In this document: positions 1 through 36,348 of the stretch, piece by piece
Position numbering within the stretch: position 1 is the stretch's first letter
How the letters are laid out: the number at the start of each line of letters is the position of its first letter
Source: an uncultured Spirochaetales bacterium
Lineage (GTDB): Bacteria; Spirochaetota; Spirochaetia; Sphaerochaetales; Sphaerochaetaceae
Assembly (NCBI GenBank): GCA_949297785.1
Contig: CASFTW010000033.1
Coordinates: forward strand, 1 to 36,348
Direction: 5' to 3'
Length of the DNA stretch: 36,348 nucleotides
Made by a program: the position numbers and the translations under genes
Notes under the pieces: model-generated
Seen by the model: the letters and a program-made list of their open reading frames with translations, nothing else
Told to the model about the DNA's origin: nothing
The model's database searches: none

Positions 1-429
1 GATGCATTAACGACAATCCGTCAAACTTAAACAATCCATTTTATGTCCATATTTTGTTGCATCAACTTTTCTGTTGCATTTACTTTTACAATTTACTCAC
101 AAAATATTTACGTATTTCATAGTTTTTACTCCGTAATGATGCTTATACAGAATACAACAATCAACAACAAAAGTATTATGAATATTAGCATAACCTAACT
201 TGCAAACAGGAATTTAAGTTTGTTCTATACCTTGTGAACCTTTAAATACCTATAACAAAGATTTTATTAATATGAGTTTACGGGACAGACAAATATAAGC
301 CCCTTACAAAGAAATTGCCGGAGGCAGCCCTCCGGCTCTTCGGCGGGGATTCGCCCCTGTTCGTCTTGGTGTCCGACCTGTTCACAATATAGCATAAAAT
401 CAGTTTACTAGAAAAATTCATCTATCTTT
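1..429. other. AT-rich intergenic stretch at window edge
   Basis: I see no credible coding frame here: every frame is broken by frequent stops and base composition is strongly AT-biased compared with the region after 3.4 kb. The only structure is the GC-rich island at about 317-357, which holds an 8-bp hairpin and a second small GGGG/CCCC stem, followed by two copies of CCTGTTC (356-362 and 377-383). The stretch lies downstream of a decayed integrase, so it may be the outer flank of an old mobile element. Confidence 0.6.
307..336 (-). terminator. Hairpin with T-rich tail, possible terminator of the integrase remnant
   Basis: GCCGGAGG (317-324) and CCTCCGGC (329-336) form a perfect 8-bp stem with a 4-nt loop. 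Read on the minus strand it is followed by AATTTCTTTG, a weak U-rich tail, so it could terminate transcription coming from the integrase remnant at 430-886. Read on the plus strand there is no T run. Confidence 0.5.
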
Positions 430-886
430 CTAATAAAACATGACATTGATATTATTACCTGAGACTCCTTTTCTATGAATACTGGCACGGAAATCAAGCA
501 GATCACTTTCAGTACAACCCTGTTTTTAATCATTTCAGGTTAAGTTCCGAGTCAAAGATGTGCATTCTCCCTAAAGGTGAATTAAAGATATATTTCTCCA
601 ATAGTCTCCTGTTGTTCCGACAATACCGCTCACTGATATTCTTACCCTCAGCTATGAGTCTTGTTGCATGAGGGCACCTGTCCCAGTCAAAATACGGTTC
701 GGCATAATCCCTGAACAAAGGATTTTCCTTTCCTGCTCTTTTTCCTGCAATAACTCTCTCTGCATACCGCATAGCCATAGCCTTGCTTGTCTCGCCTGTC
801 GACTTGAAGCATTTCATCTCTGGAATCTTGAAGTACCAGTACTTCCCATTCTTCCAATACTTTACCGGAAGCTTTTTTCTGCTCAT
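430..886 (-). pseudogene. Tyrosine-recombinase (phage integrase) N-terminal remnant
   Basis: The intact frame from ATG 886 to a stop at 530 gives an arm-type N-terminus (KYWKNGKYWYFKIPE) and the start of a SAM-like core-binding domain (FRDYAEPYFDWD, then SERYCRNNRRLLEKYI). After the stop, homology-like sequence resumes in another frame at about 507-433 (SDLLDFRASIHRKG, then N-I-N-V), typical of the next core-binding helices, before a second stop at 430. The whole catalytic domain (the R, H-x-x-R and Y residues) is absent, so this cannot be a working recombinase. I prefer ATG 886 to the ATG at 916 because AGGCG lies upstream of it and homology-like sequence begins there. It is a relic of an integrated phage or genomic island. 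Confidence 0.7.
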
Positions 887-1064
887 TGTAGTATCGCCTA
901 TTAATAAAATAGGCATCCAAGGGAGTTCTCGATTTTATTATCCAAGTCAATTATCTAAGATTCTATCTAAAGTCGATAAAATCAGAGATATCGATTCCAA
1001 AATTCAAAGATATATGTCTTTTTAGCATATAAAGTTACAGAATTAATATTTCCATTTCCTAAGG

Positions 1065-1112
1065 AAAATAAAAAACCCCTAGCGGAAAAAAGGAGGTAAA
1101 CCGCTGTAGGGG
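1065..1112 (-). terminator. Strong rho-independent terminator or attenuator (minus strand)
   Basis: CCCCTAGCGG (1076-1085) pairs with CCGC (1101-1104) and TAGGGG (1107-1112), with a 2-nt bulge. Read on the minus strand the 10-bp stem is followed by TTTTTTATTTT (1075-1065), a textbook U-tail. It sits about 600 bp beyond the AlbA_2-type gene and 180 bp before the integrase remnant, so it could be a distal terminator or a leader attenuator of the integrase. Confidence 0.65.
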
Positions 1113-1128
1113 AACAAAAGGAGGTAAA
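1088..1128. repeat. 13-bp direct repeat AAAAGGAGGTAAA, two copies
   Basis: AAAAGGAGGTAAA occurs at 1088-1100, inside the loop and arm of the terminator hairpin, and again at 1116-1128, immediately after it. The copies are exact and 28 bp apart. On the plus strand each resembles a perfect Shine-Dalgarno, but neither is followed by an open frame. Confidence 0.8.
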
Positions 1129-1719
1129 TTTTTAATCGGAAACTTGTTGTTTCCTCTGTGTTATGGCCTAACAATAATAGAATACGAATTTTATGTCAAT
1201 ATACTTTTTAAAAATTTGTATACAAATTTCTCTTTTTTATGCGAACAAGCCCCTATTTTTATCATTTTTTCTGTTTTTCTGTTTGCTATTTACTTATGAT
1301 ATAAACTTTTAACAATTTTATAAAATCTTTGTAAAATTAACGGGAATTTCAAAAAATTTTTTGACAGGCCTTAATTTTCTTTCAGATCTGCCAAAAGAGA
1401 ACAAAATACACACTTCACTTAGTGAAAAGATTCAAAATGTAATTCTCCATATAACATTATGATCATTGCATAAAATTAAAACTGCAATACAGTGTATCAA
1501 TCGATAGTAATATAAAAGTTCCAATGAAAAACTGTGCGATCATCCACAGCTACTCAATGATGATATCTATGCAGATAATACCTGAAATAAATCCCAATGA
1601 GACCCCAAAAAAAACCAAACCCAATACATATTTTTACTGGCGTTTGATAATATTTACATATAAAATAAACAAATATTTTTTATTTTTATATACTTAAATA
1701 TCCCAATTATTCCCAATAA

Positions 1720-3105
1720 TTATTTTTTATAAAACCACAATGCGGATTTTGTTCTTCCAACACAATATATCTCTCCATCATTACGGAGCTCATTTACTAA
1801 ACTTCGAATCTGATCTCGACTATGACTTGGTAATACTTGATATAACTCACCAAACGGAGTTCCATTATCTCCATTCATTTTTATATGCTTTAAGATTAAT
1901 TCTTTATTCGTATTTCGATCCAGACCTACAAGCCTTGTATAAGTCCCTGTTTTACCCACTGCAGCATAAAGACTCCGTGCAAGGACATATTTACTGCGCC
2001 CAGCATGTTCAACAATCCCCATATCAATCAACCGATTAATTCTTGCATTCATTTCAGTTTGTAACGCTACACCATGATATAAGGAATTAATTATCAGGAA
2101 ATCAATTGTTGACAAAGACTCCATTCTATCATTGCCTATCCGGTTAATCACAAAAAGCATCTCAGGGTTTATAACTAACCCATTTAAAGATATAACAACA
2201 AAATTACTATCCGTACCTGTAAAATCGGGCAACTCCTTGGCTTCTTTTATACTGAACTCATAAATTATATTCATTCCCTGCCCTGATCTTTCAACAAGTC
2301 CACAAAGCGACAGGATCTCTGCCACACGACGATTACGGGGAGATTGCCGATCTAATATATTTTCCAATGTTATACCATTTGGCAGCCCTCCTGGGTTTTC
2401 TATAACAAGATGATCTGGATATTGCCTTATAAACACACTTCCTGCCATCTGATAATCCCTGTGGCTAACTGCATTTATTACAGCCTCTCTTATCACCCGT
2501 TCATTGAATGTCGGAATATCAAAAATAAAAAGACCATCCTGATAATGTTGCCTATCATTGCGTAAATTGATCAAATTCCATATATCATCAAAACAGGTAA
2601 AAAAACCTGCTCTAAACTCTTCCCTTTGATTTGCTGGTCCTGACGCATTTGAAGATCGATATTCAAAAACAATTTCAGACTGAGGCAAATATTTGGTAAG
2701 CGATGAATGTTTGCCAAAAAGAATCAATGCTGCATAAGTTACGCCATCATCAGTAACTGCACTGCAATCACGAAGTATTTGCTCACCAGATAAATTAGCC
2801 AAACGTTTATTTCCACTTTTCTTTATCCACTTTGAGCGGAATAATTCAACAGCTGATTCATCTAAATCACTCAATGTTGCACCAGCACATATACTTCCTG
2901 AAAAATCAAATCCAGATTCTTTATAAATGGAATATCTTACATTATCTGGCATTGGTATCAAACTATCACTTTCATACCACCATGCTACCCCATCAAGCTG
3001 TACAGATAGTCCTATAGGCCGGCTGGAAACATCAAACACAAGAACTCTTTTCTCTTGATACTCAAGCACTCGGAAATCAACCATTATCTGTAATTTATCT
3101 ATCAA
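1720..3105 (-). CDS. C-terminal part of a frameshifted AlbA_2/Schlafen-type putative ATP-binding protein
   Basis: This 461-residue frame carries most of a protein of the 'putative DNA-binding / ATP-binding, divergent AAA-4' type, often found in accessory and defence regions. Visible family features are a conserved stretch after the AlbA_2 domain (VLVFDVSSRPIG), the segment FNERVIREAVINAVSHRDY, which resembles the N-box of GHKL-type ATPase folds, and ENPGGLPNGI plus GLVERSGQGM, the matching glycine motifs. Winged-helix-like sequence fills the C-terminus. The N-terminal AlbA_2 domain is encoded just upstream in another frame (3102-3356), so translation from the TTG at 3105 would give a headless protein. 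The family is inferred from recognition; biochemical function is unknown. Confidence 0.7.
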   Translation of the reverse strand: MIDKLQIMVDFRVLEYQEKRVLVFDVSSRPIGLSVQLDGVAWWYESDSLIPMPDNVRYSIYKESGFDFSGSICAGATLSDLDESAVELFRSKWIKKSGNKRLANLSGEQILRDCSAVTDDGVTYAALILFGKHSSLTKYLPQSEIVFEYRSSNASGPANQREEFRAGFFTCFDDIWNLINLRNDRQHYQDGLFIFDIPTFNERVIREAVINAVSHRDYQMAGSVFIRQYPDHLVIENPGGLPNGITLENILDRQSPRNRRVAEILSLCGLVERSGQGMNIIYEFSIKEAKELPDFTGTDSNFVVISLNGLVINPEMLFVINRIGNDRMESLSTIDFLIINSLYHGVALQTEMNARINRLIDMGIVEHAGRSKYVLARSLYAAVGKTGTYTRLVGLDRNTNKELILKHIKMNGDNGTPFGELYQVLPSHSRDQIRSLVNELRNDGEIYCVGRTKSALWFYKK

Positions 3106-3356
3106 TGTACTCTTTCCGGTTGCTCAAAAGCATTGCTTCCAACCACTTTTCTAGGTCGCTTGTCAGAAATACCGAATACAAGCATACCCCCACCACAATT
3201 AGCCAATGCACAACAACATTTAGCAGCTTCATCAAAGCCAAAACTGCTTTTTGCTTCTTTGAATTGAAAATGTTCTCCCTCTGGGGCCTCAAGTAAATAA
3301 TCTATTGTTACCTTATCAGACAATGTAAAATCCATCCTACAGCTCAAAAATGGCAC
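3102..3356 (-). pseudogene. N-terminal AlbA_2 domain fragment, separated by a frameshift
   Basis: This 84-residue frame contains an AlbA_2 (Schlafen-type) nucleic-acid-binding domain start: LLEAPEGEHFQFKEAKSSF, followed by ALANCGGGMLVFGISD, the characteristic N-(C/T)-x-G-G-x-L-x-x-G-(V/I)-x-D pattern. It stops at CAT TGA directly where the larger frame begins. The two frames read continuously as one protein if a single base is restored near 3105-3113 (ERV, then STLIDKL). Translation probably starts at GTG 3356 or ATG 3335; neither has a convincing Shine-Dalgarno. The overlap lacks a classic X-XXY-YYZ slippery heptamer, so I favour mutation or sequencing error over programmed frameshifting. 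Confidence 0.7.
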
Positions 3357-3384
3357 TTTTTCTATAATAAAAACAAAGCATAGT

Positions 3385-3419
3385 TAAAAAATGCCGGGCG
3401 TATGGACTCCACCCGACAT
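3385..3419 (-). terminator. Terminator of the aminotransferase-modE-like-pfk operon
   Basis: On the minus strand ATGTCGGG (3419-3412) pairs with CCCGGCAT (3398-3391), including one G-U pair, and is followed by a run of T. It lies 20 bp beyond the phosphofructokinase stop codon and closes the minus-strand operon. Confidence 0.8.
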
Positions 3420-3438
3420 GATTACAAAATGCGTCTTT

Positions 3439-4764
3439 TCAGTTCTTCATGCTGAACGGCTGTCTGGTGTTCTCAAGAACATCTCTCCACAGAGATCCCT
3501 CGATATCCACATGGCTTCTCTTGGATACAGCCTGCTTGATCGGCAGATACACAAACTGATTGTTCACGCGGCTGACAAGACATCTTGTCTTGCCGGCCAT
3601 TGCGGCATGGACGGCATGTGCGCCGAGACGTGCGCAGTAAATTGAGTCATAGCTGTTGGCAGGGGCCGAGCGTATGATGTAGGACGGATCAATATACTTT
3701 ACGGATGTCGGGATGCCTTCATCCTTGAAGTACTGCTTGATCCTCTCCTTGAGGAATATTCCGATGTCATGATACTTGATGTTTCCTGATGCGTCGGTCT
3801 CTCCTGTAGGAGGAGCGAATTCCTGTCCTGCACCTTCGGCAACGAGAATGACTGCATGTCCGCGCTCAAGTATTCGCCTCTTGAGATTCTCAAGCAGACC
3901 GTTGGGACCGTCAAGATCGAACGGACTTTCGGGAATCAGACAGAAGTTCACGTCGGACTGGGCAAGGGATGTGTGTGCGGCAATGAAGCCGGACTCGCGT
4001 CCCATGACCTTTACAAGGCCGATTCCGTTGATTGAGTTCTTAGCCTCGACATGCGCTCCGCGCACTGAAGGAACCGCCGATGTAACGGCAGTATCGAAAC
4101 CGAAGGAGGAATCGATGAAGCTCAGATCGTTGTCGATCGTCTTCGGGACACCGACAACCGCGATCTTGAGACCGCGCTTATTTATCTCCTCACCGATATC
4201 ATAGGCACCGCGCAGAGTACCGTCACCGCCGATCGTGATGAGGATGTTTATATTAAGCCTCTCAAGCGAGTCGACAATCTCCTCGACCTGCTTTCCGCCG
4301 CCGCGTGCGGAGCCGAGGATCGTACCGCCCTTCTCCTGTATGTCGTCAACGACATCCGGATCAAGAGGGATGAGCGGCCATGCCGAATTCTCCAGCAGTC
4401 CGAGATAACCGTACTGGATGCCGGAGATTCTCCTTACACCGTAGCGGTACCAGAAACAGCGCACGACTGCCCTGATGACATTGTTCAGACCAGGGCATAT
4501 GCCGCCGCAGGTGCAGATTGCAGCATGGACATGGCTGGGGTTGAAGTAGATTTTCTCTCTGGGGCCTGCGACTTCCATCGCATCCTCATGCACCGGCTGT
4601 CTTCTGCCGTCCACAACCTCAGTATCGATTGAATAAAGCACCTTGTCGCTGTCATTCACATAATCAGCCATACCGTCGCCGCCGCTCTTGCTCATGCGGA
4701 TCGGGGACTGAAGCTTGGCTTCTCCGAGGGTTTCAATATCGAAATCATAAAGACGATCACCCAT
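3439..4764 (-). CDS. pfkA: 6-phosphofructokinase, long B2-type
   Basis: This 441-residue cytosolic enzyme phosphorylates fructose 6-phosphate at C1, the committed step of glycolysis. The substrate and nucleotide motifs are in order: GGICPGLN (about 87-94), IGGDGTLRGA (about 178), PKTIDND (about 207-213, holding the catalytic Asp), MGRESGFIA and an IPE motif. The family discriminators are mixed. Gly in GGDG (E. coli G104) is typical of ATP-dependent enzymes, whereas Lys in PKTIDND (E. coli G124) is typical of PPi-type sequences. Known enzymes with this pairing, such as trypanosomal PFK, use ATP, so I call it ATP-dependent. The 80-residue N-terminal extension is normal for this clade. The start has GGAGGA 8 nt upstream and lies 8 bp inside the regulator gene, which suggests translational coupling. 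Confidence 0.92.
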   Translation of the reverse strand: MGDRLYDFDIETLGEAKLQSPIRMSKSGGDGMADYVNDSDKVLYSIDTEVVDGRRQPVHEDAMEVAGPREKIYFNPSHVHAAICTCGGICPGLNNVIRAVVRCFWYRYGVRRISGIQYGYLGLLENSAWPLIPLDPDVVDDIQEKGGTILGSARGGGKQVEEIVDSLERLNINILITIGGDGTLRGAYDIGEEINKRGLKIAVVGVPKTIDNDLSFIDSSFGFDTAVTSAVPSVRGAHVEAKNSINGIGLVKVMGRESGFIAAHTSLAQSDVNFCLIPESPFDLDGPNGLLENLKRRILERGHAVILVAEGAGQEFAPPTGETDASGNIKYHDIGIFLKERIKQYFKDEGIPTSVKYIDPSYIIRSAPANSYDSIYCARLGAHAVHAAMAGKTRCLVSRVNNQFVYLPIKQAVSKRSHVDIEGSLWRDVLENTRQPFSMKN

Positions 4765-5125
4765 TCTTGTATTCCTCCATTTGTTTCATCAAGAGCCCAG
4801 AGAATTTCTCATAAGGTATCTTAACACATTCTTTTGCTTCTTTCTGGAAGTCAGAATAAATTTTCACGAAATTCACGGCAAATGGAGTGAGACTCGCGCC
4901 GTCACGGCTGGAACCGCCCTTGCGGCGCTCCAGCACCTCCATTCCGAGCTGTTCCTCCAGTCTCCTGATCATGTTGTAAGCCTTGGTGTATGAAACCGAC
5001 ATGCTGGCAGCCGCTTTGCGCAGGCTGCCCAGTTCTCCGACTCTCTCAAGCAGCCACAGGACGCCCACACCCATGAACTTTTCACCATTCTCATCGACCA
5101 GATAGAATTTCGTCTTCAGCTCCAT
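4757..5125 (-). CDS. ModE-like winged-helix transcriptional regulator (DNA-binding domain only)
   Basis: This 122-residue protein matches the N-terminal LysR-like winged helix of ModE. The pattern GVLWLLERVGELGSLRKAA, then VSYTKAYNMIRRLEEQLG and ERRKGGSSRDGASLT, is the conserved helix-turn-helix and wing. Full-length ModE (about 260 residues) adds two molybdate-binding Mop domains; none is present, so the ligand, if any, is unknown. It overlaps the aminotransferase upstream by 10 bp and phosphofructokinase downstream by 8 bp, so all three are almost certainly one transcript and it may control its own operon. The start has AGGAGA 5 nt before ATG. Identity of the fold is solid; the regulatory role is inferred. 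Confidence 0.85.
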   Translation of the reverse strand: MELKTKFYLVDENGEKFMGVGVLWLLERVGELGSLRKAAASMSVSYTKAYNMIRRLEEQLGMEVLERRKGGSSRDGASLTPFAVNFVKIYSDFQKEAKECVKIPYEKFSGLLMKQMEEYKNG

Positions 5126-6414
5126 ATCTCTCCTGCAGCTTTGAAGATCGTATCGACCAAATCTTCAAGATTCTCATTCTCGACAGAACAGTATGCAAGG
5201 CGCAGAGTCCTGTCCATGATGTTTATCGTTCCGATACCGTATTTGTCCAGAAGATAGACTCTCAGCTCCTCTGCGCTGTGCCCCGCGGTATCGAAAGCCA
5301 TGAAATAACCGGAATTGAAAGGATAGGCCTTAAGGAGGCTGCTTGACTCCCACTTCTTCACAGCCTTGCGGATAGTCCTGTAGCGCATCTCCATCTCACG
5401 GCCGGTCGCCGCCTTGTCCTTTTCAACGTTCTTTCCGTCCGTGTAGGCCTTAACCAGCATTGACTGGCCCGGCCTGTCGCAGTTGGAAACCGTACAGCGG
5501 ATCGCACCCAGTGTCTTTTTCACAAGAGCGTCAATGTGCTCTTCACTGAAGCCCTTCGAGGCATATGAGATGAAGCCGATTCTGAAGCCCCATACCATGT
5601 CTTCCTTGGTTGCGGCATCCCCCTTGACTGCGAATATATTGTCATGGATATGGGCGATGCGGGCGAAGAGGCTTTCCTTTGCGATATCATCTTCGAAGAA
5701 AAGACCGTAATAGGCATCATCGCATATGACGAGAACTTTCTTTCCTGAATCCGCAACTGCCACAAGAGCAGATACGAGTTCATTCATCTCCTCTTCACTT
5801 GGAGTATAACCGGTAGGATTGTTCGGGAAGTTGAGAAGGATCCTGACAGTATCACCTTCACAGCTCATGAGCGCATCCTTCATGCCCTCGCTGTTGAACC
5901 TGCCTTCGCTGAAAAACCTGAATGTCTTTATGCTGCAGCCCCTGAGCTCACGGAATATGAGATCATAGTTGTCCCAGAAAAGATCCGGAAGAACCAGAGT
6001 GTCACCTTCATCGAAGAAAAGTGTCGCACACAGGCTGATGGCATGAGTGAGACCTGCCGTCACGAGAGGCTGTGAGAAAAGTGTGCCCCTGAGGGACGGA
6101 TTCTTTCTGAGAATCTCTTCCTTCCAGATCGCCCTGAGTGTCTTGTCGCCGCCGCCGGGAGCATAGTTGAAGATATCGGAGGGTTTGAAAACCCCTTCCC
6201 TGTAGAAATCCATGATATCCCCCAGATGCATCGGCTGGCCCTTGCTCGTCGCAAGTCCCACTGTCGCATTATATCTGTCAGCCTTCTGTTTGGCCTCATC
6301 ACTCTGGGCAACGATTCCCTTCGGAAAGTACATTCTCCTGCCAACCTTTGAAAGGAAGGCACCGGCGATGCTTGTGTCAAGCACCTCATTCAGACCTTTA
6401 GCAAGTTCATTCAT
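5116..6414 (-). CDS. PLP-dependent class I/II aminotransferase
   Basis: This 432-residue fold-type I aminotransferase is a cytosolic homodimer in the known family. Visible motifs are APGGGDKTLR in the N-terminal domain, NFPNNPTGY (substrate and cofactor binding), CDDAYYGLFF (the Asp that contacts the pyridine nitrogen), the Schiff-base lysine at about residue 270 in TKEDMVWGFRIG (K-x5-G-x-R-x-G), and a C-terminal arginine region near LRLAYCS for the substrate carboxylate. The amino donor cannot be read from the sequence; an aspartate/aromatic-type activity is plausible. It heads an overlapping operon with the ModE-like regulator and phosphofructokinase. The start has CAGGAG 7 nt upstream of ATG. 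Confidence 0.88.
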   Translation of the reverse strand: MNELAKGLNEVLDTSIAGAFLSKVGRRMYFPKGIVAQSDEAKQKADRYNATVGLATSKGQPMHLGDIMDFYREGVFKPSDIFNYAPGGGDKTLRAIWKEEILRKNPSLRGTLFSQPLVTAGLTHAISLCATLFFDEGDTLVLPDLFWDNYDLIFRELRGCSIKTFRFFSEGRFNSEGMKDALMSCEGDTVRILLNFPNNPTGYTPSEEEMNELVSALVAVADSGKKVLVICDDAYYGLFFEDDIAKESLFARIAHIHDNIFAVKGDAATKEDMVWGFRIGFISYASKGFSEEHIDALVKKTLGAIRCTVSNCDRPGQSMLVKAYTDGKNVEKDKAATGREMEMRYRTIRKAVKKWESSSLLKAYPFNSGYFMAFDTAGHSAEELRVYLLDKYGIGTINIMDRTLRLAYCSVENENLEDLVDTIFKAAGEIWS

Positions 6415-6466
6415 AAGCAGCTCCTGCCAGTTAAAAGATAATACTCACTCTACGAGCGGGTTGTTT

Positions 6467-8575
6467 TCAGAAATCAAAGGAAAGCTGTGCCTGTCCTCTG
6501 TCCTCCTCCTTCTTTTCCTCCTTTTTCTCCCCCTGAGAGAGAAGAGAGAGAAACTCATCCTCACTCACGATCTTCACACCAAGGGAAAGGGCCGTGCTCC
6601 GCTTTCCTCCGCCGCCCTGACCCGCAAGCAGGTGTGTGGTTTTCCCTGTAATTGACGATACAGTACGGGCGCCTCTCTTTTCAAGCTCCCTGAGCGCAAG
6701 CGAACGGGGATTGAAATGCTCGAAGCTTCCGGTGACGGCCCATACCTGACCGGCGAATATCTGGTCAGGCTTCTCCTCCCGATCATCATGCACCTCGAAC
6801 TGCAGTCCTGCCGCCCGGAGTTTTTCTATCCTCGCCCTCATCGCTTCATCCCTCAATGCCTCTATGATCAGATGTGCTGTCTGCTCTCCTATCTGGGGAA
6901 TGGAAGTGAATGCAGCGACATCATTCTCATCGCTTGCCTTCAGCAGATCGTCAATTGAACGGAAGCCGCCTTTGATGAGAATCTCGGCGCCCTTGCTCCC
7001 CACCTCGGGAAGGCCGAGGGATGAGAGAACCGTGGCAAACGGCCTTTTCTTCGACTCTTCAACCGCATCACGGAAAGCCTTCACCATCTTCTCCCCATAT
7101 CCTTTCTCCGTGAGGAGCAGGCTGTAGTCGCATGTGTACAGATCCGGAATATCCCTTACGAGATGCATGTCATAAAGCTTCTCGATTGCCTTAGGTCCTA
7201 TTGAGTCCATATCCATCTGGTCGCGTGCAGTGAAGAATGAAAGCCTTCCCTTCACCTGATCCGGACAGTCCCTGTTCGGGCAGAAGAGATGCGCGCCTTT
7301 ATGTACAAGGGGAGTTGAACAGGTCGGACAGAGAGGAGGAATGACGTATGTCTTGTTCCCCTCTTCATTCTTCTCAAGCACTTCCTCAACGGCAGGAATG
7401 ACATCCCCTCTCTTGACGACGGACACTGTATCGCCGATGGCAAGTTCCAGCTCGTCGATATATTCCTGATTGTGCAGTGTCGCCCTTTTCACCGTCGAGC
7501 CGGCAAGGGAGACGGGTTCAAGTTCGGCAACAGGCGTTATGCGGCCGGTCCTGCCGACCTGCACCGTGACGGAAAGCACCTTCGTCACGGCCTGAGGGGA
7601 TTCGAATTTATATGCGATTGCCCAGCGCGGATGATGCTCGGTATAGCCCAGGTCATCACGCACGGCAATCTCGTTGACCTTCGTGACCATGCCGTCAATC
7701 TCGTACTCAAGACTCTTACGCTTCTGCGTCACTTCCTCAAGGTACGATGCAAGATCGCCGAATGCGAGGGCGCGGGCCTGAAGTCCGGCTTCCTTAATAA
7801 GCTTTCCGGAATGCTCTGCAGACGATGAGAACACGGCAAGGTGCGGATTGATCCTGAATCCTAGATCCTTCAGGCAGGCAAGGATCGCAAGATGGCTGTC
7901 AGGAGTCTGGCTCCTGTCCGCCCAGAAACCTTCGTAGACGAAAATCGTGAGCGGAATCTGAGCCGCCTCGCTGCTCTTCTGCCTTCTCACGGTGCCAGCA
8001 GTCATGTTGCGGGCATTGGCGACCTCGGGATTCGTTTCTTTGAGACGCTCGAAATCGGCTTTGGGAAGATACACTTCCCCCCTCACCGCAATCGTGACGG
8101 GCCGTGAAAGGCGCAGGGGGATCGTCTTTATCGTCCTTATATTGTCGCTCACGTCATTGCCCACATAGCCGTTGCCGCGCGTGAGCGCCCTTACGAACAT
8201 GCCCTCCTCGTAATAGAGGACGATTGAAATACCGTCTATTTTCTCTTCCTCGACGAACGAGAGATTGCCATGTGCCATGGCTGAAGTCTTCTCCATCCAG
8301 GAAACGACCTCGGAGGCGCTGTATGCCTTGTCCAGGGAGAGAACGGGAATCGTATGCTCAACTTCGGGAAAGTCGCTGGTGAGATCGGAACCGACCCTCA
8401 TTGTCGGGGAATTCACGCTCCTGAGTTCTGGATGTTCTCTCTCTATCGCGGAAAGTTCGTCAAAAAGACCATCATACTCCAGATCGCTCATGAGCGGTCT
8501 GCCGTCAACATAATAAGCTTTCTGAGCTTTCAACAGCTCGTCACTGAGCTCCTGTACTCTTTTCTGCAGATCCAT
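6467..8575 (-). CDS. ligA: NAD-dependent DNA ligase LigA
   Basis: This 702-residue protein seals nicks in duplex DNA during replication and repair using NAD+. Domain order is complete: Ia domain with the AYYVDGRPLMSDLEYD NAD-binding signature, the adenylation domain with K-x-D-G (Lys about 112 in EEKIDGIS), OB fold (VGRTGRITPVAELEPV), four-cysteine zinc finger (CPTC, then CPNRDC), HhH repeats, and a C-terminal BRCT domain (VWAVTGSF, then GKTTHLLAG). It is slightly longer than the usual 670 because of a Lys/Glu-rich tail ending QAQLSFDF, which resembles a sliding-clamp-binding peptide. There is no Shine-Dalgarno; a -10-like TATACT ends 7 nt before the ATG, suggesting a leaderless transcript. 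Confidence 0.96.
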   Translation of the reverse strand: MDLQKRVQELSDELLKAQKAYYVDGRPLMSDLEYDGLFDELSAIEREHPELRSVNSPTMRVGSDLTSDFPEVEHTIPVLSLDKAYSASEVVSWMEKTSAMAHGNLSFVEEEKIDGISIVLYYEEGMFVRALTRGNGYVGNDVSDNIRTIKTIPLRLSRPVTIAVRGEVYLPKADFERLKETNPEVANARNMTAGTVRRQKSSEAAQIPLTIFVYEGFWADRSQTPDSHLAILACLKDLGFRINPHLAVFSSSAEHSGKLIKEAGLQARALAFGDLASYLEEVTQKRKSLEYEIDGMVTKVNEIAVRDDLGYTEHHPRWAIAYKFESPQAVTKVLSVTVQVGRTGRITPVAELEPVSLAGSTVKRATLHNQEYIDELELAIGDTVSVVKRGDVIPAVEEVLEKNEEGNKTYVIPPLCPTCSTPLVHKGAHLFCPNRDCPDQVKGRLSFFTARDQMDMDSIGPKAIEKLYDMHLVRDIPDLYTCDYSLLLTEKGYGEKMVKAFRDAVEESKKRPFATVLSSLGLPEVGSKGAEILIKGGFRSIDDLLKASDENDVAAFTSIPQIGEQTAHLIIEALRDEAMRARIEKLRAAGLQFEVHDDREEKPDQIFAGQVWAVTGSFEHFNPRSLALRELEKRGARTVSSITGKTTHLLAGQGGGGKRSTALSLGVKIVSEDEFLSLLSQGEKKEEKKEEDRGQAQLSFDF

Positions 8576-8582
8576 GTGAGGA

Positions 8583-8588
8583 AGTATA
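8583..8588 (-). promoter_or_regulatory. Putative leaderless -10 element of ligA
   Basis: Minus-strand TATACT is followed by 7 nt and the ligA ATG at 8575, with no Shine-Dalgarno between them. It lies just after the stop codon of the upstream gene. A -35 box at 17 bp is poor (TAAACG), so confidence rests on the match to the same arrangement at dnaE and rsmD. Confidence 0.45.
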
Positions 8589-8608
8589 GCCTGAAAACGT
8601 ATTTTCGT

Positions 8609-9838
8609 TTAGACCCGGTGAGAAAGACTTCTGACGTACTCATCCATGCTGAGGGCGACTTTCTTTGCATAGTTCACGGCTTCCACAACAGTGCGTGCAC
8701 CGAGAACCACATCACCGGCCGCAAAGATGCCGGGATGGGTGGTCTGGCCCTTCTCATCGGTGAGAAGAAGTCCGTTCCTGCTCGGCTTCAGGCCTTCCGT
8801 TGTATCGACAAGCTTGCTCTTGGGCCCCTGTGAGATGGCAATGAAGACATTGTCCGCCTCAACCTTGATCTCTCCTTCCACTTCGCCCGTGATACGGCCT
8901 TCATCATCGAGGATGGTCTTCACGAACACCGGCCCGTCCTTTTCTATGCGCACGGGCTTCATGCAGTATTCGAACGCGGCGCCTTCAAGCATCGCGTATT
9001 CCCTCTCATCCGCAGAGGCGTCACAGACATTCCTCCTTGCGTATATCGTGACCTCATGGCGGCCGGGGGAACGCAGTATGGTACGTGCGACATCCATTGC
9101 CGTATTGCCCGCACCGATGATGGCGATTTTCCTGCCCAGATCATACGAGTCGGGATTGACCAAGAAGTCGATTGCGTAATGCACATTGCCAAGGCTCTCG
9201 CCGGGGATTGAAAGCTTCTTCGGTCTCCAGACTCCGGTTCCGATGAAGATCGCCCTGTAGCCGTCCCTCAGAAGGTCATCGATGACAAGAGCTCCTCCTA
9301 TGGTGGTGTTCGGTCTCACATGCACCCCGATTTCAGACAGGCGTGTCATATAGCGGTCAAGAATAGACTTGGGAAGACGGAATTCGGGAATGCCGTAGCG
9401 CATGACCCCGCCGATCCTGTCACGCGAATCAAAGATCGTGACATCATAGCCCATCTTTCTCATTTCAATGGCAATCGTTATGCCGGCAGGTCCGGCACCT
9501 ATGACGGCGATCATGTTTCCGTTGCTCTCTGCCCTGTCAATTTCAACAGTGTCGAGGCAGGCATCGGAAATATAGTTCTCGATCGATGAGATATGGACAC
9601 CTTCGCCTCGGCGGGAGAGCACGCAGTGTCCCTCGCACTGTTTCTGATGATCGCACACAAGCGAGCATACAACCGAAAGTGGATTGTTCGAGAAAAGCAT
9701 CTTACCCGCTTGCCTCACCTTGTTTTCCTTCAGCAGTCTGATCATGCCCGGGATATCGGTGGATATGGGGCAGCCCGTACGGCAGAGAGGCTTTTTGCAC
9801 TGCAGGCATCTGCCGGCTTCTTCTATCACGTGAATCAT
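8609..9838 (-). CDS. GltD-like NAD(P)H-dependent flavoprotein oxidoreductase with two Fe-S motifs
   Basis: This 409-residue protein belongs to the glutamate-synthase small-subunit superfamily (GltD, NfnB, dihydropyrimidine dehydrogenase-like). The N-terminal ferredoxin-like part has C11, C14, C19 and C23, then CSLVCDHQKQCEGHC, enough for two [4Fe-4S] clusters. An FAD site follows (IGAGPAGITIA), then MRYGIPEFRLPK typical of the family, an NAD(P) site (IGAGNTAMDVART), and the second FAD motif (GIFAAGDVV). There is no glutamate synthase large subunit nearby, so the partner and substrate are open. It is head-to-head with the xanthine-dehydrogenase-like operon and might feed electrons to it. I place the start at ATG 9838, with AAGGAG 10 nt upstream, rather than the longer frame from 9859. 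Confidence 0.85.
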   Translation of the reverse strand: MIHVIEEAGRCLQCKKPLCRTGCPISTDIPGMIRLLKENKVRQAGKMLFSNNPLSVVCSLVCDHQKQCEGHCVLSRRGEGVHISSIENYISDACLDTVEIDRAESNGNMIAVIGAGPAGITIAIEMRKMGYDVTIFDSRDRIGGVMRYGIPEFRLPKSILDRYMTRLSEIGVHVRPNTTIGGALVIDDLLRDGYRAIFIGTGVWRPKKLSIPGESLGNVHYAIDFLVNPDSYDLGRKIAIIGAGNTAMDVARTILRSPGRHEVTIYARRNVCDASADEREYAMLEGAAFEYCMKPVRIEKDGPVFVKTILDDEGRITGEVEGEIKVEADNVFIAISQGPKSKLVDTTEGLKPSRNGLLLTDEKGQTTHPGIFAAGDVVLGARTVVEAVNYAKKVALSMDEYVRSLSHRV

Positions 9839-9870
9839 CAGCTTTCTTCTCCTTTTCAAACAACATTTCC

Positions 9871-9876
9871 ATTATA
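9871..9876 (-). promoter_or_regulatory. Putative -10 element of the GltD-like gene
   Basis: Consensus TATAAT lies 32 nt upstream of the ATG at 9838, which leaves room for the AAGGAG site at 9849-9854. No strong -35 is visible. Confidence 0.5.
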
Positions 9877-9975
9877 TTGTGAAATCGATTGCAACTGGAA
9901 GAAAAAATTATTCCGCTTTTCATCACGCAGAGTGTGAAGGAGGAGAAAGGCTTTCTCTTTTCCCCTGCCTTGTGC

Positions 9976-9981
9976 TAAACT
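9976..9981 (+). promoter_or_regulatory. Putative leaderless -10 element of the Moco-subunit-like gene
   Basis: TAAACT ends 6 nt before the ATG at 9988 and no Shine-Dalgarno lies between them. The -35 region is weak (pyrimidine-rich). The call depends on the shared spacing seen at other operon-leading genes in this window. Confidence 0.35.
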
Positions 9982-9987
9982 TGCCTT

Positions 9988-11955
9988 ATGGCAGAACACA
10001 TGCGATCCAGCCAGAACAAAAGCAATAAGTTCTATGGTGTGACAATAAACAGCGGGAAGGCGGGAGTCAGGATAAAGGACATCCGGCTTCCTGATCTGGG
10101 TGAACGCTATTTCATCCTGAGAAAGCAGGACTTTCCCTCAAACGGCGTGCTGTCCGTATTCTCCGGCAGTGTTCCGGTTCTCAGCGAGGACAACATCCTT
10201 TTCCCCCAGCAGGCAGTAATGGCTGTCTTCGGTCCCGACAACGAGTCGGTGGCCCTGCAGGCAAAGAACATACATTTTGAATACGAAAGTCTTGACGACG
10301 GTCAGAACCACTTCAACTTCGAGGACGGTTTCACCGATTCCCTCATAATGGGAAACAGAGGTGAGAACACCGGCAGCCTGAGGGAAATAAAGACAAAGTT
10401 CAGGACAAAAACCGAATCATATACAAGCAGCACCATAATAAGCTGCGAGGCATGGCAGGAAGGGGACAAGATGCACATAGAGGTGCCGACCCAGTGGCCG
10501 CAGCTCATAAGAGTCAATGTCGCACAGCTTCTTTCCCTTGACACATCAAACGTGATCGTGCATCAGATGCCGTGCAATCCGCTTCACAACGAATACCTCA
10601 TCTACCCGGCCGTGCTTGCATACATAGCGGCGATGGGAGCAATCAGGGCGGGAGTTCCGGTTGTTCTCTCAGGCAATGCCTGCTCAGACAGCCCTGTGCT
10701 GAGTGTGGACAGGACAACATGGTGTACTGAAGACGGAAAGCCCGTTTATGAGGAGTGTACGGTGGAAGCCGAACTCGGGGCCTTCCAGATCGAGGACAGG
10801 GAGTACATAAGACAGGCTCTTGCCGGGCTCATACCGAACTACCCTCTTTCCTATTTCAACGCCAGCGTCACGACAAAGCGCAGTGCTTCACGCCCCTCCC
10901 TCTTCTATTCCGGCTGCGGCTATGCAGATGCCCTTTTCACAAGCGAGGCCCATATTTCCCATATCGCATCGGCTTTCGAAATTCCGGTGCCCCAGTGGAA
11001 GGAATACGTCAGCAGGGACGGCAAAAGATCGTTCACTGATTATCTTCCCTCAGTACAGCTGTCACCCCTCGTACAGCTGGAAAGGGACATAGTGGAGAAA
11101 AGCGATTTCAACCGCAAGTGGTCCAGCTACGAGACACAGCACAACGACTATTCGGTCATCCCGTTCAACAGAGGCATCGGCCTTGCATGCGGCATCTCCG
11201 TTGCGGGCTTCTCGACATCGCTGGCAAGACAGGTCAACAGCCAGGCCAAGATAACGCTGACGGAAAAGCAGAACGTCACCCTTCTCACTTCATTCATGGA
11301 GGACAGCGGTTTTGAATCGACCGTGAAAAACATAATATCAGGAGAAGTCGACCTCGGCATTGACGGAGAGGTCATGGTCCTCGACAATGACGGCGTGCTG
11401 ATCGACTCGGGACCTGACATGCTTTCGAGAAACCGTGCAAGTTTCCTCACACAGCTTGCAGGAGCATGCTCGAAGCTCAATATACAGAGAAAGGAGGAAA
11501 AACCGCCATTCTCCGTATTCTTTTCATGTGATGACAATCTCATGCCATGTGAATTCGACCAGAGGGGACGGGCTGCCGTAATCATCGAGATAAGGGTGGA
11601 CAATATAAGCTTCATACCTGTCGCGACCGGGGCATGGGTCAGTGTGGACATCGGAAGGCTGGACAACAGGAAGAATATCGAAGCGGAAGTCAGAAGCACC
11701 ATAACAAGGACGCTCAGCGAATGCGGCGCACAGCTTTCCACCGAAAGCGAAAAGCCCTTCAGCATCAGCTTTTCCGTGCATGAGACGATTGCGGAATACT
11801 CATCCGCCCTCACCCAGGCAGTGAATGCACTTACCAGGGCGGCTTTCCTCAGTGCGCTCAACCAGTGTGTCCCCTCCATAGAGGAAGGACTCCCGGTTTC
11901 TCCCTCAGACATACAGAAAGCTTTGAACGAAAAGGAGAGTGCAGGTGAAAATTGA
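9988..11955 (+). CDS. Degenerate molybdopterin-binding-subunit-like protein (xanthine dehydrogenase/aldehyde oxidase family)
   Basis: This 655-residue protein is shorter than typical Moco large subunits (about 750-800). The link rests on order and context: it is followed by small [2Fe-2S] and FAD subunits, and its middle and C-terminal parts show the family pattern in weakened form (GIGLACGISVAGF; DLGIDGEVMVLDNDGVLIDSGPDMLSRNRASF; a C-terminal LPVSPSDIQKAL like the usual P-x-T/S-P-x-x-V-x-x-A-L). The glycine-rich GGxFGGK-type motif and the GxGE motif with the catalytic Glu are not recognisable. It may bind a different cofactor, be structural, or be inactive. No signal peptide is seen. I assign the start to ATG 9988, which fits a leaderless mRNA. 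Family assignment is moderate; activity is unknown. Confidence 0.6.
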   Translation: MAEHMRSSQNKSNKFYGVTINSGKAGVRIKDIRLPDLGERYFILRKQDFPSNGVLSVFSGSVPVLSEDNILFPQQAVMAVFGPDNESVALQAKNIHFEYESLDDGQNHFNFEDGFTDSLIMGNRGENTGSLREIKTKFRTKTESYTSSTIISCEAWQEGDKMHIEVPTQWPQLIRVNVAQLLSLDTSNVIVHQMPCNPLHNEYLIYPAVLAYIAAMGAIRAGVPVVLSGNACSDSPVLSVDRTTWCTEDGKPVYEECTVEAELGAFQIEDREYIRQALAGLIPNYPLSYFNASVTTKRSASRPSLFYSGCGYADALFTSEAHISHIASAFEIPVPQWKEYVSRDGKRSFTDYLPSVQLSPLVQLERDIVEKSDFNRKWSSYETQHNDYSVIPFNRGIGLACGISVAGFSTSLARQVNSQAKITLTEKQNVTLLTSFMEDSGFESTVKNIISGEVDLGIDGEVMVLDNDGVLIDSGPDMLSRNRASFLTQLAGACSKLNIQRKEEKPPFSVFFSCDDNLMPCEFDQRGRAAVIIEIRVDNISFIPVATGAWVSVDIGRLDNRKNIEAEVRSTITRTLSECGAQLSTESEKPFSISFSVHETIAEYSSALTQAVNALTRAAFLSALNQCVPSIEEGLPVSPSDIQKALNEKESAGEN

Positions 11956-12451
11956 ACTTACTGTCGACGGTAAATATCTTGCATTGTCGGTGAGCAGCGA
12001 CAAGCCTCTCAACCTGCTGCTGCGTGATGATCTTGAGATAAAATCGGTTCACAGCCACTGCAACGGCAGTATGTGCGGCAACTGCATAGTCCTTCTGGAA
12101 GGAAGAGCTGTCCTGTCCTGCATGATTCCATCATTTGCGGTCAGGGGCAAGACCATCGTCACCTATGACGGTTTCTGCAGGACAAGGGATTACAGGGACA
12201 TAGAGAAGGCATTCAACGCCTGTTCCGCCTTTCCCTGCGACACATGCTATGCATCAAGAGTGCTGCTGATTGAAAGCATAGTGCGGCGCTACGAGAGAGG
12301 CGGCAGCGACATTGACGACAATGAGATACTTCAGGAATCGCAGCTGATCCGCTGCTTCTGCATGGACAGCGCAAGTTTTCTTGCCGTCGTGAAGGAAAGC
12401 ATCAGCAACAGGAGAAAGAGAAAGAATGTACGCAGAACTCCGCTCACCTAA
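11945..12451 (+). CDS. [2Fe-2S] small subunit, CoxS/XdhC-like
   Basis: This 168-residue protein has the two-domain layout of the iron-sulfur subunits of xanthine dehydrogenase and CO dehydrogenase. The plant-type ferredoxin domain has C39, C44, C47 and C59 (C-x4-C-x2-C-x11-C) with the usual IVLLEGRAVLSC strand. The helical domain has C98, C101, C137 and C139 (C-x2-C-x35-C-x-C). All eight ligands are present, so two [2Fe-2S] clusters are expected. Its known role is to carry electrons between Moco and FAD. I choose GTG 11945 because AAGGAG sits 7 nt upstream; the GTG at 11939 is too close to that site. It overlaps the upstream gene by 11 bp and the downstream FAD gene by 26 bp. Confidence 0.82.
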   Translation: MKIELTVDGKYLALSVSSDKPLNLLLRDDLEIKSVHSHCNGSMCGNCIVLLEGRAVLSCMIPSFAVRGKTIVTYDGFCRTRDYRDIEKAFNACSAFPCDTCYASRVLLIESIVRRYERGGSDIDDNEILQESQLIRCFCMDSASFLAVVKESISNRRKRKNVRRTPLT

Positions 12452-13325
12452 CATTCATGAACCGCTCAACATGGCGGAATACAACAATACGATTCTCAGC
12501 TACCGTGATGTGACTCCGGTGCTCTGGGCGGGAGGAACTGAAATCATGAGCCGTCCGGACTACTACCCTTCCCAGAAAGCCAATGTCGAGCTCATTTCCC
12601 TGGACAAGGTCGAGGAACTGCATCACTTCCTGAGAAACGACCGTTTTGCGGAATTCGGCGCCATGGTGAGCATCAACGATATTGCACAGGCCGGCAAGCT
12701 CGTACTGCCCAGAATCCTGCTTGAAACGATCAACAGCACCGCATGCAGAACCGTCCGGGAGAGGATCACAATCGGAGGTTCCCTGTGCACAAAATCCTTC
12801 AAGACCAATCTTGCCTCCACCCTCATGATTCTCGATGCTGCAGTGGAAATAAGATACCTGAAGAAGAGAATGCATTCCAAATGGTTCCAGCTGTCCAGGA
12901 TCTATGACAAAAACGGAAAGCTTGAGATGCAGGATGGCGGACTGCTTTCCAAGGTGAGGATTGCGATACAGCAGTACGACTATCAGTACTTCAGGAGTGC
13001 CGGCTCTCCGATGTCCGACAAGGAAAACGCAGTCTCGCTTGCACTTGTCGCACGTTTCGAACAGGGGAATATTTCATACGCAAGGATAATCTTCACACTG
13101 CCGGACAAAGGCTTCTGCTACTCGCGGGATCTTGACAACCTGATCACAAGCGTCCAGCTTCCCCTGGGCATCACACGCTATAGCCAGGTCGAAAACTATG
13201 TAGTGGATTACATCAAGGAAAACCTTTCCGGAATCTCGGCACTGCAGGAGGCCAGAATAAAAGGTCTCTTTCATGACATGTTCATGGATATGAACGAGAC
13301 TGTGCTATGCTATACGCCGAAATGA
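12426..13325 (+). CDS. FAD-binding subunit, CoxM/XdhB-like
   Basis: This 299-residue protein matches the FAD-binding medium subunit of molybdenum hydroxylases. The diphosphate-binding motif is AGGTE (35-39) and the second FAD motif is TIGGSLCT (115-122), both well kept. The C-terminal half resembles the CO_deh_flav_C domain (YFRSAGSPMSDKENAVSLALVARF). Its predicted job is electron exchange between the [2Fe-2S] subunit and a soluble acceptor such as NAD+. It starts with ATG inside the previous gene and ends 40 bp before a strong bidirectional terminator, so it closes the operon. The contrast between this intact subunit and the degraded large subunit is unusual. Confidence 0.75.
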   Translation: MYAELRSPNIHEPLNMAEYNNTILSYRDVTPVLWAGGTEIMSRPDYYPSQKANVELISLDKVEELHHFLRNDRFAEFGAMVSINDIAQAGKLVLPRILLETINSTACRTVRERITIGGSLCTKSFKTNLASTLMILDAAVEIRYLKKRMHSKWFQLSRIYDKNGKLEMQDGGLLSKVRIAIQQYDYQYFRSAGSPMSDKENAVSLALVARFEQGNISYARIIFTLPDKGFCYSRDLDNLITSVQLPLGITRYSQVENYVVDYIKENLSGISALQEARIKGLFHDMFMDMNETVLCYTPK

Positions 13326-13356
13326 ACAGTCTTTTCCACAAACTCAAATTGTGATA

Positions 13357-13408
13357 GAAAAAAATGGCCGGACACCATCATCAGACGGGCTGTCCGGCTG
13401 TTATTTTT
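13357..13408. terminator. Bidirectional rho-independent terminator between convergent genes
   Basis: GCCGGACA (13367-13374) and TGTCCGGC (13391-13398) form a perfect 8-bp stem. An A-rich tract precedes it and TGTTATTTTTCT follows, so it has a U-tail in both directions. It serves the FAD-subunit operon (plus) and the PEGA lipoprotein gene (minus). Confidence 0.85.
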
Positions 13409-13427
13409 CTATCCTGAGAAGTACACA

Positions 13428-13808
13428 CTATTCAGACAGAGGCATAAGTGCCAGGCTGATATTGTCAGGCTCCAATCCTGACCATGAACCTGTGACCGCA
13501 TCAATGATCAGAGGAACGAGACCTGAAAAAACATCAAGCACAACCCATCCGGCACCGACCTTGTCGCTTATAGTAGCGTAGCCGTCCTGATATCCTTCCT
13601 TTTCGACCTTGATAGTGTACGAATCACCTTTCCCGAGCTCCAATGTCAGCGGAGTATAGCCTCGCGGGATACCGTTAACGGAAACCAGTGCATCAGAAGG
13701 ACTTGTCGTAATGACAACCTCGTCAGTATTGCCGGAAAAAATAGTTGCACATGATGTGAACATGAATGAGAGCGCCACAAACAGAGATATAATAATGATT
13801 TTCTTCAT
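13428..13808 (-). CDS. PEGA-domain lipoprotein
   Basis: This 126-residue protein begins with a lipoprotein signal (KKIIII, hydrophobic core, then FTSC with Cys20 as the lipidation site). A PEGA domain follows: VVITTSPSDALVSVNGIPRGYTP, then LELGKGDSYTIKVEKEGYQ. PEGA domains are surface or periplasmic beta-sandwich modules common in spirochaetes. A C-terminal hydrophobic patch (WVVLDVFSGLVPLIIDAV) is typical of a related group of small lipoproteins. It lies 25 bp downstream of the outer-membrane barrel gene on the same strand, so the two may share a transcript. There is no evident Shine-Dalgarno. The specific function is unknown. Confidence 0.82.
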   Translation of the reverse strand: MKKIIIISLFVALSFMFTSCATIFSGNTDEVVITTSPSDALVSVNGIPRGYTPLTLELGKGDSYTIKVEKEGYQDGYATISDKVGAGWVVLDVFSGLVPLIIDAVTGSWSGLEPDNISLALMPLSE

Positions 13809-13833
13809 TTTCGTTAATTATCAGAAATATTTG

Positions 13834-14451
13834 TCAATATATGTAAGCAATACCCAGATACGGTATCACACCTATTCCATAGCAGTTCACATCATACTCC
13901 AATGTAATGCCATACATAGTGGCACTGGCATTTGTAAATATAGGTACAAGCACCTTTGCACCAGCTTTAAGTACAATATGTTCAGCCGGCTCAAACGAAA
14001 TTCCGACATTGCCTTCGGCACCGATCTGCCACATGGATATCTTCATGCCGGACTCTTTTGTCGAAGTGTAACCATAATATAAACCAATACCGGCCTCAAG
14101 TTTCATGGATTCACCAAGCTCATGTCTGTACTGGAAAGAAAGTGCCGGTTTGAACTGAATGTCAGGATCTTCCACTTTCTGAAAATCTCCGTCCTCAACC
14201 TTTGCAGAAAGCGGATAAAGCATACTGACGGAGTAACCGAGTCCTACGGAATCAGTGAAATAATGGGCACCCGAGAGGCCAAGATAATAATCAATCTCCG
14301 ATCCGGATACAGAAAGAGATTCTTCCCCCATATCCATTTTCATATTTATCCACATAATGTTGGCACCGGTATCAACACCGATCCATCCGGAAGCGAATGC
14401 CGCAGCGGTACTCAGAATCAGAACCAGAAAAAACAGAACTGTTTTCTTCAT
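13834..14451 (-). CDS. Outer-membrane beta-barrel protein, small porin-like
   Basis: This 205-residue protein has a Sec signal peptide (KKTVLFFLVLILSTAAAFAS, cleavage after AFA). Short amphipathic strands alternate through the mature part (WIGVDTGANIMWIN, YLGLSGAHYFTDSVGLGYSVSMLYP, LEAGIGLYYGYTS, YGIGVIPYLGIAYIY). The C-terminus ends in aromatic Tyr, as expected of barrels recognised by BamA. Size suggests 8-10 strands. It may be a spirochaetal outer-membrane protein; no specific substrate can be given. The start has GAGGG about 8 nt upstream. It precedes the PEGA lipoprotein gene, suggesting a cell-envelope pair. Confidence 0.7.
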   Translation of the reverse strand: MKKTVLFFLVLILSTAAAFASGWIGVDTGANIMWINMKMDMGEESLSVSGSEIDYYLGLSGAHYFTDSVGLGYSVSMLYPLSAKVEDGDFQKVEDPDIQFKPALSFQYRHELGESMKLEAGIGLYYGYTSTKESGMKISMWQIGAEGNVGISFEPAEHIVLKAGAKVLVPIFTNASATMYGITLEYDVNCYGIGVIPYLGIAYIY

Positions 14452-14526
14452 TTTTCAACCCTCTCTTTTAAATTTTAAGAAAAGGGTTTTCCGAAAATTC
14501 TCAGTCTCGCCCCTCCCTTAATAGTC

Positions 14527-14682
14527 TTAAAATAGAGTATTTTTTTCATTGCAAGAATTATGCCCGTTTGTATACTCTTTTTTCATTCTTTCCACGACAC
14601 TGGCAGATTCCGCTTCTCCGTCCCTTGCCGCAATCAGAGCCTCACTCCTTCCTTCATTCTTTTTCTTACGTTCATGATTCAC
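14527..14682 (-). CDS. Small hypothetical ORF, 51 residues
   Basis: A GTG-started frame of 51 codons lies in the otherwise empty gap between the outer-membrane barrel gene and dnaE. The predicted peptide is highly charged and amphipathic (HERKKKNEGRSEAL, then AARDGEAESASVVERMKKEY), which looks like coding sequence rather than random translation. Its frame stays open upstream toward the dnaE promoter. AAAGGG lies 13 nt before the GTG, a poor distance. I do not recognise a family; it may be a real small protein or the remnant of a longer gene. Confidence 0.3.
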   Translation of the reverse strand: MNHERKKKNEGRSEALIAARDGEAESASVVERMKKEYTNGHNSCNEKNTLF

Positions 14683-14715
14683 TCGCAGTCCAATCCCTTT
14701 CAGTCCGGGTGAAGT

Positions 14716-14744
14716 GAGACAAACATGTATTTTTCAGTTATACT
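14716..14744 (+). promoter_or_regulatory. Leaderless promoter of dnaE
   Basis: GAGACA (14716-14721, 4 of 6 to TTGACA), a 17-bp spacer and TATACT (14739-14744) are followed by 7 nt and then ATG 14752. This would put the transcription start at or within a base or two of the ATG. No Shine-Dalgarno is present. Confidence 0.6.
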
Positions 14745-14751
14745 TCACCTT

Positions 14752-15375
14752 ATGAGCGAAGAGATCATCAATCAGGAAACAGAAGCAAAGAGAAGCGGAT
14801 TCATTCATCTGCACAACCATACAGACTACTCCCTTCTGGACGGTGCCGCCCAGATAGGCAAATACATTGCGAAGTGCAAGGAAAACAACATGGATGCCAT
14901 AGCCATCACGGACCATGGCAACATGTACGGTGCACTGAAATTCTACAAAGCCTGCAAGGCAGCCGGAATAAAGCCCATCATCGGCAGCGAATTCTACATG
15001 AACCCGAAGAGCAGGAGGGATCAGAGCCCGACATCGGAAGGCCGCAACCATTTCTATCATCTCATTCTGCTTGCGATGAACGACAGAGGCTATCATCACC
15101 TGATGGAGCTCACTACAATCGCGAATACGGAAGGTTTCTACTACAAGCCCAGAATAGATGATGAAGTTCTCTCCTCCCACAGCGAGGACCTCATATGTCT
15201 TTCGGCATGCCTTGGCGGCGAGATACTGCAGAATCTTCTCCATGACCGCTATGACGAAGCTAAGGAAAGAGCCGCATGGTTCAAGAACCTCTTCGGAGAC
15301 AGATACTACATCGAACTGCAGGATCACGGTCTTGAAGAACAGAAGAGGACAAAGGGAAGACGCCAATGCCCATGA
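14752..15375 (+). pseudogene. dnaE: DnaE N-terminal PHP-domain fragment (frame interrupted)
   Basis: The frame encodes the start of the bacterial replicative DNA polymerase III alpha subunit. The PHP domain is clear: HLHNHTDYSLLDGA, ITDHGNMYGALKFYKACK, then GFYYKPRIDDE and CLSACLGGEI. Homology runs to YYIELQDHGLEEQKRT at about 15350. It then leaves the DnaE frame (KGRRQCP, stop). The family normally continues with a segment containing a conserved A-T-N-D-x-H-Y motif; that segment, about 24-27 residues, is missing, and homology resumes in the next frame. I place the start at ATG 14752, fitting the promoter, rather than the in-frame ATG at 14725. Confidence 0.8.
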
Positions 15376-18136
15376 CACGCTGCTGTGCATCGGCACAAAC
15401 GCCAAGAAGAGAGACGAGAAGAGAATGCGCTTCCCGAATGACAACTTCTACTTCAAAAGCGAAGAGGAAATGCGCAGCATCTTCTCATACTGTCCCGAGG
15501 CGGTGGATAACACAAGAGTCATCGCGGACAGATGCAATCTTGATGTCGTGTTCCCCGGTCCACTCCTTCCCGACTACGAAATTCCCGAGGGATTCAAGGA
15601 TACAAAGGAATATCTGGTGCACCTTGCAAATGAAGGCTGCGTGAGACGATACGGTGAGATAACACCTTCCCTCAGGGAAAGGCTGGACCACGAGCTCGAC
15701 ATCATCCTGAAAATGAATTTCGACGGATACTTCCTCATCGTGCGTGACTATATCTACTGGGCCAAGACACATGACATCCCGGTAGGGCCCGGAAGAGGCT
15801 CGGGTGCCGGTTCCCTTGTCGCCTACTGTGTAGATATCACGGACGTGGATCCGATAAAATACAATCTTCTTTTCGAACGCTTCCTCAACCCTGAAAGAGT
15901 CTCGATGCCCGATTTCGATATCGACTTCTGCTTCGAACGGCGCGGAGAGGTCATACAATATGTGACCGAGCATTACGGCAAGGACAGAGTCGGTCAGATC
16001 TGTACTTTCGGAACGCTGAAGGCGAAGGCGGTCGTAAAGGATGTGGCACGTGTCCTCGACATTCCTTTCGACGAATCAACGGCAATATGTAAGTTCATCC
16101 CCGATGAACCGAAGATGACCATAGACAAGGCCATCGCACAGGAACCGAAGCTTCAGGAGATCATAGACAGGGGCGGCGTGTATGCGGAGCTCTTTGACAC
16201 CGCACGCCGTCTGGAAGGAGGCGCCCGACATACTTCACTGCATGCGGCAGGCGTCGTCATCGGCAAGACTGACCTCATCGATTACGTTCCCATCTCCTTC
16301 GATCCGAAAACACGGAGCATCGCCACGCAGTATACGATGGACCAGATCGAGGAATGCGGCCTTGTCAAGATGGACTTCCTCGGACTCAAGACCCTCACGC
16401 TCATCAAGCATACGGTTGACCTCATCCACAAAAAGGATCCCGCATTCGATATTGCGAAGATCGACGAGGAGGACAAGCCTACATTCGACATGCTGAAAAG
16501 AGGAGATTCGGAGTGTGTGTTCCAGTTTGAATCAGGCGGCATGCAGAAGGTTCTGCGCGATGCACAGCCCGAGTCCATAGAAGATCTTGTCGCATTGAAT
16601 GCCCTTTACCGTCCGGGCCCGATGCAGTACATCGACCGCTTCGTAAGCTGCAAGAACGGTCTCCAGCCGATTGAATATGCAGATCCGGAGCTGGAACCGG
16701 TACTCAAGAACACTTACGGCGTCATCGTCTACCAGGAACAGGTCATGCAGGTTGCCCAGATCATAGCCGGTTACTCTCTAGGCCAGGCCGATATCCTGCG
16801 CCGTATCATGGGAAAGAAGAAGGTCGAGAAGCTTGCCGAGGAGAAGGTGAAATTCGTTGCCGGTGCCGTGAAGCTCGGACGCGATGCGAAGCATGCCGAG
16901 GAAATATTCGAAATGCTTGAGCCATTCGCACAGTACGGCTTCAACAAGTCACATGCGGTCGCCTATTCAATCGTCGCATACCAGACAGCCTTCCTCAAGG
17001 CGAACTACCCCGCAGAGTTCCTTGCGGCGAACCTGACAAATGAAATGACGAATCCGGACAAGTTCAAGGACTATCTGACACTTGCCGACAACATGGGAAT
17101 AAAGATCCTGCCTCCTTCCATCAACGACTCCGACATGCATTTCAATGTCGTAGGCAATGACATCGTCTACGGCCTTGCCGGAATAAAGACAGTCGGAGAG
17201 AACATCACAAAACTCATTGTGCAGGAAAGGGAGGAAAACGGAAAATACAGATCCTTCATGGATTTCCTCTCGCGTCAGAGCGACGGCATCGTCAACTCAC
17301 GCATACTTGAAGCACTTATAAAAGCCGGATGTTTCGACTGTCTGGGCGAAGACAGGGCGACACTCATGGCAAACCTTGATGCCGCAATCGCATACGACAA
17401 AGGCTGCAGGGAAACAACCGCCTACGGCCAGATCTCCCTCTTCGGCGACGAGGTGCAGCTTGACGAGTTCGTATTCCGTCCGGCAGAGCCATGGTCGAAA
17501 CGTGAGATGCTTGATATGGAGAAGGAGCTCATCGGACGGTATGTATCCGGTCATCCGCTGGACAGCTACAAGGAAGACATAGAGCGCTGTGTATGGGTGG
17601 ACATTTCAAAGCCTGATGAGCTTCCGCGTGAAAGGGATGTGAACCTCATCTGCCAGGTAAGCTCGCTCAGGGTCATCAAGACAAAGAAAGGCACACTCAT
17701 GGCTTCCCTTGTGCTTACAAATTACCAGGGCAGCATTGAGGCCGTGATATTCCCAAAAGTCTTCCAGGAACTCGGAGAGAAGATTCAGGATGACGGAATA
17801 TACGGATTCACAGGCCGCTTTGACGAGCGCCGTGACGGTGGCGGTTTCCAGTTCATAATAAGCAATGCAGTCGACCCGAAGGAACTTCCGAGCGAGGCTG
17901 TCAGGAGCATCGGACTCGCCCTTGACTCGGCACTCCTTGCCGGCAGCGAGGGAGACCATTATCTTAATGAAGTGATCTCATTCCTGATCGAGCACAGCGG
18001 AAGCCTTCCGCTGAACATCTATCTGGATGACAGGAAAGACCAGTATGTGAAGTCAAGTTTTTCCGTCTCCTATTACAAGGAGATCAGAAAGGATCTTGCC
18101 GCTTTCCCTGTCATAAGGAATGTCTACATAGCATAG
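15351..18136 (+). CDS. dnaE: DNA polymerase III alpha subunit, polymerase core (separated from its N-terminus)
   Basis: From about EDANAHDTLL onward this frame gives the rest of DnaE. It contains GPGRGSGAGSLVAY, the catalytic PDFDIDF aspartates, MDFLGLKTLT with the third metal-linked Asp region, the palm and fingers, an HhH region, a QISLF peptide (17429-17443) matching the internal sliding-clamp motif, and the OB fold. The frame is open back to 15158, but those first 64 codons are out-of-frame translation of the PHP segment, so I begin at the frame switch; ATG 15425 is the first in-frame Met with family homology after it. With the N-terminal part the total would be near the usual 1,150 residues. 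As this is an essential replicative polymerase, an assembly or sequencing error is a live possibility. Confidence 0.85.
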
Positions 18137-18146
18137 GAGAATACAG

Positions 18147-18728
18147 ATGATCTATCAGATAGCAGCCTTTCTGGCGCGCCTAATAAGCCTCTATTCCTTC
18201 CTCATCTGGCTCAGGATAATCCTGAGCTGGTTCTCTCCGTATCCGAGAGAAGGAAGCCTTACATGGTATTTCTCGAAAATAATCGATCCGTATCTCAACC
18301 TTTTCCGCTCACGGAAATTCGTCATCGGCTATATAGATTTCTCACCGCTTTTCGCGATTGCGGTGCTTTCGGTCGCACAGTCGCTGCTTACGATCTTCGC
18401 ATCCTTCGGCACTCTCCGTCTTTCCCTTGTGCTGATGGTGCTTCTCAATGCATTCTGGTCATACGGCCTTCAGCTTTTCCTCATGATCCTCATCATCATG
18501 CTTGTGATAAGGCTTATAGGAACGCTGAGCCACAATCCCGGATTCTCCAGAATGAGCATGATCACGGAAAGCCTGATAAGAAAAGTGCAGGCCCTCTTCT
18601 TTCCGCGCCGCATCGTGAAGGAAAGCACTCTTGCGGCAATAGCGCTTGTAATTGCCGTTCTCTCATATTTTGCCTGCCGCTATGTAATAGCGCTTCTGAT
18701 GAATCTTGCACTGAGGATACCGTTCTGA
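18147..18728 (+). CDS. YggT-family integral membrane protein, two-domain
   Basis: This 193-residue inner-membrane protein has two YggT repeats (about 1-95 and 100-193), each with paired transmembrane helices. Family signatures are RIILSWFSP, DPYLNLFR and, in the second repeat, LIGTLSHNPGFSRMSMITESL and VQALFFPRR. YggT proteins are linked to cell shape, division or osmotic stress in other bacteria, but no biochemical function is settled. Between dnaE and recG it is probably co-transcribed with both. AGGAGA lies 6 nt before the ATG. The stop is one base from the recG start. Confidence 0.82.
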   Translation: MIYQIAAFLARLISLYSFLIWLRIILSWFSPYPREGSLTWYFSKIIDPYLNLFRSRKFVIGYIDFSPLFAIAVLSVAQSLLTIFASFGTLRLSLVLMVLLNAFWSYGLQLFLMILIIMLVIRLIGTLSHNPGFSRMSMITESLIRKVQALFFPRRIVKESTLAAIALVIAVLSYFACRYVIALLMNLALRIPF

Positions 18729-18729
18729 G

Positions 18730-20769
18730 ATGTATGTCCACGAGCTTTCCTACTCCATAACGAAAATAAAGGGAATAGGCAAAGTCACGGCTTCTGACTT
18801 TGCCGCCCTCGGTGTGGAGAAAGCAAGTGACCTCATAACGCTTTTCCCGCGCTCCTATGACGACAGAAGCGTCATGAGAAGCCTGAATGACGTCAGCGAT
18901 GAAGGCGGCACAATCAACACCGCCGTCACCATAACGGATCACAGCCATTATTTTGACTCAAAAAAGAACCGTGTGCTGAAACTCACGGCAAAAGATCTGA
19001 ATTCGGGCAGGACTCTGTACATTCACTGTTTCGGCCGTTCCTTCATGGAAAATGCCTACCCTGTCGGCTCCAGCTGGTTCATAAACGCAAACGTGACCAG
19101 GATGAAAGGTTCCTTCAGCACCTCTTCATTCACACTTGGCAGCGAAGAGGTTGTCGGGGTGGGAAAGATCCTGCCCGTATACCCTCTTTCAGGATCCCTG
19201 ACACAGCGGGCTGTGAGAAAAGCTGTCGACAGCATACTGGGTGTGAAATACATAAAGTTCGATGATGAACTCCCCTCTTCCATCATTGAAAAGCATTGCC
19301 TGATGCACACAGACGAAGCCATAAGACAGATGCATCATCCCCGCGATATGCAAAGCCTTGAGAGGGCAAGAAAGACAATTGCCTACAGCGAGCTTTTCCA
19401 TCTTGAGCTCAGCCTCCTGATGAAAAACAGGAAGGATGGGAAAAAGACAGTAAAAAGCACAGTCAGTGCCCTTGAAAAAAAGCTTATCGGCAGGCTTCCG
19501 TTCAAACTGACAGAAGATCAGGAAAAATGTCTTGATGAAATAAGATGCGACATAGACAGGGGCGGCATGAACCGTCTGCTTCAGGGTGATGTGGGAAGCG
19601 GCAAGACCCTTGTCGCATGGATTTCTGCCCTGCATGTGATAGCAAAAGGAGGACAGACGGCGTTCATGGCACCGACCGAGCTGCTTGCACGCCAGCATGC
19701 AGAAGGAGCAGCTGAACTTCTCGACGGGACAGGCGTCAACGTCGCCTTCCTCACCGGGGACATAAAGAAAAAGGAACGGGGCTACCTGCTGGATGCCCTG
19801 AAACGCGGGGATATCGATCTTGTAATCGGAACTCATGCCCTTTTTTCAAAAGATGTTGTTTTCAGGAATCTTCAGTATGTGATCATTGACGAACAGCACC
19901 GCTTCGGCGTCGAACAGAGAGATGCGCTTTCATCAAAAGGGAAAAAGCCCAGCATTCTCATGATGAGCGCGACGCCCATCCCCCGCACGCTCGCGCTTAC
20001 CGTATACGGCTCCATGGACATCTCGACGATATATTCAAAGCCCCATGGCAGAAAGCCCATCATAACCCACATAGTCGACGAGAAGAACCGGGAGAGAATG
20101 TATCAGGCGATCGGTGTCGAATTCCAGAGAGGACATCAGGCTTATTTCGTCTACCCGCGCATTGATGATGAAGGAGAGAGCGACCTCAAGGATGTCACCA
20201 CGATGTATTCATTCCTCAAGACAAAATACCCCGATGTTCCTTCCCGGCTCATCCATTCACGCCTCAGCGAGGAAGAGAAGATTGAAATACTGGATGAATT
20301 CAGGGACAAGAAGATAATGTACCTCGTATCCACATCCGTCGTGGAAGTCGGCATAGACATCCCGGATGCGACATGCATGATTATAGAACACGCAGAGCGC
20401 TTCGGCCTTGCGGCACTGCACCAGCTCCGCGGCCGTGTCGGACGCAGCAGTCTGCAAAGCTACTGTTTTCTCGTCTACTACGGCAGTCTGTCAGAAGAAG
20501 CGGTCTCCAGACTGAAAGTGATGAGACAGACCAATGACGGATTCGAAATCGCGGAAACCGACCTTAAAATAAGAGGACCGGGAGAATTCACCGGCAGCAG
20601 GCAGTCAGGCTTCCTCCGCCTGAAAGTCGCATCCCTTGTAAATGATGTGGAACTCATGGCACAGGCAAAAGAAGATGCAGGCGAAATACTCGTATCCGAT
20701 CCCGGACTCATAAGGCAGGAAAATGCCATGCTCAGAATTATTGCGGCCTCACAAGTAGCCATAAACTGA
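18730..20769 (+). CDS. recG: ATP-dependent DNA helicase RecG
   Basis: This 679-residue superfamily 2 helicase rescues stalled replication forks and migrates Holliday junctions. The N-terminal wedge/OB domain runs through about residue 220. The helicase core has Walker A GDVGSGKT (286-293), TAFMAPTELLARQHA, Walker B/DEQHRFG (387-393), SATPIPRTLALT, then STSVVEVGIDIPDAT and QLRGRVGRS (motifs V and VI), and the C-terminal RGPGEFTGSRQSGF. Length is normal for RecG. ATG begins one base after the yggT stop, so expression is coupled within the dnaE-yggT-recG unit. Confidence 0.96.
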   Translation: MYVHELSYSITKIKGIGKVTASDFAALGVEKASDLITLFPRSYDDRSVMRSLNDVSDEGGTINTAVTITDHSHYFDSKKNRVLKLTAKDLNSGRTLYIHCFGRSFMENAYPVGSSWFINANVTRMKGSFSTSSFTLGSEEVVGVGKILPVYPLSGSLTQRAVRKAVDSILGVKYIKFDDELPSSIIEKHCLMHTDEAIRQMHHPRDMQSLERARKTIAYSELFHLELSLLMKNRKDGKKTVKSTVSALEKKLIGRLPFKLTEDQEKCLDEIRCDIDRGGMNRLLQGDVGSGKTLVAWISALHVIAKGGQTAFMAPTELLARQHAEGAAELLDGTGVNVAFLTGDIKKKERGYLLDALKRGDIDLVIGTHALFSKDVVFRNLQYVIIDEQHRFGVEQRDALSSKGKKPSILMMSATPIPRTLALTVYGSMDISTIYSKPHGRKPIITHIVDEKNRERMYQAIGVEFQRGHQAYFVYPRIDDEGESDLKDVTTMYSFLKTKYPDVPSRLIHSRLSEEEKIEILDEFRDKKIMYLVSTSVVEVGIDIPDATCMIIEHAERFGLAALHQLRGRVGRSSLQSYCFLVYYGSLSEEAVSRLKVMRQTNDGFEIAETDLKIRGPGEFTGSRQSGFLRLKVASLVNDVELMAQAKEDAGEILVSDPGLIRQENAMLRIIAASQVAIN

Positions 20770-20784
20770 AAACTTTTCTATATT
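20756..20784 (+). promoter_or_regulatory. Leaderless promoter of rsmD
   Basis: TAGCCA (20756-20761, 4 of 6), a 17-bp spacer and TATATT (20779-20784) are followed by exactly 7 nt and ATG 20792, with no Shine-Dalgarno. It overlaps the end of recG. Confidence 0.5.
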
Positions 20785-20791
20785 ACATGCT

Positions 20792-21355
20792 ATGAGAATC
20801 ACAGGCGGTCAGTATTGCAGACGTAACATAATATGTCCTCCGGGAGTCATACGACCGGCGATGGACAGAATGAGGGAAAGTCTTTTCTCGATCCTCGGCC
20901 CTCTTTACGGAACATCGTTTCTGGACCTTTTCTCCGGTTCCGGCTGTGTTGCGATTGAAGCTGCAAGCAGAGGAGCCAGTCCTGTCCACCTGGTGGAAAT
21001 GGACAGAGGGAAAAAGGATACGATAGAGAAGAATCTCAGCTTCGTGAAGGAAGAGAAGCATCTCTTCATCATGGATGTGAACCGCTATCTTGCATCATGT
21101 GCAAGAAAGTACGGCATCATCTACGCCGATCCCCCTTTCAAGCTGGAAGACAAGATAAAGATCGCGGATAAAGTGAGCAGGAACGGTCTTCTTGAAGACG
21201 AAGGACTCTTCATAATCCACTTCCCAGAGGAAGAGGATTCATCCTGGCCGGACAAGATAGGGTCCCTGAGACTGTGTGACAGGAGAAAATACGGAAGATC
21301 AATACTCCGTTTCTATAAAAATGATGGGGAAAACAGAACCGATGAGCAACTTTGA
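20792..21355 (+). CDS. rsmD: 16S rRNA (guanine966-N2)-methyltransferase RsmD
   Basis: This 187-residue S-adenosylmethionine-dependent methyltransferase modifies 16S rRNA during small-subunit assembly. Key motifs are ITGG and RPAMDRMRESLFSIL in the N-terminal rRNA-recognition part, LDLFSGSG (44-51) for SAM binding, VEMD, and the catalytic YADPPF of amino-methyltransferases. Length matches the family. It lies 22 bp after recG and overlaps the thioesterase gene by 14 bp. The start has no Shine-Dalgarno but a well-placed -10, so it may also have its own leaderless transcript. Confidence 0.93.
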   Translation: MRITGGQYCRRNIICPPGVIRPAMDRMRESLFSILGPLYGTSFLDLFSGSGCVAIEAASRGASPVHLVEMDRGKKDTIEKNLSFVKEEKHLFIMDVNRYLASCARKYGIIYADPPFKLEDKIKIADKVSRNGLLEDEGLFIIHFPEEEDSSWPDKIGSLRLCDRRKYGRSILRFYKNDGENRTDEQL

Positions 21356-22166
21356 AATACTTGAGAACAACAAAGCCGTTCTTCATTACAACCTTACAAG
21401 CAATGATGTCGACGGTTATTCACAGACAAGGATACATACTTATGAGAACCTTGTGCAGGAGGCTGCCGGCCTTCATGCGCACTACCGCCAGCTCGGCATT
21501 TACGACCTGCAGAAGGAAAACAAGACATGGGTCATTGCCAGAAGCCGCATGGAAATATACCGCTACGGCATGTGGCCGGAGGAAATAAAGGTCACGACGT
21601 GGCCGCTTGATTCCACCGGATTCAACTGCCCCCGTCATGTCGAGGCTGCAGAGGACAACGGAGAAAAGCTTTTCTCATGTGAGACAAAGTGGGCCATCAT
21701 AGATTTCACAACAGGCCGGCCCCTGAGAGCCGCGCAGATCGCAGACAGGCTCAGGACCCCGCCGAAAGAGGAACAGGGTGAAAGCCGTCTTCCCTCCTTT
21801 GTCGATGAAGAGAAAAATGCACAGTGCATCATCTCAAGATACATACCTCATATCCACTATCTTGACACGGATCTCAACAAGCATGTGAACAACCTGAGTT
21901 ACATCACATGGTGTCTTGAAGCCCTTCCCAACGACTTCCGCGATGCTTACAAGCCTTCTCTTGTCGATGTTCGCTGGATCAGGCAGTGCTACCGTCATGA
22001 CAATCTCAGCGTTGTCGTCAGGGCGGAAGACGGCAATGAGCTGACAAAAGACGAGCCGGGACTCTGGTATGATTTTTTCCGCACAGAGGAAAGCGGTGCC
22101 CAGACCAAGGTTTTCGAAGCCTGGATGAAATGGAAGAAAAGAGAAGACATGCTTCTTAAGAAATAG
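21342..22166 (+). CDS. Acyl-ACP thioesterase (double hot-dog fold)
   Basis: This 274-residue protein matches bacterial FatA/FatB-type acyl-ACP thioesterases, which release fatty acids from acyl carrier protein. The first hot-dog carries RIHTYENLVQEAAGLHA and WVIARSRMEIYRYGMWPEEI. The second has the conserved HYLDTDLNKHVNNLSYITWCLE segment (D-x-N-x-H-V-N-N), then SLVDVRWIRQCYRHD. No signal peptide is seen, so it is cytosolic. I place the start at ATG 21342, overlapping the rsmD end; a weak GGGGA is 13 nt upstream. The frame stays open further upstream but that segment is rsmD sequence in another frame. A terminator follows the stop. Confidence 0.85.
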   Translation: MSNFEILENNKAVLHYNLTSNDVDGYSQTRIHTYENLVQEAAGLHAHYRQLGIYDLQKENKTWVIARSRMEIYRYGMWPEEIKVTTWPLDSTGFNCPRHVEAAEDNGEKLFSCETKWAIIDFTTGRPLRAAQIADRLRTPPKEEQGESRLPSFVDEEKNAQCIISRYIPHIHYLDTDLNKHVNNLSYITWCLEALPNDFRDAYKPSLVDVRWIRQCYRHDNLSVVVRAEDGNELTKDEPGLWYDFFRTEESGAQTKVFEAWMKWKKREDMLLKK

Positions 22167-22171
22167 GACAG

Positions 22172-22198
22172 CAGAGCCGGCGACGGCTCTGTTTCTGT
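22172..22198 (+). terminator. Terminator after the rsmD-thioesterase unit
   Basis: CAGAGCCG (22172-22179) and CGGCTCTG (22184-22191) form a perfect 8-bp stem capped by a GCGA tetraloop (GNRA class), then TTTCTGT. It lies 6 bp beyond the thioesterase stop. Confidence 0.85.
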
Positions 22199-22361
22199 AT
22201 CAGGAGAAGATAAGATGCTCAGACATCAGGGAGAAAAGATTTTCTGCCAGCAATTAGATGCTTTCAAATAATTGTCTTGATTCCAAAATTCCCATTTTCA
22301 GCCCTGAAAGTATGCAATTTCCATACTTACTATACTGAAAACCGTTAAAATGATGTCACCA

Positions 22362-22565
22362 TCAATAATGTGGAGGACGTCTGCTAGGTCTGTTCGGAGT
22401 ACCCACCTCCTCGATCAGGCTCTGGAGCTTCTCCTGCATCTTCTCAAGCGAATAGCTGAGAGTATCTATTGTTTTCTGCTGCTGGACGACAACATCGTTG
22501 AGCTCGGCGATTCCGGCCTCAAGGTAGCTTACCTTTATTTCAAGTTTTTCGATTTCTTCATTCAT
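22362..22565 (-). CDS. slyX: SlyX-family protein
   Basis: This 67-residue protein is a short coiled coil with the SlyX hallmark segment LEAGIAELNDVVVQQQKTID and the typical C-terminal PPHY. SlyX is a small cytosolic protein of unknown function, common in proteobacteria and found sporadically elsewhere. I choose ATG 22565: TTGCCA (-35) and TAGAAT (-10) lie upstream so that this ATG is 8 nt after the -10; ATG 22571 would be only 2 nt away. A short TGATG/CATCA stem followed by TTTT overlaps the stop and may end transcription. Confidence 0.82.
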   Translation of the reverse strand: MNEEIEKLEIKVSYLEAGIAELNDVVVQQQKTIDTLSYSLEKMQEKLQSLIEEVGTPNRPSRRPPHY

Positions 22566-22573
22566 AGTCATGA

Positions 22574-22603
22574 ATTCTACCGCTTCATCAGAGAGTGTGG
22601 CAA
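22574..22603 (-). promoter_or_regulatory. slyX promoter
   Basis: On the minus strand TTGCCA (22603-22598, 5 of 6), an 18-bp spacer and TAGAAT (22579-22574, 5 of 6) end 8 nt before ATG 22565. There is no Shine-Dalgarno, so this is another leaderless candidate. Confidence 0.6.
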
Positions 22604-22616
22604 CAATTATGTTGTT
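22602..22616. promoter_or_regulatory. Inverted repeat bridging two divergent -35 boxes, candidate operator
   Basis: AACAA (22602-22606) and TTGTT (22612-22616) form an inverted repeat with a 5-bp centre. The left arm overlaps the slyX -35 and the right arm overlaps the -35 of the WYL regulator, so a bound repressor would block both. The WYL regulator itself is the obvious candidate. Confidence 0.4.
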
Positions 22617-22639
22617 AAGCCCCTATAATATGCTATAAT
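22612..22639 (+). promoter_or_regulatory. Promoter of the WYL regulator
   Basis: TTGTTA (22612-22617, 4 of 6), a 16-bp spacer and extended -10 TGCTATAAT (TATAAT at 22634-22639) are followed by a leader of about 30 nt. The leader carries GTTGCA twice (22643 and 22653) and AGGAGG before ATG 22678. Confidence 0.7.
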
Positions 22640-22677
22640 TTTGTTGCATACCGTTGCAGAAAACATCAGGAGGTTTT

Positions 22678-23652
22678 ATGAAAGGAGAACGTGTTGCGCA
22701 GCTTGAACTGCTTTTGAGATCACATCCGGAAGGGCTCAGAAGAGCGGAAATCGCACGGCGTCTGGGCGTTCACCGCTCAACCATCTCCCGCTATGTCGAA
22801 GATCTTTCAAAGCACATCGATATATATGAAGACAACAACCTGATAAAAATAAGACAGAAGGAAGATGAGGATGAGAATATAGCACTCTCGATTTACGAAG
22901 GCATCGCTTTCAACATGGGTGCCGAGATCCTCGCATCCAATGCAGAGTTGCAGTCTCCGCACCTTGCAAGCGGACTGAGAAAGATCGCAATGAACATGCG
23001 TTCCTATGCCCCGAAGATCAGCGACAACATTCTCAGTGTTGCGGACAGGATCGATCAGGAAATACAGAAAAACAAGAGTCTGAACTACAGATACAATGCG
23101 GTTTTCGAAGTCCTCATAGACGCATGGGTCACCGGACGGATCGTACGGCTCTCCACCACTGTGGACGGGGACGAGGAAATAGAGCTTGCCCCCTACTTCA
23201 TCGGCTTCAGGGAAGAAGAGAACGAGGACAGAAAGCCGATTACCGTGACTGGAAGACTCCGCCACACGAAGGAAATCATAACACTGGACATAACGAAGAT
23301 AACAAAAGCCGTCCTGCTTGATGAGACCTATACGATTCCCGACAACCTCAAGCCTTTCAGAATGACGAAGGAGAATGAGGCTTCCTATGATGCCATAGAC
23401 ATGATCCCACTTAAACTGGGACTGAAAGAAAAATCGGCAATGAACTCATTCTCCGATATCATACACACAGATATCGGCTTCCATAATGAGGCTGACGGCT
23501 CTCTTTCCTGCACCTTCAAGGCCGAAAACTCAATCGAACTGATGATGCACCTCTTCCAGTGCGGCAGTGCCGTCAGGATAATCGAGCCGGAAAGCTACAG
23601 GCAGAAATACATTTCATACATGAAAAGCATACTGAAGCTCTATGAATCCTGA
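22678..23652 (+). CDS. WYL-domain transcriptional regulator
   Basis: This 324-residue cytosolic regulator has an N-terminal HTH_11-like winged helix (LELLLRSHPEGLRRAEIARRL, then VHRSTISRYVEDL), a middle WYL-like ligand or nucleic-acid sensor domain (YRYNAVFEVLIDAWVTGRIVRLS, then ITLDITKITKAVLLDETY), and a C-terminal WCX-like segment (VRIIEPESYRQKYISYMKSIL). I prefer ATG 22678, with AGGAGG 4 nt upstream, to the in-frame ATG at 22654. It diverges from slyX across a shared promoter region. Its stop overlaps the convergent AraC gene by 13 bp. What it senses is not evident; some WYL proteins respond to oligonucleotides or DNA damage. Confidence 0.78.
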   Translation: MKGERVAQLELLLRSHPEGLRRAEIARRLGVHRSTISRYVEDLSKHIDIYEDNNLIKIRQKEDEDENIALSIYEGIAFNMGAEILASNAELQSPHLASGLRKIAMNMRSYAPKISDNILSVADRIDQEIQKNKSLNYRYNAVFEVLIDAWVTGRIVRLSTTVDGDEEIELAPYFIGFREEENEDRKPITVTGRLRHTKEIITLDITKITKAVLLDETYTIPDNLKPFRMTKENEASYDAIDMIPLKLGLKEKSAMNSFSDIIHTDIGFHNEADGSLSCTFKAENSIELMMHLFQCGSAVRIIEPESYRQKYISYMKSILKLYES

Positions 23653-24500
23653 GCATGACTCATCCGGTATGAGCGCGGACTCTGCCCCATGTATTTCCTG
23701 AAAAGCCTTGTAAAATATGAGGCATCCTCAAAACCGACGGCATAGGATGCCTCACTCACAGTGCACCTTTCTTCCCTCAGCATCAGTGCTGCCTTCTCCA
23801 TTTTCATGAAATTCATGTAGTCGAAACACGTCCTTCCTGTGTATTCCCTGAAGAAACGGCAGAAATACCGGCTGCTAAGTCCTGCCACACGGCTCACATC
23901 TTCCAGTGTCAGTCTTTCGCTTATGTGTTCCTCGATGTATTCAAGAACAGCCTTCATCTGTCCGGCTCTTCTGAAACCGTTGTCCATGGCAAAATCATTT
24001 TCCCTGTATTTCCTGTTTTTCTGACAGTATGCGAAGAAGAGCCTGAGATACGCACACACCGTAAGAGGCGCCCATGCATCTGCACACGATGCGGCAGAGA
24101 AAAGCCCCTTCTCAATTTCCAGAAGCTCGTCATCAGGACGGAAAAACGCGTCAGGCTGCACCTTATGGTTCATGACACTGCTGATGAAAACATCATCAAG
24201 GTAGTTTCTGTGCCTTATGAGCTCACTGTCAAAGACAATGCACTCATATACTGCGTCTGCAGGCACTGCACCATGCAGGATACCGGAAGAGATGAAGGCA
24301 AGATCGTTTTTCTCAAGCCGGATTGTTTTGTCCTCAAGCTTCAGGATCAGACAGCCCTGCACGACACGGATGAGCTCAGGCTCAATATGCCAGTGGAACG
24401 GCATATTGTAGCGCGGATGAGAGATATCAACATGATAGAACCCGAGCGGGAAATCCTTTGTACCCCGCTCCTTCGTTTCCTTCGACTCCTGCCTTTTCAT
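23640..24500 (-). CDS. AraC-family transcriptional regulator
   Basis: This 286-residue regulator has an N-terminal cupin sensor (FHWHIEPELIRVVQGCLILKL, then ISSGILHGAVP) and two C-terminal HTH_18 helices (LTLEDVSRVAGLSSRYFCRFFREYTG, then VSEASYAVGFEDASYFTRLFRKYMGQSP). It is divergent from the alpha-L-fucosidase gene, so it probably activates that gene and responds to a sugar of the locus. I start at ATG 24500 because homology-like sequence begins there; the longer frame from 24587 runs through promoter sequence. No Shine-Dalgarno is present at 24500; TATTTT lies 8 nt upstream, again suggesting a leaderless mRNA. Confidence 0.85.
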   Translation of the reverse strand: MKRQESKETKERGTKDFPLGFYHVDISHPRYNMPFHWHIEPELIRVVQGCLILKLEDKTIRLEKNDLAFISSGILHGAVPADAVYECIVFDSELIRHRNYLDDVFISSVMNHKVQPDAFFRPDDELLEIEKGLFSAASCADAWAPLTVCAYLRLFFAYCQKNRKYRENDFAMDNGFRRAGQMKAVLEYIEEHISERLTLEDVSRVAGLSSRYFCRFFREYTGRTCFDYMNFMKMEKAALMLREERCTVSEASYAVGFEDASYFTRLFRKYMGQSPRSYRMSHAQDS

Positions 24501-24563
24501 AGAAAGTGAAAATAATCCTTGTTTTTGGTCATTATATCCTATTTCACGGCACCGATACAGTAT

Positions 24564-24569
24564 TATAAT
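24564..24569 (+). promoter_or_regulatory. -10 element of the fucosidase gene
   Basis: TATAAT at 24564-24569 lies 23 nt before ATG 24593, with AAAGGAG in the leader. The -35 region (TTTCAC at 16 bp) is weak, which fits an activator-dependent promoter next to the divergent AraC gene. Confidence 0.5.
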
Positions 24570-24592
24570 CAAACTCAAAAGGAGCATATGAC

Positions 24593-25900
24593 ATGTACAC
24601 CTTCAACAGAGAAGAATATGAGAAAAGAATACAGTGGTATAAAGACGCACGCTTCGGCATGTTCATCCACTGGGGACTTTATGCAATACCCGCAAGAGGC
24701 GAATGGATGCGGCACTTCGAGGAAATGCCGTCAGCTGAATATGATAAATACATGGATGAATTCACCGCAAAGGACTGCGACATCAGACAGTGGGTTCATC
24801 TTGCAAAAGAAGCCGGCATGAAATATGTGGTCTTCACGGCAAAGCACCATGACGGTTTCTGCCTTTTCGACACGAAATACACTGACTTCAATTCGATGAA
24901 CGCACCGTGCCGCCGCGATTTCGTGAAGGAATTCACGGATGCAGTGAGGGCAGAAGGCCTCAAGGTCGGCATATATTACTCCATAATCGACTGGAGACAT
25001 CCCGACTATCCTCATTACGGAGACGAGATCCACCCGATGAGGAACAACAAAAGCGAAACAAATGAAAACAGGGATTTTGACCGCTATCTTGACTTCATGC
25101 ACTCACAGGTGAGAGAGCTCATGACGAACTACGGCAAGATCGACCTGCTTTTCTTCGACTACTCGTATGACGGAATGAGAGGCGAGAAATGGAAAGCCTC
25201 ACAGCTTGTGACAATGGTCAGAGAGCTTCAGCCGGGCATCATAATAAACAACCGCCTCGAAGCCGGAGGAAGAGGTTTCGGCTCCCTTGTGACAAAGAAT
25301 CCGCTGCCATATCACGGCGACTATGTGACACCAGAGCAGATTGTACCGCCTGACGGTATAAAGGATGAGCTTGGAAATCCCGTGCTGTGGGAGTCCTGCA
25401 TAACGATGAACCGCCACTGGGGATACTTCGCAGGAGACAGATACTTCAAGACACCTTCAATGCTCATCCACAAGCTGGTGGAATGCGTTTCAAAAGGCGG
25501 CAACATGATCCTCAACATAGGACCGGACGCATACGGCAATATTCCACAGGAGGAAGTTGACATCCTGAAATACTTTGCACACTGGATGAAAAAGAACGGA
25601 GAAAGCATCTACGGCTGCGGCAACGCAGGAATGGACAAGCCGGATTTCGGCCGTGTGACAAGGAAAGGAAACACCTATTATTTCCATGTCTTTGAAAATG
25701 CAGTGGGTGCACTTCCCATACAGGGAATTGACAGGAAGAGGATACGCCGCATAAGAGCGCTGGAAAGCGGACATGAAGTGCACGTAGTCACACACTTCAA
25801 TTACTCGGACTACCCCGATGTCGTTTTCGCAGATCTGGGGGAAGATCCCGTGCTGCCGGATCCTGTTGACTATGTACTCAAAGTGGAAGTGTCGGACTAG
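24593..25900 (+). CDS. Alpha-L-fucosidase, GH29
   Basis: This 435-residue retaining glycosidase removes terminal alpha-L-fucose. GH29 signatures are ARFGMFIHWGLY (His26 in the substrate pocket), YVVFTAKHHDGFCLF (84-92), YYSIIDW, the nucleophile Asp189 in LLFFDYSYDG, INNR, the VLWESC region, NRHWGY, and LVECVSKGGNMILNIGPD. No signal peptide is seen, so it should act in the cytoplasm on imported oligosaccharides. The acid/base residue cannot be placed with certainty because it varies in GH29. RBS AAAGGAG is 8 nt upstream of ATG. It diverges from the AraC gene and its stop overlaps the yesN stop by 4 bp. Confidence 0.92.
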   Translation: MYTFNREEYEKRIQWYKDARFGMFIHWGLYAIPARGEWMRHFEEMPSAEYDKYMDEFTAKDCDIRQWVHLAKEAGMKYVVFTAKHHDGFCLFDTKYTDFNSMNAPCRRDFVKEFTDAVRAEGLKVGIYYSIIDWRHPDYPHYGDEIHPMRNNKSETNENRDFDRYLDFMHSQVRELMTNYGKIDLLFFDYSYDGMRGEKWKASQLVTMVRELQPGIIINNRLEAGGRGFGSLVTKNPLPYHGDYVTPEQIVPPDGIKDELGNPVLWESCITMNRHWGYFAGDRYFKTPSMLIHKLVECVSKGGNMILNIGPDAYGNIPQEEVDILKYFAHWMKKNGESIYGCGNAGMDKPDFGRVTRKGNTYYFHVFENAVGALPIQGIDRKRIRRIRALESGHEVHVVTHFNYSDYPDVVFADLGEDPVLPDPVDYVLKVEVSD

Positions 25901-27471
25901 ACACCTTCTCTCTGACACTCTTTTATGTATTCGCTCGGGCTTTGTCCTGTCACCTTCCTGAAAACCTTGGAAAAGTAATAAATATTGTCAAAGCCCAGCG
26001 AGAGTGCTATCTCGTTTATCCTTGTATAGCCCGATGCCTTTATTATTTCCTTCGCTTTGTCAACCTTCATCGTGTTTATGTAATCGACAAGACTCTTGCT
26101 CATCACTTTCTTGAAGCTTTTGGACATGTAGCCTTCGGACACACCGGCATAGGATGCCACATCGGAGAGGGAAATCCTCTCATCGATGTGTGAAATGACA
26201 TACTCCCTTGCCTTGTCGATGACCGGAGAGGAAGAGGATGCGGACAGCCTGAACAGCTCGCTCTCCACGCTTGTCTTTATATCATCCAGGACATCAAGCG
26301 CCATGCTCCTGCGGCTGATGTAGGGGACAAGGGAGAAAGTGTCATCCATCCACTCCTGATTCTGAATCCCAAGTGCGCACACTCCCGCCCAAAGCGCAGA
26401 GCGCAGTGCGGAGAGGGTGAACATAAGCTGCCAGAGACTGTGATCCGTGAAAGAAATATTGTTCATGATCAGACGGAACGAGGCCTCAAGGCCTGCAATA
26501 TCCTTTGTCCTGACCACTGCTTCTATCTTGCTGTAGACTGAATCAAGCTCGAGTGATGAAATGGAAGGGTTCTCTTTATCAAGATAGAACGAGGTGCTTT
26601 TCATTTCCACATCATCTCTTGCCTCCGGAAGACTGTCAGCTCCGTTATAAACGACGGAAGCGACAAGCGTGATGCCGACTTTGGTGACAAGCTGGGAAGC
26701 TTTTCTGACCCTGTCTTCCAGCCTGTTGTTCAGGGCACGGAAAGCAGAGGCGTCCACATTATGGACAAAATACACGATTCTGCTGGCTTCTCCGCTTCTG
26801 CTGTGCACAAAAACACATGACGGATAAATTGAGGGAAGCACCTTCCTTATTATATCAGCCTCCCATTCATAAAGCCTTTCATAGTCTTCGGCATACCATG
26901 TGACATCATCGCTTGCCTCAGGATATTCCAGCATGAACGCGATGAAAGCGAATGATGTACACAGTCCCTCCCTGTTGAGTTTTCCTCTCGTGGCGGGAGG
27001 AATGTCGCGCACGACAAGCAGATTGGAAACCAGCTCTGCAGCACGGTTGCCGTCCCCTTCTCTCTCATCTTCCCTGCCTCTGAGGAGATTGCGCCTCTCC
27101 ACTTCCGCTTCCGCCTTGAGAACTGCATTTTTCAGAAGGCTCTCGTCAAGTTCCGTCTTCACAAGATACTCGCACACATTATAGCGGATGGCTTCCTTCA
27201 CGAGCCGGAACTCCTCAAGACTGGTGAGGATTATGAAAACAGTGTCAGGATAGCCGCTGCTGCACTTTCTCAGCAGTTCAAGCCCGTCCATCACAGGCAT
27301 CTTGATGTCCGTGATTATTATATCGGCAGGAGAAGATGAAAGGGCATCATATGCCTCCTTTCCATTCCTGTACGTTCCCTCTATGGTGCATCCGATATCC
27401 TGCCAGCGGAGCATATGCGCAATACCGGAGAGAATAATCGGCTCATCATCCACAACCATGACTTTATACAC
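25897..27471 (-). CDS. YesN-type response regulator with AraC output domain
   Basis: This 524-residue protein pairs with the YesM-type kinase upstream. The receiver has VMVVDDEP, phospho-acceptor Asp55 (ITDIKMPVMDG), Thr83 and Lys105. A central region of about 280 residues links to a C-terminal HTH_18 DNA-binding domain (ISLSDVASYAGVSEGYMSKSF, then YTRINEIALSLGFDNIYYFSKVFRKVTGQSPSEY). I start at GTG 27471, with AAGGAGG upstream and an 8-bp overlap with the kinase stop; the longer frame from 27537 is kinase sequence in another frame. YesMN systems commonly activate sugar ABC transporter genes, so the adjacent sugar operon is the likely target. Confidence 0.92.
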   Translation of the reverse strand: MYKVMVVDDEPIILSGIAHMLRWQDIGCTIEGTYRNGKEAYDALSSSPADIIITDIKMPVMDGLELLRKCSSGYPDTVFIILTSLEEFRLVKEAIRYNVCEYLVKTELDESLLKNAVLKAEAEVERRNLLRGREDEREGDGNRAAELVSNLLVVRDIPPATRGKLNREGLCTSFAFIAFMLEYPEASDDVTWYAEDYERLYEWEADIIRKVLPSIYPSCVFVHSRSGEASRIVYFVHNVDASAFRALNNRLEDRVRKASQLVTKVGITLVASVVYNGADSLPEARDDVEMKSTSFYLDKENPSISSLELDSVYSKIEAVVRTKDIAGLEASFRLIMNNISFTDHSLWQLMFTLSALRSALWAGVCALGIQNQEWMDDTFSLVPYISRRSMALDVLDDIKTSVESELFRLSASSSSPVIDKAREYVISHIDERISLSDVASYAGVSEGYMSKSFKKVMSKSLVDYINTMKVDKAKEIIKASGYTRINEIALSLGFDNIYYFSKVFRKVTGQSPSEYIKECQREGV

Positions 27472-29170
27472 TGCTCTCCTCCTTCTCAAGGAATATACGG
27501 ACAACGGCTTTCGTATATTTCCCTTTGACCGACTCATATCTCAGATCGCATTCATCACCGTAGTAGAGCTTTATGCGTTCCCTTATATTCCTGATTCCCA
27601 CTCCGGTCATATTGCCTTTGAAATGCGCTTTCTCATCAAACACATGTGAAAGCTCCTCATCACTCATGCCCACCCCGTCATCAAGCACATCGATATAAAG
27701 GAAAGTGTCATCCCTATGGGCGCTGATCGTTATCGTACCGCATTTCCCGCCGGGTTCTATGCCATGGAATATGGCATTCTCCACAAGAGGCTGAAGCGTG
27801 AATTTCTGTATTTTGCAGTCATAAAGTTCATCCGGTATGTCATAGACAATCTCATACATGCCCATATAGCGCACCTGCTGTATCTCATCGTATTCCTTCA
27901 CAAGGGCGATCTCATCACGCAGAACGATTCTCTCTCCGTTTCCCTTTGCGATATTCTTCAGCAGATGCGACAGGCCCCGGCTCATACTGGCGATTCCCTC
28001 AGCTTTCTGCAGCTGGGCAAGATAATGTATTGTCTCAAGCGTATTGTAAAGGAAATGGGGATTGACCTGCATCTGCAGCATTGAAAGCTCCGTCTCCTTT
28101 TTCTCGTCATAAAGTCTCTCATTGCTTTCAAGCAGATGTGCAATGGAAAGGGACATCGAATTCACGCTTTTACCGATATTCGCAATCTCGTCATCCCCTT
28201 CCTCTATCGTGGGATCAACGCTTCCGTAGTTCTCCGTTTCCACAAGGTTTCGCATATAATGCACAAGCCGGCTGGTGGAACGCGTAAGGTATCTTGATAT
28301 GAGGGAAGATACGATCAGGACAAGCAGCGTGCTTCCGGCGATGAGTATTATGAACATGGAAAGACCGTAGACGGAACTGACAGTCATCGGATTCCTGTTC
28401 TCGAAATAGACCACTTCCACGCCCGGAATGAGAGTGGAAAAACTTTCCTCGAGATAGCGGGACTGATCCAGCATTTCGCTGCTGATCGCATGCGGATATG
28501 TCTTTCCCGTCTCTACATTCCTCAGATATATGTTGTCAACACTGGCATCGGAGAGCAGCGGGTCGAAAATGCTCATATCCAGTTCCGCATATATATATGC
28601 ATCCACACTGTCCATCCTGCCGTATGCAAGCAGGGCATCCTCATAAGGACTGTTGAGAGTCGTGCCGATGGAAAGCCCGACATAGGATCCGGGAGAAAAC
28701 TTTATATCCGAGTTTTCCTTCCGCTCAATGAGAAGCTCGTAATCTTCAAGAGCCCCGTAACGGTTCTTCGTGTATTCAAAGAATACGCCTTCCTCATTGA
28801 AGAAGATGATCTTGTTCAGATCATCCCATGCGGGTGATGCCGTCATATAGGCCGCCGTTATCTTCTGGGTGTCAAGAATGGAAAGTGTCTGTGAACTTGA
28901 AAGCGGAGAAGAAAGTTTCATTGATGAAACCACATTCTCATTGAAGCACCCCCATGAGACTGCGTCTATGACAGAAGACAGAGAGTCATTGACATCTTCT
29001 GCAGCTGCCTCCACCCACTGTCTGTTGACTCTCGCTCTCTGGGCGAATACAAGTGAATTCATATATGAGAAAATAATGAAGAAAGACGGAATGCTCACAA
29101 AAAAGAAACAGGCAAGAATCGCAAGTGTGAGCTTTGACTTCAATGTCCTGAGTATCTTTCCTTTCCTCAT
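27464..29170 (-). CDS. YesM-type sensor histidine kinase
   Basis: This 568-residue membrane kinase has a transmembrane helix near 13-35, a large extracytoplasmic sensor (about 36-265), a second helix near 268-290, HAMP (291-345), and a HisKA_5-type (His_kinase) phospho-acceptor, His372 in MQVNPHFLYNTLE. The catalytic domain has the N-box LQPLVENAIFHG, G1 DDGVGM and G2 GVGIRNIRER. It would sense a sugar, perhaps via the neighbouring binding protein, and phosphorylate YesN. There is no Shine-Dalgarno: TATAAT ends 6 nt before ATG 29170, so its mRNA is probably leaderless. It diverges from the sugar-binding protein gene. Confidence 0.93.
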   Translation of the reverse strand: MRKGKILRTLKSKLTLAILACFFFVSIPSFFIIFSYMNSLVFAQRARVNRQWVEAAAEDVNDSLSSVIDAVSWGCFNENVVSSMKLSSPLSSSQTLSILDTQKITAAYMTASPAWDDLNKIIFFNEEGVFFEYTKNRYGALEDYELLIERKENSDIKFSPGSYVGLSIGTTLNSPYEDALLAYGRMDSVDAYIYAELDMSIFDPLLSDASVDNIYLRNVETGKTYPHAISSEMLDQSRYLEESFSTLIPGVEVVYFENRNPMTVSSVYGLSMFIILIAGSTLLVLIVSSLISRYLTRSTSRLVHYMRNLVETENYGSVDPTIEEGDDEIANIGKSVNSMSLSIAHLLESNERLYDEKKETELSMLQMQVNPHFLYNTLETIHYLAQLQKAEGIASMSRGLSHLLKNIAKGNGERIVLRDEIALVKEYDEIQQVRYMGMYEIVYDIPDELYDCKIQKFTLQPLVENAIFHGIEPGGKCGTITISAHRDDTFLYIDVLDDGVGMSDEELSHVFDEKAHFKGNMTGVGIRNIRERIKLYYGDECDLRYESVKGKYTKAVVRIFLEKEESSV

Positions 29171-29176
29171 AATGGC

Positions 29177-29205
29177 ATTATAACTGGAAGAACCCCCTTA
29201 TTGAA
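29177..29205 (-). promoter_or_regulatory. Leaderless promoter of the yesM-yesN operon
   Basis: On the minus strand TTCAAT (29205-29200, 3 of 6), a 17-bp spacer and consensus TATAAT (29182-29177) end 6 nt before ATG 29170. No Shine-Dalgarno fits between them. Confidence 0.55.
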
Positions 29206-29210
29206 TACAA

Positions 29211-29266
29211 GATTTTACTAATATTGCATGTATCAGTGCCAGATTTTACCATAACCGGCATGCCGG
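29211..29266. promoter_or_regulatory. Candidate operator: GATTTTAC direct repeats and a 12-bp palindrome
   Basis: GATTTTAC occurs at 29211-29218 and 29242-29249, 31 bp apart (about three helical turns), each followed by an A/T-rich half-match. A perfect palindrome CCGGCATGCCGG follows at 29255-29266. The elements sit between the divergent yesM and sugar-binding-protein genes. Direct repeats in helical phase are typical of AraC-type regulators such as YesN; the palindrome could bind a dimeric repressor. Confidence 0.45.
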
Positions 29267-29367
29267 CAGTTCAAAAAATTACCAACTTTATCCATTTTTT
29301 TACATTTCGCTCGTAAATTTTTCATGTTTGAATTGAATAGTAAAAGACTTTTCAAAAGGAGAAATAC

Positions 29368-30633
29368 ATGAAAAAAGCTTTAACAGTACTTCTCATTGCT
29401 CTCATCGCAATGACATCCGTTTTTGCAAACGGTGCTTCTGAGTCATCAAAAGACGGAGTTACAACACTTACTCTCGCATTCTGGGATGTTGCTCAGAACA
29501 ACTACATCAATGAGGTTATTGCCGCTTTCGAAGCTGCAAATCCTGATATCAAGATCGAGCTTCAGGACACACCTTCAACAGAATATGTCACAAAGCTCAA
29601 CACCCAGCTCAACGGCGGTTCCGATGTTGATATGTTCTTCGTGAAGGAAGCTGACAAGACAAAGGTTTTCTATGATCGCGGTCAGCTCACGGATCTCACT
29701 CCTTATATCGAAGCATCAGGAATCGACATGGCCGACTACAGCGGCACAGAAGCCAACTTTGTTTTTGACGGCAAGGTTTACGGCATGCCGGTAAGAACCG
29801 ACCAGTATGTTCTCTTCTACAACAAGGACATCTTCGACGCAGCCGGAGTTCCTTATCCAGACAACGACATGACATGGGCAGAATTTGAAGATCTCGCACT
29901 CCAGCTCACAAGCGGAGAAGGTGCAAACAAGACCTACGGTGCTCACTTCCATTCATGGAACGCATGTGTCCAGAACTGGGGTGTTCAGGACGGAGAGCAC
30001 ACAATCATGTCAGGCGAGTACTCATTCTTCAAGCCATACTATGAGATGGTTCTCAGAATGCAGGAAGCAGGTTCATGTATGGATTACGGTACAATCCAGG
30101 GTTCCGGTATCGGTTACACAGATGTATTCGCACGCGGTCAGGTGGCAATGCTTCCCATGGGTTCATGGCTCATCCAGACAATGATCCAGAAGAACGCAAC
30201 AGGTGAGTCCTCTGTCAACTGGGGCGTAGCAGTCATCCCGCACGCAGAAGATGTTCCTAACGGATACACAGTAGGTGCAACAACTCCTATCTGTATCAAT
30301 AACGCAAGCAAGAACAAGGATGCCGCATGGAAGTTCGTTTCCTTCATCAGCGGACCGGAAGGTGCACAGATCCTTGCAGAATGCGGACAGGTTCCTGCTC
30401 TCTCAGGCGAAGGCTATCTTGAAGCATATGCTGCAGCTGACGGAATGCCGGAGGATATCCTCGACGGACTTTATGCATCACACATCTCTCCGGACCGCCC
30501 GGCTATGGACAAGGTTACAGAGATTGACCAGATGCTCCTTGCAGAGCACCAGCTCATCCTCCTCGGCGAAGAGACTGTTGATGAAGGCATTGCCAACATG
30601 AACAGAAACTACGCAGAGATCATGGCTAACTGA
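29368..30633 (+). CDS. Extracellular sugar-binding protein of an ABC transporter (family 1)
   Basis: This 421-residue protein captures an oligosaccharide and delivers it to the two downstream permeases. It begins with a Sec signal peptide (KKALTVLLIALIAMTSVFANG, cleavage after VFA). The mature part shows the SBP_bac_1 pattern: LTLAFWD, VIAAFEAANPDIKIEL, GGSDVDMFFVKE, VLFYNKDIFDAAGVPYPDNDMTW, GQVAMLPMGSW, NASKNKDAAWKFVSFI. There is no lipobox cysteine, so it is free in the periplasm rather than a lipoprotein. AAAAGGAG lies 6 nt before ATG. An intercistronic hairpin follows the stop, so it is probably made in excess over the permeases. Substrate class is inferred from neighbouring enzymes. Confidence 0.93.
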   Translation: MKKALTVLLIALIAMTSVFANGASESSKDGVTTLTLAFWDVAQNNYINEVIAAFEAANPDIKIELQDTPSTEYVTKLNTQLNGGSDVDMFFVKEADKTKVFYDRGQLTDLTPYIEASGIDMADYSGTEANFVFDGKVYGMPVRTDQYVLFYNKDIFDAAGVPYPDNDMTWAEFEDLALQLTSGEGANKTYGAHFHSWNACVQNWGVQDGEHTIMSGEYSFFKPYYEMVLRMQEAGSCMDYGTIQGSGIGYTDVFARGQVAMLPMGSWLIQTMIQKNATGESSVNWGVAVIPHAEDVPNGYTVGATTPICINNASKNKDAAWKFVSFISGPEGAQILAECGQVPALSGEGYLEAYAAADGMPEDILDGLYASHISPDRPAMDKVTEIDQMLLAEHQLILLGEETVDEGIANMNRNYAEIMAN

Positions 30634-30653
30634 CAAACAGCTGTAAAATAATT

Positions 30654-30682
30654 AAAGGGCTGCTGAACGGGCAGCCCTTTTT
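30654..30682 (+). terminator. Intercistronic hairpin with U-tail inside the ABC operon
   Basis: AAAGGGCTGC (30654-30663) and GCAGCCCTTT (30671-30680) form a perfect 10-bp stem with a 7-nt loop, then T residues. It lies between the binding protein and the first permease, where partial termination or 3'-end protection would raise binding-protein levels relative to the membrane subunits. Confidence 0.85.
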
Positions 30683-30717
30683 TCCCTGAAATAAAACACT
30701 ATCAAAAGGAGGAAAAA

Positions 30718-31629
30718 ATGGCAGAAAAGACCCTTGCCGAAAAAAAAGCCTCTTCCCTTAAAAGAAAAAATGCCCTGATCGGCTATTCCTTCATTGCGCC
30801 GAACTTCATAGGCTTCGCGATTTTCATCCTCTTCCCCGTTCTTTTCACTCTTGTTCTTTCAGTGATGAACTGGGACGGCTTCAATGCAATGACATTTGCG
30901 GGAATGGCTAATTTCAAGTCGATATTCCGTGACCGCGTGTTCAAGTCCTCATTCTGGCTGACACTCCTGTATGTTGTATGTACTGTTGTGCTTACACTGC
31001 TTGCCTCTCTCGGCCTTGCATGCGCACTTAACAAGAAAATAAAAGGAAGAGATGCGTTCAGAGCCGCAATCTTCTTCCCGTATGTCGCATCAATGATTGC
31101 CATCGGCGCCGTATGGAAACAGCTTTTCGAATCAAACAACGGCCCGATCAACCACCTTCTGAGATCAATCGGCATCTCAAATCCGCCGGGATGGTTCGCA
31201 TCGACAGACTGGGCAATTTACGGTGTGATCATAGTTGCAATATGGAAGTTCATGGGCTACTACATGCTGATCTACCTCGCAGGTCTGCAGGATATCCCGA
31301 ATCAGCTCTACGAGGCTGCAACCCTTGACGGGGCAACCGGATGGCAGCGCTTCATGAAAATAACACTGCCGATGCTCACCCCGAGCACATTCTTCGTATT
31401 CATCATGCTCACGATCAACAGCTTCAAGAGCTTCGACCTGATCTACGCACTCACGCAGGGAGGCCCGGGTACAAGCACGACACTGCTGTCCAACTACATC
31501 TACAACCAGACTTTCGTATACTGGGATTACGGAAAATCAGCAGCAGCATCAATTATCCTCTTCGCCATCGTTCTTGCGGTGACAATCATCCAGTTCCGCG
31601 GCGAAAAGAAATTCACTGATTATCTATAA
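30718..31629 (+). CDS. Sugar ABC transporter permease, UgpA/MalF-like
   Basis: This 303-residue inner-membrane protein has six predicted helices and the cytoplasmic EAA loop that docks the ATPase: YEAATLDGATGWQRFMKITLPML (E-A-A-x3-G-x9-I-x-L-P). The N-terminal FIAPNFIGFAIFILFPV helix is typical of the MalF/UgpA side. AAAAGGAGG lies 6 nt before ATG 30718. It forms a heteromeric channel with the next gene, 14 bp downstream. No ATP-binding subunit is encoded in the window, so a shared MsmX/UgpC-type ATPase elsewhere probably energises it. Confidence 0.93.
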   Translation: MAEKTLAEKKASSLKRKNALIGYSFIAPNFIGFAIFILFPVLFTLVLSVMNWDGFNAMTFAGMANFKSIFRDRVFKSSFWLTLLYVVCTVVLTLLASLGLACALNKKIKGRDAFRAAIFFPYVASMIAIGAVWKQLFESNNGPINHLLRSIGISNPPGWFASTDWAIYGVIIVAIWKFMGYYMLIYLAGLQDIPNQLYEAATLDGATGWQRFMKITLPMLTPSTFFVFIMLTINSFKSFDLIYALTQGGPGTSTTLLSNYIYNQTFVYWDYGKSAAASIILFAIVLAVTIIQFRGEKKFTDYL

Positions 31630-31643
31630 GGAGGATACGTCTT

Positions 31644-32477
31644 ATGATGATTGAAAAAAGAAATCCTGTAAAAACAGTTCTGATCTATGTCCTTCTTATT
31701 GTACTGACTGTTGTGACACTGCTTCCGCTTGTGTGGATGCTTTCAGCATCATTCAAGCTTTCCACTGAAGTCTTCACATTCCCGATCAAATGGATTCCGG
31801 AGACATTCCACTGGGAGAACTACGTCACAATCTGGCAGAAGATTAATCTGGCAACCTATACTTTCAACTCATTCAAGCTGTCGATAATCATCACGCTGAT
31901 CCAGCTTGCCACATCTTCATTTGCAGCCTACGGATTTTCAAAATGCAAATTCCCGGGACGCAATGCTCTCTTCCTTGCCTACATTGCGACAATCGCAATT
32001 CCATGGCAGGTATACATGCTGCCTCAGTACATCATGATGCAGAAGATGCACCTTATCGACACGCATCTTGCGATCATCCTGCTTCAGAGCTTCACCGCAT
32101 TCGGCGTGTTCCTTCTCAGACAGTTCTATATCTCAATTCCGGATGAACTGCTTGAAGCTGCGAGAATCGACGGCCTTTCTGAATACGGAACATTCGCAAG
32201 AATCGTCCTCCCGCTCACAAAGCCGGCAATGGCGACTCTCACAATCATGAGTTTCGTTACTGTATGGAACGACTACATGGGACCGATGATCTACTTCAAC
32301 AGCGACAGAAACAAGACAATCCAGCTCGGTATCCAGATGTTCACAGGCATCTACTCCACTGAGTACGGACTGATCATGGCAACAAGTGTGCTTGCCATCA
32401 TTCCTGTTCTCGTCGTCTTCCTTGCCTTCCAGCGCTTCTTCGTTGAAGGCATCGCATCCAGCGGCCTCAAAGGCTGA
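31644..32477 (+). CDS. Sugar ABC transporter permease, UgpE/MalG-like
   Basis: This 277-residue protein is the second channel subunit. It has six predicted transmembrane helices and the EAA loop LEAARIDGLSEYGTFARIVLPLTKPA, followed by the conserved WNDYMGPMIYF segment. The C-terminus IASSGLKG matches the usual G-x-x-x-G-(A/S)-x-K-G end of MalG-like proteins. AAGGAGG lies 10 nt before ATG 31644; ATG 31647 is an alternative start. It ends the three-gene operon, with a strong terminator 22 bp beyond the stop. Confidence 0.93.
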   Translation: MMIEKRNPVKTVLIYVLLIVLTVVTLLPLVWMLSASFKLSTEVFTFPIKWIPETFHWENYVTIWQKINLATYTFNSFKLSIIITLIQLATSSFAAYGFSKCKFPGRNALFLAYIATIAIPWQVYMLPQYIMMQKMHLIDTHLAIILLQSFTAFGVFLLRQFYISIPDELLEAARIDGLSEYGTFARIVLPLTKPAMATLTIMSFVTVWNDYMGPMIYFNSDRNKTIQLGIQMFTGIYSTEYGLIMATSVLAIIPVLVVFLAFQRFFVEGIASSGLKG

Positions 32478-32498
32478 GACAAACCAGTTACTAAGCAA

Positions 32499-32538
32499 GA
32501 CTGCCGGCACATCATGCACCGGCAGTCTTCTTTTTCTC
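32499..32538 (+). terminator. Terminator of the sugar ABC operon
   Basis: GACTGCCGG (32499-32507) and CCGGCAGTC (32519-32527) form a perfect 9-bp stem with an 11-nt loop, then TTCTTTTTCTC. It separates the ABC operon from the convergent sulfatase gene. Confidence 0.88.
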
Positions 32539-32568
32539 TCCGAATATCATCAGGAAATCTGATACATC

Positions 32569-34008
32569 TCAATGACTGTATCCCGTCTCGACCGGAGGCC
32601 AGTGACTTCCCCTCTGATTGAGAAGTCCGAAATTAGGAATGTTTTTTCCGGAAGGCACGGGGATTCCTTCAAGCTGTCCGTTCCTTACCCATGAGGTGTC
32701 GCCGCCATGCAGATTTTCTGTCAGAAGACACTGCATGCGGTGCAGAACATCTCCATATGCCGGATCCGGGGCGAGATCATGCTCTTCCCTTCTGTCACGC
32801 TGCATGTCGAAAAGCTGGAACACATTGCCGGCAGGATAATAGACAAGCTTGTATTTTTCATCCCTTATCATTCTTGTCGCCTTTGCATCTTCACCTATCT
32901 CGCCGAAAACATAATCCCTCTTCTGATCTGAGAAGATGGGAATGCCGTCCATCCTGTCAGGAATCTCGATACCGCACAAATCAAGGAGGGTCGGCATCAC
33001 ATCGCAGATCTGACAGAGTTTCGTCTCATACCCCTTACCCCTGTATTCCAGCATCGGACGTCCGGAGAATATAAGAGGAACACAGGCGCTTGATTCATAA
33101 AAAAGCCTCTTTGCAACCATGCCGTGATCAAAAAGCATATCACCATGGTCGGACATGAAGACAATGATGGTGTCATCAAGAAGATTATGCTCCCTGAGAG
33201 ATCCGATTATAAGACGGATTGAATAGTCAATATGAGTGCACTGTGCCATGAATGCACGCCGTGCATCATCCATCTCTTTTGTGCTGTATGAAGAGGCGAT
33301 GTCACGGAACTGTTTTATAACCCACTCTTCCTTCCAGTCATCGGAAATAGGCTTCTCAAGCCCGATATCCCGGTATTTATCGAGAAACACCTGAAGAGGG
33401 ACAAGAGGCGGATGGGGATATGTATAGGAAACATAGAGAAACAGCGGACGCTCAGGATCCCTGCGTGCAATCTGTCTCATTGCCTGATTTGTCACCCAGC
33501 TGGTTTCATGCGACTCTTCATCAAGGTGCCAGGGACGGGTATAGTATGTGTTGTTGCCCATGGCATGCATGAACTGCTGACCGGGCAGCCCTTTCTCACC
33601 CAGCCATATCTCATAATCGTCAGTCACGCCGAATTCACAGCGTCCTTCTTCCAGAAGAATGACATCGTCAAAGCCGACCCTGTCCCGCTGCGGATAGACA
33701 TGCATCTTGCCAACAGCCACGCTCTGATACCCCGCATCTGAAAAGGCGCCTGCAAGAGTCTTGCAGTCAGGCATCTTCATCTTGTCGCTGTAAACACGGT
33801 CGCCGTGATGCTCCGGTGTCAGTCCGGTCATAAGCGAACGTCTTGCAGGTATGCACACAGGACATTCACTGTATGCATTCTCCATCATGACACCGTTATC
33901 GGAGAGGAAATCAATTGTCGGTGTCATTATATCCGTCCTGCCCCTGTGGCCGAAAAGCTGCCCGGGCCATTCATCGGTGCAGATGAAAACAACATTCTTC
34001 TTGCTCAT
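32569..34008 (-). CDS. Sulfatase, Cys-type (S1 family)
   Basis: This 479-residue alkaline-phosphatase-fold hydrolase removes sulfate esters from a carbohydrate. The activation motif is C52-I-P-A-R56, matching C-x-P-x-R, whose Cys becomes formylglycine; an anaerobic radical-SAM maturase would be needed and is not in the window. Metal- and substrate-site features are FICTDEWPG, TGLTPEHHGD, VGKMHV, SYTYPHPP, and VFMSDHGDMLFDHGM. No signal peptide is seen, so it acts in the cytoplasm on imported sugar, unlike many secreted sulfatases. The start has GAGGT about 7 nt upstream. It sits between the sugar transporter and a heparinase-family lyase. The exact sulfate position cannot be inferred. Confidence 0.92.
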   Translation of the reverse strand: MSKKNVVFICTDEWPGQLFGHRGRTDIMTPTIDFLSDNGVMMENAYSECPVCIPARRSLMTGLTPEHHGDRVYSDKMKMPDCKTLAGAFSDAGYQSVAVGKMHVYPQRDRVGFDDVILLEEGRCEFGVTDDYEIWLGEKGLPGQQFMHAMGNNTYYTRPWHLDEESHETSWVTNQAMRQIARRDPERPLFLYVSYTYPHPPLVPLQVFLDKYRDIGLEKPISDDWKEEWVIKQFRDIASSYSTKEMDDARRAFMAQCTHIDYSIRLIIGSLREHNLLDDTIIVFMSDHGDMLFDHGMVAKRLFYESSACVPLIFSGRPMLEYRGKGYETKLCQICDVMPTLLDLCGIEIPDRMDGIPIFSDQKRDYVFGEIGEDAKATRMIRDEKYKLVYYPAGNVFQLFDMQRDRREEHDLAPDPAYGDVLHRMQCLLTENLHGGDTSWVRNGQLEGIPVPSGKNIPNFGLLNQRGSHWPPVETGYSH

Positions 34009-34026
34009 TTTTCAACCTCTGGTGGA

Positions 34027-34055
34027 ATTATATCATCAGGAAGAAGGATTTTCTA
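34027..34055 (-). promoter_or_regulatory. Sulfatase promoter
   Basis: On the minus strand TAGAAA (34055-34050, 4 of 6), a 17-bp spacer and consensus TATAAT (34032-34027) lie 18 nt before ATG 34008. Unlike the leaderless cases the leader has room for, and contains, AGAGGT. Confidence 0.65.
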
Positions 34056-34258
34056 TTATTATCTTGTTTTCCTGTATGGAAATTTTCAAAACTTAATTTT
34101 TTTGTCACCAGGAAAGGACCGGCATGGGATATCATTTTAACAAAAACAAGGAAAACAGCAGCCTAGCGCTTAACTTACAAGCTCATATCAATAATATATT
34201 CCTATATTCAGGCTATTGTTAAAATGTTTTTGATGTTTCTGCAGGCAAAAGAAAGACA

Positions 34259-34287
34259 TTGCAACACCATGATAAAAGGTGGATACT
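34259..34287 (+). promoter_or_regulatory. Promoter of the heparinase-family lyase, with a spacer inverted repeat
   Basis: TTGCAA (34259-34264, 4 of 6), a 17-bp spacer and GATACT (34282-34287) precede the lyase. The spacer is framed by CACC (34265) and GGTG (34278-34281), an inverted repeat positioned where a repressor or activator would contact RNA polymerase. Start ATG 34329 has AAAGGA nearby. Confidence 0.5.
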
Positions 34288-34328
34288 GATAAGCTGTAAA
34301 ACACTCTGAAAGCAAAAGGAATCATAAA

Positions 34329-36224
34329 ATGAAACGTTTCTATCTTGAAAACACAGAAGAATACATAAACTGGATTAAAAAGGATGAGAACATAACAGAA
34401 AGAATTCTGCATATCGCAGATCTCGCATGTGACAACACATTCATATTCACCGACAAATATGAAATGGAACGCTGTACGGAAGAAGTCCGTTTTGATTCCA
34501 AGATCGACTGGAATCTTATTCCGTTCGGTGATGAGGAATGGTGTTTTGCCTTCAGCCGGCACACTTTCCTTTTGAATCTTGCAAAAGCATATGCGCTTAC
34601 ACAGGATGAAAAATACAGAAATGCATGGATACGTCTTTTTGAAGATTTCTATGATAACACGGAGCCGGGAGAAAGATGCTGGAGAACACTGGAATGCGGC
34701 ATAAGAATCGAAAACTACCTGAGAAGCATTGAATATTTCAATGATGCGAATCCTCTTCCATCAGAGGTGATGGAAAAACTCAAAGCAGTTTTTTCTTTCC
34801 ATATCGAAGTGCTCAAAGCAGCTCATACCGCTTTCCACAAGCTTTCCAACTGGGGAGTTCTTCAGGATCACGGACTGCTTCTTGCCGCGATATACCTTGA
34901 CAGAAAGGATGACATAAAGCTCGCGCTTGAAAGGCTTGAGGAAGAAGTCTGCCTTCAGACAATGAATGACGGAATACACTGGGAGCAGAGCGCTATGTAT
35001 CACGCAGAAGTCCTCCATGCACTTCTGGACTCGGTACTTGCCGCACAGAGAAACGGTATTGATCTGTCCGGCAGACTCATGAGCAAGACTCATCTCCTTG
35101 CGCTCGGCATGGCAAGGAATCTCCGTCCCGACGGCAGATGCTATCTTTCCAGCGACAGCGATGAGATAGATTTCCGCGATATGGTTCTTGAAGCCGCAGT
35201 CCTTTTCCGCGACAAAGAACTGGCCGCAATAGGCAAAGGCGGAAACGATGAGGATTTCCACTCATCATTCCCTCTTGACCAGAGTATTCCGGAGGCACTG
35301 AAAAAGGAAAACCGGTCTTACTTCTTCAGCGATACGGGAAACGCAGTCCTTTCACTCAATGATGATACTGCGCTCCGTTTCCACTGCGGTCTTTACGGAA
35401 GCGGACACGGGCATTTCGACCAGCTTCATTTCGATCTGTACACAAAAGGAGAAGTTCTGCTTACCGATACAGGACGCTACACATATGTGGATGGCAAGGA
35501 AAGACGGCAGCTTAAAGGTGCCTTCGGACATAACACGATCATCATCAATGACAAAGATATGGCAAAGATGGTCGACAGCTGGGGGATTGAAGATTTCGCC
35601 TCCCCTGTCTTTGAGGATGCAAAGATTGAAGGACCGTACAAATACCTTTCAGCATACCACCTGGGCTACATGAAGGACGGAGTGCTCCCAAGGCGCAGCG
35701 TTGTCACGGTTGAGGACAAATTCGTCATAATAATCGACTCAGTCACCGCCGCAGGACAGTATAGCGCAAAGAGCATATTCCATGCGGATGAAGGCGCTGT
35801 TGTGACACAACTTGATGACAACACACTGTGCATTCAGAAGAACGGAGCAGAAATAAAGATGTTCTTCATGAAACCGGGAAAAACAACACTCTGCACATTC
35901 CCGATGTCGAAGCATTACAATGAAATGACCGTTTCCCCGCTCATTGAGAGGAGTTTCAGCCGCCTTGCCGTGACAGTCATAGCACTTGAAAATGTCACAC
36001 AAATAGAGGAGATCGATATCATAAAGCCGCTTTCCTCTTCCATCGTTGACAAAGAATCTTCCTGCGGTCTCCTGCTGTCAGATGGTAAAGATACATACAC
36101 TTTCGCCTTCACGACCGATGAGAAACCTCAGGGAGGATTCCTGCTTCAGTGCGGCGATGCAGAATGTTATGCAAGAGTCTTCATAAAGAAAAACAATGAA
36201 GAGACTGTCGCCATAAAATATTGA
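34329..36224 (+). CDS. Heparinase II/III-family polysaccharide lyase
   Basis: This 631-residue protein has the two-part architecture of heparinase II/III-like lyases. The N-terminal alpha toroid includes WCFAFSRHTFLLNLAKAY, GIRIENYLRSIEYF, LSNWGVLQDHGLLLAAI and WEQSAMYHAEVLHALLDS (the N, H and Y region linked to catalysis). The C-terminal beta-sandwich includes GLYGSGHGHFDQLHFDLYTKGEVLLTDTGRYTY and GHNTIIIND. Such enzymes cleave uronate-containing glycans (heparin/heparan sulfate, alginate and related) by beta-elimination. No signal peptide is seen, so it acts inside the cell on imported fragments. With the nearby sulfatase and fucosidase it points to a sulfated uronate glycan. AAAGGA lies 9 nt before ATG. 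Substrate is not readable from sequence. Confidence 0.88.
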   Translation: MKRFYLENTEEYINWIKKDENITERILHIADLACDNTFIFTDKYEMERCTEEVRFDSKIDWNLIPFGDEEWCFAFSRHTFLLNLAKAYALTQDEKYRNAWIRLFEDFYDNTEPGERCWRTLECGIRIENYLRSIEYFNDANPLPSEVMEKLKAVFSFHIEVLKAAHTAFHKLSNWGVLQDHGLLLAAIYLDRKDDIKLALERLEEEVCLQTMNDGIHWEQSAMYHAEVLHALLDSVLAAQRNGIDLSGRLMSKTHLLALGMARNLRPDGRCYLSSDSDEIDFRDMVLEAAVLFRDKELAAIGKGGNDEDFHSSFPLDQSIPEALKKENRSYFFSDTGNAVLSLNDDTALRFHCGLYGSGHGHFDQLHFDLYTKGEVLLTDTGRYTYVDGKERRQLKGAFGHNTIIINDKDMAKMVDSWGIEDFASPVFEDAKIEGPYKYLSAYHLGYMKDGVLPRRSVVTVEDKFVIIIDSVTAAGQYSAKSIFHADEGAVVTQLDDNTLCIQKNGAEIKMFFMKPGKTTLCTFPMSKHYNEMTVSPLIERSFSRLAVTVIALENVTQIEEIDIIKPLSSSIVDKESSCGLLLSDGKDTYTFAFTTDEKPQGGFLLQCGDAECYARVFIKKNNEETVAIKY

Positions 36225-36269
36225 AAACGGAAAGGCTGTATGAATACCATTGAGTACAACGGCCCAGCA

Positions 36270-36343
36270 GAGCCAGTGCGCCAATTCATGTTGAGCCAGG
36301 CACCGAACTCCACTGAGCCACACACCGAATCAGGCTGAGCCAG
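36270..36343. repeat. 22-bp direct-repeat array, four copies, probable insertion-sequence end
   Basis: GAGCCA(G) recurs at 36270, 36293, 36315 and 36337 (spacing 23, 22, 22). The units share the pattern GAGCCAG-N-CACCGAAT-N-CA with substitutions; the last runs off the window. Multiple short repeats at the ends are a known trait of IS21-family elements, where the IstA transposase binds them, so I infer an IS end starting 40 bp after the lyase stop. No transposase is visible in the window. Confidence 0.5.
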
Positions 36344-36348
36344 TCAAA

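Follow-up and report, generated by a model that had tools for sequence, protein, structure and literature searches.

The defining feature of molybdenum hydroxylases is their cofactor (Moco). The xanthine oxidase family of these enzymes includes xanthine dehydrogenase, aldehyde oxidase, 4-hydroxybenzoyl-CoA reductase and quinoline 2-oxidoreductase, and the gene trio analyzed here shares with it the make-up of large (L), small (S) and FAD (F) subunits, the FAD_binding_5 domain, the ligand residues for two [2Fe-2S] clusters and a homologous L. In contrast to this family, the trio lacks the Moco loop, RGxG and GQG and, in most cases, also the catalytic Glu; its S has a basic tail, and it persists in organisms in which Moco synthesis was not detected. 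The nearest motif-complete relatives are two canonical hydroxylases of the same genome family, L131 (719 aa) and L140 (703 aa), which score 160 and 220 bits with the L profile; unlike trio L, they carry GGxFGGK, GQG and GE, and they fall in a separate clade. Second matches of this canonical kind in the family genomes are ~24% identical to the L of the window. Another comparison is with the E3/AscD-type FAD-[2Fe-2S] reductases, which pair with DegT/DnrJ-family enzymes in dideoxysugar synthesis: in both systems, a PLP enzyme of the DegT family is accompanied by a flavin/Fe-S source of electrons, but the protein folds are different. This analogy is weakened by the aminotransferase of the trio operon, which keeps the catalytic Lys that is replaced by His in E1 dehydrases. 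In the genome of the syphilis spirochaete, a gene in the vicinity of sugar-synthesis genes has been annotated as ‘quinoline 2-oxidoreductase’; this may be the same operon. We found no description of the trio, of Moco-less family members, or of TP0080 and its neighbors in the open-licence literature.

The window, i.e., the whole stretch of 36,348 nucleotides that was analyzed, comes from an uncultured Spirochaetales bacterium, and the trio lies at positions 9988-13325 as an operon of three overlapping plus-strand open reading frames in the order L-S-F. The trio and its named neighbors are as follows:

6467-8575, minus strand: ligA-type NAD-dependent DNA ligase, the divergent neighbor of the trio in most family genomes, not part of the complex
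9988-11955, plus strand: L, large subunit of the xanthine oxidase superfamily without Moco loop, RGxG, GQG and catalytic Glu, 655 aa
11945-12451 (reading frame opens at 11939), plus strand: S, small subunit with two [2Fe-2S] clusters, eight Cys and an Arg-rich C-terminal tail
12426-13325, plus strand: F, FAD subunit (FAD_binding_5), 299 aa, with AGGT and TIGG motifs
14725-18136, plus strand: dnaE-type gene, downstream of F

The functions of the ligA-type and dnaE-type neighbors are what we take them to be from sequence and family knowledge. The start of S is probably the GTG at 11945, which stands behind AAAGGAG and is where relatives start too, rather than 11939. F matches FAD_binding_5 at 6e-19, and the matches of S are hydroxylase small subunits with [2Fe-2S] clusters, including glyceraldehyde-DH gamma at 6e-18. 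L is homologous to the MoCoBD_1/MoCoBD_2 domains, its MoCoBD_1 match of 28.2 bits being just over the curated cut-off of 27. A profile of 36 family L proteins detected the aldehyde oxidase and xanthine dehydrogenase structures of the PDB at 3e-29 to 1e-19, with matches extending over profile positions 18-504, and a PDB search with the single L sequence gave no match. Judged by sequence, the trio belongs to the xanthine oxidase superfamily, with homology beyond chance. L has 655 aa versus 703-851 aa in canonical large subunits and is homologous to them along its whole length. An AlphaFold2 model of L, built from a shallow alignment (window, L034 and L035), had a pLDDT of 30 and a pTM of 0.19.

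We aligned 116 trio L proteins (57 from the window's own family and 59 from other families) jointly with nine canonical large subunits, namely XdhA and PaoC of E. coli plus seven motif-bearing hydroxylases from related genomes. This alignment bears out the claim, made from the window alone, that L is short and lacks the Moco motifs and the catalytic Glu: neither the Moco-binding loops nor the Glu was found in L of the window, which has a CNPLHNEY-type sequence at the place of the Moco loop GGGFGGK, DSG for GQG, SGCG for RGxG, and a residue other than Glu at the catalytic position. The GGGFGGK loop, in full or with one change, is present in 9/9 canonical proteins and in 0/116 trio L. In its fifth column, all nine canonical proteins have Gly, compared to none of the 57 own-family L, which have Asp (54) or Asn (3), directly followed by Glu in 49/57. 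The RGxG arginine is found in 9/9 canonical versus 2/57 own-family proteins, and the GQG glutamine in 8/9 versus 7/57, with the flanking glycines absent from the latter. The catalytic Glu (GxGE; bovine Glu1261, whose role is described in PMC10420851) is present in 9/9 canonical proteins, in 1/57 of the own family and in 19/59 of other families, several of which still have a GxGEL motif despite the lost Moco loop. All trios share the loss of the loop, whereas this persistence suggests that the Glu disappeared later or in some branches only. Residues of its own are conserved in the family L, namely Q169-W170, D/N201-E202, R376 and D473-S-G-P.

Supply of the cofactor was compared across carrier genomes. 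The window's genome has no match to MoaA, MoaC or MoeA_N; this absence says little alone because three other hydroxylases are present, two of which have XdhC- and YgfK-type genes in their vicinity (YgfK being named from size and position only), so that the check for Moco genes proposed in the sequence-only reading is not decisive there. The genomes without another hydroxylase and without MoaC are the decisive ones for apparent Moco independence, with salvage of Moco from outside being possible. In 29/40 genomes of other families, MoaC is lacking and the trio L is the location of the sole MoCoBD_1 protein. For 19 of these 29, the trio locus was read directly; the others have an L-profile match at the same place, except G194, for which the place is not listed. 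In the window's own family, G076 (complete, one contig) has the trio L as its sole Moco-hydroxylase-like protein, and MoaC, MoaA and MoeA_N are absent. The trio thus persists in genomes in which neither another such Moco enzyme nor MoaC was found.

Strong MoCoBD_1 matches mark canonical molybdenum hydroxylases in almost all family genomes (e.g., L131 and L132, at G000:C9 and C4), whereas MoaC was detected in 11/139 and MoeA_N in 2/139 family genomes, and MoaA was absent from that of the window. For this combination of abundant canonical hydroxylases and scarce MoaC/MoeA_N, we propose Moco salvage or an unrecognised pathway.

The domains of L are kept and its Moco loops lost, while the cluster ligands and FAD motifs are kept in nearly all lineages. 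We lean towards the view that the trio would be a Moco-independent flavin/Fe-S oxidoreductase complex on a molybdenum-hydroxylase scaffold, inherited from the class ancestor. Of the readings considered, the likeliest is that of a flavin/Fe-S redox complex whose pocket was remodelled, and the textbook reaction is improbable; new chemistry, another cofactor or redox sensing, all raised in the sequence-only reading, are possible. In such a complex, F would exchange electrons with a nicotinamide or another soluble donor, the electrons would pass via both S clusters to the interface with L, where they would reach a small molecule or a partner in a rebuilt pocket instead of molybdenum. The alignments suggest that this pocket may comprise the conserved Gln-Trp, the Asp/Asn-Glu that replaces the Gly loop, and Arg376. 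Ancestrally, the trio may have had as partners the NDP-sugar dehydratase and the aminotransferase whose genes share its operon in other families.

The electron-transfer subunits support this reading in most lineages. The S of the window has the cysteine pattern C41-x4-C46-x2-C49-x11-C61, then C100-x2-C103 ... C139-x-C141, and F has the GGT and TxGG motifs as AGGT at 35-38 and TIGG at 115-118, confirming that all eight [2Fe-2S] cysteines and both FAD motifs are kept. All eight cluster Cys are present in 106/116 S proteins across 16 families, the window included, while the Moco site is gone, which agrees with the claim that selection keeps the electron-transfer parts. Three Cys are missing from the S of L143, and one from each of seven other S, mostly C139, where the alignment is uncertain. 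Seven of the eight Cys are lost, independently, in two S proteins of different families, L072 (G076) and L113 (G268). These lineages keep L, S and F, with AGGT and TIGG in the F of L072 and AGST and TIGG in that of L113. The Fe-S path is thus selected in nearly all lineages and can be given up, so that electron transfer is not indispensable everywhere, and the retention of all three genes in the two Cys-poor lineages counts against a redox complex. It would fit a non-redox scaffold or regulator, in which the xanthine dehydrogenase-like body and the Arg-rich tail of S bind nucleic acid, membrane or protein, the cofactors being structural or sensory. The tail itself, with a net charge of at least +3 in the final 25 residues of 97/116 S versus +1 and +2 in two canonical S proteins, is consistent with this explanation, as is tight coupling to dnaE, the gap from F being -4 to 95 nt in most relatives. 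The wide conservation of the cysteines argues against it, and FAD motifs persist even in the Cys-less lineages; we regard a scaffold as unlikely. The Cys-poor S genes lie at L072:10857-11411 and L113:9823-10302, both in single-contig genomes.

In other families, the trio comes last in an operon with the order LoaP/NusG-type antiterminator, PseB/CapD-like NDP-sugar dehydratase, PseC/DegT-like aminotransferase, L, S and F. The aminotransferase is -17 to +40 nt from L in 15/20 other-family loci read at length, and its catalytic Lys is kept in 13/15, the pattern being unmatched in two. This shared operon and the intact Lys speak for a more specific form of the redox reading, a nucleotide-sugar oxidoreductase in which L would bind a UDP-amino sugar, perhaps at the former site of Moco cytosine dinucleotide, and the trio would act after the dehydratase and the aminotransferase. 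The window's whole family, however, keeps the trio and has no close orthologue of either gene: the dehydratase query finds only longer paralogues at 35-40% identity, and the aminotransferase query finds one genome at 38%. The trio is therefore not dependent on them there, and dependence on a sugar pathway was rejected for this family; the missing genes count against the redox complex as well as against the nucleotide-sugar enzyme, which we consider rather improbable. We give a similarly low chance to a pan-spirochaete flavin/Fe-S enzyme whose hydroxylase pocket would hold another redox partner instead of molybdenum, possibly a nucleotide sugar in the old cofactor-dinucleotide tunnel, and which would catalyze a new surface-sugar reaction.

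An unusual but genuine molybdenum enzyme would have to bind Moco through other contacts. Gln169 of L corresponds in the alignment to the Gln in the aldehyde oxidase SSQ/STQ segment, and the window's genome, having canonical hydroxylases, may obtain Moco; the loss of the Moco loop from every trio L and the many carriers without MoaC and without another MoCoBD_1 protein make this explanation very improbable.

The sequence-only reading had called the large subunit degraded; this is contradicted by its dN/dS of 0.075-0.10, its single class-wide clade and its own conserved residues. Compared to its two nearest relatives, dN/dS (Nei-Gojobori) was 0.075 and 0.097 for L, where synonymous sites of the second pair are near saturation, 0.10 and 0.085 for S, and 0.05 for F; the adjacent ligA had 0.06 and 0.13 in the same two comparisons. 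The dN/dS check proposed for L is thus indicative of purifying selection, and the highest value in any 80-codon window of L was at most 0.19. L is intact in 132/139 genomes of the window's family and in 21/22 genera (presence counted at E < 1e-25), and the remaining seven genomes, including three of g22, have weak canonical-type matches or none. Nearly all family matches to L have intact frames, with one in-frame stop in three of the listed ones. The outcomes that would have spoken against the sequence-only reading, a full set of Moco motifs or broken orthologues, did not appear, and the trio does not qualify as a pseudogene by frameshifts, stops or relaxed selection. L, S and F are all under purifying selection, and the trio is actively maintained. 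A decaying relic of a molybdenum hydroxylase, for which motif loss and the faster divergence of L compared to S and F might be cited, is hardly credible given class-wide retention, intact frames and dN/dS near 0.1 along the whole L.

The order L-S-F is constant in all 56 family loci examined and in 59 loci from 15 further families of the class, where the motif losses in L are the same as in the window's family. In the tree, all trio L are on one side of a branch from canonical L (SH-aLRT 99), and own-family L are on one side of another branch with support of 100. The simplest reading is a single origin before the split of these families, followed by vertical descent. The L-profile search was confined to Spirochaetota and gave matches in 209/393 genomes of the phylum, a tally that mixes in canonical hydroxylases (e.g., those of f29); f5, a small-genome family, had no L match in its listed genomes. 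The f29 genomes have L-profile matches of ~1e-55, to a trio or a canonical hydroxylase. The mention of similar proteins in treponemes accords with the presence of related proteins throughout a spirochaete family, and the two nearest named records are from Spirochaetales.

A class that keeps the three-subunit scaffold without the cofactor site, including species without detected Moco synthesis, would provide a natural example of an enzyme family outliving its active metal. Intermediates would be preserved for study, with the Glu present in some families and gone in others and with two lineages without Fe-S ligands. It should be noted that labelling the trio automatically as ‘xanthine dehydrogenase’ would lead to a false prediction of molybdenum metabolism for such genomes.

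In its own family, the trio sits between the divergent ligA and dnaE, and several other families also keep the position before dnaE. In the window, two antisense genes separate F from dnaE, which is split into two frames. These frames (14725-15375 and 15158-18136) overlap, whereas relatives have one frame of 1136-1204 aa, suggesting a frameshift or an assembly error. The genes between the trio and dnaE (13428-14451, minus strand) encode a PEGA-domain protein and an outer-membrane beta-barrel; in most relatives, this place is empty. The gene at 8609-9859 (minus strand), between ligA and the trio, encodes a GltD-like pyridine-nucleotide oxidoreductase with a Fer4_20 domain and occurs at this position in only five relatives. 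A short ModE-type HTH protein is encoded at 4757-5125 (minus strand), between phosphofructokinase and aminotransferase genes; in 28 of the loci read, a member of this HTH family is found upstream of ligA.
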